DNA of 64,000 nt from Hyphomonadaceae bacterium ML37. GTDB taxonomy: Bacteria; Pseudomonadota; Alphaproteobacteria; Caulobacterales; Maricaulaceae. A program made the position numbers and the translations under genes. A model generated the notes under the pieces. That model was not told the DNA's origin. It saw only the letters and a program-made list of their open reading frames with translations, and did no database searches. Shown here piece after piece: positions 1 through 64,000 of the stretch (the stretch's first letter is position 1; each line of letters opens with the position of its first letter). The stretch is taken from NCBI GenBank assembly GCA_027627685.1, contig CP091241.1:2233191-2297190 (forward strand), given 5' to 3'.

Positions 1-1
1 T

Positions 2-1698
<1,697 letters not shown>

Positions 1699-1702
<4 letters not shown>

Positions 1703-3963
1703 GCCGCGACCCCTATGAAGAACACGGGTTCACCCGCAAGGGCTTGATCGAGGCGATCAGGCTGGGCGAAGGCCGCTTCACCAAGCGGGAGCTGGCCCGG
1801 GCGCTGGGGATTTCAGGCGATCAGCGGATCGGGCTCAAGGATGCCTTGCGGGCCCTGGAGGCCGAAGGCGCGATCCGCAAGACCGGGGCGAAAGCCTACG
1901 ATATCGCAGGCGGATTGCCGCCGGTGAGCGTGCTGGAAGTCTATGACCGCGATGTGGACGGCGAGTTTTTGTGCCGGCCCGTGAAAAAAGAGCTGCAGGG
2001 CCCGGTCATTCGCCTGGCGCCCGAACGCAAATCGGGGCGGCCGCAGCCGGCCGGCGTGGGCGACCGGGTGCTCGCCAAGCTGATCCCGGATGAGGAAGGC
2101 GGCTATGAGGCGCAGGTCATGCGTGTTCTGGGCCAGGCCTCGGAGCGCATTTTGTGCGTGCTGCGCCTCTCCGACCCCGGCGAGGCCCGCCTCATCCCGG
2201 TGGACAAGCGCGCGCGCCATGAGCTGATCCCGGCCCGCGGCGAGGCGCGCAAGGCGGCCGACGGGGATCTGGTCAGCGTGCGCGTGGAGTCCGAGCGCCG
2301 CCACGGACTGAAGACCGCCATCATCGAAGAGGTGATCGGGCGCGCTGACAGCCCGCGCGCCGGCTCCATCATCGCCATGGCCGAGCATGGCGTGCCGGAA
2401 GGCTTTTCCGACGCCGAGCTCAAAGAGGTCGAGGCGATCCGCCCGGCCAGTATGGGCAAGCGCACCGATCTGCGCGACATCCCGCTGATCACCATCGACC
2501 CCCACGACGCGCGCGACCATGACGATGCGGTCTGGGCGGCGCCCGATGACGATCCGAAGAATGGCGGCGGCTGGGTGGTGATGGTCGCGATCGCCGACGT
2601 CGCAGCCTATGTCCGCGCCGCCTCGCCGCTGGACAAGGGCGCACGCAATCGCGGCGTCTCGGTCTACCTGCCCGACCGGGTCGCGCCTATGCTGCCCGAA
2701 CGCCTGTCCAACGATTTGTGTTCTCTGAAAGAAGGCGAGGAGCGGCCCTGCCTGGCCGTGCGCATGGTGTTCGACCGGGATGGCAACAAGCGCGGCCACA
2801 TCTTCATCCGCGGCTGGATGCGCTCTGCCGCCAGCCTGTCCTATGAGGACGCGCAGGAGGCCATTGACGGCCGCGGCAAGGGCAAGGCCGAGACACTGCT
2901 GGACGGCGTTCTGAAGCCGCTGTGGGGCGCATATACGGCTCTGAAGCGGGCGCGTGAGCGCCGCGAACCGCTGGAGATCGACGCGCCCGAACGCAAGATC
3001 CTGATCGGCGAAGACGGGTCGGTGCTGGGCGTGAAGCTGCGCGACCGCTTCGACGCCCACAAGCTGATTGAAGAAATGATGATCCAGGCCAACGTGGCCG
3101 CCGCCGAGGCTCTGGAAGAAAAGCGGACCGCGCAGATCTATCGCATCCACGATGAGCCGGGCTCGCAGAAGCTGGAAAACCTCGCCGAGTTTCTGCCCCA
3201 GGTGGGCCTGAAATGGGCGCGCGGAGACCGGGTCACGCCGGCGCGCTTCAACGTGGTGCTGAAAGCCGCTGAAGGCGGCGAGCACTACGAGACCGTCAAT
3301 GAGGTGGTGCTGCGCAGCCAGTCCCAGGCGGTCTATGACACGAATAATATCGGCCATTTCGGGCTGAATCTGGAGCGCTACTCCCACTTCACCTCGCCCA
3401 TCCGGCGCTATGCCGACCTGACCATCCATCGCGCCCTGATCCGCGCGTACAAGCTGGGCGAAGACGGGCAGAGCGACGAAGAGCGCAGCCAGCTTGAGGC
3501 CATCGCCGAGGAAACCACCTTCAATGAGCGCCGGGCCATGGCCGCCGAGCGCGACGCGGTGGACCGCTATATCGCCGGCTGGCTCGCCTCACGCACGGGC
3601 GGTGAGTTCGATGGCCGCATCACCGGCGTGACCCGGTTCGGCCTGTTCGTCCGGCTGGATGAAACAGGCGCCGACGGGCTGTGCCCCATCTCCCAGCTGG
3701 GCGACGAGTACTTTGCCCATGACGAAGGCGCGCACGCACTGGTCGGGCAACGCACGGGCGCGCGCTTCCGGCTCGGCCTGCGCGTCAAGGTGCGTCTGGT
3801 GGAGGCCACGCCCGTGACGGGCGGGCTGATATTCGCCATGCTGACGGCTCCCGAAACTGGAGATCCGAATCGGGGCCGCTCATCCGCGCGTTCTGGCCGC
3901 AAAGGCTTTGAGCGCCGCCCGGGCGGCCGTCCGAACAAAGCCCATGGCCGACGCAAAAGCTGA
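1699..3963 (+). CDS. rnr: Ribonuclease R
   Basis: Processive 3'-5' exoribonuclease of the RNB family, 754 residues, acting on structured RNA. The order is an N-terminal winged-helix region (about residues 10-70), cold-shock-type OB folds, the RNB catalytic domain with its metal-binding DPHDARDHDDAV motif around residues 266-277, and a C-terminal S1 domain (about 635-715). The tail is Arg/Lys/Gly-rich. The start is TTG at 1699, inside the topA stop (TTGA overlap). No better ATG precedes the conserved N-terminus, so coupling to topA is likely. It overlaps the following Nudix gene by 20 nt. Confidence 0.96.
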
Positions 3964-4636
3964 CACCCGCCTGCTAACGCCGACCCAGCAGCGCCCGCGC
4001 CTTGCGGCCTCGCTGATCCTGACGCGCAAGCGCGCCAACGGGGATGTGGAGCTGTTACTCGGACGGCGCTCGGGCGGGCATGTCTTCATGCCGCAAAAAT
4101 ATGTCTTCCCCGGCGGACGCGTGGACCGCACCGACGGCTATGCCCCTCTGGCGGGCGAGCCGCGCGAGGAGGTGCGCGCCGTGCTCACCCGCGTGATGAG
4201 CGAGCGCCGCGCTCGCGCCGCCGCCGCCGCGGCGCTGCGCGAGACAGCCGAAGAGACCGGGCTGCTGTTGGCCCAGCCCGGCGCCATTGTCCGCCCCCGC
4301 CCCGCCTGGCAGGCCTTCGCCTCAGCCGGCGTGCGCCCGGATGCGGCGGCGCTGGATCTGGTGGCGCGCGCCATCACCCCGCCGGGGCGCACCCGCCGCT
4401 TCGACGCGTGGTTCTTCCAGGCCGACGCTGACCGGATCCATGGCGACAGCCGGCTGGTCAGCAATGGCGAGCTGGAGGATTTGCGCTGGGTGGCCCTCGA
4501 CGCCGCGCGCCATCTCGACATCCCGATAATCACCCGTTTTGTCCTGTCCGAGCTGGAGGCGCGCATGGCGCGCCGCGACGCGCCGGTGCGGTGCGCCCGG
4601 GTGACGCCCAAAGGCCCAAGGGTGGACGAGATATGA
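3944..4636 (+). CDS. Nudix hydrolase with long insertion in the Nudix box
   Basis: A 230-residue Nudix protein. The Gly-Gly part of the box (PGGRV, near residue 56) is separated from the catalytic helix RETAEETG (residues 99-106) by an extra ~35 residues. Such insertions occur in NUDT19-like CoA or acyl-CoA diphosphatases, so a CoA-type substrate is a reasonable inference but unproven. The chosen start is ATG 3944, 20 nt inside the 3' end of rnr; an upstream in-frame start at 3908 would add residues with no family similarity. The stop overlaps the next start (ATGA), making a tight operon with rnr. Confidence 0.85.
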   Translation: MADAKADTRLLTPTQQRPRLAASLILTRKRANGDVELLLGRRSGGHVFMPQKYVFPGGRVDRTDGYAPLAGEPREEVRAVLTRVMSERRARAAAAAALRETAEETGLLLAQPGAIVRPRPAWQAFASAGVRPDAAALDLVARAITPPGRTRRFDAWFFQADADRIHGDSRLVSNGELEDLRWVALDAARHLDIPIITRFVLSELEARMARRDAPVRCARVTPKGPRVDEI

Positions 4637-5235
4637 GCCGGCCCGCCGATACCGCCGCGCTGCTGCTGATCGACCCTTACAGCGGACGCTTGGCGCTGGG
4701 CCGTGATGATACGGGTCTGGTCACGCCCATGGCACGGCCTGAGCGCGGCGATGGCGCCGGTCCTGTCACGACGCCCGCCCTGCCGCGCGCAGCTCTGGGC
4801 GCGCCTGACACGCGCACCGCCGCCTTTCAGGACGCTGCCCTGCGCGCCCTGTTCGAATGCCTTGGACAATTGGCCGCCCGGCCGGCCCCCGTGGACGCAA
4901 AGCTCACCCGCGAGGGTGGCTGGGGCCGCATCGCCCGCCATCAGCTGATCCCGGACCGCGCGGCGCTCGTCTATCTGGGCCGCGCGATTGATCCCGTCGA
5001 CGCCCCGCACCGGCGTCATGTGCGCGTCTTCACCGCTCCGCTGAGCGCGGTGTCCAACTCGATCAAGCGGCGGGGTAGGTGCGAGCGCCTGGTCTGGCTG
5101 GACCCTGAGATCGCCGAACACAGCCTGGACGATCCGGCTCTGGCGCCCTTCCTGTCCCGCGCGCTAAGCGGCGCTGAGATTCCGGCGCTGAAAGTGATAT
5201 TTCGCGCAGGACACAGGGTCGAACAGCCGCTATAG
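4633..5235 (+). CDS. Degenerate Nudix-fold protein, likely paralogue of the upstream gene
   Basis: A 200-residue protein with no clear catalytic motif, translationally coupled to the preceding Nudix gene by an ATGA overlap. Segment order parallels the upstream gene: an N-terminal strand (LLLIDPYSGRLALGR), a helix at residues 71-78 (RALFECLG) where RETAEETG would lie, a strand ending in VFTAPLSAV, and a C-terminal RLVWLDPEIAEHS resembling the upstream LRWVALDAARHL. At the helix, two of the three acidic positions are replaced (E to A at 72, E to C at 76), so it is probably catalytically inactive. This assignment is by eye. A regulatory or heteromeric partner role is inference. Confidence 0.65.
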   Translation: MSRPADTAALLLIDPYSGRLALGRDDTGLVTPMARPERGDGAGPVTTPALPRAALGAPDTRTAAFQDAALRALFECLGQLAARPAPVDAKLTREGGWGRIARHQLIPDRAALVYLGRAIDPVDAPHRRHVRVFTAPLSAVSNSIKRRGRCERLVWLDPEIAEHSLDDPALAPFLSRALSGAEIPALKVIFRAGHRVEQPL

Positions 5236-5246
5236 CCGCCAGCGTC

Positions 5247-6413
5247 ATGGCCATCCGCTTTCTCACCGACCCCGCGTTCGGGCGCACGCGCTCGCTGTGC
5301 GCCGCGATCTTGTGCGCGGCCATGGCTGGCTGCGGGTTCGGCCTGCTGATGCCGCTGGTGGCGCTCAATCTTGAAGCCATGACCGGATCGGCCGCCGTGG
5401 TGGGCCTCAACGCCGCCGCCGCCGCCATCTCCACCATTGTAGCGACCCCGCTGATCCCGCCCCTGCTGGCGCGCACGCCGCCGCGCGTGACCATCGCCGC
5501 CTGCGCCGCGCTGACCGGGGTGGGCATTTTGATTTTCCCCTTCCTGCCCGATGTCCTCATCTGGTTCGTGCTGCGCTTCGTGATCGGGCTGGCGGTGACG
5601 GTGATCTTCGTGGCCAGCGAAACCTGGATCAACCAGCTGGCGAAGCCCGAAAGCCGCGCGGGCCTGCTGGCGGTGTACGCCACGGTGTTGTCCGGCGGCT
5701 TCGGGTCAGGCGGCGTGCTGCTGGCCGTTCTGGGATCGCAAGGCTTTGCGCCGTGGATCGCCGGCGGAGCGATCTTCCTTCTGGGCGCCGTGCCGATCCT
5801 ATTCCTGAGGGGACCGGATCTGGTGGCGCCCGACCGGGCGGATTCCGGTCCGCTGGCGCTGTGGAATGCGGGCCGGCTGGCGCCGGTGGCGATCCTGGCA
5901 GGTTTCGTGTTCGGCGCTTTGGAGACCGGGATTTTCGCTCTGGTGCCGGTCTATGCCGAGCGTCTGGGATTTACCGAAACCGTGGTCGGCCTGCTGGTCG
6001 CCGTCGGAGCGCTGGGCGCTATCGTCATGCAGATCCCCATCGGACGCTTCGCCGACCGGGCGGGCCGTTTGGTCACCCTGCGCCTGATCGCGGGCGCTGC
6101 GGTCGTGCTGGCGCTGCTGATCGCCATCGCAGGCGCCCGGCTCTGGGCGCTCTATCCGATGATCTTCCTCTATGTGGGCGTCGCCAGCGCCTTCTACACC
6201 GTGGGTCTGGCCTTGATCGGCGAGCGGGTGCGGCCGGGACAGCTGGCCAGCGCCAACGCCGCCTTCATCTTCGCCTATGGCGCTGGATCATTGGCCGGCC
6301 CGGTCAGCGCGGGCGCGGCGATGGACGCGTTCAACCCGTGGGGCCTTCTGGTGGCCTTCGCCCTGTTCGCAGCCTTTTATCTCATTGTCGCCTGGCGAGC
6401 CAGGGAGCGCTGA
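5247..6413 (+). CDS. MFS transporter
   Basis: Integral inner-membrane protein of 388 residues with about 12 hydrophobic segments. It has the major-facilitator layout, including a second-half loop with GRFADRAGRL resembling the MFS loop motif GxxxDRxGRR. Substrate is unknown; it looks like the small drug/metabolite MFS group. It begins 11 nt after the degenerate Nudix gene and probably ends the topA-rnr-Nudix transcription unit. The start ATG 5247 is followed directly by the first transmembrane helix. Confidence 0.85.
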   Translation: MAIRFLTDPAFGRTRSLCAAILCAAMAGCGFGLLMPLVALNLEAMTGSAAVVGLNAAAAAISTIVATPLIPPLLARTPPRVTIAACAALTGVGILIFPFLPDVLIWFVLRFVIGLAVTVIFVASETWINQLAKPESRAGLLAVYATVLSGGFGSGGVLLAVLGSQGFAPWIAGGAIFLLGAVPILFLRGPDLVAPDRADSGPLALWNAGRLAPVAILAGFVFGALETGIFALVPVYAERLGFTETVVGLLVAVGALGAIVMQIPIGRFADRAGRLVTLRLIAGAAVVLALLIAIAGARLWALYPMIFLYVGVASAFYTVGLALIGERVRPGQLASANAAFIFAYGAGSLAGPVSAGAAMDAFNPWGLLVAFALFAAFYLIVAWRARER

Positions 6414-6433
6414 CCTGTGCGCATGGCCAAGGA

Positions 6434-6461
6434 TTGACACCGGCGCGCGCGTGCGTATGTT
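6434..6461 (+). promoter_or_regulatory. Predicted sigma-70-type promoter of rpmG
   Basis: A perfect -35 TTGACA (6434-6439) and a -10 TATGTT (6456-6461) are separated by 16 nt. The expected transcript start is about 60 nt upstream of the rpmG start codon. Seen directly; not tested. Confidence 0.6.
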
Positions 6462-6525
6462 CCGCCGCTCGCTACGCGCCTGAGCCTTTTCTGGCGCGCC
6501 ATCTCTTTCGACCGGGTGCTCGACC

Positions 6526-6693
6526 ATGGCCAAACCGACAACCATCAAGATCCGCCTGAACTCGACGGCGGGCACGGGTTATTTCTACGTGACGAAGAAA
6601 AACGCCCGGACCATGACCGAGAAGCTCGTGCTGAAGAAGTACGATCCGGTCGCGCGCAAGCATGTCGAGTTCAAAGAAGGCAAGATCAAGTAG
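6526..6693 (+). CDS. rpmG: 50S ribosomal protein L33
   Basis: A 55-residue basic protein of the large ribosomal subunit. It starts [20 protein letters not shown] and has the L33 core [14 protein letters not shown] followed by [20 protein letters not shown]. It lacks the two CxxC pairs, so it is the zinc-free form of L33. It sits alone behind its own promoter, with a terminator directly downstream. There is no strong ribosome binding site, only GGGTG about 12 nt before the ATG. Confidence 0.97.
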
Positions 6694-6734
6694 GCTGCCG
6701 CCTGCCGATCACGCCATCACAGATTTTTTGAGAG

Positions 6735-6762
6735 AGGCTGCGTGTATCACGCGGCCTTTTTC
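6735..6762 (+). terminator. Intrinsic terminator of rpmG, overlapping the 3' end of pleD
   Basis: A 9-bp stem (GGCTGCGTG at 6736-6744, CACGCGGCC at 6748-6756, one G-T pair) with a TAT loop is followed by five T residues. The hairpin overlaps the last codons of pleD on the opposite strand, so the converging units share sequence. Confidence 0.75.
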
Positions 6763-8093
6763 TTTGCGCTGACCACCTGATTGCGGCCTGAGGCCTTGGC
6801 CTCATAGAGCGCAGCGTCCGCGCGGCCGAGCAGGTCTTCCACGTCATCGCCGGGCCGGGCCTCAGCCACGCCCACAGACACCGTCACGCTGAGCGCGCCT
6901 TCAGGCCAGTTGAAGGCCTCGCGCGCCACGGCGGCGCGCACGCGCTCGGCCGCTTCCAGGGCTGCATCGGCCTGCGTGCCGGGAAAGATCAGAATGAACT
7001 CCTCGCCGCCGAAGCGCGCCGCGATATCGATGGCGCGCATCTCGCGCATGATCCGCGCCGCGAACCCTTCCAGCACAGAGTCGCCGGCGGCATGGCCCCA
7101 AGTGTCGTTGATGCGCTTGAAGTGGTCGATGTCGATCAGGGCGGCTGAAACCGGCTCGCCGCCCGCCGCCAGCCCGTCCAGCGCCTGCCCCAGTCGCGAG
7201 CTGGCGTAGCGCCGGTTGAACAGGCCGGTCAGCGGGTCTTTCACCGCCATTTCGAGGCTTTCCTCAAGCCGGTCGCGCAGAGCGTCCGCATAGGTCTTGC
7301 GCCGGATCTGGGTGCGTGCACGCGCGGCCAGCTCGCCGGCGTCAATCGGGCGGGCGATGACATCGTTTACGCCCAGGTCCAGCGCGCGCACCATGGTGCG
7401 CCGGTCATCAGCCTCCACCACCGCCAGAATCGGCAGCTGGCGCGTCGCAGCGTCAGAGCGCACCCGCGCGCACAGGCGCAGGCCGTCAAACCGCGGCGAG
7501 GACACATCCACGATCATCAGATCATGCCCGTCGGCCAAATGCGCCGCTTCGCGCGGATCGGAAACCGCTTGCACGATGAAGGGCTCGACCAGCTTGGCGG
7601 CCAGGCGCTCGGCCCCTGCCTGATCCGCGCCGACCACCAGCACGGAGCCGCCCTGAAGCGGCGCGTCAGGTTCGGCTTCTGCTTCGCGTTCGCGATGGCG
7701 CAGGCGCAGCTCGTCCATCACTACTTTGAGCCGCAGGAGCGAGCGTACGCGCGCAAACAGCGCCACATCGTCCACCGGCTTGGTCAGAAAATCATCGGCG
7801 CCCGCTTCCAGCCCGGCGATCCGGTCGGCGCGCTGGTCCAGCGCGGTAATCATCACAACCGGAATATGGCGCGTCACCGGGTCCGCTTTCAGGCGGCGGC
7901 AGGTTTCAAACCCGTCAATGCCGGGCATCATCACGTCGAGCAGAATGATGTCCGGCTCGTGGCTTCGCGCCAGCGTCAGGCATTCAAAGCCGTCAGCGGC
8001 CTGCAAGACCTCGAAATACTCAGCACTCAGCCGCGCCTCGAGGAGGCGCCGGTTGGTCTGGATGTCATCGACCACCAGGACGCGCGCGCTCAT
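6747..8093 (-). CDS. pleD: PleD-type response regulator diguanylate cyclase
   Basis: A 448-residue cell-pole regulator making cyclic di-GMP. The order is REC1 with phospho-acceptor Asp53, a second REC-like adaptor domain (about residues 150-270), and a C-terminal GGDEF domain with active site GGEEF. The RAID sequence just upstream of GGEEF matches the RxxD inhibitory site described for Caulobacter PleD. Length and layout match that protein (454 aa). It lies 13 nt downstream of divK in the same orientation, as in Caulobacter, where DivJ and PleC kinases act on both proteins; those kinases are not in this window. Confidence 0.95.
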   Translation of the reverse strand: MSARVLVVDDIQTNRRLLEARLSAEYFEVLQAADGFECLTLARSHEPDIILLDVMMPGIDGFETCRRLKADPVTRHIPVVMITALDQRADRIAGLEAGADDFLTKPVDDVALFARVRSLLRLKVVMDELRLRHREREAEAEPDAPLQGGSVLVVGADQAGAERLAAKLVEPFIVQAVSDPREAAHLADGHDLMIVDVSSPRFDGLRLCARVRSDAATRQLPILAVVEADDRRTMVRALDLGVNDVIARPIDAGELAARARTQIRRKTYADALRDRLEESLEMAVKDPLTGLFNRRYASSRLGQALDGLAAGGEPVSAALIDIDHFKRINDTWGHAAGDSVLEGFAARIMREMRAIDIAARFGGEEFILIFPGTQADAALEAAERVRAAVAREAFNWPEGALSVTVSVGVAEARPGDDVEDLLGRADAALYEAKASGRNQVVSAKKKAA

Positions 8094-8106
8094 GTCTGTG
8101 TCCGCC

Positions 8107-8472
8107 TCAACCGAGGAACTTGCGTACGGTTTCGATGAAGCTCGCCACGGTGATCGGCTTGGACAGATAGCCCTCGCACCCTCCCTGGCGGATCCGCTCC
8201 TCGTCGCCCTTCATAGCGAAGGCTGTGACGGCCACCACGGGAATGCTCGCCAGCGTCTCGTCATTCTTCAGCCATTTGGTGACGTCCAGGCCCGACACCT
8301 CGGGCAGCTGGATATCCATGAGAATGAGGTCCGGCTTGTGCTCACGCGCCATATCCAGCGCTTTGAGCCCCTCGCGCGTCTGCACGGTTTCAAACCCGTG
8401 CGCCTCGAGCAGATCACGAAACAACTTCATGTTCAGCTCGTTGTCTTCAACGATCAGAACTTTTTTGGGCAT
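8107..8472 (-). CDS. divK: Single-domain response regulator DivK
   Basis: A 121-residue receiver-only protein controlling polarity and the cell cycle. It begins [18 protein letters not shown], with the phospho-acceptor at Asp53 (LILMDIQLP) and the conserved Lys in YLSKPI. Similarity to Caulobacter DivK is very high throughout. The ATG at 8472 is preferred over one four codons upstream because it gives the conserved N-terminus. It heads the divK-pleD operon. The divergent region to the ROK gene holds one GANTC site (8572-8576), the CcrM methylation motif. Confidence 0.96.
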
Positions 8473-8639
8473 GACCTGCAGCATGAACCGCGCTTCCCCA
8501 ATCGCTCCGCCTATTGGCGTGAGCAGTGACCATCCACCACGCAGTAAACCTCACTTTCCTTAATCAAGAATGAGTCTGGCCTATTTCCCGGACCGGCGGA
8601 ACAGGATATGAACACGAAAAATCACGTCAGGAAAGCGCC

Positions 8640-9539
8640 ATGCCTCGGCTGGGCATAGATCTGGGCGGCACCAAGATCGAAGCCGCCATACTCGAAGGCG
8701 ACGGCGTGATCAGCCTGCGTGAGCGAATCGCCACGCCAGCCCCCTATGACGCGAAAATCGCCGCCATCGCCGATCTGGTTCGAGCCATCGAGGCGCGGCG
8801 CGGCCTTGGACCGCTGAACACCGGTCTGGGCCATCCCGGCTCCCACAATCCGCGCACCGGGCTGATGCGCAACGCCAACTCCACGGCCCTGAACGGACGC
8901 GCCCTGGACCGCGACGTGTCCGCCGCCCTCCACCGCGAGGTGCGCTGCGCCAATGACGCCAACTGCTTCGCCTTGTCCGAAGCGCGCGATGGGGCGGGCG
9001 CCGGCACGGCCAGCGTGTTCGGCGTGATTCTGGGCACCGGCGTGGGCGGCGGGCTGGTGATGCGCGGCGAGCTGGTCACCGGCGCCGACGGCAATGCCGG
9101 CGAATGGGGCCATACCGCCCTGCCCTGGCCCTTGCTCGAGGAGGTTCCCGGCCCTGCCTGCTATTGCGGGCTTCACGGATGCGTGGAGGCCTGGTGTTCC
9201 GGCCCGGCGCTGGCCAGGGACCATGCCAGCGTCACCAGCAAAACCCTGACCGCCGAGGCGATCGCGGCGGCGGCCGAGGCAGGCGATGCAGAGGCGCGCG
9301 CCAGTCTCGACCGTCACGAAGCCCGGCTGGCCCGGGCGCTGGCCAGCGTCGTCAATATCGTCGATCCACAGGTCATTGTGCTGGGCGGCGGGTTGTCGAA
9401 CCTGCCCGGCCTGCCCCGGCGGCTGGAACAGGCGCTAGCGCGCTGGGCGTTCACCGACGAGCTGATGACGCGAATTCGCCGCCATCATCACGGCGATTCG
9501 TCCGGCGTGCGCGGCGCCGCCTGGCTGTGGCCGGCATGA
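8640..9539 (+). CDS. ROK-family sugar kinase
   Basis: A 299-residue cytoplasmic kinase of the ROK group (fructokinase, glucokinase, N-acetylglucosamine kinase). It has the N-terminal phosphate loop DLGGTK at residues 7-12 and the zinc-binding CYCGLHGCVEAWCSG with Cys174, Cys176 and Cys181. The exact sugar cannot be read from sequence; the zinc motif and length resemble fructo-/N-acetylglucosamine kinases. An AGGAAAG ribosome binding site precedes ATG 8640. Its stop overlaps the dinB start (ATGA), coupling two functionally unrelated genes. Confidence 0.9.
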   Translation: MPRLGIDLGGTKIEAAILEGDGVISLRERIATPAPYDAKIAAIADLVRAIEARRGLGPLNTGLGHPGSHNPRTGLMRNANSTALNGRALDRDVSAALHREVRCANDANCFALSEARDGAGAGTASVFGVILGTGVGGGLVMRGELVTGADGNAGEWGHTALPWPLLEEVPGPACYCGLHGCVEAWCSGPALARDHASVTSKTLTAEAIAAAAEAGDAEARASLDRHEARLARALASVVNIVDPQVIVLGGGLSNLPGLPRRLEQALARWAFTDELMTRIRRHHHGDSSGVRGAAWLWPA

Positions 9540-10804
9540 GCGCGCCGGGCTGGTGCCGCAAATGCCTGACGCCGGTCGCTGCAGACGATCCCGCCTGCCC
9601 GGCCTGCGGCGCGCGTCAGGCCCTGCGCCACGCTGAGCTGGATACGCTCTCCATCGCCCATATCGACTGTGACGCCTTCTACGCCGCCATCGAGAAGCGC
9701 GACGATCCCTCGCTGGAGCACAAACCGGTCATCGTCGGCGGCGGGCGCCGGGGCGTGGTGGCGACGTGCTGCTATGTGGCGCGCCTATATGGCGTTCGCT
9801 CGGCCATGCCCATGTTCAAGGCGCTGGCGGCCTGCCCTGACGCCGTGGTGGTCCGACCGCGCATGAGCGTCTATGCCGCCGAGGGCAAGCGCATCCGCGA
9901 GATGATGGAGGCGGTGACCCCGCTGGTCGAACCGCTGTCCATCGACGAGGCGTTCATTGACCTGTCCGGCACGGCCCGCCTGCACGGCTCGCCGCCCGCC
10001 CTGACCCTGCTGCGCCTGCAGCGCGCCATCCGCGAAAGCGTGGGCGTGACCGTTTCGGTAGGGCTGAGCTTCAACAAATTCCTCGCCAAAACGGCGTCAG
10101 AACTCGACAAGCCCAACGGCTTCGCCGTGATCGGGCGGGCCGAGGCGCCTGACTTCCTGAAAGCCATGAAGGTGACCGCCGTGTTCGGTGTCGGACCGGC
10201 GACGGCGCGAAAACTGGAAGCCGACGGGCTGAGGACGCTGGCCGATGTGCTGGCCCGGCCCGAACGCGAGCTGGTGGCGCGCCATGGCGAGACCGGGTGG
10301 CGGCTTCTGGGCCTGGCGCGCGGCCAGGACGCCCGCACTGTCAATCCCGACCGCGACCGCAAATCGGTCTCCGCCGAGACCACTTTCGAGGACGATATCG
10401 CCAGCAAGGAGGTCCTGAAGGACCGGCTCTGGCCGCTCTGCCTCAAGGTCGCTGACCAGATGAAGGCCAAAGGCATGGCGGGCCGGGTGGTGACGCTCAA
10501 GCTCAAGACCGACCGGTTCAAGACGATCACCCGCCGGCGCACCCTGCACGACCCGGCCCAGCTGGCCGACACTCTGTTCCGCCATGCCTGCGCCCTGCTG
10601 GACGCGGAACCCGATCGCGTGCGCTACCGGTTGATCGGAGCAGGTTACAGCGATCTTGAGCCGGCGGCCGGCGATGCGGGCGATCTGGCTGATCCCGGTG
10701 CGCTGCGCCGCGCCGCCGCCGAGCGCGCCGTGGACGCCGCCCGGGCGCGGTTCGGAACGTCCGCCGTGATCAAGGGCCGCATGCTGGGCCGCGACAAGAC
10801 CTGA
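9536..10804 (+). CDS. dinB: DNA polymerase IV (Y family) with N-terminal zinc ribbon
   Basis: A 422-residue translesion polymerase. The first 30 residues carry Cys7, Cys10, Cys21 and Cys24 (two CxxC pairs), a zinc ribbon typical of many alphaproteobacterial DinB proteins. The palm then has HIDCDAFYAA with metal ligand Asp44 and SIDEAFID with Asp137/Glu138. Helix-hairpin-helix and little-finger regions follow. I chose ATG 9536 over a far-upstream in-frame start at 9104, which would run through the ROK gene. No LexA-type box was recognised. Confidence 0.94.
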   Translation: MSAPGWCRKCLTPVAADDPACPACGARQALRHAELDTLSIAHIDCDAFYAAIEKRDDPSLEHKPVIVGGGRRGVVATCCYVARLYGVRSAMPMFKALAACPDAVVVRPRMSVYAAEGKRIREMMEAVTPLVEPLSIDEAFIDLSGTARLHGSPPALTLLRLQRAIRESVGVTVSVGLSFNKFLAKTASELDKPNGFAVIGRAEAPDFLKAMKVTAVFGVGPATARKLEADGLRTLADVLARPERELVARHGETGWRLLGLARGQDARTVNPDRDRKSVSAETTFEDDIASKEVLKDRLWPLCLKVADQMKAKGMAGRVVTLKLKTDRFKTITRRRTLHDPAQLADTLFRHACALLDAEPDRVRYRLIGAGYSDLEPAAGDAGDLADPGALRRAAAERAVDAARARFGTSAVIKGRMLGRDKT

Positions 10805-10819
10805 TATCGACGGACCGGT

Positions 10820-11470
10820 TCAGGTATCGCTTGCCAGCCGCAGTGTGAGTACGGGTGCGGGCGCGTCACGCGCCTCGAGCACCGCCATGCAATCGGCCAG
10901 GAAGCGCTCTCCGGCCGCCCCGCCATCATCGGTCCATGACCGCGCCAGCGTGCGGGTGAAGAAGCGGGTCAGCGTCGCGCGCCAGGCCCCGTCCGGGTCC
11001 TGCCCCTCGCGCTGGACACGGGCGCAGGATTCGATGGCGGATTCGTACACCTCCGCCAGCCAGGCCAGCGTGTCATGGGCCTCTTCCAGCCGCGATCCCG
11101 CTCCGGCGCCGCCGCCCGCGCGCCGCTCGCCCTCGCGCAGCGCGGCCAGATGGGCGCGGCTGAGTGTGGCGCTGGGCTGGTCGCCCGCGCACTGGCCCGC
11201 CCGCGGCGTCAGATCAGCCAGCTGGCGCGTCACGCGCAGGCCCAGCAGCAAATCCTGGCGTATGCGGGCGAGCTGAACCGGAGTGGTGTGCAGACGGCGC
11301 TGATCCAGCAGCGCGCGGCCCGCGCTTTCGAGGAGCCGCCACACGGCCCCGCGATGCGCGTCAGAAATGGCGTGCCGCGCGCATAGGCGGTCAATATCGG
11401 CGGTTTCATACAGCTGGTCGCCATCCAGAATGACGAACCGCGCCGCCCCGTCCTCACACAACCGCGCCAT
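10820..11470 (-). CDS. Hypothetical protein, unrecognised family
   Basis: A 216-residue, Arg- and Ala-rich protein, largely helical by composition. I see no signal peptide, membrane segment or catalytic motif. Two ATGs lie close together (11476 and 11470). The second is chosen because a GGGGAGG ribosome binding site lies 6 nt upstream. A longer frame reaching 11662 would run through the tRNA-His gene and is rejected. It converges with dinB, 15 nt apart. Confidence 0.7.
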   Translation of the reverse strand: MARLCEDGAARFVILDGDQLYETADIDRLCARHAISDAHRGAVWRLLESAGRALLDQRRLHTTPVQLARIRQDLLLGLRVTRQLADLTPRAGQCAGDQPSATLSRAHLAALREGERRAGGGAGAGSRLEEAHDTLAWLAEVYESAIESCARVQREGQDPDGAWRATLTRFFTRTLARSWTDDGGAAGERFLADCMAVLEARDAPAPVLTLRLASDT

Positions 11471-11619
11471 ACCCATCCTCCCCGCCTGACCGGTGCGACT
11501 CAAGGCTGAACCCGATAAGGGCGAGCAGTGTGACCGAAAGGTTAACGCACGCGAAGCCGCGAGCGCTGCCGTGGTGCGACTGAATTGTGGAAAACCTGAG
11601 CGCGTGCGCTTCAGAGGAA

Positions 11620-11696
11620 TGGTACCGCCTCCCTGGATTGAACAGGGGACCTCTAGATCCACAATCTAGCGCTCTAACCAACTGAGCTAAGGCGGC
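11620..11696 (-). tRNA. tRNA-His (anticodon GTG), G-1-less alphaproteobacterial type
   Basis: A full cloverleaf reads on the minus strand. The acceptor GCCGCCT pairs with AGGCGGT, the D-stem is GCTC/GAGC, the anticodon stem CTAGA/TCTAG has loop TTGTGGA (GTG), and the T-stem CCCTG/CAGGG has loop TTCAATC. The 3' CCA is encoded (11620-11622). Position 1 is G opposite T72, the discriminator is A73, and the base at -1 is T, so the near-universal G-1:C73 histidine identity pair is absent. Confidence 0.95.
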
Positions 11697-11747
11697 ATGC
11701 CATGACAGGCGCGCGCATGCGGCAAACCCGCCTTGCGCAGGGCGCGG

Positions 11748-11776
11748 AAACTAGCTTCGGGGCGCGCCGCGCGCAA
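11748..11776 (-). promoter_or_regulatory. Candidate promoter of tRNA-His
   Basis: On the minus strand, TTGCGC (11771-11776) and TAGTTT (11748-11753) are spaced 17 nt, about 45 nt upstream of the mature tRNA end. The match to consensus is moderate. Confidence 0.35.
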
Positions 11777-11807
11777 GACCTGCGCGCGGCTGGTTTACAG
11801 GGGCGCG

Positions 11808-12623
11808 TCAGGCGTAGCCGCGGCTGCGCAGATGGGCGTTGAGCGCGTTCATGCGCACCTCGTCGGACGGGTGGGTGGACAACAGGGCCGGCGGCGCGCC
11901 GCGGCTCTGCTGCGCCATCATGCCTTCCCAGAAATTCACCGACTCGGTGGGCCCGTAATTGGCGCGCGCCATATAGTCCACGCCGATCCGGTCGGCCTCC
12001 AGCTCGTGGCGGCGCGAATAGGGCAGCAGAACGCCGAAGGTCAACCCGGCGCCCAGCACGCCCGCCCAGGCGCCGGCGTTCTGGACGTCCGCCGTGTCCA
12101 GCGCCACGGCGGCCAGACCCGTGGCCAGGCCGGCGGCCATTTGCTGGGAGGCGCGCTCCTGGGCGTGGCGGCCGGAGACGTGGGCGGCCTCGTGCCCCAT
12201 CACCGTGGCCAGCTGGTCGTCATTGCGCGTGACCTCCAGAAGGCCCCGATACACGCCGACCTTGCCGTTGGGGAGCACCCAGGCGTTCACGTCATCGGAA
12301 TCGAACACCACAAACTCCCAGTCATGCTGGGTCATGCCCGACGCGCTGGCGATGCGTCCGCCCACCCGGTCGGCCTGCGCGCGCAGGGTGCGATTGGTGC
12401 TCACGCGCTCGCGCTGGCGCGCAGCAGCCCAAGTCTGGTCCGACAGCTGGGCGATCTGGGCGTCGGACACCAGCATGAGCTGGCGCCGGCCGAGCTCGGG
12501 ATTGTCCACGGTGCACCCGGCAGCCGCGAACGGAAACACCGTGCCGGCCGCCAGCCCCGCGAGCAGGTCGCGCCGCCCCATGCGAACCTTGGGTAGTGCG
12601 TTGAATTCTCTGTCGGTAAGCAT
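11808..12623 (-). CDS. M48-family metalloprotease, Tat-type lipoprotein
   Basis: A 271-residue zinc metallopeptidase (M48, HtpX/LoiP/BepA relatives) probably acting in the periplasm on envelope proteins. Catalytic HEAAH is at residues 144-148, with a later downstream E-A-D ligand region (RRHELEADRIG). The N-terminus carries a twin-arginine motif (Arg17-Arg18), a hydrophobic stretch and a lipobox ending at Cys37, suggesting Tat export and lipidation. ATG 12623 is chosen because AAAGGGG lies about 7 nt upstream; in-frame starts at 12641 and 12689 are possible but extend past the Tat signal. Confidence 0.88.
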   Translation of the reverse strand: MLTDREFNALPKVRMGRRDLLAGLAAGTVFPFAAAGCTVDNPELGRRQLMLVSDAQIAQLSDQTWAAARQRERVSTNRTLRAQADRVGGRIASASGMTQHDWEFVVFDSDDVNAWVLPNGKVGVYRGLLEVTRNDDQLATVMGHEAAHVSGRHAQERASQQMAAGLATGLAAVALDTADVQNAGAWAGVLGAGLTFGVLLPYSRRHELEADRIGVDYMARANYGPTESVNFWEGMMAQQSRGAPPALLSTHPSDEVRMNALNAHLRSRGYA

Positions 12624-12788
12624 GGGCAACCCCTTTGTCATAGCCACCGGAACCGGCTGCAGCGTGAAGGCATCATACGACTTCGCCATGGAAACGCCGC
12701 ACGAAATTGGTCATCATCATCTCACACGCGGCGTCTGGCGCAAGCCGGAGCCGGTGATTTGCGAGCCTGAAGCAGGAGCCAGCGAACC

Positions 12789-14906
12789 ATGCGCACTTTA
12801 CTCGTCATCCTCATCAGCCTCGCCGCCCTGATCGCCGGCGCGGTCCTTGCCCTGCCCGCCCTGTTCTCCTCGGATTGGCTGCGCGAGCGCGTCAGCGCCG
12901 AGGCCGGCGAGATGATCAATCGTGAGGTCCGCCTGTCCGGCGATGTGTCGCTGCAGGTACTTCCGCGCATTCAGGTCCGCGCTCAGGACGCGTCCATCGC
13001 GAACGCGCCGGGCTTTGGCGATGAGCCGTTGGCGCAGATGGGCGAGCTGCGCGCCTCCCTGGCCCTGATGCCGCTTCTGTCCCGGCGCATCGAGATCGAG
13101 GAGTTCGTGCTGGTCGATCCGGTCATCCGGCTGGAGGCCCGCGCCGACGGCAATAACTGGACGCTGGGCGCGCCGGCGGCTGACGAGGCTCCGGCGCCCG
13201 CCGCCGGCGAAGGCTTCGTGCGCCGGCCCGGCGCCCTGCCCTTCGAGGCGGCGTTTGGCGATGTGCGCATCGAAAACGGTTCGGTCTTCTACAGCGATCC
13301 GGGCCAGACCCGGCGCATCGAAGACCTCGATCTGACGGTCGGCCTGCCGTCTGTTGATGGTCCTGTCAGCCTGAGCGGCTCTTTCAGCGCGGACGGACGC
13401 CCCATGCAGTTCGACGCGCAACTGGGCTCGCTGCGCGGCTTTTTCGAGGGCGCGGACACCGCCATTGAACTGAACATGACCGGCGCGCTGGCCGATCTGA
13501 GCTTTGACGGGCGCTTCCTTGAGGGCGAGACGCTGAGCTTTGACGGGCGCACCTCGGTGGATTTGCCATTGCCCGCGCTGGCGCGCTTCCTCGGCACGGA
13601 CCTGCCGGACGGCCCGGTCTTCCGGCGGTTTGCAGCCGACGCCCAAGTGGCGGGGACGCCGGGACGCCTTGTCCTGACACGCGCCTCCGTGGTGTTTGAC
13701 GCCATCCGCGCCAATGGCGATCTGACGCTGGACTATGAGCGCGCGCGGCCCCTCATAACTGGCAGCCTGAGCACCGCTGATCTGGACATCACGCCCTACA
13801 TCCCGGCTGAAGACCCCGCCGCGTCGCAGCCAAGGTCCGGCGGCGGGCTCGGCCCGTGGAGCGATGACCGAATCGACCTGACCGCGCTGAGCACGGTGGA
13901 TGCCCGCATCGGCGTGCGCGCGGCGCGGTTCAAGGCGCGCGACATCGAGGCCGAGAATGTCAATCTGGCGGTGACGCTGGACAATGGGCTGCTGACCGCG
14001 CGCCTGACCGAGTTCCGTCTCTATGGCGGACAGGGCGTGGTCACGATGATCCTCAACGCGCGCCAGAGCACGCCGCGCTATTCCATCACCGCAGACATTT
14101 CAGCGCTGGAGGCGCTGCCCTTCCTGACCGCCGCCGCCGGGTTCGAGCGGCTGGAGGGCCTGGGCCGGCTGCAGCTCGATCTCTCCGGAACCGGCGCCAG
14201 CCCCGCCGCCATGATGCGCTCGCTGGACGGGACCGGCAGCTTCAACTTCGCTGACGGCGCGATTGTCGGCGTCAATCTCGCCCAGGTGATCCGCACCGTG
14301 CAGCAGGCGATCGAAACCGGCTCGCTGCCGTCGGGCTTCGCCGACAGCGAACAGACCGATTTCTCGGCGCTGTCCGGATCTTTCAACGTGCGCCAGGGCG
14401 TGGCGCAGAATATCGATCTGGCCATGCTCAGCCCGCTTTTGCGGGTCGAGGGCGCCGGGACCCTCAACCTGGCCGAACAGTTGATCGACTACCGCCTGAC
14501 CCCGCGCGCGGTGCAGACGCTGGCTGGCCAGGGCGGCGCCACTGACCTGCAGGGGCTCGCTGTGCCGGTGCGCATCAGGGGCGGGTTCAATGATGTCTCT
14601 GTATCGGTGGATTTTGAGGCGGTGGCGCGCGATCTGGTTCGCCTGCGCGCCGGATCGCTGATCGGCGGACAGGCCGGGCAGGCGCTGACCGATGGCCGCA
14701 GTCTGGAAGATGTGGCCCGCGACGCCGCTCGGGACGCACTGCGTGACGCCCTCACAGGGCGCCCGCGACAGAACGCGGATGGCGAGGAGGAAACCCAGGA
14801 GGATCCCGCCCGGCGCCTGCTCGAAGGCGTGCTGGGACGCCGCCCCCGCCCCGAACCAGCACCGGAGCCGCAGCCAGAACCTGAGGGCGAAGATGACGGG
14901 CGCTGA
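12789..14906 (+). CDS. AsmA-family protein
   Basis: A 705-residue envelope protein with one N-terminal transmembrane/signal segment (residues 3-25), followed by a long beta-rich AsmA region and the C-terminal AsmA_2 part (LAQVIRTVQQAIETGS, NIDLAMLSPLLRVEGAGTLNL). The family is implicated in phospholipid transport between membranes and outer-membrane assembly. The last ~40 residues are a Pro/Glu-rich tail. It is divergent from the M48 gene. An AGGAGCC ribosome binding site precedes ATG 12789. Confidence 0.88.
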   Translation: MRTLLVILISLAALIAGAVLALPALFSSDWLRERVSAEAGEMINREVRLSGDVSLQVLPRIQVRAQDASIANAPGFGDEPLAQMGELRASLALMPLLSRRIEIEEFVLVDPVIRLEARADGNNWTLGAPAADEAPAPAAGEGFVRRPGALPFEAAFGDVRIENGSVFYSDPGQTRRIEDLDLTVGLPSVDGPVSLSGSFSADGRPMQFDAQLGSLRGFFEGADTAIELNMTGALADLSFDGRFLEGETLSFDGRTSVDLPLPALARFLGTDLPDGPVFRRFAADAQVAGTPGRLVLTRASVVFDAIRANGDLTLDYERARPLITGSLSTADLDITPYIPAEDPAASQPRSGGGLGPWSDDRIDLTALSTVDARIGVRAARFKARDIEAENVNLAVTLDNGLLTARLTEFRLYGGQGVVTMILNARQSTPRYSITADISALEALPFLTAAAGFERLEGLGRLQLDLSGTGASPAAMMRSLDGTGSFNFADGAIVGVNLAQVIRTVQQAIETGSLPSGFADSEQTDFSALSGSFNVRQGVAQNIDLAMLSPLLRVEGAGTLNLAEQLIDYRLTPRAVQTLAGQGGATDLQGLAVPVRIRGGFNDVSVSVDFEAVARDLVRLRAGSLIGGQAGQALTDGRSLEDVARDAARDALRDALTGRPRQNADGEEETQEDPARRLLEGVLGRRPRPEPAPEPQPEPEGEDDGR

Positions 14907-15002
14907 CCGGGCGTGGTCTTGATCGGATTGGCGTAGGGCTATCTACTGCCTCACAAATCCGCGCCAGCCTTCACCGGCGCGGCCAGGGGAGGAGTAATCG
15001 CC

Positions 15003-16769
15003 ATGATCCGCATGATCGCCGCAGGGGCCGCCGCCATGAGTTTTTCCATCTTTGGCGATACGGCGAGCGCCCAGACATTCTATCCCGGCGAGCGCGTGAC
15101 GGGCGATCACTTCGCCGGACGCTCGCCGGTGATCGCCCGAAACGGCATGGCCGCCACAGCCCAGCCGCTGGCGACGCAAGTGGCGCTGGATATTCTCAAG
15201 GCCGGCGGCAGCGCAGTGGACGCCGCCATCGCCGCGAACGCGGCGCTGGGCCTCATGGAGCCGGTAGGCAACGGGATTGGCGGGGATTTGTTCGCCATCG
15301 TCTGGGACCCCGAAACCGGCGAGGTGCACGGGCTGAACGCCGCCGGGCGTTCGCCCATGTCGCTCAGCTACGAGACGGTGGTGGAGCGCGCGGGCGAAAC
15401 GGGCGCCATTCCGCCGCTGGGCGCCATGGCGGTGTCTGTCCCCGGCGCCGTCGATGGCTGGTTCACCCTGCATGAGCGTTTCGGGCGCCTGCCCATGAGC
15501 GAGGTGCTGGCCCCGGCCATTTCGTATGCCGAAGACGGCTTCCCGGTCTCCAAAACCATCGCCCATTACTGGGCGCGCAATATGCGCATCCTGGAACAAC
15601 GCCACGCCAATGGGCAGATCGAGGAGCTGGCGAACGCGCGCGCCACCTATTACACCGAAGGCGGCGCCGCTCCCGTGGAGGGCGAAATCTTCCGCAATCG
15701 CGATCTTGCCCGCACCTACCGCATGCTCGCCGAGGGCGGGCGCGACGCGTACTACGAGGGCGAGATTGCGCAGACGATCGACGCCTATATGCGCCGGATT
15801 GGCGGCTGGTTAAGCGCGGACGATCTGGCGGCGCACGGGTCTGAATGGGTCGAGCCGCTGAGCGTGAATTACCGCGGCTATGATGTGTGGGAATTGCCGC
15901 CCCAGGGTCAGGGGATAGCCGCGCTGCAGATGCTGAACATTCTGGAGGATTACGACCTGGCGTCCATGGGCTTCATGAGCGCGGACGCCCTGCATGTGAT
16001 GATCGAGGCCAAACGCCTGGCGTTCGAGGACCGGGCGCGCTTCTACGCCGATCCTGCCTTCATGGACATCGATGCGCGCGCCCTGCTCACCGACGACTAC
16101 GCCGATGCGCGCCGCGCCCTGATCTCCATGGACCGGGCTATGGACACCGTCGCGCATGGCGATCCGGCGATTCTGGAGACCGCCGACACCACTTATCTGA
16201 CCGTGGCCGATTCCAGCGGCATGATGGTGTCGCTGATCCAGTCGAATTTCCGCGGCATGGGCTCGGGCCTGGTGCCCGACGGGCTGGGATTCATGCTGCA
16301 GAACCGGGGCGAGCTGTTCAGCCTCGATCCCGATCACCCCAACGCCTACGCGCCGGGCAAGCTGCCCTTCCACACCATCATCCCGGCCATGGTGACACGC
16401 GACGGCCAAGGCGTGATGAGCTTTGGCGTCATGGGCGGCTCCATGCAGCCCCAGGGCCACGTGCAGATCCTGGTCAACATGATCGATTTCGGCCTGAACG
16501 TGCAGGAGGCGGGCGACACGGCGCGCTGGCGCCATGACGGCTCCAGCTCCGAGGTTGGCCGGATCGGCGACGAGGCCGGCCTGGGCGAGGTCTTCGTCGA
16601 GCGCGGCGTGCCGGATGATGTGCGCGCAGCGTTGGCGGCGCGCGGCCATGTCATACGCGACGGCGACCGGTCATTCGGCGGCTATCAGGCGATCTGGCGC
16701 GATCCGCGCACCGGCGTCCTGCACGGCGCCAGCGAAATGCGCACGGACGGCGCGGCTCAGGGGTATTGA
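15003..16769 (+). CDS. ggt: Gamma-glutamyltransferase (glutathione hydrolase)
   Basis: A 588-residue Ntn hydrolase that cleaves gamma-glutamyl bonds of glutathione and peptides in the periplasm. It has an N-terminal signal peptide ending near residue 23 (ASAQ). The large-subunit start holds conserved GGSAVDAAIAAN and GNGIGGD. The small subunit would begin at the autocatalytic Thr396 (D395-T396-T397-Y398), followed by LTVADSSG. GSGLVPDGLGFMLQNRG and the GGSMQPQGHVQ segment are family signatures. An AGGAG site precedes ATG 15003. It is convergent with map. Confidence 0.95.
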   Translation: MIRMIAAGAAAMSFSIFGDTASAQTFYPGERVTGDHFAGRSPVIARNGMAATAQPLATQVALDILKAGGSAVDAAIAANAALGLMEPVGNGIGGDLFAIVWDPETGEVHGLNAAGRSPMSLSYETVVERAGETGAIPPLGAMAVSVPGAVDGWFTLHERFGRLPMSEVLAPAISYAEDGFPVSKTIAHYWARNMRILEQRHANGQIEELANARATYYTEGGAAPVEGEIFRNRDLARTYRMLAEGGRDAYYEGEIAQTIDAYMRRIGGWLSADDLAAHGSEWVEPLSVNYRGYDVWELPPQGQGIAALQMLNILEDYDLASMGFMSADALHVMIEAKRLAFEDRARFYADPAFMDIDARALLTDDYADARRALISMDRAMDTVAHGDPAILETADTTYLTVADSSGMMVSLIQSNFRGMGSGLVPDGLGFMLQNRGELFSLDPDHPNAYAPGKLPFHTIIPAMVTRDGQGVMSFGVMGGSMQPQGHVQILVNMIDFGLNVQEAGDTARWRHDGSSSEVGRIGDEAGLGEVFVERGVPDDVRAALAARGHVIRDGDRSFGGYQAIWRDPRTGVLHGASEMRTDGAAQGY

Positions 16770-16779
16770 GGCTCGCGGC

Positions 16780-17661
16780 CTACCGCCAGGGCGGGCAGTC
16801 GAGACCGGCGGGCGAGCGGGTGAAAATCTCCACCCCGTCCGCCGTCACGCCCACCGTGTGCTCAAACTGGGCCGACAGGGATTTGTCCCGCGTGACCGCC
16901 GTCCAGCCGTCCGACAGTACCTTCACGCCCGGCTTGCCGGCGTTGAGCATGGGCTCCACGGTGAAGAACATGCCCTCTTCCAGCACCGGGCCGTAACCGG
17001 CTTCGCCGAAGTGCAGCACGTTCGGCGCATCGTGGAACAGGCGTCCGATGCCATGGCCGCAGAAATCGCGCACGACCGAACAGCGCTGGCTTTCGGCGAA
17101 GGACTGGATCGCCCAGCCGATATCGCCAAAGGTGGCGCCGGGCCGGATCATGGCGATGCCGCGCATCATGGCCTCATAGGTCACTTCCACCAGGCGCTCG
17201 GCCTTGCGGCGCACATTGCCCACCGGGAACATCCGGCTGGTGTCGCCATGCCAGCCGTCAACGATGCAGGTGACATCGATATTGACGATGTCGCCGTCTT
17301 TGAGCGGCTTCTCATTGGGAATGCCGTGGCAGACCACATGATTGATCGAGGTGCAGCTGGACTTGGTATAGCCCTTGTAGAACAGGGTCGCCGGCCTGGC
17401 GCCGTGCTGCAGGAAGTACTCGCGCACCAGATCATCCAGCACCTGTGTGGTCACGCCGGGGCGCACATGGTCCACCAGCATGTCCAGCGCCGACGCGGCC
17501 AGCCGGCCAGCCTGGCGCATGCCTTCGAAATCAGCCGGCGCATGCCGTTTGATCTGACCGTCGCGCCGCGGTGCGGCGTCCAGGTCCAGGTCCAGATCGA
17601 TATCCAGTCCGCCGTCGTTCACGCGTTCAAGCTCCACTTTGTGTGGCGCTGATATACTCAA
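16780..17661 (-). CDS. map: Methionine aminopeptidase type I
   Basis: A 293-residue dimetal enzyme removing N-terminal Met from nascent proteins. All five metal ligands are visible: Asp129, Asp140, His203, Glu236 and Glu267. The first ~40 residues are an extension containing an acidic I/L-D repeat (residues 19-28), longer than the compact E. coli form. The neighbours are unrelated: a convergent ggt and a same-strand M28 peptidase ending 31 nt upstream. Confidence 0.96.
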   Translation of the reverse strand: MSISAPHKVELERVNDGGLDIDLDLDLDAAPRRDGQIKRHAPADFEGMRQAGRLAASALDMLVDHVRPGVTTQVLDDLVREYFLQHGARPATLFYKGYTKSSCTSINHVVCHGIPNEKPLKDGDIVNIDVTCIVDGWHGDTSRMFPVGNVRRKAERLVEVTYEAMMRGIAMIRPGATFGDIGWAIQSFAESQRCSVVRDFCGHGIGRLFHDAPNVLHFGEAGYGPVLEEGMFFTVEPMLNAGKPGVKVLSDGWTAVTRDKSLSAQFEHTVGVTADGVEIFTRSPAGLDCPPWR

Positions 17662-17691
17662 AAGCGAGGGCTGAGGGAACCTGCAGCCGTG

Positions 17692-19278
17692 CTACTCGCC
17701 TGCGAAGAAGCTGTCCTCGTTCCAGCGCGGGGCCTCCGGCGCGTTGGCGATGGCCTGGATGATCGCCAGATTGATGTTGGCGAATTTGGCGCCCTGGTCG
17801 AAGCGCAACGGTTGGCTGAGATCGTCGCCGGGCTGATGATAATTGCCGCCCAGGAATCCGAGGAAGCCGCGTCCCTCATCATCGGCTTCGTCAGGGCTGG
17901 AGAAGCCCGTCATCAGGAAGAGCGAGGGCACGCCGGCGCGCACGAAGTGATAATGGTCCGATCGTACGAACAGGGATTGCTCCGGAATCGGGTCGGGCGA
18001 CAGGCGGACATTGCGGCTCTCCGCTGCGGCCGTCGCCACCGGGCCGAGCGTGGAGTGTTCGGCGCCAAACGCGATCATGTCGTTGAATTCATAGAGAATG
18101 ACCGGCATGTCCAGATTGACGTTTGCCGCCATTCGGCCCATGGCCGGGGTCGGGTTGGACGCGATGTGCGCGGCGCCCAAGAGACCCTTTTCCTCAGCGG
18201 CCAGCGCGATGAACACAACTGGTCGCGCCGGGCGCGGTCCGGCGGCCAGCGCGCGCGCCGTCTCCAGCATCACCGAAATGCCCGATGCATTGTCCAGCGC
18301 GCCGTTGCAGATGGAATCCTCCTCCATCGGGCGGCAAATACCCGTGTGGTCCAGGTGCGCGGTGACGATTACCGCCTCATTGGCCAACGCTGGGTCGCTG
18401 CCCGGCAGCACGCCCACCACATTGTCATCATGAATGGTTTCACGCGCCGTACCCTGGGACATCGCCACGGCGACATTGAGATCAAAGCCGGTCAGCGCCT
18501 CGCCGTTACGGGCTGCCGCCACCATCGTTTCGAAATCCTGCGGAGCGCGGTCAAACAACTGTGCCGCGGTCTCGTCGGAAACGGACGCAATAACGCGAAT
18601 CTGCTCCGGCGCTGCGGCTGCTGCGGTGGTCATGGAGGGCCGGCCCGCCATGGGCGCCATTCGGCGGAAAGACCAGCGGGTCAGGCCTTCAGCCGGAATC
18701 ACGATGAGCCCTACCGCCCCTGCCTGCGCGGCGAATTCCGCCTTGGTGCGCGGATTGTTGAGGTGGGCGGCCACGTCGGACGGCAGGCCTGTCGGCGTTC
18801 CGGCCAGAACCACCGCGATACGGCCCTCCAGATCCAGCCCGTCATAGGCATTCAGGCCCAGGCCCGGCGCCACAAGGCCGTAGCCGGCGAACACCGCCCC
18901 GGCTTCCACCGCGCTGCGGTCATGAACAGGATGGGCCCCGACGATGAAATCGTCACCCGGCGCCATGGCGACGCCATCAACGCGCATTTCAGCGTGCTCG
19001 GGCAGCGGCGTCAGGGTCTGCAGCGGCACGGCGGCACGAAAGCCCTCGAGCCCGCCCGGCTCCAGCCCGATCAGGCGGAATTGCGCCTCGACATAATTGG
19101 TCGCCAGCGCATAGCCGCGCGTCCCGGCCTCGCGGCCTTCCATTTGGTCATCGGCCAGAAAGCGGATGTGCGCCTCAATGGCGCCGGGGGAAACTTCGAG
19201 CGCAGGACGGGCCGCCTCCTGGCTGACCGAACAAGCCGAGACCGCCAAAACGGCGGCGCAGATCAATACGTTACGCAC
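17692..19278 (-). CDS. M28-family peptidase lipoprotein
   Basis: A 528-residue secreted zinc aminopeptidase. The signal sequence ends in a lipobox with Cys16 (LAVSAC). A PA domain (about residues 110-270) is inserted before the M28 catalytic core, which shows AHLDHTG (His308, Asp310), GALDNASG (Asp329) and AAEEKGLLG (Glu362/Glu363). It probably trims peptides at the cell surface or in the periplasm. A related but distinct enzyme occurs at 51477-53219. Confidence 0.92.
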   Translation of the reverse strand: MRNVLICAAVLAVSACSVSQEAARPALEVSPGAIEAHIRFLADDQMEGREAGTRGYALATNYVEAQFRLIGLEPGGLEGFRAAVPLQTLTPLPEHAEMRVDGVAMAPGDDFIVGAHPVHDRSAVEAGAVFAGYGLVAPGLGLNAYDGLDLEGRIAVVLAGTPTGLPSDVAAHLNNPRTKAEFAAQAGAVGLIVIPAEGLTRWSFRRMAPMAGRPSMTTAAAAAPEQIRVIASVSDETAAQLFDRAPQDFETMVAAARNGEALTGFDLNVAVAMSQGTARETIHDDNVVGVLPGSDPALANEAVIVTAHLDHTGICRPMEEDSICNGALDNASGISVMLETARALAAGPRPARPVVFIALAAEEKGLLGAAHIASNPTPAMGRMAANVNLDMPVILYEFNDMIAFGAEHSTLGPVATAAAESRNVRLSPDPIPEQSLFVRSDHYHFVRAGVPSLFLMTGFSSPDEADDEGRGFLGFLGGNYHQPGDDLSQPLRFDQGAKFANINLAIIQAIANAPEAPRWNEDSFFAGE

Positions 19279-19336
19279 GGAACACCCCTCCCGAATGCAC
19301 TAATTTCGGCGCACTATAGGCAGGCGTACGCCAGTC

Positions 19337-19813
19337 TCAACGTGTCAAATGCGTCATGAACGCCTCGACGGCGGCGGCGAGCGGAGGCGCGGGAGGCGCA
19401 TAATGCGCGGCAAACGGCCCTGTCATGCGCGCCGGTCGGCCGGTGGATAGCTGGAAACACACCAGCCTGGTCACCGCCCGGAACACGGTCTCGCCGCCAT
19501 CGGCGCGGCGAAACTGATACCAGCGTTCGGCCCGCAAACGCCCGTCTGACCGCGCGATCCAGACCGCGCAATCGAGCGCCTCACCTGCCCGGATATGGCC
19601 GAGATAATCAGCTTCGGTGCGCAGAATCGCCATGCCGCGATCGGCATCGAGGCAGTCCTGACGCGTCAGCCCGTCCGCCTCCCAGTGCGCCCACGCGGTC
19701 TCGTCCGCCCAGCGCAGATAGGCCGCATTATTGGCGTGGCCGAAAATGTCGATGTCATCGGCCTGCGCGGTGACGCGATGGATGAAAGGCGAAGGCAGGT
19801 CCCAGCCGGTCAT
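19337..19813 (-). CDS. Acyl-CoA thioesterase, hotdog fold (4HBT)
   Basis: A 158-residue protein with the 4-hydroxybenzoyl-CoA-thioesterase-type motif DIFGHANNAAYLRWADE (Asp22, His26, Asn28). It resembles the YbgC/FadM group, which hydrolyses acyl-CoA or aryl-CoA; the substrate is unknown. The start overlaps the sfsA stop (ATGA), so the two are co-transcribed from the sfsA side. Confidence 0.87.
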   Translation of the reverse strand: MTGWDLPSPFIHRVTAQADDIDIFGHANNAAYLRWADETAWAHWEADGLTRQDCLDADRGMAILRTEADYLGHIRAGEALDCAVWIARSDGRLRAERWYQFRRADGGETVFRAVTRLVCFQLSTGRPARMTGPFAAHYAPPAPPLAAAVEAFMTHLTR

Positions 19814-20508
19814 AGCATCATCTCGATCGCGCGCGTCACGGTGATCGTTTCCAGCGTGATCTCACAGGCGTAGGCCAGCACTTCCACGCCATCACTGTGC
19901 GCGGCTTTCAGCGCCGCGGCGTAGGCCGGATCAATATCGGCGGCGGGCATCAGGCGATTACAATCCTCGCGCTGGATGATGAAGAGCTGCACCGCCCGCT
20001 CTCCCTTGCGCGCCAGGGACGCCAGCTCGGTCAGGTGTTTGGCGCCGCGCGTGGTGACGCTGTCAGGGAACTCCGCCAGTCCCGGCTGGCGCATCAGATG
20101 GACGTTCTTCACCTCGACCCAGGTGCGCGGCCAGGCCTCGCCGGTCAGCAGAAAGTCCAGCCGCGACGCCTCCCCCGCCGCCGCCTCGCGCTTGATCGTC
20201 TCATAGCCCGCCAGCTCTTCAATCACGCCGGAGCGGATCGCTTCTTCAGCCAGAGCGTTGGGCGTATTGGTGTTGATGCCCACCAGCGTGCCGTCGGCCT
20301 CGACGATTTCCAGCGTCCAGGCGAGCTTGCGCGCCGGGCTGTCATGGTGCGACAGCCAGCAGCGCGCCCCGCGCGCCGCAAGCCCCGTCATGGCGCCGGG
20401 ATTGGGGCAGTGGACGACGGTCAGGCCATGACCGGAAATCTCCACGTCCGCCAGGAAGCGCTTATAACGGCGGAGCAATCGGGCTTCAGTCAGGGGCGGC
20501 AATTGCAT
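19810..20508 (-). CDS. sfsA: SfsA family DNA/RNA nuclease-like protein
   Basis: A 232-residue SfsA protein, historically called sugar fermentation stimulation protein; the fold is restriction-endonuclease-like. Family landmarks are RYKRFLADVEI near the N-terminus, CPNPGAMTG, the RLDFLL...EVKNVHL acidic core and FPDSVTTRGAKHL. ATG 20508 gives the standard family N-terminus; a TTG at 20565 would add 19 residues unlike the family. It is followed by an overlapping thioesterase gene. Confidence 0.93.
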   Translation of the reverse strand: MQLPPLTEARLLRRYKRFLADVEISGHGLTVVHCPNPGAMTGLAARGARCWLSHHDSPARKLAWTLEIVEADGTLVGINTNTPNALAEEAIRSGVIEELAGYETIKREAAAGEASRLDFLLTGEAWPRTWVEVKNVHLMRQPGLAEFPDSVTTRGAKHLTELASLARKGERAVQLFIIQREDCNRLMPAADIDPAYAAALKAAHSDGVEVLAYACEITLETITVTRAIEMML

Positions 20509-20579
20509 GAGCGGCTCTGGCGCAGCGGGATAGCCGGACCATAATGTCACCGGGGTTTCCGGCAAGTGAGGATGGTGTC

Positions 20580-21314
20580 ATGAAGGCCGATGTCAGCGCA
20601 GCGGTCCTGTTGATCGGGGACGAGATTCTGTCTGGACGCACCCAGGACGCCAACCTGAAGCAGATCGCCGAGTTTTTGCAGCCGCTGGGCGTGCCGGTCA
20701 AGGAAGCGCGGGTGGTGGCGGACGATCAGGATGCGATCATAGCGGCGGTGCGTGCCCTGTCAGCGGCGTATGATTATGTTTTCACCACAGGGGGGATAGG
20801 ACCCACCCATGATGACATCACCGCCGACGCCATGGCCGTCGCCTTCGGGCGCACCATCGATGTGCGTGAGGATGCCCGCAAAATCCTAGAGCACTGGTAT
20901 GCGCGCTCCGGGACGCAGATCACCGACGCCCGCCTGCGCATGGCGCGAATCCCTGTGGGCGCAAGCCTGATCAACAATCCGGTGACCGGCGCGCCGGGCT
21001 TTCAGATCGAGAATGTATTCGTCATGGCGGGCGTCCCGAAGATCACCCGCGGCATGCTGGAGGATGTGGCGCACCGGATTGAGGGCGGGCCGGTCACTCA
21101 TACGGTGTCGGTGCGCCTGGAAGACGTGCGCGAGGGGGATATCGCGCAGGCGCTGGGAGCGCTGGCCGGGGAGCATCCGGAAGTCTCCTTCGGCTCCTAT
21201 CCCTGGTTCGAGGATGATGGCGGAACCTTGCGCCGCGGCGTGGTGCTGGTGGCGCGCGGCCGCGACCAGGCCTTCCTGGATTACCTGCAAGGCCAGCTGG
21301 AAGCGCTGGGCTGA
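20580..21314 (+). CDS. CinA N-terminal / molybdopterin-binding domain protein
   Basis: A 244-residue protein with the MoCF_biosynth domain: LIGDEILSGRTQDAN near the start and FTTGGIGPTHDDIT around residue 65. It corresponds to the N-terminal half of CinA without the C-terminal nicotinamide-nucleotide amidase domain. Such stand-alone forms are common in Alphaproteobacteria; the true substrate is uncertain. ATG 20580 has GAGG about 10 nt upstream. Confidence 0.88.
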   Translation: MKADVSAAVLLIGDEILSGRTQDANLKQIAEFLQPLGVPVKEARVVADDQDAIIAAVRALSAAYDYVFTTGGIGPTHDDITADAMAVAFGRTIDVREDARKILEHWYARSGTQITDARLRMARIPVGASLINNPVTGAPGFQIENVFVMAGVPKITRGMLEDVAHRIEGGPVTHTVSVRLEDVREGDIAQALGALAGEHPEVSFGSYPWFEDDGGTLRRGVVLVARGRDQAFLDYLQGQLEALG

Positions 21315-21409
21315 CGCCTTGCCCGACCGGTACGTGCAGCCTAGGCTTTCCATCAATGTTCTTGGCGCCCGGCAGCGGGTGCGCACTCCTGATATGACGA
21401 GGATTGGCC

Positions 21410-22039
21410 ATGGCCTACGCGTTCGATGACCGCCTGATTCGCAATGATGACGAAGATGAGGACGAGCGCGAGGACAAGAACGCGCCCCAGACCGGGGATT
21501 ATGTCGGCAAGGCGCTGTTTGAAAGCCGCACCATCCTGATCACCGGCGGCATCAACGACAAGGTGGCGCGCGCCGTGTGCGCCCAGCTGTTCGCCCTGGC
21601 GGCCAAGAGCGATGATCCCATCCTGATGGTGATCTCCTCGCCCGGCGGCCATGTGGAATCGGGCGACATGATCCACGACACCATGAAGTTCGTGAAACCG
21701 CGCGTGATCGTGCTGGGTACGGGCTGGGTGGCGAGCGCGGGCGCGCTGATCTTCGTGGCGGCCGACAAAGAGGACCGCTACTGCCTGCCCAACACGCGCT
21801 TCCTCCTGCACCAACCCTCGGGCGGCGCCGGAGGACCGGCCAGCGATATCGAGATCCAGGTGCGCGAGATGCGCATGATGCGCGACCGCCTCAACCAGAT
21901 CTTCGCCGACGCCACGGGCCAGCCCCTGTCACGCATCCAGGAAGACACTGACCGCGATTTCTGGCTGACCGCCAAGGGCGCAGTGGAGTACGGCCTGTGC
22001 AGCAAGGTCGTCTCGCGCCAGGACGAGATCAAGCGGTAG
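21410..22039 (+). CDS. ClpP-like serine protease (second-type ClpP paralogue)
   Basis: A 209-residue ClpP-family protein with a complete triad: Ser109 (GWVASAG), His134 (LLHQPSGG) and Asp183 (DRDFW). It differs from housekeeping ClpP in a highly acidic N-terminal segment (residues 13-23 almost all Asp/Glu) and in VASAG replacing the usual ASMG at the nucleophile. This suggests an accessory ClpP paralogue with altered partner binding. ATG 21410 is chosen over TTG 21404 because GAGG lies 7 nt upstream. Confidence 0.88.
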   Translation: MAYAFDDRLIRNDDEDEDEREDKNAPQTGDYVGKALFESRTILITGGINDKVARAVCAQLFALAAKSDDPILMVISSPGGHVESGDMIHDTMKFVKPRVIVLGTGWVASAGALIFVAADKEDRYCLPNTRFLLHQPSGGAGGPASDIEIQVREMRMMRDRLNQIFADATGQPLSRIQEDTDRDFWLTAKGAVEYGLCSKVVSRQDEIKR

Positions 22040-22058
22040 ACGGGGGAGCGCCGGCGCC

Positions 22059-22607
22059 ATGACCGCAAAGCCCGATCCGCTGGACTCGATGAAGGCCAAC
22101 TTGCTGAAAAACACCGGCAAGTCGGCCGATGAATGGGCCGCTTTGGTGCGAGCCAGCGGGCTTGAGAAGCATGGCGAACAGATGGCGCTGCTCAAGGGAA
22201 CCCATGGCCTCGGCCATGGCTACGCGAACCTGATCTGCCACACGGCCAAGGGCACGCTGGACGCCCCGCAGGACGACATGCTGTCGGGCCAGTACGCCGG
22301 CAAGGAAGCGTTGCGGCCCGCCTATGACGCGCTGGAGGCGTACGCGAAATCGCTTGGCGATGACGTTGAGATTTCAATCAAGAAGACCAGCACCGCCTTC
22401 CGCCGGTCGAAGAATTTCGCGGTCGTCACGCCCGCCTCGAAAACGCGCATCCATGTGGGCCTGAACCTGAAAGGTGCGGCGCCGACTGACCGTCTGATCG
22501 CCGAAAAGCCGGGCGCGATGTGCACCCACAAGGTCCAAGTCGAAACCGCCGCCGATCTCGACGCCGAGCTCAAGGCCTGGATGAAGTCGGCCTACGAGCT
22601 GGCGTGA
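22059..22607 (+). CDS. DUF4287/DUF5655 domain protein
   Basis: A 182-residue soluble protein. The N-terminal half (residues 5-60) has the DUF4287 pattern (KTGKSADEW-like, LKGTHGLGHGYANLI). The C-terminal half (about 80-180) resembles DUF5655, with ISIKKTSTAFRRSKNFAVV and a terminal helix. The function is unknown; the second domain is related by family knowledge to predicted nucleic-acid-binding transport-like folds. It starts 20 nt after the ClpP-like gene and may be co-transcribed. Confidence 0.85.
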   Translation: MTAKPDPLDSMKANLLKNTGKSADEWAALVRASGLEKHGEQMALLKGTHGLGHGYANLICHTAKGTLDAPQDDMLSGQYAGKEALRPAYDALEAYAKSLGDDVEISIKKTSTAFRRSKNFAVVTPASKTRIHVGLNLKGAAPTDRLIAEKPGAMCTHKVQVETAADLDAELKAWMKSAYELA

Positions 22608-22617
22608 TCCCTTTGAT

Positions 22618-23913
22618 TTAGATGGACTTTCCCAACGCCCGCCAGGCGATGTCGCGGCGGCAAACGCCCTGCGGCCAGTCGATGAGATCGACCGCCTGAT
22701 AGGCGCGTGACACGGCCTGTTCCAGCGTGTCGCCCGCAGCGGTGATCGTCAGAACGCGCCCGCCCGCCGCGATCCAGTCGCCCTCTTCGTTGACCCCGGT
22801 TCCGGCGTGAAACACTGTCACGCCCTCCACCGCGCCGGCGGCTTTAAGCCCCTTGATCACCGAGCCTTTTTCGTAAGACCCCGGATAACCCTGGCTCGCC
22901 AGCACCACGCAGGCCGCCGGGCGCGATGCGTTGAGCTGCGGCAGGAGCCGGGCGAAATCGCGTGCGGGCATGCCCCCCGTGGCGCAGGCCAGCAGGGCCG
23001 GGACGATGTCATCGGCCAGGCTCATCATCAGCACCTGACACTCGGGATCGCCAAAACGCACATTGAATTCAACGACTTTCGGCCCCTCCGGCGTGATCAT
23101 GAGGCCGATATACAAGACGCCCTGATAAGGGAAACCGGCCTGCGCCATGGCATCAATGATTGGCGCGGCGATGGTTTCGTCCACCTCTTTGAGGAGCTCC
23201 GGCGTCATCACCGGGGCGGGGGCGTACGCGCCCATGCCGCCCGTGTTCGGGCCCTCATCGCCGTCCAGAAGCCGCTTGTGATCCTGGCAGGCGGGCAGGG
23301 TCAGACGGTTCACGCCATCGGTGAGGACAAACACGCTCGCCTCCTCGCCCTGCATGAATTCCTCGAGGACAAGCCCGGCGCCCGCGCCGCCGAATTTGCC
23401 GGACAACATCGCCTGCGCTTCGTGGATAGCGGTGTCGACATCCGGCGCAATGACCACGCCCTTGCCCGCCGCCAGACCGTCCGCCTTGATGACATAAGGC
23501 GGGCTGAGGGAGTCAAAAAACCCGCGTGCGGAGACAAGATCGGTCACTTTTTGGTACATCGCGGTCGGCACGCCGAGACGGGCCATGAAATCCTTGGCGA
23601 AACCCTTGGAGGATTCCAGCTTCGCACCCTCGGCGCCCGGACCGAACACATCAAATCCGCGCGCGCGCAGACCGTCGGCGAGCCCGCCGGCCAACGGCGC
23701 CTCGGGCCCGATCACGATGAGGTCCGGCTCCAGCTGCAGCGCCAGATCGTGCAGCCCCTGCACATCGTCGGCGGCCACATCGAAGCACGGGCCGATCTGG
23801 TCCATGGCCGGGCTGCCCGGCGCGCACCAGATCACCTCCACGAGGGGGCTCTGGCTGATCTTCCAGGCCAGCGCATGCTCGCGCCCGCCCGACCCGATGA
23901 TGAGGATGTTCAT
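22618..23913 (-). CDS. purD: Phosphoribosylamine-glycine ligase
   Basis: A 431-residue ATP-grasp enzyme for step 2 of de novo purine synthesis. It has N-terminal MNILIIGSGGREHALAW, the GPEAPLAGGLADGL loop, an ATP-grasp core with KADGLAAGKGV, HKRLLDGDEGPNTGGMGAY, and VVEFNVRFGDPE metal-binding residues. ATG 23913 is supported by GGAG 8 nt upstream; an ATG three codons earlier is less well placed. Confidence 0.97.
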   Translation of the reverse strand: MNILIIGSGGREHALAWKISQSPLVEVIWCAPGSPAMDQIGPCFDVAADDVQGLHDLALQLEPDLIVIGPEAPLAGGLADGLRARGFDVFGPGAEGAKLESSKGFAKDFMARLGVPTAMYQKVTDLVSARGFFDSLSPPYVIKADGLAAGKGVVIAPDVDTAIHEAQAMLSGKFGGAGAGLVLEEFMQGEEASVFVLTDGVNRLTLPACQDHKRLLDGDEGPNTGGMGAYAPAPVMTPELLKEVDETIAAPIIDAMAQAGFPYQGVLYIGLMITPEGPKVVEFNVRFGDPECQVLMMSLADDIVPALLACATGGMPARDFARLLPQLNASRPAACVVLASQGYPGSYEKGSVIKGLKAAGAVEGVTVFHAGTGVNEEGDWIAAGGRVLTITAAGDTLEQAVSRAYQAVDLIDWPQGVCRRDIAWRALGKSI

Positions 23914-24096
23914 GAGGCGCACTCCGACGGCGTTTCAACGCCGACGTGATAGGGCGCGCACCCGCCCGTGTCGACCAGCGCGCGCGGGTGGTTTCATCCT
24001 CGAAAGGCCCTGAGGCCGCCCGCCGCAACGAGACTGGACGATCAGAACCGCTTGTCATCACCGCTCCAAATCCATACACTTGACGGCGTGTACAGG

Positions 24097-24108
24097 CTTG
24101 CACGCAAG
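24097..24108. promoter_or_regulatory. Small palindrome before the HEPN-island genes
   Basis: CTTGCACGCAAG (5-bp arms, 2-nt centre) lies 9 nt upstream of the start codon at 24118. A TTGACG hexamer at 24080-24085 could be a -35 element, but no good -10 is visible. It is placed where a repressor acting on the two downstream genes could bind. Confidence 0.35.
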
Positions 24109-24117
24109 TGATCCAAA

Positions 24118-24420
24118 ATGAATGCAGATGGCAATATAGAGCGCATCCGGCAGGTGGTCAGCGAAGCGCTGAACCGCGACTTTCTGCGTGTGAATGTTGT
24201 TGATTTCAAATTTGAACGCGACACCGATCACGATGACGACGAGATTCTGCGCATCACCGTGATCTTTGACGGCCGCGCCCGCGACATCGACCCGCACCAA
24301 CTCTCCGGAACAGTTCGCCATGTGCGGCCGCGTTTGATGGAGATCGGGGAAAAAGCCTTCCCGGTATTCTCATTCGTCTCCCGGGGCGATGCAGGCAGAC
24401 TGATACGTGAAACCGCTTGA
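24118..24420 (+). CDS. Conserved small protein, first gene of HEPN-associated pair
   Basis: A 100-residue soluble protein of unknown function. It is predicted alpha/beta: an N-terminal helix, then acidic DTDHDDDEILRITVIFDG, then DPHQLSGTVRHVRPRL and FPVFSFVSRGDAG. There is no Shine-Dalgarno sequence before ATG 24118, so it may be leaderless. Its last 14 nt overlap the GTG start of the HEPN-like gene. Base composition is less GC-rich than the flanks. By analogy with other HEPN pairs it could be the antidote or partner; this is inference. Confidence 0.75.
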   Translation: MNADGNIERIRQVVSEALNRDFLRVNVVDFKFERDTDHDDDEILRITVIFDGRARDIDPHQLSGTVRHVRPRLMEIGEKAFPVFSFVSRGDAGRLIRETA

Positions 24421-24871
24421 TCTCCTGTCGACCGCTGAGGGCCTTGTGCAGTCCGGAAACAGGAAGCCGCGCCAGTCAGATTTGTTGAGGGCGGTGAGTA
24501 CAATTTATTACGCCGTCTTTCACACGCTGGCCCGCCAAAACGCGGACTTGCTCATCGGCGCCACAAGAGCGGCGTGGAACGGGAACGCCTGGAAACAGAC
24601 CTATCGCGCACTGGATCACGGAGTTTGCAAAAAAAATTGTATGAACAGCGCGATTTCGGCCTTCCCGAGAGATATCCAGGACTTTGCAAATTTCTTCGTC
24701 ACCATGCAGAAAAAGCGGCACTCAGCCGACTACGACCCCACTTACAGGACATACAAATCGGAAGTGCTGCTCGACCTGGCACAGGCGCACCAGACCATTA
24801 CAGACTTTGAAAATGCGCCCATTCGGGACCGGCGCGCGTTCGCAGCATTTGTGCTTTTCAAACACAGATAA
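24407..24871 (+). CDS. HEPN-like protein
   Basis: A 154-residue all-helical protein. RAVSTIYYAVFHTLARQNADLL (written here with helix residues 28-49) resembles the first HEPN helix, and RHSADYDP plus EVLLDLAQAHQTI resembles the C-terminal HEPN helices. The conserved YRALDHG (Arg...His) could correspond to a catalytic pair, although the spacing (R-x3-H) is shorter than the classic R-x4-6-H of HEPN ribonucleases. It starts at GTG 24407, inside the previous gene. Composition is AT-richer than the neighbours, consistent with acquisition. Confidence 0.7.
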   Translation: MKPLDLLSTAEGLVQSGNRKPRQSDLLRAVSTIYYAVFHTLARQNADLLIGATRAAWNGNAWKQTYRALDHGVCKKNCMNSAISAFPRDIQDFANFFVTMQKKRHSADYDPTYRTYKSEVLLDLAQAHQTITDFENAPIRDRRAFAAFVLFKHR

Positions 24872-24977
24872 CAGTGGCGAGCCGAGCCTTCCAGTGGGAC
24901 GACCTCCCCAGGCCACCCCATTTCACCCCTCCCCCCTCTGCCGCTAGGCTGGGCGCTCAGCGCCAGTGAGTCGCCCC

Positions 24978-26426
24978 ATGACCGAACCTGCCTCCAACGT
25001 CCATGAATACTCCGTCTCCGAGCTCGCCCGGTCGCTCAAGCGGACGGTGGAGGAGACGTATGGGCATGTGCGGGTGCGGGGTGAGCTGGGGCGGGTGATC
25101 ATCGCCAAGTCCGGCCATGTCTATCTGGACATGAAGGATGAGAGCGCGGTCATTGATGCCGTGATGTGGAAGGGCATCGCCTCCACCCTCAATTTCCGGC
25201 CCGAGGAGGGGCTGGAGGTGATTGTGGAGGGGCGGCTGTCCACCTTCCCGGGCCGGTCGAAATACCAGCTGATCATCGAGCGCATGGAGCCGGCGGGCGC
25301 GGGCGCACTGATGGCGCTCCTGGAAGCGCGCAAGGCGGCGCTGGCAGCCGAGGGCCTGTTCGCGCCCGAGCGCAAGCGCCCCATTCCCTTCCTGCCGCGA
25401 GTGATCGGCGTGGTCACCTCGCCGACGGGCGCGGTGATCCGGGACATTCTGCACCGGCTGGATGACCGCTTCCCGGTCCATGTCCTGCTCTGGCCGGTGC
25501 TGGTGCAGGGCGAGCAGGCCGCTGGCCAGATCGCCGCGGCCATTGAAGGCTTCAACGCGCTGGAGCCCGGCGGGCGCGTGCCTGTGCCGGACGTGCTGAT
25601 CGTGGCGCGCGGCGGCGGGTCAGTGGAAGATCTCTGGGCGTTCAATGAGGAAATCGTGGTGCGCGCGGCCGCCACCTCGCGCATTCCGCTGATCTCGGCG
25701 GTGGGTCACGAGACCGATACGACCCTCATCGACTTCGCCTCGGACCGGCGCGCGCCGACACCCACGGGCGCGGCCGAGATCGCCGTGCCGGTGCGCCGCG
25801 AACTGGCCGAGCGCACCAGCGCCCTGGGCGCCCGCCTCACCCGCGCCCTCACCCGGCTCGTGGACCGCAAGGGCGCAGATTTGCGCTCGGCGGCGCGCGC
25901 TTTGCCGCGCCCCGATACCCTGCTGGGCGAGGCGCGCCAGCGGCTGGATTATGCGTCAGGCCGCCTCGACAGCGCGGCGCGCCTGCGCCTTGAACGGGTG
26001 CGCGGACGGCTCGATGGCCTCGCCGGACGGCTCAGGCCCGCAGCGCTGACGCGCGATATTTCGGACAAGCATCAGCGCCTCACCCGCCTCGCGATGCGGC
26101 TGAAGCCTGCGCAAGCGCGCGCCCTCACCGACCGCAAGCGCACGCTGGACGGGCTCGCCGCCCGGCTCAATTCAGTGTCGCATGAAGGCGTACTGGCGCG
26201 CGGCTTTGCGCTGGTCACCGACGCGAACGGAAAGCTGGTGCGCGCGGCATCCGCGCTGACCGATGGCGACGCGGTGACGCTGGAGTTCCAGGACGCCAAA
26301 CGCGGCGCGGTGATCGGCGGGGGCGGCGCGGCGGCGGCGCCCGCTCCGGCGCCAGCCACCCCCGCCCCGCGCAAGGCGAAGCCGAAACCCAAACCGCCTG
26401 CGCCGGGTCAGGGCGATCTGTTCTAG
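24978..26426 (+). CDS. xseA: Exodeoxyribonuclease VII large subunit
   Basis: A 482-residue large subunit of ExoVII, which degrades single-stranded DNA. An N-terminal OB fold (EYSVSELARSLK...VRGELG) is followed by the catalytic region with ARGGGSVEDLWAFNEE and SAVGHETDTTLIDFASD, a coiled-coil middle, and the RGFALV segment near the end. The C-terminal tail is Ala/Pro/Lys-rich. ATG 24978 is preferred; GTG 24966 is in frame four codons upstream. No xseB is visible beside it. Confidence 0.95.
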   Translation: MTEPASNVHEYSVSELARSLKRTVEETYGHVRVRGELGRVIIAKSGHVYLDMKDESAVIDAVMWKGIASTLNFRPEEGLEVIVEGRLSTFPGRSKYQLIIERMEPAGAGALMALLEARKAALAAEGLFAPERKRPIPFLPRVIGVVTSPTGAVIRDILHRLDDRFPVHVLLWPVLVQGEQAAGQIAAAIEGFNALEPGGRVPVPDVLIVARGGGSVEDLWAFNEEIVVRAAATSRIPLISAVGHETDTTLIDFASDRRAPTPTGAAEIAVPVRRELAERTSALGARLTRALTRLVDRKGADLRSAARALPRPDTLLGEARQRLDYASGRLDSAARLRLERVRGRLDGLAGRLRPAALTRDISDKHQRLTRLAMRLKPAQARALTDRKRTLDGLAARLNSVSHEGVLARGFALVTDANGKLVRAASALTDGDAVTLEFQDAKRGAVIGGGGAAAAPAPAPATPAPRKAKPKPKPPAPGQGDLF

Positions 26427-26427
26427 G

Positions 26428-29133
<2,706 letters not shown>

Positions 29134-29136
29134 GGT

Positions 29137-30045
29137 TTATTCCGCTTCGCGCGGGCATAGACCGCCCTTGAACCAGTCGGCCAGGTGATCGACGAACAGG
29201 CGCACGCGGTGGGCGAGATAGCGGTTGGACGGGTACACCGCCCACAGATCGCGCCCCTCGGGCGTCCAGTCGCCCATCACGGCATTCACCGTGCCCGCAT
29301 CAATCGCCTCGCGCGCCGCCCATTCGGGCGTGCAGGCGAGCCCCGCCCCGGCGGCGGCCGCGCTGACCGCCGCCTTGGCGCCGTTGAGGGAGAAGCGGCC
29401 CGCCACCTTCACCTCGGCCGGCTCATTGTCGCGGTGGAAGCGCCAGAGCATGGGCGCGGGCCGGTTGCGGTCGATGATGCAGTCATGGCGCGCCAGATCG
29501 GACGGGTGGGACGGCGCGCCGGCGCCGGCCAGATAGGCCGGGCTCGCCACCAGCACCATGAGCGCATGCGCGAGGCGGCGCGCGATCAGGGATGAATCGT
29601 TCAGGTGGCCGATGCGCACGGCCAGATCATAGCCCTCGTCCACCAGATCGACCATGCGGTCGGTCATGTCGAGACGCACCTCCACCGCCGGCCAGCGATC
29701 CATGAAGGCGGTGACGGGCTCGACCAGCCTCTGAGCGCCGAAATCGACCGGGGCGGACACGCGCAACACGCCGACCGCCGCCGCATGCTCATGGGCCAGG
29801 CCTGATTCCAGCTCCTCGTATTCCTTCAGCCAGGGCCGCACCCGGTCCAGCAGGGCTCGGCCCGCATCGGTCAGGCGCACCGAGCGGGTGGTCCGCTCGA
29901 GCAAGCGCGCCTGCATGCGCTCTTCCAGGGCGGAGATCTGTTTGGACGCCGCGCCCGGCGTCAGGCCCAGCCGTTCGGCGGCGCGGGTGAAGCTTTCCAG
30001 CTCCGCCACGGCGGAGAACAGGCGCAGGGCGTCGATGCGATCCAT
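29137..30045 (-). CDS. LysR-family transcriptional regulator
   Basis: A 302-residue regulator with an N-terminal winged helix-turn-helix (residues 3-60: LRLFSAVAELESFTRAAERL, then PGAASKQISALEERM) and a type-2 periplasmic-binding-like sensor domain. It belongs to the large PA0218/AaeR/DmlR-like group. No clear divergent partner is present, since the flanking serine hydrolase gene runs in the same direction and ends 86 nt upstream. The target is unknown. Confidence 0.92.
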   Translation of the reverse strand: MDRIDALRLFSAVAELESFTRAAERLGLTPGAASKQISALEERMQARLLERTTRSVRLTDAGRALLDRVRPWLKEYEELESGLAHEHAAAVGVLRVSAPVDFGAQRLVEPVTAFMDRWPAVEVRLDMTDRMVDLVDEGYDLAVRIGHLNDSSLIARRLAHALMVLVASPAYLAGAGAPSHPSDLARHDCIIDRNRPAPMLWRFHRDNEPAEVKVAGRFSLNGAKAAVSAAAAGAGLACTPEWAAREAIDAGTVNAVMGDWTPEGRDLWAVYPSNRYLAHRVRLFVDHLADWFKGGLCPREAE

Positions 30046-30131
30046 AAGGGGTCCGTGGGTCTCCAGGCAACAAGGCCGCCGGTCTTATCCGCCGGGCCCC
30101 ACTCTGTCACGCGAATTGACTGCACGTTGGG

Positions 30132-31436
30132 TCAGAGGCGGGCGTCATCATGGGCGGCCAGCCAGTCCAGCGCGAGGGTGAACAGGGCTGTCTCTCCCGC
30201 TGTCAGCCCACTGACCGGATCATAGGGTTTGGGTTCGTCCGGGTCCTCACCCGTGACGAAGTAGGCGATGGAGGCGTTGAGCTCCGGCACGAACCAGGCG
30301 CCGCCATACAGACCCCACGCTTGCCCCGGATGGCCGATGGCGGTCAGGTCCGGGCGGCCGGGAACCTGTCCCGGCTCAAGCAGCTGGGGACCGCTGGCCC
30401 AGGCGCGCAGGCCCGGTCCGGCATCGCCGCGCCAGACCGGATCGGCCAGCGCCTCACCCGGCCCGCCGGGTGAGAAAGCCTCCGCGAGCAGCGCCAGCTC
30501 GATCACATTGGCGCGCAGGCCGCCCTGGGGCGACATCAGCGAGCCGTTCTCGCCGGGCTGATAGTCCTCCAGCACATGGCCGGGCTGAACCAGCACCACC
30601 GGCCCGTCGCCCGCCAGCATGGAGGCGCTGTCGATCTGCACCCGCCAGGCGCCGTCGGTCCAGCGGTGCAGCGCGCCGCCCCTGTCGCGCGCGCTGCGCT
30701 CCACGCCCGACCAGTTGAAGCCGGCGCCGGGAATGCCCGCCGGGATAAGCGCATGGCGCCGGGCCAGCCGGTCGAAGCGCTCCCCGCTGGCGTCCTCCAG
30801 CACGCTGGCGGCCAGGGCGTAGCCGAGATTGGAATAGGTGAAGGCCGCGCCCGGCGCATGGTCGCACCAGGCGGCCTCATCATTGAAGAGGGCGTAGAAA
30901 TCCTCGCCCAGATCGGCCCAGTAGCGCGCGGGATCGCAGACGCCGGACGTGTGCGACAATAGCTGGCGCAGGGTGATCGGCGCGTCAGGCGCCAGCGGGT
31001 GGCGCGGCGCGCGGCTCAGAACCGACCGGATCGGGGCGTCCAGATCGATATCGCCCGCAGCTTCCAGCGCGCCGGCGGTCAGGGCGACGGCCAGTTTCGA
31101 GATCGAGGCGGCGCGCACGGGCGTTTGCGCCTCCAACGCCCTGACCGGGGCCTGACCGGCTGCGTCGAACGCCGCCGCGCCCGCCGCCGACGCCCACAGA
31201 ATCTCGCCTTCGCGCACGATGGCGATCGCCGCGCCCGGCGCGCGCGAGCCGTCGGTTTCCAGCTGGGATTCAAGCCTCGCCTGCCAGAAATCGGTTGCCG
31301 GTTCGGCCTCCATCGCGCAGGACGCGAGCACAAGGCACGCTGCAACCCATCCGGCCGCACGCCAGCGGCCTGGCCGCGCCACGCGCGCCCATCCTGTGGG
31401 TAACGCATTAAAATTGCGGCGAATTTGTCCGGTCAT
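30132..31436 (-). CDS. Serine hydrolase, beta-lactamase/penicillin-binding fold, lipoprotein
   Basis: A 434-residue class-C beta-lactamase-like hydrolase (S12). A long N-terminal region leads into a hydrophobic stretch and lipobox Cys40 (VLASC). The catalytic motif SxxK is Ser111-Ile-Ser-Lys114 and the YxN motif is Tyr201-Ser-Asn203. The natural substrate is unknown: esterase, D-amino-acid peptidase and beta-lactamase are all possible. It is divergent from the TonB receptor and shares a palindrome-rich intergenic region. Confidence 0.86.
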   Translation of the reverse strand: MTGQIRRNFNALPTGWARVARPGRWRAAGWVAACLVLASCAMEAEPATDFWQARLESQLETDGSRAPGAAIAIVREGEILWASAAGAAAFDAAGQAPVRALEAQTPVRAASISKLAVALTAGALEAAGDIDLDAPIRSVLSRAPRHPLAPDAPITLRQLLSHTSGVCDPARYWADLGEDFYALFNDEAAWCDHAPGAAFTYSNLGYALAASVLEDASGERFDRLARRHALIPAGIPGAGFNWSGVERSARDRGGALHRWTDGAWRVQIDSASMLAGDGPVVLVQPGHVLEDYQPGENGSLMSPQGGLRANVIELALLAEAFSPGGPGEALADPVWRGDAGPGLRAWASGPQLLEPGQVPGRPDLTAIGHPGQAWGLYGGAWFVPELNASIAYFVTGEDPDEPKPYDPVSGLTAGETALFTLALDWLAAHDDARL

Positions 31437-31482
31437 CTGGTTCAAGTCACCTGACCTGCCTGGCGATCCGGAACGCGAAAGT

Positions 31483-31498
31483 GTAGCAATTTTGCTAC
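31483..31498. promoter_or_regulatory. Palindrome in the serine hydrolase / TonB receptor intergenic region
   Basis: GTAGCAATTTTGCTAC has 7-bp arms around two centre bases. It sits between divergent start codons (31436 minus, 31684 plus), a standard place for a dimeric repressor operator. Confidence 0.45.
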
Positions 31499-31514
31499 GC
31501 CCGTATCGCATTTT

Positions 31515-31554
31515 TTTGACACCCCTCAATTTTTCGCACGGAGGGGGCGTCAAA
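31515..31554 (+). promoter_or_regulatory. Inverted repeat TTTGACACCCC / GGGGGCGTCAAA upstream of the TonB receptor
   Basis: Arms at 31515-31526 and 31543-31554 match at 10 of 12 positions and contain a TTGACA that could be a -35 element. It could fold in RNA or bind a regulator. The distance to the receptor ATG is about 130 nt. Confidence 0.4.
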
Positions 31555-31683
31555 CCCATACAGTTTTGTAATCTAGCCATTGGTGCGGTGCAACACGAAC
31601 GCGGCGCCAAGCTGCTACGAGAGAGCGAACAGGGGTTCGGCCCGTGTCGCGGCGACACGACAACAACATAGGGGATCGGCGTT

Positions 31684-34600
31684 ATGTTTAATCGTTTCAA
31701 ACATGCTTCCAGGCTGCTTGCGAGCGGGTCTGGCCTCGCACTCGCCATGGCCGCTGCGCCGGGCCTGGCTCTGGCCCAGGAGGCTGAAGAGCCCGCGGCC
31801 GAGACGCGCCCCGCAGACGTGGTGACCATCACCGGTTCGCGCATTGCGCGGGACCCGAACCTCGTCTCTCCGGTGCCCGTCCAGTCACTGACAGCCGAAG
31901 CGCTGCAGCTGTCCGGCGAGGTGAGCCTGGCCGACGTGGTCAACCGCATCCCGGCCCTGCTGTCGTCAACCACCGCCGAACAGGGCCTGACGGGCGCCAA
32001 CGCGCTGAACCTGCGCGGCCTGGGCAGCGTTCGCACCCTGACACTGGTCAATGGCCGGCGCCACGTGGCCGGCTTTGAAGGCGATCAGGCGGTGGATATC
32101 GGCTCGATCCCGCGCGGCCTGGTCGAGCGCGTCGAAGTGCTCACGGGCGGCGCCTCCGCGATCTACGGATCGGACGCGGTCACCGGCGTGGTGAACTTCA
32201 TCCTGCGCGACGATTTCGAGGGTGCGCGCTATGACGCCCGCTTCGGCATGTCGAGCCGCGGCGACGCGGAAAACGCCTCGCTGCAGGCGCTGTGGGGCCG
32301 CAATTTCCTCGAAGGCCGCGGCAATGTCACCCTGGCGCTCGATTACACTTTCGATTCGGTGCTGCGCTTCGGCGACCGCCCCTGGTCGGCGAATAACGGG
32401 CTGTCGCGCTCGCTGCCGAACCCGGCGCTGCGCTTCCAGCAAGGCGATATCGGCGCCTCGACGCCGCTGTTCGCCAATTTCTATAGTTTCCAGCAGACGG
32501 GCCGTTATCCGTATGGCCTGGGCATTCCCACGTCGGCGCAGGCCTTCATCAACGCCTATAACGCCACATTCGGCACCACATTGACGGTCAATGATCTCAG
32601 TGCGGCCGAACTGGCGTTGATCGAGCGGCGCAACACCTCGCCCTCGCGCGCCATCCTGCCCCAGCCGAACTTCTCGATCTCATCGCGGCGCGGCGTGATC
32701 TCGCCGGGCAATTTCGGCCTCGCCCCGGGGATCGACACCAATGGCAACGGCACGGACGACTGTGTTGAGTCCTTCGTCGGCTGGAACAACTCACTCGTTG
32801 GCACCGGCTCGTTCGGCCTCGCCGGCGGCTGCTGGGTGGTCAATGACGACGGCACTGTGCGGCCCTATCGCGACGGCCTGATCGCCGGCAATTTCAACCA
32901 GTTCGGCGGCGACGGCATCGAGGATGTCTTCGACCAGACCTATCTGATCCCGCAGACCGAGCGGATCACGGCCAATCTGACTGCGCACTATGATCTGACG
33001 CCCAGCATGCGCGCCTTCTTCGAGTTCAAGGCGTCCCAGTCGGTCACCCAGCGCGGCACGCCGCTCAACACCTTCTATGACCTGCTGTACGGCGCCCCGG
33101 ACAACCCGTTCATTCCTGCCGAGCTGCAGGGACTGGCCTTGTCTACCGGCGGTCTGTTCATCACGCGCGACCCGACCGATCTGGGTCCGAACGTGACCCA
33201 GTTCACCCGCGACACCTATCGCCTGGTCGGCGGGTTGAACGGTGAGTTGCCCAATGGCTGGAACTGGGAAATCTCCGCCAATTACGGCCAGTTCACCAAC
33301 ACCATCAAAGACCGTAACGCCGTTCTGCTGGACCGCTTCTTTGCGGCCATTGACGTGGTCAGCGGCCCGGGCGGCGCACCGGTTTGCCGCTCCGATCTTG
33401 ATCCGAGCGCGATTCCGCCAACGACGATTTTCGGCATCCCGTTCTTTGACCCGGGTTTCTACAGCTTCACGCCGGGCGACGGGCAGTGCCGTCCGGCCAA
33501 TATCTGGGGCGGGCCCAACGGGATCAGCGCCGACGCGGTGGACTTCATAACCACGACAACAGTCGACGAGCTGCGCCTGGAGCAGACCGTGCTGAGCGGT
33601 TTCCTGACCGGCGACTTCAGCAACTGGTTCAGCCTGCCCGCCGGGCCGGTGAGCTTTGCGACCGGCATCGAATACCGCAGGGAAACCAGCCGCCTCGACC
33701 GCAACAATGTCGACCTGGGCATTCTGCCGGCCGGCTCGCCGTTCGGCGAGGGCACGCTGATCTCCGACGTGTCGGCCAATGGCTCGCTGGGCTTCGCCGC
33801 AGACAGCCAGTTCTTCAACTCCTCAGGCGAGTATGACGTCACCGACGCCTTTATCGAACTGTCCGTGCCGATCCTGGCCAATCTGCCGCTGGCCCGGGAA
33901 CTGACCCTGGACGGCGCGTACCGCTATGCCGACTACTCGACCGTGGGCGGGGCAGAGACCTGGAATCTGGGCCTGCTGTGGACGCCGATCGAGGACATCT
34001 CGTTCCGCGGCACCTTGTCCCAGGCCAACAGGGCGCCGAATATTGACGAGCTGTTCCGCCCGGATAACCCCGCCTTCTTCCGCCCGATCGACCCGTGTGA
34101 CGCGGCCGAAATCGGCAATGCGTCCGACCCGGCCCAGCGCGCCGCCAACTGCCAGGCGGGCGGCAACGGCCTGCCGGCGCTGCCGGACACCTACACCGAT
34201 CCGCTGTCGGCCCGCTTCCCGGGCGTGGCGGGCGGCAACGCCAACCTGTCCGAGGAAACCGCCGAGACCCAGACTTTGGGTCTGGTGTTCACCCCGCGCA
34301 TCCTGCCGGGCTTCAACTTCACGCTCGACTACTGGAATGTGGAGATCCAGGACGGCATCGGCTTCGTGACCGCCCAGCAGATCGTCGACGGCTGCTATGA
34401 CAGCTCCGACTTCCCCAACAGCAATTTCTGCACCCTGTTCACCCGCGAGACCGACACGACCTCGCCGCAGTTCGGCGGCTTCCGCTTCCTGCGCCAGTCC
34501 TTCGTCAACTTCGCGTCCATCGAGGCGCAAGGCTACGATTTCGCCGCCAACTATTCCTTCAGCTGGCGGGACATGGACTTCCGCCTGGGCGTCAGCGGCA

Positions 34601-34995
34601 CCAAGCAGGAGCAGCTGGACTACTTCACCAATCCGCTGGACGCGTCTGACGTGAACACGGAACTGGAAGAGATCCGCAGCCCGATCTGGGCCGGCAACGC
34701 CAATTTCGGCGTGACCCGCGGGGGTCTGTCGCTGGGCTGGAACACCCAGTATGTGGGGGAGCAGGTGCTGACCGGTGTCGAGATCGAGACCGTCGACGCC
34801 CTGTTCGGCGACGCAGGCTGGGCGCCGGAAATGTATATCCACAACTTCAACGCCGCCTACCGCCTGAACGAAACCGTCCGCTTCTACGGCGGCGTCAACA
34901 ACATCTTTGACGAATTCCCCTATGTGACCGAACGGGCCTGGCCTACCGGTCCGCGCGGGCGGTTCTTCTTCGTCGGCGTGGAGGCCAATTTCTGA
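31684..34995 (+). CDS. TonB-dependent outer-membrane receptor
   Basis: An 1103-residue outer-membrane transporter. The signal peptide is cleaved near residue 31 (LALAQ). A TonB-box-like ITGSRI lies around residues 50-55, followed by a plug domain (ALNLRGLGSVRTLTLVNGRR, DIGSIPRGLVERVEVLTGGASAIYGSDAVTGVVN) and a 22-strand barrel ending in aromatic F (VGVEANF). It resembles the large Caulobacterales/Sphingomonadales receptors for complex organic substrates such as peptides or oligosaccharides; the ligand is unknown. It is followed by an intrinsic terminator. Confidence 0.95.
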   Translation: MFNRFKHASRLLASGSGLALAMAAAPGLALAQEAEEPAAETRPADVVTITGSRIARDPNLVSPVPVQSLTAEALQLSGEVSLADVVNRIPALLSSTTAEQGLTGANALNLRGLGSVRTLTLVNGRRHVAGFEGDQAVDIGSIPRGLVERVEVLTGGASAIYGSDAVTGVVNFILRDDFEGARYDARFGMSSRGDAENASLQALWGRNFLEGRGNVTLALDYTFDSVLRFGDRPWSANNGLSRSLPNPALRFQQGDIGASTPLFANFYSFQQTGRYPYGLGIPTSAQAFINAYNATFGTTLTVNDLSAAELALIERRNTSPSRAILPQPNFSISSRRGVISPGNFGLAPGIDTNGNGTDDCVESFVGWNNSLVGTGSFGLAGGCWVVNDDGTVRPYRDGLIAGNFNQFGGDGIEDVFDQTYLIPQTERITANLTAHYDLTPSMRAFFEFKASQSVTQRGTPLNTFYDLLYGAPDNPFIPAELQGLALSTGGLFITRDPTDLGPNVTQFTRDTYRLVGGLNGELPNGWNWEISANYGQFTNTIKDRNAVLLDRFFAAIDVVSGPGGAPVCRSDLDPSAIPPTTIFGIPFFDPGFYSFTPGDGQCRPANIWGGPNGISADAVDFITTTTVDELRLEQTVLSGFLTGDFSNWFSLPAGPVSFATGIEYRRETSRLDRNNVDLGILPAGSPFGEGTLISDVSANGSLGFAADSQFFNSSGEYDVTDAFIELSVPILANLPLARELTLDGAYRYADYSTVGGAETWNLGLLWTPIEDISFRGTLSQANRAPNIDELFRPDNPAFFRPIDPCDAAEIGNASDPAQRAANCQAGGNGLPALPDTYTDPLSARFPGVAGGNANLSEETAETQTLGLVFTPRILPGFNFTLDYWNVEIQDGIGFVTAQQIVDGCYDSSDFPNSNFCTLFTRETDTTSPQFGGFRFLRQSFVNFASIEAQGYDFAANYSFSWRDMDFRLGVSGTKQEQLDYFTNPLDASDVNTELEEIRSPIWAGNANFGVTRGGLSLGWNTQYVGEQVLTGVEIETVDALFGDAGWAPEMYIHNFNAAYRLNETVRFYGGVNNIFDEFPYVTERAWPTGPRGRFFFVGVEANF

Positions 34996-35019
34996 TCCAC
35001 GTCTGACGACGCCTTGAGG

Positions 35020-35050
35020 AAGGGCCGGAGCGGCGACGCTCCGGCCCTTT
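35020..35050 (+). terminator. Intrinsic terminator of the TonB receptor gene
   Basis: A strong GC stem (AAGGGCCGGAGCG at 35020-35032 pairing with 35037-35049) closes on a 4-nt loop and runs into a short T stretch, 25 nt after the stop. Confidence 0.8.
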
Positions 35051-35156
35051 GCGTTGGCCGGTTCAATTGTCAGCCGGCCGCGCCGCGCGGGTTGCGGCGG
35101 GGGGTGGGCGCGCCCATGTTGAAACTTCAACTTTCATCATCGGAGGCGCGACGCCC

Positions 35157-36278
35157 ATGCTGCACATCGACCTGCCCACACGCGGCGATCTTGACACCCT
35201 GCTGGGTGTGCGCGCCGACGCCTGTGTCTCGATCTATCTGCAAACCACGCCCCTGAGTCAGCAAAGCGACGAGGCGCGCATTGCGCTGTCCAACGCCGCC
35301 AAAGACGCGCACGGCCAGCTGGAAGCGGCCGGGTTCGACAAGCGCCGCCTGGCCGATCTGATGGAGTTGTTCGACGATCTCGATGAGGACGAGGATTTCT
35401 GGCGCCTGCAGGCCAATTCGCTGGCCGTGCTGGCCACGCCGGACCGCATCCGCACCTTCCGTCTGGCCAACAAGCTGACGCCGCAGACCGAAGTGGCTGA
35501 CCGCTTCTTCCTCAAACCCCTCCTGCGCGCGGTCACCTTCCCCCACGCCGCCTTCGTGCTGGCGCTGTCGGAAAACGCCGTGCGCCTGGTCGAGGTGTTC
35601 GCTGATCTGGGACCGCGCGAGGTGCGTGGCCTGGAACTGCCCAGCGACGCAGCCGGCTCGGTGGGCAAATCCACGCTCAATGACCGCGGCGCGTCGGGCC
35701 GCATTCAGGGCTCGGAAGGCCAGAATGTGCGCTTCCGCCAATATGCCCGCCAGGTCGATGCCGCGCTGCGCCCGGTGCTGAGCGGGCGCGATATTCCGCT
35801 CATTCTGGCCGCCACGGGCCGCCTCGCCTCGATCTTCCGCACGGTGAACACCTATCCCCATCTGGTGGCCGACACGATCGAGGAAAGCCCGGACCGCCTC
35901 AGCGAGGCCGAACTGTCGCAGCGCGCGCGCCCGGTGCTGGACGCCGCCTATGCGCTGGAGCTGTCGGCGCTGCGCGACCTGTTCGAGACACGCACCGGGC
36001 AGAACCGCACCACCACCGACATGGCCGACGCCGCCCACGCCGCCACGTTCGGGCGGATCGAGGCGCTGCTGGTGGACATCGACACCGTGGTGCCCGGCCG
36101 CATTGACGAGGAGACCGGCAAGCTGACGCTGGCCAAGGAAGCCGGGCCGGGCAGCTACGGCGTGGTGGACGAGATCGCCGCGCGGACGCTGGCCATGGGC
36201 GGGCGCGTGCTGGGCGTGCGCCGCGAAGACATTCCCGGCGGCGGCGAGCTGGCGGCGATTTTGCGCTACGCGGTGTAG
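35157..36278 (+). CDS. baeRF-type (bacterial release-factor-like) domain protein
   Basis: A 373-residue soluble protein resembling the bacterial members of the archaeo-eukaryotic release factor/Pelota superfamily (baeRF3/baeRF7 groups). The pattern is an N-terminal CVSIYLQTTPLS segment, a central region with NSLAVLATPDRIRTFRL and ALSENAVRLVEV, then a C-terminal L7Ae-like part with ATFGRIEALLVDIDTVVPG and GGRVLGVRREDIPG. Roles proposed for the family (ribosome rescue, stress) are predictions. ATG 35157 has GGAGG about 10 nt upstream. The nitrilase gene starts 2 nt after its stop. Confidence 0.78.
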   Translation: MLHIDLPTRGDLDTLLGVRADACVSIYLQTTPLSQQSDEARIALSNAAKDAHGQLEAAGFDKRRLADLMELFDDLDEDEDFWRLQANSLAVLATPDRIRTFRLANKLTPQTEVADRFFLKPLLRAVTFPHAAFVLALSENAVRLVEVFADLGPREVRGLELPSDAAGSVGKSTLNDRGASGRIQGSEGQNVRFRQYARQVDAALRPVLSGRDIPLILAATGRLASIFRTVNTYPHLVADTIEESPDRLSEAELSQRARPVLDAAYALELSALRDLFETRTGQNRTTTDMADAAHAATFGRIEALLVDIDTVVPGRIDEETGKLTLAKEAGPGSYGVVDEIAARTLAMGGRVLGVRREDIPGGGELAAILRYAV

Positions 36279-36280
36279 TC

Positions 36281-37405
36281 ATGCGGCTGGGAGGGATCGG
36301 CCTGGCGGCAGTCGTCGCGCTCGCGGGCACGTGGGGCATCTGGCGCCTGGCGCCTCACGCCCCGCCGCCCGAGCCCGGGGCGATCAGCCTGGCGCAATTC
36401 GGCGCAGCCTCAACCCGTGCGCTGATCGCCATCGAACCTGCGCTGACGCCCGCCGATTATCGCAGCGCCGCGGCGCTGGAGGCCGTACTGGCGCGCTATC
36501 TCGACAGGGCTGAGGGCGCAGGCGCGCTCGACGGACCGGCTGTGGCGGTTTTTCCCGAACATGCCGGCACCTGGCTGGTGGCGGCGCAGGCCCAGGCCGG
36601 AGTTTACCGCGCCGATACGGTCGAGGGCGCCATGACGGGCCTCGCCCTCACCCGTCCTGTCCGCACGCTGGCGGCGCTGGCCCGAAGCGGCGAAGGTGAC
36701 CGCATGGCCGCCGCCCTGTTCCGCGCGCGCGGCGCCGCCATGGCGCGCGATTATCAAGATGTCTTCTCCAGCCTCGCCCGCCGCTATGGCGTCACCCTCG
36801 TGGCGGGCTCCATCGTCCTGCCCGATCCCAGCGTCGAAGACGGCGTCATCACGGTGAACGCCGCAGGCCCCCTGTACAATGTCTCCGCCGTCTTCGCCCC
36901 GGACGGATCGGTGCATGAGGCGCTGGTGCGCAAGGTCTATCCCATCCCGTCCGAAGCCGGTTTCACCGCCGGTGCGCCCGCCTCGCCCCAGCCAGTGTTC
37001 GACACGCCTGCGGGCGCGCTGGGCGTGCTGATCTGCGCCGATTCCTGGCATGGTGACGTCTATGACGGCCTTGCTAGGCGCCCCGACCTGATCGCCGTGC
37101 CGGCCTATCTCCAGCCCGCCGGCGTGTGGGACGCGCCGTGGGGCGGCTATGTCACGCCCTGGCCCGATGATGCGCCGCACGAAGACGCCGGAGCACTCAC
37201 CGAAGCACAAGCCTGGATCGCCCACTCCCTGCCCCGCCGCCTCTCCGAAGCGGGCGCGCACGCCGGCATGACTGCCTTCGCGCGCGGATCGCTGTGGAAT
37301 ATGGGCGCCGACGGCCAGGCCCTGGCCGCCACCCGCGACGGGGTGAGGCTGGGTCCGCGCACCGATGACGGCGCTGTGGTGGTGCTGTGGCTGGAGGGGG
37401 ATTAG
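36281..37405 (+). CDS. Carbon-nitrogen hydrolase (nitrilase superfamily), membrane-anchored
   Basis: A 374-residue amidase-type enzyme. The catalytic triad is Glu93 (FPEHAG), Lys218 (LVRKVYP) and Cys252 (LICADSWHG). An N-terminal hydrophobic segment (residues 4-20) suggests a membrane anchor with the enzyme outside the cytoplasm, which is unusual for the superfamily apart from Lnt-like proteins. It is far shorter than Lnt and lacks its multi-pass N-terminus. It is operonic with the baeRF gene (2-nt gap) and convergent with the amine oxidase, overlapping it by 4 nt. Confidence 0.82.
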   Translation: MRLGGIGLAAVVALAGTWGIWRLAPHAPPPEPGAISLAQFGAASTRALIAIEPALTPADYRSAAALEAVLARYLDRAEGAGALDGPAVAVFPEHAGTWLVAAQAQAGVYRADTVEGAMTGLALTRPVRTLAALARSGEGDRMAAALFRARGAAMARDYQDVFSSLARRYGVTLVAGSIVLPDPSVEDGVITVNAAGPLYNVSAVFAPDGSVHEALVRKVYPIPSEAGFTAGAPASPQPVFDTPAGALGVLICADSWHGDVYDGLARRPDLIAVPAYLQPAGVWDAPWGGYVTPWPDDAPHEDAGALTEAQAWIAHSLPRRLSEAGAHAGMTAFARGSLWNMGADGQALAATRDGVRLGPRTDDGAVVVLWLEGD

Positions 37406-38751
37406 GGGCTGAGCGCCGCCCGCACCTCTTCTGCGGCCCGCTCGGCGGCTTCCAGCGCGCCTTCGAAATAGCCATAGCCTTCGCGGGCGGTCTCTGTTCC
37501 CGCCACGTGGATGGGGCCGATGGGGTCGCGCAATTGAGAGCCCAGCGTCGTCCACACGCCCGGCCCCATGAAGGCGGCGTAGCAGCCGCGGGTGTAGGGC
37601 TCGGACATCCAGTCCTGATCGGCATAGTCCAGTGGGTGGCGCGCGGCGTCGCCGAACACGGCGGCGAAGCTGTCCAGCACGGCGGCGCGCCGCTCGGCCG
37701 GGTCGCGGCCTGACCAGATCCGCGCCTCGTCGCCCTCGATAAAGCCCAGAAGCTGGCCCGCCTCGCGCCCGGCCTGCGTATTGTCGAAGGTCACGCGCAC
37801 CGGCGCCGGGCCGCCTACGGACTGACCCGACAGCCCCGCCTCGCGCCAGAAGGGGCGGTCATACTGGGCGACGCATTTGATGCACGCGCCCGCCGGCATG
37901 CGCCGCCACAGCGCGTCGCGCGCGGCGGGCAGCGGCGGATCGAAACGGATGCCCAGCGCCTGATTGGGCGGGAGTGCGAGAATGGCGCGGCGGGCGGAGA
38001 ACTCACCCGCCGGCGTCCATGCGGTCACGCCGTCATCGCTCCAGCGCAGGGCCTGCACCGGCGCGCCATAGGTGACGGCGCCGCCCAGACTATCGGCCAT
38101 TGCGTGCGCGAGACCGCCCATATCGCCATGCACCCGGTCCTGCTGGGCGCCGCCTGTCACCGAGATCAGGGCTTCAAATGACCGCCCCGCGCGGGCGTAG
38201 AACAGGGCGTGCAGCAGGGACAGCTCATGCGGTTCGGCGCAGAACACCGCGCCGATGGCGATGGCGAACATCTCTCTGGCGCGCGCGGTGAAGCCGCTGC
38301 GGGCCATGAAGTCAGCCACGGTGCGCCGGTCCCATTCCTCTGCTTTCGGGTGCGCCCAGGGCCGGGCGGGATCGAGCTGTTTCGCCATCGCCTCAAACCG
38401 CGCGAGCAGGCGGTTGAGGTCGAGGAGGACATGGACGGGCAGGGAGGGGATGGTCCCGCGATAGCGGCGCAGGCGTCCGCTGAACGCCACCAGATGATCG
38501 CCTTGATCCCAGAGCGGATAAGTGCGCGCGCCCATGGCCTCGATCAGGGCGTAGAGCCGGTCCTGGCCCGGCCCTGCCCACTGGCCGCCCAGATCCACCG
38601 TGTCGCCATTGGCGAAGGCGTGAGACAGGGCCCGTCCGCCGGGGCGTTCGCGCGCTTCGAGCACCCGTACGTCATATGTGTCCGACAAGAGCAGCGCGGC
38701 GTGAAGGCCGGAGAAGCCGACGCCGATGATCAGCACGTCGCTGTGCGTCAT
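37402..38751 (-). CDS. FAD-dependent amine oxidase
   Basis: A 449-residue flavin monoamine-oxidase-type enzyme. The Rossmann fingerprint IIGVGFSGLHAALLL sits at residues 8-22, with the second FAD motif ERPGGRALSH and LGGQWAGPGQDRL. The C-terminal FAD segment (GPIHVAGTETAREGYGYFEGA) is clear. It probably oxidises an amine or polyamine substrate; no substrate clue exists in the context. No signal peptide. Confidence 0.92.
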   Translation of the reverse strand: MTHSDVLIIGVGFSGLHAALLLSDTYDVRVLEARERPGGRALSHAFANGDTVDLGGQWAGPGQDRLYALIEAMGARTYPLWDQGDHLVAFSGRLRRYRGTIPSLPVHVLLDLNRLLARFEAMAKQLDPARPWAHPKAEEWDRRTVADFMARSGFTARAREMFAIAIGAVFCAEPHELSLLHALFYARAGRSFEALISVTGGAQQDRVHGDMGGLAHAMADSLGGAVTYGAPVQALRWSDDGVTAWTPAGEFSARRAILALPPNQALGIRFDPPLPAARDALWRRMPAGACIKCVAQYDRPFWREAGLSGQSVGGPAPVRVTFDNTQAGREAGQLLGFIEGDEARIWSGRDPAERRAAVLDSFAAVFGDAARHPLDYADQDWMSEPYTRGCYAAFMGPGVWTTLGSQLRDPIGPIHVAGTETAREGYGYFEGALEAAERAAEEVRAALSP

Positions 38752-38799
38752 GTCCCTTCCCCTTGCCGCTGCCCGTTCCGATCCCCGGGTAGCGCTCCG

Positions 38800-39327
38800 T
38801 CAGCCCAAAGGCTTGAGGTCGCGGGCATAGCGCGCGGCGTTCTCCACATAATGGTCAGCGCTGGCTTTCAGGAGTTCGGCCACGCCGTCCTCGATCTGTT
38901 TGACCACTTTGCCCGGCGCGCCCATCACCACCGAGCCGTCGGGAATCTCCTTGCCCTCGGTAATCAGGGCGTGGGCGCCGATGATGCAATTCCGGCCGAT
39001 TTTCGCGCCGTTGAGCACGGTCGCGCCGATGCCGATCAGCGTGTAGTCGCCCACCGTGCAGCCATGGAGCATGGCGTTGTGGCCCACCGTCACCCCGCGC
39101 CCCAGCGCCAGGGGAAAGCCCATATCGGTGTGCAGCACCGCCCCGTCCTGGACATTGGCGTCTTCGCCCAGCGTGATCATTTCATTGTCGCCGCGCAGCA
39201 CCGCGCCGAACCAGACCGAAGCGCCGCGCATCAGGGTCACCTTGCCGATCAGCGCCGCATCAGGCGCCGCCCAGGCGCCGTCCGGGCTGATCTGCGGCGT
39301 GTCTTCGCCGAGCGCGTAAAGGGTCAT
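38800..39327 (-). CDS. Gamma-class carbonic anhydrase-like hexapeptide protein
   Basis: A 175-residue left-handed beta-helix protein. Three metal-ligand histidines are conserved at His66, His83 and His88 ([14 protein letters not shown]), with hexapeptide repeats and a C-terminal helix. It belongs to the CaiE/YrdA/PaaY group, whose members bind zinc or iron and sometimes have CO2 hydration or thioesterase activity. Confidence 0.92.
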
Positions 39328-39521
39328 GGGCCGGTCTCCTCAAAATGCGTGTGTCCAGGGCTGTGTCTGCGGCGCCGCAGTTTTGCGACATGTCAGTGAA
39401 GCGGTGACTCATACTTCATTCACTGTCCTAGGATGAGACTGTGAGTGCGATTCGCGATCAAGGGCGCGATTCGCCTCGCGCGCAGGAGAACCCTGCGCCG
39501 GGATGCTGGAAAGGAGGGCCT

Positions 39522-39659
39522 ATGCCATCCGCACCGCCAAATCGGGTCGCCCCGCCGCCGTTTGTCGCGCCGGCCCCGGTCCGTACCCTTGAATGCGCCG
39601 CATCCATCACCCCTCCGCACCCGCGCGAGGGGTTTTTTCTTGCCAATTGGAGGGCCTGA
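39522..39659 (+). CDS. Possible leader peptide upstream of phoH
   Basis: A 45-codon ORF starting MPSAPPNRVAPPPF, very Pro/Ala-rich, preceded by AAGGAGGGCCT, a strong ribosome binding site. Its end (NWRA-stop) contains the phoH ribosome binding site and stops 1 nt before the phoH ATG. An intrinsic terminator lies inside it, so if translated it could control read-through into phoH. Alternatively the stretch 39328-39660 holds only a small terminated RNA. No homology is recognised. Confidence 0.4.
   Translation: MPSAPPNRVAPPPFVAPAPVRTLECAASITPPHPREGFFLANWRA
39610..39638 (+). terminator. Intrinsic terminator / attenuator in the phoH leader
   Basis: CCCCTC (39610-39615) pairs with GAGGGG (39627-39632), extended by CGC/GCG with one bulged C, followed by six T residues. 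It lies 23 nt before the phoH start and inside the leader ORF. Confidence 0.7.
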
Positions 39660-39660
39660 A

Positions 39661-40413
39661 ATGGGCAAGCGAGCCGTCAAACGCCGTCAGGGTGGATTTA
39701 ACGCCGAAGCCTATGAAGAGGAGAAAGTCCGAGCGCTCTTTCCCGGATCGGGATGGAGCCCGGACGAGACCGACCCCATGCGCGACCAGCGTTATATCAA
39801 GTCGGTCAAACCCCGCTCGGAAGGCCAGGCGGTCCTGATGGACGCGATTGACGCGCATAACCTGGTGCTGGCGCTGGGACCGGCCGGCACGGGCAAGACC
39901 TATCTCGCCGTCGCCAAGGCGGTCGAAGCGCTGGAAGCCGGCGATATCGGACGCATCGTCCTGTCGCGCCCGGCTGTGGAGGCCGGCGAATCCATCGGCT
40001 TCCTGCCCGGCGCCATGGAAGAGAAACTCGCGCCCTATCTGCGCCCGCTCTATGACGCATTGTCAGACCGGCTCAGCCCCAAACGCCTCAAATCGCTGAT
40101 GGCTGAAGGCCTGATCGAGATCGCGCCCATCGGCTATATGCGCGGGCGCACGCTCAACAACGCCTTCGTGGTGGTCGACGAGGCGCAGAACTGCACCTAC
40201 GCCCAGCTGAAAATGCTGCTCACGCGCCTGGGCTGGAACTCCACCATGGTGGTGACCGGCGACCCCGCCCAGACCGACTTGCTGCCCGAGCTTTCAGGCC
40301 TGAAACCGATCTCCGAACGCCTCGCCGAGGTGGATGATATCGCCGTCGTGCAACTCAAGCCCGAAGACATCGTGCGCCACCCGCTGGTCGCCTCGATGCT
40401 TGAAGTGCTCTGA
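39661..40413 (+). CDS. PhoH family ATPase
   Basis: A 250-residue P-loop protein of the PhoH/PhoH2-core family. Walker A is GPAGTGKT (near residue 77) and Walker B-like VVVDEAQNCT follows, with VTGDPAQTDLL typical of the superfamily-1 helicase-like fold. It lacks the N-terminal KH/PhoH-like extension of YbeZ, so it resembles the short PhoH type. GGAGG precedes ATG 39661. Its RNA-metabolism role is inferred from the family; ybeY is not adjacent. Confidence 0.92.
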   Translation: MGKRAVKRRQGGFNAEAYEEEKVRALFPGSGWSPDETDPMRDQRYIKSVKPRSEGQAVLMDAIDAHNLVLALGPAGTGKTYLAVAKAVEALEAGDIGRIVLSRPAVEAGESIGFLPGAMEEKLAPYLRPLYDALSDRLSPKRLKSLMAEGLIEIAPIGYMRGRTLNNAFVVVDEAQNCTYAQLKMLLTRLGWNSTMVVTGDPAQTDLLPELSGLKPISERLAEVDDIAVVQLKPEDIVRHPLVASMLEVL

Positions 40414-40483
40414 AAGGGGGTGGTTTGAACGCGGCGCCCACGCGCCCTGTCAGCGCTGATACAAAACGGTCGCCACTTCATGC

Positions 40484-40519
40484 AAGGCTCTCCCGGACAG
40501 TATCCGGGAGAGCCTTTTT
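40484..40519 (+). terminator. Strong intrinsic terminator after phoH
   Basis: A 14-bp perfect stem (40484-40497 with 40503-40516) and a 5-nt loop, followed by a T-run ending at 40519. It ends only 1 nt before the ATG of the next gene. Confidence 0.9.
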
Positions 40520-40520
40520 C

Positions 40521-41192
40521 ATGATCCGCACCCTCGCCGCCCTCGCCAGCCTGGCCGCCAGCGCCGCCACACCCGCCGCCGCCCAATTTCCCTCCGGCAC
40601 GCCGGGAGACGCGCCCGGCGCCTTTGTGCTCGCCATCATCGATGTGGAGACCACAGGGCTGGAGACCGGCCATCACGAGATGATCGATCTGGGCGCGATC
40701 TATACCGATCTGGACGGGACCGAGCTCGGGCGCTTCTTCGTGCGCATCCACCCGGACCATCCTGATCGCGCTGGCGAAATCGCCCGCTCGATCAATGGCT
40801 ATGACGAGGCGCGCTGGCAGGCGCTGGGAGCTTTGGATAAGGCCGACGCGGCCTCCGCCTTTCTCGCCTTTCACCAGGAAATGACCGGCGGGCGCACGGC
40901 CATCTTCACCGCCTACAATGCCTATTTCGACCGCGCCTTTCTGGACGTCTTTCTGAAAGACGCCGGTCATGACGGGTTTCGCGCGCTGTTCACCTATTTC
41001 CTGCTGGACCTGCCGTCCATGGCCTATGGCGCGGGCATAGCCGATCTGGCCAATGCGTCTGTCGCCGCACGGCTCGGCCTGCCCGCCGAGACCGATGATC
41101 CGCTCGAGCACACGGGATTGTCAGGCGTTGAGTGGAACCTGGCGCTGTACCGGGCGCTTGTCGCGCGGCGCCCGCCGGACGCGCCGGACTGA
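40521..41192 (+). CDS. DEDD-type 3'-5' exonuclease-like protein with signal peptide
   Basis: A 223-residue protein. Residues 1-22 look like a Sec signal peptide (hydrophobic core, cleavage after AAA-Q). The mature part is a DnaQ-like RNase-H-fold exonuclease with the DxE motif in IIDVETTGLE and a central Asp in YNAYFDRAFLD. The C-terminal motif keeps His (EHTGLSGVE) but has Gly where the HxAxxD aspartate is expected, with a Glu two residues on, so activity is uncertain. The ATG lies 1 nt after a strong terminator, with no room for a ribosome binding site. A TTG at 40425 is in frame but would read through the hairpin. Confidence 0.72.
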   Translation: MIRTLAALASLAASAATPAAAQFPSGTPGDAPGAFVLAIIDVETTGLETGHHEMIDLGAIYTDLDGTELGRFFVRIHPDHPDRAGEIARSINGYDEARWQALGALDKADAASAFLAFHQEMTGGRTAIFTAYNAYFDRAFLDVFLKDAGHDGFRALFTYFLLDLPSMAYGAGIADLANASVAARLGLPAETDDPLEHTGLSGVEWNLALYRALVARRPPDAPD

Positions 41193-41338
41193 GCGCATAT
41201 GACCGTCCGTTGCGGCGCGGCGGGGCGCAGGGGCGTTGGTCGTTCGTGGCGATCAAGCGGTCGCGGCCTTTAAATCCCTGTCATCACCTCATAGTCTGAC
41301 TCCCAGCGATCTGGATTCAAGCGGGGGGCCTTGAAGGC

Positions 41339-42976
41339 ATGCGCAATTCTCACGCCGCAATTCTCATGCTCATTTCAATTGCGGCTTATGCGTCCTACCC
41401 CGTCGCAGCTGTATTTGCGCGCGGTGAAATCAACCCGCTTCTGTTCGTCGGGCTGGCGCATATTACGGCGTTTTTCGCTTCGGCGATCGTCTTGATCGTC
41501 TGGGGAAAAATTGATCGGACGAATTACCTTGGAGACGTGATCAGCGGCTTCAAGAGCCGGAAATCGCTGATCTCAATAACTTTTGGCGGCGCGACGAATG
41601 CTGTGAGCCACGTTACGCTGTTCGCAGCCATTTACTTTGCCCCTCCGGCGATTGTGACCCTGCTCTATGAAACATGGCCCATTCTGGCGATGTTTTTATT
41701 TTACTTTTTTATGAGACGCCATTATCGCCCCCTTCTTGGATCCGATTATATCTATTCTGCGGTGGCCTTCGCGGGACTGTTTATTGTGGTCTTCAGCGGA
41801 AGCGACGCCGAGATCGGTCCTGATTTCGCTGTGGATGGAGTCGCGCTCGGGATCGCGCTCGCCTTGATATCCAGCGTCACCATGGCGGTGAGTTCCGGCG
41901 CCGGCATATGGACCACGCGCTTTTACGAGCAGCGCCACCCGTCCCTGCCAGCCTCATTCATGGTGCAGCTCGCGACCAAGCTCATCTCCGGCTTTGGACC
42001 CTTGCTCGCGGCGCTTGTCTGGGGCGGCGGAATGGACGCGTCGCCTACCGGATATCTGATCGCTGTTGGCGCCGGCATTTTTGTGGTGACGATCGGCGCC
42101 AGCTTCTATCTGGTGGCGAACACCGTCGCGCGCTCAAGTTCAATCAATATTCTTTACTATTTGACGCCCGTGGCGTCATTGATCTTGCTGTCAATATTAG
42201 GCCTCGACACCGTTGGGCCAGCTGTGGCTCTGGGCGCGATACTGATTATCGCCAGCAATCTGCTGATTTATGGGCGCGCGGATCCGAGTTACGCCTACAC
42301 GGCCAGCCTGCTTACATTAATGGCTTCAGCTACTTTTGTGTATTATTTTCCGGGCTTGGCGATGGTCGACTTTTACGACGCCGTATCAGTACCCGGCGCA
42401 ATATTCGCAATCCTGATCGCCTTTATGCTTGATCGCGTTTTCCAGAGGACGAACGACCAAGAGCAAATGGTCATTTCCATGATCCATAATTTCAATAAGT
42501 GTTCAGAAAAGGTCGAAAACCCGGCTTTATGGGTGATCAGAATGTGGAAGGCCAAGAGCGATAAGGAAGTTCATGACATTCTGGATCAGGCCAGGGCGGC
42601 TTTGCCGAGTAATCTGGTTCTGGATTTATATGGTCTTGGCCTGAAGAAAATGGCTGTATTCTCGTTCGGCGAGAAGTTCATCATCCTCACGGTGGGGGCG
42701 ATGGTGGTCAGCCTGATCAATATATTCCGCCCGAACACGATCGTCGCCGACCTGATGGCGCCCGCCTTGAGCAGCGCCGTCGTGTTCCTGACATTTACGA
42801 TTTTCGACAGGATTGAGGCGCGAACGAGCCCCCTCATGCAAAGCGGCCTGGTCGAACTGATACAGCCGTCCAGTCCGCGCACGAACGAGCAAATGACCCA
42901 GCGGCCATTCTTCTCCAGCATACTCATCGTGCTGATATTTATCAGCTATATCTACGTGGTTCTGGCTGGCCGATAG
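41339..42976 (+). CDS. EamA/DMT-family transporter with C-terminal extension
   Basis: A 545-residue membrane protein. Residues 1-310 hold about ten transmembrane helices in two EamA-like halves (YETWPILAMFLFYFF; NILYYLTPVASLILLS). The extra ~235 residues contain two more helices, a soluble stretch of ~75 residues and then about three further helices. A standard EamA protein is ~300 residues. The DNA is visibly less GC-rich than the flanks, suggesting horizontal acquisition. Substrate unknown. Confidence 0.8.
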   Translation: MRNSHAAILMLISIAAYASYPVAAVFARGEINPLLFVGLAHITAFFASAIVLIVWGKIDRTNYLGDVISGFKSRKSLISITFGGATNAVSHVTLFAAIYFAPPAIVTLLYETWPILAMFLFYFFMRRHYRPLLGSDYIYSAVAFAGLFIVVFSGSDAEIGPDFAVDGVALGIALALISSVTMAVSSGAGIWTTRFYEQRHPSLPASFMVQLATKLISGFGPLLAALVWGGGMDASPTGYLIAVGAGIFVVTIGASFYLVANTVARSSSINILYYLTPVASLILLSILGLDTVGPAVALGAILIIASNLLIYGRADPSYAYTASLLTLMASATFVYYFPGLAMVDFYDAVSVPGAIFAILIAFMLDRVFQRTNDQEQMVISMIHNFNKCSEKVENPALWVIRMWKAKSDKEVHDILDQARAALPSNLVLDLYGLGLKKMAVFSFGEKFIILTVGAMVVSLINIFRPNTIVADLMAPALSSAVVFLTFTIFDRIEARTSPLMQSGLVELIQPSSPRTNEQMTQRPFFSSILIVLIFISYIYVVLAGR

Positions 42977-43016
42977 ACTTGCGCCGGCACGCGGCGCCGA
43001 CACAGCGCCTGTGGCG

Positions 43017-43244
43017 TTACATGTCGTCCAGATCGATATCCAGAATGGTCAGCTCGAAGGAGTAGGACGTCTCGCCCTCCTCGACATTCTTGGAGACGAC
43101 GCCCAGGCATTCCTTGCCGATATAAATCTCCGCACACTCGTCAGGCCGGTTGCGGATCTGCACCTTGAGTTCCGGGTTCAGCTTCAGGCGCAGGAAGGTC
43201 TGGACCTTGATCGCTTCGGACTGGGTGAAAACGGGCGCGGCCAT
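43017..43244 (-). CDS. DUF3126 family protein
   Basis: A 75-residue small protein typical of Alphaproteobacteria. It begins MAAPVFTQSEAIKVQTFLR and includes CAEIYIGKECLGVV and a C-terminal acidic LDIDLDDM. The function is unknown. ATG 43244 is chosen because a GGAGAG ribosome binding site lies just upstream; the longer frame to 43295 adds no conserved sequence. Confidence 0.9.
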   Translation of the reverse strand: MAAPVFTQSEAIKVQTFLRLKLNPELKVQIRNRPDECAEIYIGKECLGVVSKNVEEGETSYSFELTILDIDLDDM

Positions 43245-43332
43245 GATGGTTCTCTCCGGTACAGACAGGGCGTTTGGGGGGTGATTTGCGCGCACCCTAG
43301 CCGGATCGGCGCGCGGCGCAATACCGGGGCGG

Positions 43333-44166
43333 TCAGCCGGTGTCGGTGAAGGTCTGATCCATGGTGCGCGACGGCTCTGAGCAAGGTCCGCCCACGGGCC
43401 GGGCCGGCACGCCCGCCACGGTGCAGCGCTCGGCCACGTCCTGCAGCACTACAGAGCCGGCGGCGATGCGCGCGGCTTCGCCCACCTTGATATTGCCCAG
43501 CACCTTGGCGCCCGCGCCGATCAGCACGCCGCGCCCGATCTTGGGATGGCGGTCGCCGGATTCCGCGCCCGTGCCGCCCAGCGTCACCTCGTGCAGGATG
43601 GACACATCATCGCCGACCACCGCCGTCTCGCCGATCACCACCGAGGTGGCGTGGTCGATCATGATGCCGCTGCCGAGATTCGCGGCCGGGTGGATGTCCA
43701 CGCCGAAACGTTCCGACATCCGGCTTTGCAGGTGGAAGGCCAGCGTCTCGCGTCCCTCGCGCCACAGCCAGTGGGCGACGCGGTAGCAGAGGAGGGCGTG
43801 GAAGCCTTTGAAATACAAGAAGGGTTGCAGAAAGGAGCGCACCGCCGGGTCGCGCTCATCCACCGCCAGCATGTCGCGGGCCGCCTCTTCGGCGATATGC
43901 GGCGCGGCCGCGAAGGCGGCGCGGGCGATGTGGTGCATCTGCAGGGCGTCGAGCTGGGCGTCAGCCATCTTCTCGGCGACCCGGTGGGCGAGCGCTTCGG
44001 AGAAGCTGTCATGGCGCAGCACCGCGGCGTTGAGCATGCTGGCCAGCATGGGCTCCTCGGCGGCGGCGGACGCCGCGTCAAAGCGAAGACGCGACCAGAC
44101 CTGGCCCATGCCCGACTGGATCGGGCGCAGATTGCCGGTGGAGGCGGGGATGGTGTCGGCGGCCAT
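43333..44166 (-). CDS. cysE: Serine O-acetyltransferase
   Basis: A 277-residue enzyme making O-acetylserine for cysteine synthesis. The N-terminal helical domain is followed by the left-handed beta-helix with DIHPAANLGSGIMIDHATS, GDDVSILHEVTLGGTG and RHPKIGRGVLIGAGAKVLG. Catalytic His and Asp residues lie in the IDHAT and ILHEV segments. The C-terminus lacks an obvious terminal Ile for cysteine synthase docking. The start of this gene follows the Nudix gene by 5 nt, suggesting co-transcription. Confidence 0.95.
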   Translation of the reverse strand: MAADTIPASTGNLRPIQSGMGQVWSRLRFDAASAAAEEPMLASMLNAAVLRHDSFSEALAHRVAEKMADAQLDALQMHHIARAAFAAAPHIAEEAARDMLAVDERDPAVRSFLQPFLYFKGFHALLCYRVAHWLWREGRETLAFHLQSRMSERFGVDIHPAANLGSGIMIDHATSVVIGETAVVGDDVSILHEVTLGGTGAESGDRHPKIGRGVLIGAGAKVLGNIKVGEAARIAAGSVVLQDVAERCTVAGVPARPVGGPCSEPSRTMDQTFTDTG

Positions 44167-44171
44167 GACGC

Positions 44172-44789
44172 TTACGCCCTTCCTGGCGCTGGGGACCCGG
44201 TCAGGATAGCACGCGCCAGCTCAGGCTCCAGCTGGCCATGGCGCGCGGCATAATCGGCGGCGGCGAGCAGCGTCAGGGTGAAGCCGTCGCGAATCTCTCC
44301 CGACATGGCCATGGCGAGGGCCTCCTGCAAGCCCACGCGTTTCATTTGCATGTCGGCTTCCGCGCCTTCGCGGTCCGGCTCGCCGGCCTCCAGGTCCCAG
44401 GCGATGAAGCCGATGGCGCGCTCGGTGGTGACCGAGTTGGAGACGTCGTAATCGGCGAGATGGCGCCAGCGCCGCGCGGTCAGGCCGGTTTCTTCCTTCA
44501 ATTCGCGTTTAGCGGTTTCCAAAGGATCGACATCGCGCGGGCCGCCGCCTTCGGGCAATTCCCAGCTCCAGGCGTCCAGCGCGAAGCGGTGCTGGCCGAC
44601 CAGCATGGTTGTGCCGTCCGCGAACACCGGCACCACGCCGATGGCCAGATTGCGCGGCTCGAACACGCCATAGACGCTGGGCGCGCCGTCGGGCTGGCGC
44701 ACCTCATAATGGCGCAGCTGCACCCAGGCGTTCTCATAGGCAAGGCGCTCGGACGTGATGGTCCACAGGCCGCGGCGGCGTTCAGTCAT
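44172..44789 (-). CDS. Nudix hydrolase, ADP-ribose pyrophosphatase-like
   Basis: A 205-residue Nudix protein with an intact box: a glycine-rich stretch ELPEGGG, then ETAKRELKEETGL, satisfying GX5EX7REUXEEXGU. The upstream EPRNLAIGVVPV and WSWELPEGG resemble the ADP-sugar pyrophosphatase group (NudF/YffH). The exact substrate is not fixed. It ends 5 nt before cysE on the same strand. Confidence 0.9.
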   Translation of the reverse strand: MTERRRGLWTITSERLAYENAWVQLRHYEVRQPDGAPSVYGVFEPRNLAIGVVPVFADGTTMLVGQHRFALDAWSWELPEGGGPRDVDPLETAKRELKEETGLTARRWRHLADYDVSNSVTTERAIGFIAWDLEAGEPDREGAEADMQMKRVGLQEALAMAMSGEIRDGFTLTLLAAADYAARHGQLEPELARAILTGSPAPGRA

Positions 44790-44803
44790 GGGGCGCTCCG
44801 GCG

Positions 44804-47800
44804 TCAGGCGATCGCGGGGGCAGGCTCGCCCGCGGGCGCCTTGCGGTCAAACCGCACCAGCAGCACGAAGGCCGCCGGCGCAAAGATCAGGGCCAGCACG
44901 GCCGACCCGGCCACCCCGCCCGCCACCGCCGCCGCAAACGGCAGCCAGAACGAATCGCCCTCGATCAGCAGCGGCGCGAAGCCGCCGATTGTGGTCAGCG
45001 TGGTGGCGATGATGTGCCGTGTGGCGTCCACCACGGTTTCGCGGATGGCGTCGCGGTCGCCGGCGCGCGCCAGCGGATTGGCCTTGAGCGCGGAGAGGAC
45101 CACAATGGAGCCGTTGATCGACAGGCCCACCAGGCCCAGCGATCCGACAATCGCGTTGAAGCCCAGCGGCGTGCCGAACATCCACACCCCGAACATGGCC
45201 AGCCCCACCGACAGGAATCCCGCGGTGAAGATGACCCCGGCATAGCGGAAGGAATTGAACGCCAGCACCACCGAGGCGACGATCAGGATCAGCAGCGGGA
45301 TGGCAGTGGACATGAGGTCGGCCATGGCCTCGCCCTGGCTTTCCGCCTCACCGCCGATGATGATGCGATAGCCCGGCGGCAGCGCGACGCCCTCTTCGGC
45401 GAAGCGGCGCTGGAACTCGGCCAGCACCGGGGCGGGCAGAACGTAAGGCTCCAGATAGGCGAAGATGGGATTGGTGCGTTCGCCATCGAGACGCGGGATG
45501 GACGCGGTCACCGGCGCCAGGGTGAACTGGCCCAGCGTCGACAGCCCCGCCAGCTGACCGTCCGGACCCCGGACCGGCAGGGGTATGGCGCCCAGGCCCT
45601 CAATGGCGTCGCGGCGCACGTCCGGGGCGAGCACCCGCACAGGCAATTCCTCCACGCCCTCCAGAACCGACCCGCCGGGCACGCCGTCAATGTCAGCGCG
45701 CAAGCGTCCGGCCAGATCGGTCAGGCGCAGGCCCGCCAGACCCGCCTCGGCCTCGTCAGCGTTCAGACGGGCTACCGGCTGGCCCAGCTCCAGATTGGCC
45801 TGGGTGTAGGTGACGCCCGGCACGCTGGCCAGGATGCGGCGTATGTCCGCGCCGATCCGGTCGAGTACGGCGAAGTCCGGCCCGGCGATGGACAATTCTA
45901 CCGGCGCCTGGTTGGGCGGGCCCTGCTCGAACGGCAGGGCCAGCACCTGGGCGTCGGGGAAGGCGGTGATGGCGTCACGCTGGAAGGCGGTGACGATACG
46001 CTCGGAATCCGCCTCGGAGCGGGCGCGCACAAAGCCGGAGGCGAAATTGGGCCGGCCCTGCACGGCATTGATCATGTTGTAGTAAACGCGCGGCGATCCG
46101 GCTGCGGCCAGCCACACGACATCCTCCACCCCGTCATAGGTGTAGAGCATGTCGGTGGCCTGCTCCATGCGCGCGCGGGTCTGCTCGATGGAGAAAGACG
46201 CCGGCAGCACAAGGCGCACCTGGAACATGTCGCGCTCGGTGGGCGGAAAGAACTGGCTGGGCAGGGTCGTGGCCGCTGCGAAGCCCGCCACCGGCAGGAT
46301 CAGGCTGAGAGCGATGCCCAGCACCGGCTGGGCCGTGACCGCGTCCAATACCTTGCGGTAGGCGAAGGCGAGCGGCTGAGAGCGCAGCCCGTCGCGCAGC
46401 AGTCCGCGATGACCCTGACCGGGGACGGTGTCGTCAAACACGGCCGCGAGGCCCAGAATGACGGTGAAGGCGAGCACGAAGCTGGCGCCGACGGCGAAGA
46501 TCACCGACACGCCGATCATGGAGATGAACTCGCCCGCCGCGCCGGGCATCAGGGCGATGGGCGCGAAGGCGAAAATGGTGGTCAGGGTGGAGGCCAGCAG
46601 CGGCCCGAACAGGGTGCGCGCCGCCTTGTCCACCGCCGCCGTGCGCTCCATGCCGCGCGCGCGCAACAGGCGGTAGTCATCCACCACCACGATGGCGTTA
46701 TCGATCAGCAGGCCCAGCGCCACGACCAGGCCCGTCACCGACATCTGGTGCAGGGGCGAGCCGAAGACATTGATGAGGACCATCACCAGAAGCACGGTGA
46801 GCGGCAGGGCCGAGCCGACGATCACCGCACTGCGCCAGCCCATCAGGAAGAACAGCACCGCGAAAACGATCAGCGCCGAAAAACCCAGATTGATCGCCAG
46901 GCCCGACAGGCGGTCCACCACATAGTCGGCCTGGGCGAAAATGATCTCGGTCTCCACGCCCGGATTGGCGTCCGCGAAGGCGCGCACCGCGGCCTGGGCG
47001 CGCCCGTCCCAAGCGTCGACCTGCAGGTTTGGCTCCAGATAGGCCGCCACAAAGATCGCCCGCTCATTATTGCGCAGGGCCAGCGTGGCGGGCGGCTCGC
47101 GCAGGCCCCGTTCTATGCGCGCGATGTCGGCCAGCTGCAGGAAGCCGCCCGGCCCGGCGGCCACCGGCACGGCGCGCAGGCGATCGAGATCGGTGAACGC
47201 GCCGGCCACCTCCACCGTCACGTCCAGTGACTGGCCCGCCAGCCGCCCGGCGGGAACCTTGGCGTCTGAGCGCGCCAGCAATCCCGCCACATCCGCCGCG
47301 CTGAGACCCAGCGAGGCGGCGGATTCGGGATCGAGAATGACGCGTACTTCTTCTTCGGGCGCGCCGAACACGTCGGTCTGCTTGGTGCCGGGCAGATTGC
47401 GCAGATTATCTTCCAGATCGCGCGCCAGACGGCTGAGCGCGCCCAGCGAGGCTTCCGACCCGTCCGGCCAGCGCAACGCCACGACCAGCGTGGCCGCGCC
47501 GGTATACTGGCGGTCGACCTCGATGCTTTGCACGCCGTCGGGCAAGGACGGGCGCACCGACGAGACGCGGTCGCGGATCAGCGACCAGGCCTGTTCGACC
47601 CGCATCGGATTAAGGTCCTCGCGGATGGAAATGCCGATCTGGGAAACGTTGGCGCGGGTGGTGGAGCGCACCTCGTCCAGCTCCACCAGTTCCAGCAACG
47701 CCGCTTCCATGGGCCGGGTCACCAGCGCTTCCATGCGTGTGGCGTCGGCGCCGGGCAGGATGATGGTGATCGACCCGAAGCGCTCGGTCAGCGACGGGTC

Positions 47801-47902
47801 CTCCTGACGGCCCAGCACGCCCAGCGCCGCCAGTCCCGCCGCGCATACCAGGAAGATCGACAGGACGATGAGGCGCGGATAGCGCACAAACAGGGTGATC
47901 AT
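44804..47902 (-). CDS. RND efflux transporter permease
   Basis: A 1032-residue inner-membrane pump with 12 transmembrane helices and two large periplasmic domains, forming a tripartite exporter with the upstream adaptor. Helix 4 carries Asp401-Asn402 where AcrB has Asp407-Asp408, and helix 10 carries Asn930 where AcrB has Lys940. The classical proton-relay set is therefore reduced. The start overlaps the adaptor stop (ATGA). No outer-membrane channel gene is adjacent, so a TolC-type protein elsewhere is presumed. Confidence 0.94.
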   Translation of the reverse strand: MITLFVRYPRLIVLSIFLVCAAGLAALGVLGRQEDPSLTERFGSITIILPGADATRMEALVTRPMEAALLELVELDEVRSTTRANVSQIGISIREDLNPMRVEQAWSLIRDRVSSVRPSLPDGVQSIEVDRQYTGAATLVVALRWPDGSEASLGALSRLARDLEDNLRNLPGTKQTDVFGAPEEEVRVILDPESAASLGLSAADVAGLLARSDAKVPAGRLAGQSLDVTVEVAGAFTDLDRLRAVPVAAGPGGFLQLADIARIERGLREPPATLALRNNERAIFVAAYLEPNLQVDAWDGRAQAAVRAFADANPGVETEIIFAQADYVVDRLSGLAINLGFSALIVFAVLFFLMGWRSAVIVGSALPLTVLLVMVLINVFGSPLHQMSVTGLVVALGLLIDNAIVVVDDYRLLRARGMERTAAVDKAARTLFGPLLASTLTTIFAFAPIALMPGAAGEFISMIGVSVIFAVGASFVLAFTVILGLAAVFDDTVPGQGHRGLLRDGLRSQPLAFAYRKVLDAVTAQPVLGIALSLILPVAGFAAATTLPSQFFPPTERDMFQVRLVLPASFSIEQTRARMEQATDMLYTYDGVEDVVWLAAAGSPRVYYNMINAVQGRPNFASGFVRARSEADSERIVTAFQRDAITAFPDAQVLALPFEQGPPNQAPVELSIAGPDFAVLDRIGADIRRILASVPGVTYTQANLELGQPVARLNADEAEAGLAGLRLTDLAGRLRADIDGVPGGSVLEGVEELPVRVLAPDVRRDAIEGLGAIPLPVRGPDGQLAGLSTLGQFTLAPVTASIPRLDGERTNPIFAYLEPYVLPAPVLAEFQRRFAEEGVALPPGYRIIIGGEAESQGEAMADLMSTAIPLLILIVASVVLAFNSFRYAGVIFTAGFLSVGLAMFGVWMFGTPLGFNAIVGSLGLVGLSINGSIVVLSALKANPLARAGDRDAIRETVVDATRHIIATTLTTIGGFAPLLIEGDSFWLPFAAAVAGGVAGSAVLALIFAPAAFVLLVRFDRKAPAGEPAPAIA

Positions 47903-49044
47903 GACGGCTGGCCTTCAGGCCGCACGCGCTGGCCTGGCGCCACGCGGCTGACGCCGGCGGCCAGAACATCGTCGCCATCATTGACGGCGCCGCGCACAAA
48001 CACCGTATCGCCCTCGGCGTGCAGCACTTCCACCGGGCGCGGCTCGAGCCGGAAGGCGCCGTTCTCGGGGGTCAGCACATACATGGACCACAACCCGCGC
48101 CGCCCTTCAGCCAGCGCCGTCACCGGCGCCCAGAAGCCGCGTTCGGCCAGATCAGTGCGCACCAGAAGCCGCCCGACCGAGCCGCTGACCGCGCCGTCGC
48201 CAGCGTCCAGATCAAATACGGCGGTGACCGCGCGCTGTTCACGCTCGATCACACCGGTCACGGCGCGCAGGCGCGCCTCGGCCAGCCCTTGGGCAAACTC
48301 AACCGGATAAGTCTGACCCGGCTCCAGCCGGGCGGCCTCGTCGGCGGGGATGGAGACGCGCATTTCGAGGCGCGCATCCTCTACCAATGTCACTACGGGC
48401 GCGCCCGGTGGCGCGATGGCGCCTTCATCCAGATGGCGCGCGGTGATGACGCCATCAAAGGGCGCGGTCAGCGAGGCGAGCTCCAGCCGCACGGCCAGCG
48501 CCTGCGCATTGGCCCGTGCCGCTGCAGCGCTGGACAGAGCCGCGCGCTGGTTGGCGGCCAGTTCGTCCAGGCGCTGGGCGGAGATATGGCCGCGATCGAC
48601 CAGCACCTGCTGACGCTCCAGCGTCACACCGGCGAGACCGGCCCGGGTCTCGGCGGCGGCGGCTTCGGCGCGGGCGGCGGATATCTGGGCGTCCAGCGTG
48701 CGTGTGTCGAGCGTCGCCAGGACATCGCCCGCCGCGACCCGGTCGCCGACGCGCACGGCTACGGTCTCGATCCGGCCGCCCGATTCAAAGCCCAGAGCGC
48801 TGGTGCGCCAGGCTGAGACCAGGCCGGGATAGCGCGTCTCCATGGCGGCTTCAGACTGATAGCGGGCGGAGAATGTCTCGACGGGCAGCGCCGCCGACAC
48901 CGCGACGGCGCCGGGGCCGGCGTCCGCCGCGCGCAGCGTGCTGACCACGATGACGGCCACAACGACAAACGCCGCCGCGGCCAGAACACCCAGACCCAGA
49001 CGGCTTGCGCCCGCCTTGAAAATCCCTGCCGCCCCACCAGCCAT
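47899..49044 (-). CDS. RND efflux periplasmic adaptor (membrane fusion protein)
   Basis: A 381-residue HlyD/AcrA-type protein. An N-terminal membrane anchor (about residues 15-35) is followed by a lipoyl/barrel-sandwich segment (VRVGDRVAAGDVLATLDTRTL), a coiled-coil hairpin rich in Ala/Glu/Arg, the second lipoyl half (LTAPFDGVITARHLDEGAIAPPG) and a beta-barrel. A GGGAG site precedes ATG 49044. It lies between its tetR-family gene and the pump gene. Confidence 0.92.
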   Translation of the reverse strand: MAGGAAGIFKAGASRLGLGVLAAAAFVVVAVIVVSTLRAADAGPGAVAVSAALPVETFSARYQSEAAMETRYPGLVSAWRTSALGFESGGRIETVAVRVGDRVAAGDVLATLDTRTLDAQISAARAEAAAAETRAGLAGVTLERQQVLVDRGHISAQRLDELAANQRAALSSAAAARANAQALAVRLELASLTAPFDGVITARHLDEGAIAPPGAPVVTLVEDARLEMRVSIPADEAARLEPGQTYPVEFAQGLAEARLRAVTGVIEREQRAVTAVFDLDAGDGAVSGSVGRLLVRTDLAERGFWAPVTALAEGRRGLWSMYVLTPENGAFRLEPRPVEVLHAEGDTVFVRGAVNDGDDVLAAGVSRVAPGQRVRPEGQPS

Positions 49045-49072
49045 GACGCCATCTCCCGCGTTGATGCATGGG

Positions 49073-49097
49073 AATATACGTCAGCGAACGGCGTTCG
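49073..49097 (-). promoter_or_regulatory. Candidate promoter and operator of the efflux genes
   Basis: On the minus strand, a -10 TATATT (complement at 49073-49078) lies 22 nt from the adaptor ribosome binding site. Its spacer region contains the palindrome CGAACGGCGTTCG (49085-49097), where a repressor such as the adjacent TetR protein would block RNA polymerase. The -35 is weak. Confidence 0.5.
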
Positions 49098-49136
49098 GAA
49101 AGTGAACAGTGTTAAATATTTTCGACAGATTGGAAT

Positions 49137-49814
49137 TTAGAAGCGCTGGCCGGCTTCCATGAGCTCGATCAGCTTGCGCGAACCCAGGCCGCGCATCATC
49201 ATTTCGCTGTGAAACTCGATCAGTTCGTCGAGCTCCAGCTGGCGCCGGCCCGGCTTTTCGCGCGGGAAATCCGGGATCGTCACCGCCAATATGGTCAGTC
49301 CATGGGCGGAAGACCAGACGCTTGTGGCCGCCAGATCAAGATCGACGGCCCGGAACCAGCCCGCATCCATGCTTTCCTTGATCATCAGGCGCAGATGCTC
49401 GTTGGCGGCGAAGGCGTAGGTGTCCTCCGACATGTCCGCCGCACCGGTGAAGCCGGCGAAGGCCAGGCGGTAATGGTCCGGCTGCTCCAGACCCGTCTCC
49501 ACATAGGCGCGCAGGCAGCGCGTACACAGCATGGGACCGGATTCGATGGAGGCGCACACGTCCTGCATCCGCTGCAGCAGGCGCTCGAAGAAGCCCTCGC
49601 GGATTTCCTTGAACAGGGCTTCCTTGGAATCGAAGTATTTGTAGAGCGCGGCGGGCGAGTAATCGATCCGCTCGGCGATGCGTCGCATGGACAGGCCGGC
49701 CTCGCCCTCCTCGGCGAAAATCTCTTCGGCCGCGCCAATGATCGCATCGCGCACGCGCCGCCGGCGCCGTTCGGCGGGGCTGAGGTCTTCGTGCGTGACG
49801 GAGTCTGCCGGCAT
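49137..49814 (-). CDS. TetR-family transcriptional regulator
   Basis: A 225-residue repressor with an N-terminal helix-turn-helix (about residues 25-70: RDAIIGAAEEIFAEEG, then SMRRIAERIDYSPAALYKYFDSKEALF). A TetR_C-type ligand domain follows, with a cysteine pair CTRC near residue 100. It lies 92 nt upstream of the efflux adaptor in the same orientation and most likely controls that operon. ATG 49814 is chosen; the longer frame to 50051 overlaps the divergent nitroreductase gene. Confidence 0.92.
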   Translation of the reverse strand: MPADSVTHEDLSPAERRRRRVRDAIIGAAEEIFAEEGEAGLSMRRIAERIDYSPAALYKYFDSKEALFKEIREGFFERLLQRMQDVCASIESGPMLCTRCLRAYVETGLEQPDHYRLAFAGFTGAADMSEDTYAFAANEHLRLMIKESMDAGWFRAVDLDLAATSVWSSAHGLTILAVTIPDFPREKPGRRQLELDELIEFHSEMMMRGLGSRKLIELMEAGQRF

Positions 49815-49947
49815 GGTCCATCCTTTGAGAGCGCAAACTATATATGAGATCAATCGCCAAGCATGACCATGAACTGAGGCATTGCGCAAGTTTGCCCTCC
49901 CCCGCCACACTAGGCCGATCCCGACCGCAGCCTGAAAGCCGCCGCCC

Positions 49948-50574
49948 ATGTCCCGCCTGATGCCCCCTGCCGCCCCTGACGCCGACGCCGCCCTGCCCGC
50001 CTGCTCGCCCAGCGCCGAGACGCTGGCGCTGCTGGCGCTGCGCCGCTCCACAGTGGCGCGCGCGATGACCGGTCCGGGACCGGACGCACAGCAGCGCGAC
50101 GCCCTGCTGCGCCTGGCCGCGCGCGTTCCTGATCACGGCAAGCTGTTCCCCTGGCGCTTCGTCACCTTTGAAGGCGAGGCGCGCGCCCGCTTCGGCGACA
50201 TTCTGGAGGCGCGCCTGCGCGATCTGGAGCCTGGGGCGCCGCCGGAGCGCTTCGAGCTGGAGCGCAACCGCTTCACCCGCGCGCCGCTGGTGATCGCGGT
50301 GATCTCTGACGTCACCGAGAACCACAAAATCCCCGAATGGGAACAGATCCTGTCCGCCGGCGCGGTGTGCCAGACCTTGCTCATCGCCGCCAGCGCCATG
50401 GGGTTCGCGGCCCAATGGCTGACCGAATGGTACGCCTATGACCGCATCGCCCGCGCGGCGCTGGGCCTGGCCAGCGGCGAGCGGGTGGCGGGCTTCATCT
50501 ATATCGGGACCGCCAGCGAAGGCCCGACCGAGCGCCCCCGCAAACCCCCGCGCGTCACGGCCTGGGGCGGGTAA
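49948..50574 (+). CDS. Nitroreductase-family protein
   Basis: A 208-residue FMN-dependent oxidoreductase of the nitroreductase fold (YdjA-like). It shows LRRSTVARAMTGPG in the FMN-binding start, RVPDHGKLFPWRF, and GAVCQTLLIAASAMGFAAQWLTEW in the dimer core. The physiological substrate is unknown. It is divergent from the tetR-type regulator, 133 nt apart, so it could belong to the same regulon, but this is inference. Confidence 0.9.
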   Translation: MSRLMPPAAPDADAALPACSPSAETLALLALRRSTVARAMTGPGPDAQQRDALLRLAARVPDHGKLFPWRFVTFEGEARARFGDILEARLRDLEPGAPPERFELERNRFTRAPLVIAVISDVTENHKIPEWEQILSAGAVCQTLLIAASAMGFAAQWLTEWYAYDRIARAALGLASGERVAGFIYIGTASEGPTERPRKPPRVTAWGG

Positions 50575-50617
50575 CCCCACCCGCACAGTCCGGAAGCGCT
50601 TGCACCGGCGCGCGATT

Positions 50618-50635
50618 TAAATGATATACCATTTA
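50618..50635. promoter_or_regulatory. Near-perfect palindrome before the membrane protein gene
   Basis: TAAATGATATACCATTTA is an 18-bp near-palindrome (one mismatched pair) in an AT-rich patch of otherwise GC-rich sequence. It lies 65 nt upstream of the start at 50700 and is a candidate operator or -10-overlapping repressor site. Confidence 0.5.
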
Positions 50636-50699
50636 GATCGAGCAGGATGATGCGCCGCCGCGCCGGCGCCCCTGCCCTGGAAGACACGGGGAGGCGTCG

Positions 50700-51392
50700 A
50701 TGTTGGAATTCTGGACCCAGTACGAGCTGGAGATCCTGCGCTGGCTGCACATTCTGGCCATGGTGTACTGGCTGGGCGGAGAATGGGGCGTGTTCCAGAC
50801 CTCCTACAAGGTGGTCAATCCGCGCCTGTCCTTTGACGAGCGCATGCGCCACATGGACACCGCCTACCGCATCGACATCCTGGCGCGCACCGGCATCATC
50901 ACGCTGCTGCCGCTGGGCCTGCACATGGGCTATCTGTGGAATGTCCAGCCTCTGGGCGGCGGATGGCTGGTGGCCATGTGGGCTGTCTGGGCGGTGTGGA
51001 TGGCCGTCACCTACGGGGCCTTCCTGACGCGCGGCAAGCCGATCTGGAAGACGCTGAACTTCATCGAGGACTGCACGCGCTATGTGCTGATCCCCACCCT
51101 GATCATAACCGCCATCACCTCCTTCATGGGGCTGGGCCCGTTCGAGGCCGGCACGGGCCAGGGATGGTATGCCGCCAAGGTGCTGACCTATGGCCTGGCG
51201 CTGATCATCGGGGTGATCCTGCGCTGGGTGATGCATGAATGGCAGGACACCTTCCGCATCCTGGCCGCCGGTCCCAATGCCCAGGTGGAGGCCAAGCTCA
51301 ACCGATCCATCGCGATCGGGCGGGGCGTGGCCTATGTCTACTGGGTGCTGATCGCCATGACCTGCTTCTTCGCGGCGGTGAAGCCGTTCTGA
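50700..51392 (+). CDS. Multi-pass membrane protein, CopD-like, unknown function
   Basis: A 230-residue inner-membrane protein with about five to six helices. Histidines lie within or at the edge of helices (RWLHILAMVYWLGG, GLHMGYLW, WVMHEWQD), as in membrane cytochrome-like or CopD-type proteins, so heme or metal binding is possible but unproven. A GGGAGG ribosome binding site precedes ATG 50700. It stands alone between a palindromic promoter region and a bidirectional terminator. Confidence 0.75.
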   Translation: MLEFWTQYELEILRWLHILAMVYWLGGEWGVFQTSYKVVNPRLSFDERMRHMDTAYRIDILARTGIITLLPLGLHMGYLWNVQPLGGGWLVAMWAVWAVWMAVTYGAFLTRGKPIWKTLNFIEDCTRYVLIPTLIITAITSFMGLGPFEAGTGQGWYAAKVLTYGLALIIGVILRWVMHEWQDTFRILAAGPNAQVEAKLNRSIAIGRGVAYVYWVLIAMTCFFAAVKPF

Positions 51393-51421
51393 GCTGAACG
51401 CTGCAGGCAACGGCCGGACAC

Positions 51422-51457
51422 AAAAAGGCCGGGCGGCTCGTCTCCGCCCGGCCTTTT
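51422..51457. terminator. Bidirectional terminator between convergent genes
   Basis: AAAAAGGCCGGGCGG (51422-51436) pairs with CCGCCCGGCCTTTT (51444-51457). The A-run on one side and T-run on the other allow termination from both strands. Confidence 0.9.
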
Positions 51458-51476
51458 CATGCGCGCACGCTTGCGC

Positions 51477-53219
51477 CTACTCCATCATGGCGTCGCGAAG
51501 GCCGCGGAATTCATTGCCCTCATACCAGTTCGGCCACTCGTCGGATTCCGCCAGGCGGCGCGACAGACCGTAGAACAGCTCCCCGTCCTGCACGAAGCCG
51601 GACAAATCCCAGCTGTCGTCATACTCGTCGGACGGCTGGTGATAGTGCGCCGTGCGGTAAGCCTGCGCGATGGCGGCGCCATGGGCCTCGCCGTGCTCGA
51701 CATGCACCGTGCCGCCCTTGGCATAGAGCATCGGCACGCCCCGGCGGCCCAGCGAGATATGGTCAGAGCGGTAGAAGAAGCCCGCCTCCGGCGTGGGATC
51801 GGGGCTGAGATAGCGGTTCTGCCCCTCCGCCTCTTCGCGCAGCATGTCTTCCAGCTGCGAGGCGCCATATCCGATCACGACGACATTCTCGGTCTCGCCT
51901 ACAGGCTGTATGGCGTCGAAGTTGAAGCCGGCCACGGTCTGATTGAGCGGCACCAGCGGATTCTGCGCATAATACGCCGAGCCCAGCAGTCCCTGCTCCT
52001 CGGCGGTGACCGCCACGAAGATCAGTGAGCGGGCGGGCGCCTCGTCCGCCGCGAAGGCTTCGGCCAGCTCCAGGATAAAGGCCGTGCCCGTCGCGTTGTC
52101 GACGGCGCCGTTATAGATATTGTCATCGCTGGCGAAGTTCAGCCGTTCGCCCAGATGGTCCCAATGGGCCATGAACAGCACGTGCTCGTCCGGCCGCTCC
52201 GATCCGCGCACCATGCCGGCGACATTGCGCGAGCTCAGCTCACGCAGGCCGTTATGCAGCGTGGCGGTCATCTGCGCGCCGTCCAGCGGCACGGCCGTGA
52301 AACCCGGCTCGGCGGCGGCTTCGGCCATCTCGGCGAAGTTCAGGCCGGCGGCTTCAAACAATTGCTCGGCGATTTCCAGCTGGATCCAGCCCTCCACGTC
52401 CACAAACGGCTCGTCGGCGGCAGAGGCGAGGATGAATTGCGGGCCGCTCCAGGAATTGCGCACCGTGGCCCAGCCATAGCTGGCCGGTTCGGTCTGGTGG
52501 ACGATGATGGCCCCGGCGGCGCCCTGGCGGGCGGCCTCTTCATACTTGTAGGTCCAGCGCCCGTAATAGGTCATGGCCGAGCCGTTGAACAAGCCGCTGT
52601 CGGGCCGGGCATAGCCGGGATCATTGACCAGGATCACCACCGTCTTGCCGGTGACATCGAGGCCCGCATAGTCATTCCAGCCGAACTCCGGCGCCACCAC
52701 GCCATAGCCCACGAACACCATGTCGGACGGGTCGATGGCGACCGAATCCACCGGCTGCTGGGTCCAGAACACCACGTCCTGACCCATGCGCAGGCCCATG
52801 GGCTCGCCATTCACGCTGATCTCCAGATCAGAGCGCGCTTCGTCCAGGGTGGACTCGATCAGCGGCACATTCTGGAACCAGCCGCCATCCTCGCCCGCGG
52901 GCTCCAGCCCGGCGCGGCGCATCTCCTCGGCGATCCAGTCGGCCGCCGTCTCGCCCACCTCATGGCCGGGCGCGCGGCCCACGAACCGGTCATCGGCCAG
53001 GGTCGAGATCCGGTAGGCAAAGTCGGCTTCAGACATCGCGGCGCTGGTCTCAGCGTGATAGGGCCACTCGCCGCCATTGGCTTGGGTGGCGGCCCCTTCC
53101 GGCGCTTCCGCTTCCGGCGCCGCCACCTCCGGCTGATCCGCCGGCCTGTCCGCCGCCGGTTCTCCGCATGCCGCAAGCCCGATCAGACAGGCCCCGGCCA
53201 ATCCCGCAAATCGTAACAT
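51477..53219 (-). CDS. M28-family peptidase lipoprotein (larger type)
   Basis: A 580-residue secreted aminopeptidase-type enzyme. The lipobox ends at Cys18 (GLAAC) and is followed by an Ala/Glu/Pro-rich linker. A PA domain (about residues 140-300) precedes the catalytic M28 region with MAHWDHLG, GAVDNATG and TAEEQGLLG metal/catalytic motifs. It differs from the M28 enzyme at 17692-19278 in length and sequence. It probably degrades extracellular or periplasmic peptides. Confidence 0.92.
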   Translation of the reverse strand: MLRFAGLAGACLIGLAACGEPAADRPADQPEVAAPEAEAPEGAATQANGGEWPYHAETSAAMSEADFAYRISTLADDRFVGRAPGHEVGETAADWIAEEMRRAGLEPAGEDGGWFQNVPLIESTLDEARSDLEISVNGEPMGLRMGQDVVFWTQQPVDSVAIDPSDMVFVGYGVVAPEFGWNDYAGLDVTGKTVVILVNDPGYARPDSGLFNGSAMTYYGRWTYKYEEAARQGAAGAIIVHQTEPASYGWATVRNSWSGPQFILASAADEPFVDVEGWIQLEIAEQLFEAAGLNFAEMAEAAAEPGFTAVPLDGAQMTATLHNGLRELSSRNVAGMVRGSERPDEHVLFMAHWDHLGERLNFASDDNIYNGAVDNATGTAFILELAEAFAADEAPARSLIFVAVTAEEQGLLGSAYYAQNPLVPLNQTVAGFNFDAIQPVGETENVVVIGYGASQLEDMLREEAEGQNRYLSPDPTPEAGFFYRSDHISLGRRGVPMLYAKGGTVHVEHGEAHGAAIAQAYRTAHYHQPSDEYDDSWDLSGFVQDGELFYGLSRRLAESDEWPNWYEGNEFRGLRDAMME

Positions 53220-53410
53220 TATAACGCCCCTTCAAGGATTTAGCTCTGCAGCCATGGTGCAGTTATCCGCCTGCGCGCGCAAGCGCGCGGCCATGGCGCC
53301 CGCGACAAGCCCCCTCGACAAGCACCGGCGCGCGCGGTCATGGTGCGCGGTGAACCGCGTTCACCGCCCGCCGCCAGACGCGGGCCGGACACGACCGGGA
53401 GGAGATCATC

Positions 53411-54361
53411 ATGGACGCCGCTGCGCTGGACGCTGCGCGCATCGAGCTGGCGCCGGGCGGGGACTGGATCCTGCCTTTGATCCTGGCGGTGATCATGTTT
53501 TCCGTCGCGCTGAGCCTGAAGCCGCGCGACTTCCTGTTCCTGAAAAGTCAGCCGGGCAAATTCGCCGGCGCGGCGGCGGCGCAGATCATCGCCCTGCCGG
53601 CGATGACGCTGGGCCTCATCTATCTGATCAACCCTGTGCCCTCGATCGCGCTGGGGATGATCGTGGTGGCGTGCTGTCCCGGCGGCAATGTATCGAACTT
53701 CTTCACACAGCTGGGGCGTGGCGACACGGCGCTGTCCGTGGCGCTGACCGGGACGTCCAGCCTCGCCGCCGCCCTGCTCACCCCCGTCTCCATCCTGTTC
53801 TGGACCAGCCTCTACGCCCCCACCGCCGCCATTGTGAACGAGATCACAGTGAGCCCGGCGGCGTTCGTGATCCAGACCACGCTCATTCTCGCGATCCCGC
53901 TGGCGTTGGGCATGGCCTTCGCCTTCCGCTTTCCGGCCACAGCGGCGCGCATCCGCCCGGTTTTGATGATCGCCGCGCTCATCGGCATTCTGTCCATGGT
54001 GCTCGGCGGGCTGGCGGCCAACTGGGCGCTGCTGACGGCGACGGCGGGCGCAGTGCTGGGGATCGTCATCCTCCACAACGGCCTGGCCTTCCTGACCGGC
54101 GCGGCGGCGGGACGGCTCCTGCGCTTCAACGCGCCGCGCCGGCGCTCGCTGACGTTTGAGGTGGGCATCCAGAATGCCGGGCTGGGCCTGGTGATTTTAT
54201 TGTCCCAGTTCGATGGGCTCGGCGGCGCGGCGGCGGTGGTCGGCCTGTGGTCGATCTGGCATTTGTTTGCAGGCCTCGGCCTGGCCGGCGCTTTCCGCCT
54301 CTACGACGCGCGCTGGCCCTGCGCCAAGGCGGAACCGGCAGAAGTAAGGAGCACCCCATGA
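53411..54361 (+). CDS. Bile acid:sodium symporter family (BASS) transporter
   Basis: A 316-residue membrane protein with about nine to ten helices. The family motif VACCPGGNVSNFFT and the later EVGIQNAGLGLVILL segment are clear. BASS proteins import organic anions with sodium. GGAGGAGATC precedes ATG 53411. The stop overlaps the start of the amidohydrolase (ATGA), so the transported compound may feed that enzyme; this is inference. Confidence 0.92.
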   Translation: MDAAALDAARIELAPGGDWILPLILAVIMFSVALSLKPRDFLFLKSQPGKFAGAAAAQIIALPAMTLGLIYLINPVPSIALGMIVVACCPGGNVSNFFTQLGRGDTALSVALTGTSSLAAALLTPVSILFWTSLYAPTAAIVNEITVSPAAFVIQTTLILAIPLALGMAFAFRFPATAARIRPVLMIAALIGILSMVLGGLAANWALLTATAGAVLGIVILHNGLAFLTGAAAGRLLRFNAPRRRSLTFEVGIQNAGLGLVILLSQFDGLGGAAAVVGLWSIWHLFAGLGLAGAFRLYDARWPCAKAEPAEVRSTP

Positions 54362-56139
54362 CCTATCACCTGAAAATCACCGGCGGCCTGATCCATGACG
54401 GCTCGGGGTCTGCCCCCTTCACCGGCGACATCGCCATTGCGAACGGCCGCATTGTGGCGGTGGGCGACGCGCCGGGCGCGGCGCGCGAGACGATTGACGC
54501 AGCCGGCTGCATCGTCACGCCGGGCTTCATCGATGCGCACACCCATTATGACGGCCAGGCGACCTGGGATGACCGGCTGGAGCCGTCCATCCGCCATGGC
54601 GTGACCACGGCGGTGATGGGCAATTGCGGGGTCGGGTTCGCGCCGGTGCGGCCCAGCGATCATGACCGGCTGATCCGGCTGATGGAGGGGGTTGAGGATA
54701 TTCCCGGTACGGCGCTGGCCGAAGGGCTGTCGTGGAACTGGGAGAGCTTCCCCGACTATATGGACGCGCTGGACGCCACGCCGCGCACCATGGATATCGC
54801 CGCCATGGTCGGCCACGACCCGCTTCGCGTCTATGTCATGAACGAGCGCGCGAGCTTTGACGCCCAGGCCAGCGAGGATGAGATCGCCCGCATGCGCGAC
54901 CTCGTCGCCGAGGCGCTGGATGCGGGCGCCATCGGCTTCTCCACCGGGCGGTCAGACCTGCACCGCACCGCCGACGGCGAGTGGACCCCGGCCTCGGAAG
55001 CCACAGCGAAGGAGCTCGCGGGCATCGCCAGCGCCTTCAAGGGGCGCGATCACGGCGTCATCCAGGCGGTGTCGGATTTCGATCTGCAGCGCGATTCAGA
55101 GAGCTTCCCCGCCGAGTGGTCGGTGATCGAGGCCTATGTGAAGGCGGCCGGCGGACGGCCCTTCTCCATTTCGGTGATGCAGCGCGATTTCGCCCCCGAC
55201 CAGTGGCGCCAGATCCTCAAAGGCCTCGAAGCGCTGGACGCTGAAGGCTACCCCGTGCGCGCCCAGGTCGCGCCGCGCGCCATCGGCGTGTTTCTGGGGC
55301 TGCAATGCACCTTCCACCCCTTCATGGGCTATCCCGCCTACAAGGCCATCGCCCATCTGCCGTTCGAAGACCGCGTGCGCGAGATGGCGAAGCCCGCCTT
55401 CAAGGCCGAGCTCCTGAGCCAGTCCTCAGACAAGCTCGCAGGCCCCGGCTCGTCGGTCCCGCCCATCGCCGACCTGTTGATCGAGAATATGGAGTTCGTG
55501 GCCGGCAAGCTGTTCACCCTGTCTGATGATCCAGATTACGAGCAGCCGCTCGACCGCTCCATCGGCGCCCGCGCCACGGCGCGCGGGGTCAGCGTGTGGG
55601 AGGAGCTCTACGACACGGTCATCGCGCGCGAGGGCCGCGAGCTCATCTACATGCCGATCTACAACTACACCGAGGGCGATTACGCCAATGTCCACGCCAT
55701 GCTGACCCATCGCCTGGCCATTCCCGGCCTGTCCGATGGCGGCGCCCATGTGGGCACGGTGTGCGATGCGAGCTTCCCCACTTACCTTCTGAGCTACTGG
55801 ACCCGCGACCGCAACCGCGGCCCCCGCATCGACATGGCGCGCGCGGTGCAGATGCTCACCGCCGACACGGCCGATTATCTGGGCCTCGGTGACCGGGGCC
55901 GGATCAGGCCGGGCCTCAAGGCTGACCTCAACATCATCGACCCCGAGCGTCTGCGCGTCCACGCGCCGTATCTGGTCCAGGACCTGCCCGCCGGCGGCCA
56001 GCGCCTGCTGCAAAAGGCCGAAGGCTATCGCGCGACGATTGTCTCCGGCGAAGTGGTGGTGCGTGATGATGAGGTGACGGACGCCCGCCCCGGACGGCTG
56101 GTTCGGTCGGGGCGGGGGATGGCGCTGGCGGCGGAGTAG
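54358..56139 (+). CDS. N-acyl-D-amino-acid deacylase-type amidohydrolase
   Basis: A 593-residue TIM-barrel metallohydrolase of the D-aminoacylase group. The N-terminal composite sandwich is followed by metal ligands FIDAHTHYDGQ (His61, His63) and the VTTAVMGNCGVGFAP segment. GLSDGGAHVGTVCD near residue 460 supplies a conserved Asp, with a C-terminal GLKADLNIID. The substrate could be N-acyl-D-amino acids or another cyclic amide. TAAGGAG precedes ATG 54358. It is coupled to the BASS gene. Confidence 0.92.
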   Translation: MTYHLKITGGLIHDGSGSAPFTGDIAIANGRIVAVGDAPGAARETIDAAGCIVTPGFIDAHTHYDGQATWDDRLEPSIRHGVTTAVMGNCGVGFAPVRPSDHDRLIRLMEGVEDIPGTALAEGLSWNWESFPDYMDALDATPRTMDIAAMVGHDPLRVYVMNERASFDAQASEDEIARMRDLVAEALDAGAIGFSTGRSDLHRTADGEWTPASEATAKELAGIASAFKGRDHGVIQAVSDFDLQRDSESFPAEWSVIEAYVKAAGGRPFSISVMQRDFAPDQWRQILKGLEALDAEGYPVRAQVAPRAIGVFLGLQCTFHPFMGYPAYKAIAHLPFEDRVREMAKPAFKAELLSQSSDKLAGPGSSVPPIADLLIENMEFVAGKLFTLSDDPDYEQPLDRSIGARATARGVSVWEELYDTVIAREGRELIYMPIYNYTEGDYANVHAMLTHRLAIPGLSDGGAHVGTVCDASFPTYLLSYWTRDRNRGPRIDMARAVQMLTADTADYLGLGDRGRIRPGLKADLNIIDPERLRVHAPYLVQDLPAGGQRLLQKAEGYRATIVSGEVVVRDDEVTDARPGRLVRSGRGMALAAE

Positions 56140-56164
56140 TAAGGACTGCCGCCGGGTTCCTTTT

Positions 56165-56338
56165 CTCCCCCCGCTTGCGGGGGGAGTGGCCCGTAGGGCC
56201 GAGGGGGGGAAGCGGCGGAACGATTATCCTGAGACCACGCAGAAGCGTCATCCCCCCTCCGTCCGCTTCGCTGCCATTCGGCGTGTCGATCGATACCCCG
56301 TATCGATCTTTGACGCCTCATCCCCCGCAAGCGGGGGA
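56165..56338. repeat. Extragenic palindromic element (copy 1)
   Basis: Two GC-rich hairpins bracket the convergent gap: CTCCCCCCGCTTGCGGGGGGAG (given here by position, 56165-56186, arms CTCCCCCCGC/GCGGGGGGAG) and the related 56321-56338 (TCCCCCGC/GCGGGGGA). The sequence GTGGCCCGTAGGGCCGAGG follows the first. The layout matches multi-copy palindromic repeats of alphaproteobacterial genomes and recurs at 59263-59416. Confidence 0.7.
56288..56308. repeat. Perfect 9-3-9 palindrome inside the element
   Basis: GATCGATAC and GATATCGATC-like arm GTATCGATC flank CCC exactly. It is not GC-rich like the surrounding repeat, so it may be a separate insertion or a protein-binding site. Confidence 0.6.
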
Positions 56339-56351
56339 GGACAAGTGGGCG

Positions 56352-56849
56352 TCAGCTCAACAACGCCCTGCAAATCGCCTCCAGCCCGGCGCGGTCCACT
56401 TCGTCAAACGCGTCGGGCTCCGTGGAATCCACATCCAGCACCGCCGCCAGCGAACCGTCGGGCGCAAACACCGGCACCACGATTTCCGAGCGGGAGCGGC
56501 TGTCGCAGGCGATATGGCCGGGGAAGGCTTCCACATCGGGGACAATCAGCGTTTCGCCCGACGCCGCCACCGCCCCGCACACGCCCTTGCCGAAGGGGAT
56601 GCGCAGACAGCCCAGCGTGCCCTGATAGGGGCCGACCACCAGCTCGCGCGGCTTTTGCGGGTCCACCACATAGAATCCAGTCCAGAAAAACCGCGGCGCA
56701 AAGGCATGCGCCAGAAGGCAGGCCGCCGTGGCGTAGCGGGCGGTGGCGCTGGTCTCGCCCGCCACGACAGAGGCGATCTCGCGGGCGAGGCGCTGATAGG
56801 CCTGTTCGCGGGTTTCGCCCTCGGGCGCAGTGCTCATTGCTTCGGCCAT
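56352..56849 (-). CDS. msrC: Free methionine-(R)-sulfoxide reductase (GAF domain)
   Basis: A 165-residue GAF-fold enzyme reducing free Met-R-sulfoxide. The three redox cysteines are Cys81, Cys91 and Cys115, with the same spacing as E. coli MsrC (84, 94, 118). TGFYVVDP, GPYQGTLGCLRIPFGKGVCG and HIACDSRSRSEIVVPV are family signatures. ATG 56849 is chosen because GGAG lies 7 nt upstream; in-frame starts at 56855 and 56836 are also possible. Confidence 0.94.
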   Translation of the reverse strand: MAEAMSTAPEGETREQAYQRLAREIASVVAGETSATARYATAACLLAHAFAPRFFWTGFYVVDPQKPRELVVGPYQGTLGCLRIPFGKGVCGAVAASGETLIVPDVEAFPGHIACDSRSRSEIVVPVFAPDGSLAAVLDVDSTEPDAFDEVDRAGLEAICRALLS

Positions 56850-57040
56850 GATCATGCTCCTGTTCAAAGGATATCTGTGCACTGAGATAGGTGACGCGGC
56901 GCGTGCGCGCATCTGCGGCCCGCAGCCGACCCTGACCGGCACAGCCCCGCGCCATTGTGCTTTTGCCCTTGCATGACTAGAAAAGGGGGCAATCCAACAT
57001 GGCCGCACGCGCGCGGCGATCAACCCCTGAGGCCCATTCC

Positions 57041-59242
57041 ATGAAGACCTATCTGTATCTGGGCGCCGCAGCCGCCGTCCTGCTGCTGGCCGCCTGCAAT
57101 CCCGCCGATGACACCCCGCCTGCGCCGGATGCGTCCCAGACCGAAGCCGACGCCGCGGCCGACGCCGAGGCGGACGCCGCTGAAGACCGCGCCGAAGCCG
57201 CCCAGAGCAACCCGCTCCTGGCGCAATGGGACACGCCCCACGGCGCGCCGCCGTTCAGCCGGTTCCAGCCTGACCATTTCATCCCGGCCTTCGAGGCGGC
57301 GATGGAGACCCATCGCGCCGAGATCGACGCCATTGCGTCCAATCCCGACACGCCGACCTTTGACAACACCATGCTCGCCCTGGAAAACGCCGGCGCCGAT
57401 CTTGGCCGCGTGGCGCGCGTGTTCAGCAATCTGACCAGCTCGGCCAGCAATGACGCGCTGGACGCCATTCAGGCGGAGATGAGCCCGCGCCTGGCGCGCC
57501 ACAACTCTGCCATCACGCTGAACGCCGATCTGTTTGGGCGCATCGACTATCTGCACCAGCGCGGCGGCGAGATGGGCCTGACGCCCGAGCAAGCCCGCCT
57601 CATTGAGGTCTATCACGAGAATTACGTGCGCGCCGGCGCCCAGCTGGAAGGCGAGGACCGCGAGCGCTTCGCCGAGATCCGCGCCGAGCTGGCCGGCCTT
57701 TACACGCTGTTCGCCCAGAACGAGCGCCGCGACAGCGAGCTGTGGACCCTGCCGCAGACCGAGGCTGACCTCGCCGAGCTGCCCTCCAGCATCGCTTCGT
57801 CCGCCCGCGCCGCCGGGGAAGCGCGCGATCTGGATACGCCCGTGATCACGCTGCAGCGCTCGCTGGTCGAGCCCTTCCTGCAGCAATCGCCCAACCGCGC
57901 CCATCGCGAGGCGGCCTGGACCGCCTTCTATAACCGCGGCAACAACAACAACGAGTTCGACAACAAGGACAATATCCGCCGCATCCTCGAGCTGCGGCTG
58001 GAGCTGGCCAATCTGCTGGGCTTTGAAACCTTCGCTCATTACCGCACCGCGGGCACCATGGCGGGCACGCCGGACGCCGCCCAGGGGCTGATGGAGCAGG
58101 TCTGGGAGCCGGCGCGTACGCGCGCTCTGGAAGAGCAGGCCGATATCGAAACCCTGATGGCCCGCGACGGCATTGAAGACGACGTCATGGGCTGGGACTG
58201 GCGCTACTACACCGAACAGGTCCGCGCCGAGCGCTATGACCTCGATGAGAGCGAAGTGAACGCCTATCTCGATCTGGAGAATATGATCGCGGCCCAGTTC
58301 TACGTGGCCGAGCGCCTGTTCGGCGTGCGCTTCACCGAGCGCACCGATATCGAGACCTATCACGAGGATGTCCGCGTCTGGGAAGTGACGCGCGCGGATG
58401 GCGGCGAAGTGGTCGGGCTTTTCTACGGCGATTATTTCGCCCGTCCCGGCAAGCGCTCGGGCGCGTGGATGAGCTCGTTCCGCCCGCAGAACGGCATCAC
58501 CGGCGACATCCCGATCATCATCAACAACTGCAATTATAACCGTCCCGCCGATGGCGAGCCGGCGCTGATCTCGTTCACCGACGCCACCACCCTGTTCCAC
58601 GAGCTGGGCCACGGCCTGCACGGCCTGCTGTCCAATACGCAGTACCCGTCACTGGCGGGCACGTCGGTGGACCGCGATTTCGTGGAATTCCACGCCCAGG
58701 TGCTCGAGCACTGGTTCGCCGAGCCGGAAGTGCTGGAGCGCTTCGCCCTGCACTATGAAACCGGCGAACCCATGCCGCGCGAGCTGCTGGACCGGGTGCT
58801 GGAAGCCCAGACCTTCAATGAAGGCTTCAGCACGGTGGAGTTCCTGAACTCCGGCCTGGTGGACATGGCCTATCACCGCCACACCGACCCCACATCCATC
58901 GATGTCGAGGCGTTCGAAGCCGAGGTGCTGACGCGCTATGGCAGCCCGCAGGCCATCCCCATGCGCCACCGCTCCACGCACTTCCTCCACGTCTTCTCCG
59001 GTGAAGGCTATGCGTCGGGCTATTACAGCTATCTTTGGGCCGGCGTGCTGGACAATGACGGCTTCGACGCCTTCGTGGAAGCCGGCGACGTCTTCGATCC
59101 GGAAACCGCCGCACGTCTCAATGACGTGTTCTCCTCGGGCAACACGATCCCGGCGATGGACAACTTCATCAACTTCCGCGGCCGCGAACCGTCCGTGGAC
59201 CCCCTGCTGCGCAGCCGCGGCTTTATCGAAGCGGAGGGGTGA
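57041..59242 (+). CDS. M3-family oligopeptidase, lipoprotein
   Basis: A 733-residue zinc metallopeptidase related to peptidyl-dipeptidase Dcp and oligopeptidase A. The lipobox ends at Cys19 (LLAAC), followed by an Asp/Glu/Ala-rich linker. The active site FHELGHGLHGLL supplies His520, Glu521 and His524. It is envelope-anchored, unlike the cytoplasmic E. coli enzymes. ATG 57041 has GAGG 8 nt upstream; the earlier in-frame ATG 56999 would disrupt the lipoprotein signal. Confidence 0.94.
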   Translation: MKTYLYLGAAAAVLLLAACNPADDTPPAPDASQTEADAAADAEADAAEDRAEAAQSNPLLAQWDTPHGAPPFSRFQPDHFIPAFEAAMETHRAEIDAIASNPDTPTFDNTMLALENAGADLGRVARVFSNLTSSASNDALDAIQAEMSPRLARHNSAITLNADLFGRIDYLHQRGGEMGLTPEQARLIEVYHENYVRAGAQLEGEDRERFAEIRAELAGLYTLFAQNERRDSELWTLPQTEADLAELPSSIASSARAAGEARDLDTPVITLQRSLVEPFLQQSPNRAHREAAWTAFYNRGNNNNEFDNKDNIRRILELRLELANLLGFETFAHYRTAGTMAGTPDAAQGLMEQVWEPARTRALEEQADIETLMARDGIEDDVMGWDWRYYTEQVRAERYDLDESEVNAYLDLENMIAAQFYVAERLFGVRFTERTDIETYHEDVRVWEVTRADGGEVVGLFYGDYFARPGKRSGAWMSSFRPQNGITGDIPIIINNCNYNRPADGEPALISFTDATTLFHELGHGLHGLLSNTQYPSLAGTSVDRDFVEFHAQVLEHWFAEPEVLERFALHYETGEPMPRELLDRVLEAQTFNEGFSTVEFLNSGLVDMAYHRHTDPTSIDVEAFEAEVLTRYGSPQAIPMRHRSTHFLHVFSGEGYASGYYSYLWAGVLDNDGFDAFVEAGDVFDPETAARLNDVFSSGNTIPAMDNFINFRGREPSVDPLLRSRGFIEAEG

Positions 59243-59262
59243 GACTGATTTAAACTTGGCTG

Positions 59263-59416
59263 CCCTCCCCCTTGTGGGGAGGGTGGCCGAGCGTCAGAGA
59301 AGCCGGGTGGGGGCGCCGACGCCAGGCGGCCACTCCGAATCCTGCACCGTGCGGCGCCATCACCCCACCCGACCCGGCGCTCGCCCGCCGGCCCACCCTC
59401 CCCATTAAGGGGAGGG
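59263..59416. repeat. Extragenic palindromic element (copy 2)
   Basis: It begins with a palindrome at 59263-59283 (arms CCCTCCCC/GGGGAGGG, CTTGT centre) followed by TGGCCGAGCG. It ends with the related palindrome 59396-59416 (centre ATTAA). The two halves form a long inverted repeat around an inner GGGTGGGG/CCCCACCC pair. Same architecture as 56165-56338, and again between convergent genes. The gene-free stretch 59243-59601 contains only this and the next repeat. Confidence 0.75.
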
Positions 59417-59440
59417 AAAAATTGGGGTCAAAATTCCTGT

Positions 59441-59555
59441 TTTCCCGGCCGACCGCAGGGAGCGCCGGGACCCATCCACCGTGCGTATGCTGCTGTCGCG
59501 GCGGCTGGAATGGTCGGGGATGGATCCCGGATCGGCTGCGCCGTCCGGGAAGGCA
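59441..59555. repeat. Second extragenic inverted-repeat element
   Basis: The left arm (59441-59480, TTTCCCGGCC...GCCGGGACCCATCC) and the right arm (59518-59555, GGATGGATCCCGGAT...GTCCGGGAA) are imperfect reverse complements around ~40 nt. It looks like a different repeat family from the neighbouring element. Confidence 0.55.
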
Positions 59556-59601
59556 GTATCTGACTGTCAGACGACTCTTTGAAAGCCGGAGCAGTCCAGC
59601 C

Positions 59602-60231
59602 CTACGGCGCCCCAATCCACTTGTGCGTCTGCAAGCTCAGCCGCCATTGGGGATGCTTGAGGCAGTATTCATATGCCGCCTGAGCATTGGCCATCTGGTC
59701 AGGCCCGTCCATGGGCTGCAGGCGGAATTCTTGAAAATCGAGATGGACGTAGAGCTCCGGCATGGCGTCGGCCTGCGGGTAGACGAGTTTGAGCTCGTGG
59801 CCTGAATTCTGTTTCAGCGGCGCCGTGGATTTCGGGCTGACGCAGATCCAGTCAATGCCATCGGGCGCTTCGATGGTGCCATTGGTCTCCACCGCAATCT
59901 CGAACCCGGCATCGTGCAACGCATCGATGAGAGCGCGGTCCAGCTGAAGGAGCGGTTCGCCGCCGGTGCACACGACATAGGGAATGCCGCCGCCCGGCCA
60001 CAGCGAGGCGATTTTGGCGGCCAGCGCCTGCGCCGTGGCGAATTTGGCGCCGTTGACGCCGTCGGTGCCGACAAAATCGGTGTCGCAGAAGCGGCACACG
60101 GCGCTGGCGCGGTCGCGCTCCAGCCCGCTCCAGAGGTTACATCCGGCAAAGCGCAAGAACACGGCCGGGCGCCCGGCCTGGCCGCCCTCGCCCTGGACGG
60201 TGAGGAAGATTTCCTTGACCGCGTAGGTCAT
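59602..60231 (-). CDS. queE: 7-carboxy-7-deazaguanine synthase
   Basis: A 209-residue radical SAM enzyme of queuosine/preQ0 synthesis, converting carboxytetrahydropterin to CDG. The iron-sulfur cysteines are Cys31, Cys46 and Cys49, a CX14CX2C variant known for Que[29 protein letters not shown] and VETNGT are clear family motifs. ATG 60231 overlaps the queC stop (ATGA), so the pair is one operon. Confidence 0.95.
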
Positions 60232-60929
60232 GCGCCGCGCCAGTCGCGCCAGCCCTTGGCGCGCAGATCGCACGCCGGGCAGGCGCCGCAGCCATAGCCC
60301 CACTCATGGCGCACATCGCGCACGCCGCGATAACAGGTGTGGCTGTGCTCCACGATCAGGTCCACCAGCGCGTCGCCGCCGAGTTCCTGGGCCAGCGCCC
60401 AGGTTTCGCCCTTGGTCAGATGCATCAGCGGCGTCTCGATGGTCACCGGCGCATCGAGACCCAGCGACAGGGCGCGCGCCTGGGCCTCAATCGTGTCCTC
60501 GCGGCAGTCGGGATAGCCGGAATAATCGGTCTGGCACACGCCGGTGATGATATGCGACAGGCCCCGGCGCCAGGCATGGGCGCCCGCCACGGTCAGGAAG
60601 ACCAGATTGCGCCCCGGAACGAAGGTGTTGGGCAGGCCCCGCGCGCCCATTTCGAAGGCCACATCGCGCGTCAGCGCGCTCTCGGCCAAGGCGCCATAGC
60701 CGGCCAGATCGACCACCACGTCCTCGCCCAGCCGCGCGCCCCAGTCGGGGAAATGTTGCGCGATCTGTTCGCGCACACGCTGGCGCGCCTCCATCTCGAC
60801 GCTGTGGCGCTGGCCATAGGTGAAGCCGATGGTCTCCACATGACCATAGCGCGCCAGCGCCCACGCCAGGCAGGCGGCCGAATCTTGTCCGCCCGACAAG
60901 AGCACCAGTGCGCGCGCGCCGTGATCCAT
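60228..60929 (-). CDS. queC: 7-cyano-7-deazaguanine synthase
   Basis: A 233-residue ATP-dependent enzyme making preQ0 from CDG. The PP-loop SGGQDS is at residues 12-17, YGQRHSVE follows, and the C-terminal zinc site has Cys residues in HTCYRG and [13 protein letters not shown] 60929 is chosen because GGAGG lies 5 nt upstream; an in-frame ATG at 60941 is less likely. It is divergent from cutA by 62 nt. Confidence 0.96.
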
Positions 60930-60991
60930 CGCATCCTCCATGAGGGGCGTGTATATCTGTCGTGACGGCACATTCTGCAAGGAGAAGCGTC

Positions 60992-61333
60992 ATGACCGGC
61001 AGCGCAATGGGCCTGCTCTACACCACCTGGCCGGACGCGCAGAGCGCCGAAAGCGCCGCCGAGGCGGTGCTCGCCGAAGGGCTTTGCGCCTGCGCCAACA
61101 TACTGGGCGAAAGCCGCTCGCTGTTCCGGTGGGAGGGCGAGATGCGGCGCGAGCGCGAGATCATCGCCCTGTTCAAGACCTCGCCCGGCAAGGCGGCCAG
61201 GCTCGCCGAACGGCTGGCCCGCCTGCACCCGTATGACGAGCCCTGCGTGATCGCCCTGACCGTGGACGAGGCCGGCAGCGCGCCCGGCTTTCTGGCCTGG
61301 GTGCGCGGCGAGGTCGGCTCGCGGCCCGGCTGA
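60992..61333 (+). CDS. cutA: Divalent cation tolerance protein CutA
   Basis: A 113-residue trimeric ferredoxin-like-fold protein linked to copper/divalent cation tolerance. It shows LLYTTWPDAQSAESAA near the start, CACANILGESRSLFRWEGE, and LHPYDEPCVIAL near the end. AAGGAG precedes ATG 60992. It is convergent with the histidine kinase gene. Confidence 0.95.
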   Translation: MTGSAMGLLYTTWPDAQSAESAAEAVLAEGLCACANILGESRSLFRWEGEMRREREIIALFKTSPGKAARLAERLARLHPYDEPCVIALTVDEAGSAPGFLAWVRGEVGSRPG

Positions 61334-61337
61334 CCGA

Positions 61338-63185
61338 TCAGGCGATCCGGCGCAGCGTGGCCGAGGCCGCCAGATCACTGGCCAGCGCCTCGACCAGAGC
61401 CGCTTTGAGATTCTCCGCCGACACCGGCGCGCGCACCAGCGTTTCCGCCGCCCCGGTCTGCACCGGCGTCTCCAGATCGCGCACCAGGCGCACCACCGGC
61501 GTCATCGCGGCGGTGGAGGCCAGAGAGCGCACATCATCGCACGCGTCTTCGGGTTCACAGTCATCCAGGCTGAGGCCCACGACGACCGAGTCATAGGCCG
61601 CCGCGCCCAGCACCGACACCAGTTCGGTGCTGGAGCCGACACAGGTCACCACGCAGTTGAAGGATTTGAGATAGCCCAGCAGCACCGAGCGGCGGGCCGG
61701 ATCGCGCTCGGCGACCAGCATGCGCAGGCGGCGATTGGTCAGGCTGAAGGTCTCGCCATCGGCGTAGCGGTCAGCCTTGCACGACACGGGCAAGGTAACC
61801 TCGAACCAGAACACCGAGCCTTCCTGCGCCGGTCCCGGTTCATAGCCGACCCGGCCCTGCATCAGCCCGGCCAGGCGTTTGGCCAGGTGCAGACCCAGCC
61901 CGGCGCCATTGGCGCGGATGTACGGATCAACACTGTCCTGGGCCAGAGAATCAAACAGGCGCGTGCGCGCCGAGTCCGGCACGCCCTCGCCGGTATCGCG
62001 CACAGTGACGCGCAGGCGCGCGGCCCCCGCCGCATCCAGCTGGGTGCGCACCGTCACATCCAGGCCGCCCTCGCTGGTGGTGCGCAGGGCATGGGACACG
62101 AAAATCTGGGCGATCTGGAACAAGCGCCCTGAATCGGCGCGCAGCGCCCGGTCGGTCTCGCCCTCAAAGCCCACCGTCAGCATGAGGCCCTTCTGCGCGG
62201 CTTCCGGTTCGGCGGCGCGGCGGATGCGTTCGCCCAGCGACTGGGCCGTCATGTCCTCCATATTCAGCTCCACATGGCCCGCCTCGATGCGCGCCACGTC
62301 CACCACATCGCCCAGCATGCGCGCCAGCGACTGGCCGGATTCGCGAACCCGCGCGGCCATGCGCGCCGGCTCGCCTTCAAGCCCGGCTTCTTCCAGCAAA
62401 TGCGCCATGCCCAATACCCCGTTGAGCGGCGTGCGCAGCTCATGGCTCATATTGGCCAGCACGGCGGCGTTGGCCCGCGCCTGGTCTTCAGCACGGCGCG
62501 CGGCCAGGTCATTGTGTTCGGCCAGACGCGTCATGGCTGCCGCCTGCGCCTCGGTCTGGCGGCGGGCCTCTTCAAGATCGAAATTGCTGCGCACGGCGTC
62601 GGTCAGCGTCGCCGAGAAGGTGCGCGCCAGCTTGAACGTCACCACCAGGAACAAGGTCAGGACGCCGGCGAACAGGAAGCCGAAGAAGCCGCCCATAAAC
62701 AGCAGGTTGGCGGCACTGATGAGAATGGCCGGGGCGTTATAGGCCAGCACGGCGGACGGCGCCGCGGCTGAAGTCAGGGCCGAGCCCGCCGTCATGCCAG
62801 CAATGAAGACCAGCGCCGCCGTCAGCGCGTAAGGCGAGGCCCCCTCGCCCACCATCCACGGCGCGGCGCCCCACAGGGCGCCCATGGCGCACGAGAGGAC
62901 GATGAACATGGCCATCATGCGCCGGCTCAGCGCCCGGCCCGGCTTGCGCGCGGGCAGCAGCACCACCATGCGCGCCGCCGACACCACAACCACCGCAGCC
63001 AGCCACGCGCCCAGTATCCAGGGGTTCACCCCGCCAGCGAGGAACACCGCCAGCAAGCCGGAATTGAGGACGTTCAAGGGCCCGGAGGCCAGCCCGCTGC
63101 GCGCGATCAGCCGAAGCCGCGCGTCGCGCATTCTCAAGGAGATGTCATCCTCGCGCTCGACGGCGCGGTCTGCCTGCATACCCAT
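61338..63185 (-). CDS. Membrane hybrid histidine kinase with degenerate ATP and receiver sites
   Basis: A 615-residue sensor. About six N-terminal transmembrane helices (residues 35-215) lead through a coiled coil to a HisKA domain with an intact H-box (ANMSHELRTPLNG). The ATPase domain keeps the G1 box (VRDTGEGVPD), but the N-box reads QIFVSHALRTT, with His where the Mg-binding Asn belongs. The C-terminal receiver lacks the phospho-acceptor Asp (YDSVVVGLSLDD: Gly at that position) and the KP lysine (RAPV). It may act as a phosphatase, scaffold or pseudokinase. ATG 63185 has AGGAAGGG upstream. Confidence 0.88.
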   Translation of the reverse strand: MGMQADRAVEREDDISLRMRDARLRLIARSGLASGPLNVLNSGLLAVFLAGGVNPWILGAWLAAVVVVSAARMVVLLPARKPGRALSRRMMAMFIVLSCAMGALWGAAPWMVGEGASPYALTAALVFIAGMTAGSALTSAAAPSAVLAYNAPAILISAANLLFMGGFFGFLFAGVLTLFLVVTFKLARTFSATLTDAVRSNFDLEEARRQTEAQAAAMTRLAEHNDLAARRAEDQARANAAVLANMSHELRTPLNGVLGMAHLLEEAGLEGEPARMAARVRESGQSLARMLGDVVDVARIEAGHVELNMEDMTAQSLGERIRRAAEPEAAQKGLMLTVGFEGETDRALRADSGRLFQIAQIFVSHALRTTSEGGLDVTVRTQLDAAGAARLRVTVRDTGEGVPDSARTRLFDSLAQDSVDPYIRANGAGLGLHLAKRLAGLMQGRVGYEPGPAQEGSVFWFEVTLPVSCKADRYADGETFSLTNRRLRMLVAERDPARRSVLLGYLKSFNCVVTCVGSSTELVSVLGAAAYDSVVVGLSLDDCEPEDACDDVRSLASTAAMTPVVRLVRDLETPVQTGAAETLVRAPVSAENLKAALVEALASDLAASATLRRIA

Positions 63186-63326
63186 CCCAACACCCTTCCT
63201 GCGACCGCCTCTGTGTGCGGTTCTGACACGACAAGCCTGCCCTAGAGGTCTTAAAACCGGGTGCATGGCGTGTTTATGATCTGGAAATCCGCCCCCGACC
63301 GTCCCGCCGCCGTGGAGCTTTCCGCC

Positions 63327-63911
63327 ATGATACGAGCCCTGCTCGCCGCCCTCGTCCTGTTCGCCCTGCCCCTGGCCGGGTGCGGCGGCGATGATGCGCC
63401 GCAGGCGGACGGCGCACTCGCGAATCTGGTTCCGGTGGATCCTGACGCGCCGGCCGAACTGATCAGCTGGCCCGATCTGATCCCGGATGACGAGCTGGAT
63501 GCCTGGGAGGCGCTCAACGAGGGCCGGCGCGACCCGTCGCTCATGAGCCGCTTTCTCGCAGAGGGGCTGGTGGAGGGCCAGGTCGGCTCGTTCAATGTGG
63601 TGGAGGATCTCGACGGGCTGGTGGTGCGCATGCCCGGCTACTTGCTGCCGCTGGACTATGTCGAGCGCGGATCCGCCCGCGAGTTTCTGTTCCTGCCCTA
63701 TCACGGCGCCTGCATCCACTCGCCCGCGCCGCCGCCCAACCAGATCGTTTATCTGCGCTCCATCGAACCCATTGCGTTCAACGCTCTGTGGGATCCGGTC
63801 TGGGTGGAAGGGCGCATGCAGCTCGAACGCGTGGATACCGAGCTCGCCGCCATCGCCTATTCCATGACCGTGCGCTCGGTGGAGCCGTATCGCGGCGGAC
63901 GCCCGCGCTGA
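63327..63911 (+). CDS. DUF3299 lipoprotein
   Basis: A 194-residue envelope protein. The signal peptide ends in a lipobox (LPLAGC). The DUF3299 core is visible: RMPGYLLPLDY, FLFLPYHGACIHSPAPPPNQIVY, where Cys and His are conserved. The function is unknown; related proteins lie near metal or exported-protein genes. ATG 63327 gives a clean lipoprotein start. Confidence 0.9.
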   Translation: MIRALLAALVLFALPLAGCGGDDAPQADGALANLVPVDPDAPAELISWPDLIPDDELDAWEALNEGRRDPSLMSRFLAEGLVEGQVGSFNVVEDLDGLVVRMPGYLLPLDYVERGSAREFLFLPYHGACIHSPAPPPNQIVYLRSIEPIAFNALWDPVWVEGRMQLERVDTELAAIAYSMTVRSVEPYRGGRPR

Positions 63912-63917
63912 ACGAAA

Positions 63918-63944
63918 AACCCCCGGCGCGCGGCGCCGGGGGTT
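63918..63944. terminator. GC-rich terminator hairpin
   Basis: AACCCCCGGCGC (63918-63929) pairs perfectly with GCGCCGGGGGTT (63933-63944) around GCG. An A-run precedes it on the plus strand (a U-run on the minus strand), so it could end a minus-strand transcript as well. Confidence 0.7.
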
Positions 63945-63967
63945 CATCCGTCTCGCGATGACAAGAC

Positions 63968-64000
63968 CTAGTCTTCCCAACCCCACGGGGTGGGCGGGGT
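63968..64000 (-). CDS. Possible C-terminus of a gene continuing outside the window
   Basis: On the minus strand the last 33 nt read TPPTPWGWED followed by TAG. The position, just beyond a bidirectional-looking terminator and converging with the DUF3299 gene, fits the end of a gene entering from the right. Too short to identify. Confidence 0.25.
   Translation of the reverse strand, partial: TPPTPWGWED

Follow-up and report, generated by a model that had tools for sequence, protein, structure and literature searches.

The window analysed here is a 64,000-nt stretch of the 3.04-Mb genome of Hyphomonadaceae bacterium ML37, whose same-genus relatives include Oceanicaulis strains. On the forward strand, positions 39661–40413 encode a 250-aa PhoH-family ATPase (Pfam PF02562, E = 3.8e-81). 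The product also matches NCBIfam PRK10536 (8e-61), under the curated cut-off of that family. A longer in-frame PhoH start, in a frame of 322 codons, was dropped, as its open length differs between relatives. A second PhoH paralogue, 51% identical, is present in the genome (G000:C1:293361-293969). The upstream neighbour of phoH is a gamma-carbonic-anhydrase-like gene on the reverse strand (38800–39327). Because this gene is divergent from phoH, the phoH transcript is expected to start within 39328–39660. On the 3' side of phoH, the interval 40484–40523 holds a strong inverted repeat and T run that end about 2 nt before an ATG at 40521. The next ORF, for which this ATG is a possible start, is exonuclease-like (weak NCBIfam matches), and the repeat lies inside a longer open frame from 40425. 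The repeat is probably the phoH terminator.

Between the two divergent genes, a leader ORF (uORF) of 45 codons, rich in proline and alanine, runs on the forward strand from ATG 39522 to TGA 39657–39659 and is translated as MPSAPPNRVAPPPFVAPAPVRTLECAASITPPHPREGFFLANWRA. It is preceded by the Shine-Dalgarno (SD) sequence AGGAGG (39512–39517, forward strand; anti-SD duplex −12.4 kcal/mol). Within the ORF and on the same strand, a terminator hairpin (39610–39632) is followed directly by TTTTTT (39633–39638). Codons 11–13 of the ORF (39552–39560) encode Pro-Pro-Pro, a candidate stall site about 50 nt ahead of the hairpin. A gap of 1 nt separates the stop codon from the phoH ATG at 39661, and the phoH SD, GGAGGG (39649–39654, forward strand), lies within the final uORF codons. 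This layout is congruent with the sequence-only reading, which had described a Pro/Ala-rich ORF at 39522–39659 with a strong ribosome binding site, a hairpin with six T residues inside it at 39610–39638, and a stop 1 nt before phoH with the phoH SD in the last codons. All of these coordinates are right, and the hairpin also appears in the minimum-energy fold of the leader.

Folded alone, the hairpin has an energy of −17.3 kcal/mol. It is not listed by a strict consensus terminator scan of 38700–40700; in our view the reason is that the uninterrupted part of its stem has 6 bp and a loop region of 11 nt inside. The 241-nt phoH leader as a whole is no more structured than its shuffles (z = −0.75). 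When the leader DNA is searched against its own genome, only phoH and one gene-end terminator are matched. About 35 nt past the stop of a 348-aa ORF elsewhere in the genome, the hairpin sequence recurs as a near-copy (88% over 33 nt), in a position typical of an ordinary terminator.

For comparison, 178 phoH loci (L002 without phoH) were reduced to 158 non-identical leaders, 135 from the order (Caulobacterales) and 23 from other orders. Three loci with no start call (L135, L144, and L152) were dropped, and duplicates over the last 200 nt were merged. The loci are among the best matches listed in relatives, family, order, and class and are not a random sample. The orthologue is present in 56 of 137 family genomes (E 1e-80), 264 of 298 order genomes (1e-85), and 45 of 241 class genomes (1e-75). 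Since it is not universal, the leader counts hold among genomes with the gene.

A terminator, defined as a hairpin of −12 kcal/mol or lower that has a T tract after it and lies no more than 150 nt from phoH, is present in 124 of the 135 non-identical order leaders from these sampled loci, and this count is unchanged at each cut-off from −6 to −12 kcal/mol. The same criterion at −12 kcal/mol is satisfied by 29/474 dinucleotide-shuffled leaders, the stricter control, and by 2/606 windows located 500–1250 nt upstream, a lenient control that is probably mostly coding DNA. At −6 kcal/mol these numbers rise to 87/474 and 19/606. When the leaders are clustered at 65% identity, 57 groups result. The terminator is found in 51 of them, 46 have an SD-preceded ORF across it, and 38 of these 46 have the ORF ending near phoH or fused to it. 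Stem sequences vary between genera, so it is the terminator that is kept and not one particular sequence. The 11 order leaders in which it is absent by these criteria are seven from the Hyphomonadaceae group plus L019, L020, L024, and L029. Outside the order, a terminator is present in 14 of the 23 alphaproteobacterial leaders, so the attenuator may predate the order. Several of these other-order leaders (L129–L154) have an SD-preceded ORF across the terminator, for example L133 with SPPGS.

An SD-preceded ORF runs across both hairpin and T tract in 114 of the 124 terminator-bearing leaders; in the other ten, no ORF is found under the SD cut-off. Shuffling the part of the leader 5' of the hairpin gives such an ORF in 875/2480 cases (35%). 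The uORF ends within −20 to +12 of the phoH start in 92/124 leaders (null 14%). The commonest ends are +4 (an ATGA overlap, 47 leaders), +1 (a TGATG overlap, 13), −1 (11), and +8 (8), and in 11 terminator-bearing leaders the uORF is fused in frame to phoH. The hairpin begins a median of 100 nt after the uORF start codon in the 114 leaders and 87 nt after it here. Over the span that the uORF reads, the two alternative frames are free of stops in 73 and 70 of the 114 leaders. Openness alone is therefore weak evidence; open frames come cheap in GC-rich DNA. ORF and hairpin, whose conservation in close relatives was at issue in the sequence-only reading, are both kept across the order and partly beyond. 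At the level of sequence, the arrangement in the phoH leader is confirmed as real and as conserved to this extent.

The Hyphomonadaceae-type group departs from this pattern. In 7 of its 12 leaders there is no terminator, and in all seven the uORF is open in frame into phoH. As the 11 fused leaders above bear terminators, fusion alone does not mean terminator loss. Leader ORFs open into phoH, often without a terminator, are seen in the Hyphomonadaceae-type MAGs L086, L089, L102, L107, L114, L118, L123, L125, and L128. A recurring peptide is encoded in these fused ORFs, for example DFFDPPAAGRSR. It is possible that they represent an N-terminally extended PhoH.

The codon and proline tests used seven clades chosen by eye, comprising 84 of the 135 leaders from the order. 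Three called uORFs each from Brevundimonas, Phenylobacterium, and Hyphomonadaceae (nine in all) were left out by hand, and three Caulobacter loci failed the start pattern. Starts in Maricaulis and Caulobacter were motif-guided, which favours consistency there. Indels occur in multiples of three in 267/630 cases (42%) in the uORF and 45/450 (10%) in the 5' UTR, in pairs of leaders that share ancestry. L005 carries one extra C in a hairpin arm and has a different C-terminus, and the ORF stop is still 2 nt before phoH. The frame-0 pN/pS is 0.66 in the Oceanicaulis-type clade, 0.29 in g22, 0.63 in Maricaulis, and 0.77 in both Brevundimonas and Phenylobacterium, and in these five clades the other frames give 0.83–1.66. 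In Caulobacter (0.90) and the Hyphomonadaceae group (1.18), the other-frame values (0.90 and 0.98; 0.99 and 0.91) are like those of frame 0 or lower. These ratios suggest that the uORF peptide is under mild purifying selection at most, weak or absent depending on the clade. In many uORFs the T tract codes Phe-Phe and the phoH SD codes Trp-Arg. The sequence-only reading had called for codon-level conservation to be weighed against structure-level conservation. Frame and hairpin are both kept; constraint on the peptide, depending on the clade, is weak or absent. We read the frame being kept more than the peptide as pointing to selection on the passage of the ribosome.

One feature of the peptide recurs. 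A PPP or PPG motif ahead of the hairpin is present in 60% of the 84 uORFs. The corresponding values are 17% for codon shuffles, 11% for dinucleotide shuffles, and 6% and 11% for the two other frames. The motif is found in 85–91% of Oceanicaulis-type, Maricaulis, Caulobacter, and Phenylobacterium uORFs, in 33% of those of the Hyphomonadaceae group, in 6% of those of Brevundimonas, and in none of the five of g22. The Caulobacter leader L174 has PPR in its place. In the 49 uORFs with both motif and terminator, the last PPP/PPG lies 37–78 nt from the hairpin. The footprint of a ribosome is too small to cover the hairpin from a stall this far upstream, and a stall should therefore favour termination. 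A polyproline brake is a likely addition to the proposed attenuator in several clades.

The region upstream of the uORF is promoter-like. The putative −10 element, TAGGAT (39429–39434, forward strand), fits TANNNT. Of the 115 GATTCG-bearing leaders, 85 have this motif exactly 20 nt 5' of the first GATTCG and far ahead of the hairpin. The phoH transcript is predicted to start near 39441. No sigma-70-type promoter is found in 38700–40700 by a strict scan with an E. coli-type consensus. The sequence-only reading depends on a transcript start upstream of 39610, and a promoter-like −10 does lie upstream, as far as sequence can tell. The GATTCG element itself (39449–39454, forward strand), close to where the transcript is predicted to begin, is conserved at −300 to −120 of phoH in 115/135 order leaders and in 44 of the 57 leader clusters (65% identity). 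It is also a GANTC (CcrM-type) site; further GANTC-type sites are GACTC at 39406–39410 and a second GATTC at 39468. Its possible pairing partner is variable among leaders (by eye). GATTCG may be a methylation element, a GcrA-type promoter element, or an RNA motif at the 5' end. The pattern TG-N6-CGATTCG has six matches in this genome, phoH among them, compared with none for the reversed control pattern. Between GATTCG and the uORF, a 5'-UTR stem-loop, P2, is formed by GCGCAGG and CCTGCGC (39480–39498, forward strand). The best short hairpin lies at GATTCG +31 to +33 in all 14 same-genus leaders examined, a count with no null comparison, and paired changes are seen among them (GCGCC/GGCGC, GCACC/GGTGC, and GCGTC/GACGC). 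Many Caulobacteraceae leaders show, by eye, a pair of TTAA-like half sites that are spaced by 11 bp and overlap the −35 region. We take this pair to resemble a CtrA box, and it would fit the published status of phoH as a CtrA target.

That status is listed for phoH of Caulobacter crescentus (CC_2644/CCNA_02727), which is 44.56-fold up in carbon starvation and is counted among the transcripts with the strongest upregulation in that condition (PMC3073932). The gene is 10-fold up in a delta-ntrC mutant and returns to the wild-type level with added glutamine, an effect from which the authors infer no simple direct repression (PMC10274813). Copper stress in one cell type is reported to lower phoH (PMC8224329). 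In C. crescentus, phoH and a small hypothetical gene that precedes it, CCNA_03973, lie in one operon (PMC10274813). The annotation of this genome gained 94 CDSs from ribosome profiling, most of them small and some apparently leader peptides (PMC4117421), and from its number we infer that CCNA_03973 is one of them. The Caulobacter leaders in our sample include those of two named strains, and the C. crescentus leader is not singled out by name. A full-text literature search, whose coverage leaves out most subscription papers, found no description of attenuation in the phoH leader, and the passages covered in two Caulobacter papers naming CCNA_02727 or CC_2644 do not mention it. The PPP/PPG enrichment, the GATTCG element, and the published starvation induction in Caulobacter go beyond the Pro-rich ORF of the sequence-only reading.

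The comparisons above suggest, with fair though far from full confidence, that transcription is attenuated in the phoH leader and that a close-following ribosome relieves this attenuation, in the working manner of pyrL-pyrBI. The translation-dependent attenuator put forward in the sequence-only reading is thus the explanation that we favour, and sequence supports it in part. RNA polymerase would start near 39441 and transcribe the leader, and a ribosome would initiate on the 45-codon ORF. If the ribosome lags, through slow initiation or a stall at PPP/PPG about 40–70 nt 5' of the hairpin, the hairpin would fold, transcription would stop at the T tract, and phoH would be off. If the ribosome is close behind the polymerase, when the polymerase is slow or pausing or when EF-P clears the proline stall, the hairpin would be blocked and phoH transcribed. 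On finishing the uORF, this ribosome would be at the phoH start codon, where it may initiate again. The steps that we infer are termination, its dependence on coupling, the role of EF-P, and the inducing signal, for which nucleotide or glutamine shortage, or starvation slowing the polymerase, are candidates. Expression of phoH may also be controlled at the promoter. A more specific version is put forward tentatively, as a possibility less probable than its opposite: the leader would be a natural coupling gauge in which the PPP/PPG stall keeps phoH off in fast growth, and ribosomes would catch up, turning on PhoH as an RNA ATPase, when starvation, glutamine shortage, or nucleotide shortage slows the polymerase or when EF-P capacity changes. 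If true, this would account for the 44.56-fold rise of C. crescentus phoH in carbon starvation as well as for its induction that glutamine reverses. Coupling control would fit the glutamine effect because nucleotide synthesis requires glutamine; promoter control could fit it too. PhoH is widespread and poorly understood, and the proposed attenuator is testable in a model bacterium by one start-codon mutation.

The arrangement could instead be a constitutive partial terminator. The small ORF would then be the first gene of a two-gene operon, the hairpin would set a low share of phoH transcription, and regulation would be at the promoter only (CtrA/NtrC, and others). This reading is rather unlikely. 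In its favour, C. crescentus phoH is a CtrA target with overlapping NtrC and GapR ChIP sites in its promoter (PMC3073932, PMC10274813), the promoter-like region is conserved, and the published induction could be wholly promoter-level. However, it gives no reason for an ORF that, in most leaders, crosses the hairpin and reaches as far as the phoH start, and the PPP/PPG enrichment is also left unexplained; a fixed terminator could stand after the small ORF. Chance coincidence of a hairpin and an ORF in GC-rich DNA can draw on the open alternative frames, but the conservation counts largely refute it unless they are grossly distorted by shared ancestry and best-match sampling, and it is hardly credible.

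The consecutive proline codons are also compatible with a codon-starvation attenuator of the trp or mgtP kind, in which the ribosome stalls for want of charged tRNA-Pro and phoH is then turned on through an alternative structure; mgtP answers proline limitation through its proline codons (PMC3641672). The sign would be opposite, however, as a stall 37–78 nt upstream would leave the hairpin free. The motif is almost absent in Brevundimonas and absent in g22. Pairing of the hairpin 5' arm with the 60 nt upstream is 0.435 against a null of 0.448 (mean over 77 leaders; single-letter, not dinucleotide, shuffles), which argues against a trp-like switch, with values slightly above the null in Brevundimonas (0.62 vs 0.59), Phenylobacterium (0.63 vs 0.60), and the Hyphomonadaceae group (0.56 vs 0.48). 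A codon-starvation switch is very unlikely. A small RNA acting in trans, with a terminated 5'-end RNA of about 200 nt from the GATTCG region to the terminator as the main product, would make sense of GATTCG at the predicted 5' end and of the paired changes in P2. Against it, an SD-bearing open frame is kept along the RNA, an Rfam search of 39380–39720 returns nothing at E up to 5, and phoH, CCNA_02727, and CCNA_03973 do not appear in the main text of a Caulobacter Hfq RIL-seq paper (PMC12559287). Such an RNA is highly improbable as the main function. Relief of attenuation by a close ribosome remains the reading that we prefer.

Among known systems, the pyrBI attenuator of E. coli is not known to need a competing antiterminator, and its leader ORF stops near pyrB. 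The phoH leader shares with it a translatable leader ORF that spans an intrinsic terminator and, on average, the lack of a competing antiterminator, with the slight excess in some clades. In pyrL-pyrBI the intrinsic terminator likewise lies inside the leader ORF (135 bp there, 45 codons here), and read-through depends on a close ribosome (PMC5021804, PMC4824070). The phoH leader differs in serving another gene in another order, in having PPP/PPG in many clades, and in a stop at or overlapping the phoH start. In pyrBI, UTP acts through a U-rich leader stretch (PMC3641672). A U-rich pause tract before the hairpin is not found here, where T makes up 17% of this part of the uORF and the longest run is 3; in the 114 leaders, T is 21% of the uORF before the hairpin and the longest run is 5 or more in 10. 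Since this stretch is missing, membership of the pyrBI kind is not claimed, and the likeness is one of working only. The position of the hairpin also bears comparison. E. coli terminators that come within about 100 bp of the start of a coding region can still act, the ribosome having yet to catch up, and those placed later are repressed by ribosomes; the pyrBI terminator, in its 135-bp leader gene, is unrepressed at normal UTP (PMC4824070).

Trp-type attenuators are a poorer match, as PPP/PPG is not universal and the average terminator/antiterminator signal is missing. The Salmonella mgtCBR leader ORF mgtP resembles the phoH uORF in that an ORF with proline codons governs transcription into the coding region; it differs in having alternative stem-loops and no stem-loop like an intrinsic terminator in the leader, with Rho suggested (PMC3641672). 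Within the same order, the Caulobacter ilv leader CDS combines a leader peptide with a rho-independent terminator, but it is described as sensing tandem Ile/Val codons through ribosome pausing (PMC4117421). The polyproline stall has its closest likeness in the EF-P reporter of Elgamal et al., in which a stall lies 5' of an in-ORF terminator: PPPPPP engineered before the pyrL hairpin in E. coli lowers expression 26-fold if EF-P is lacking and less than 2-fold if it is present (PMC5021804). That reporter is an engineered E. coli plasmid, and the phoH arrangement is natural and conserved with much the same geometry. The engineered EF-P/pyrL reporter would have a natural counterpart in a conserved in-ORF terminator combined with a polyproline stall.
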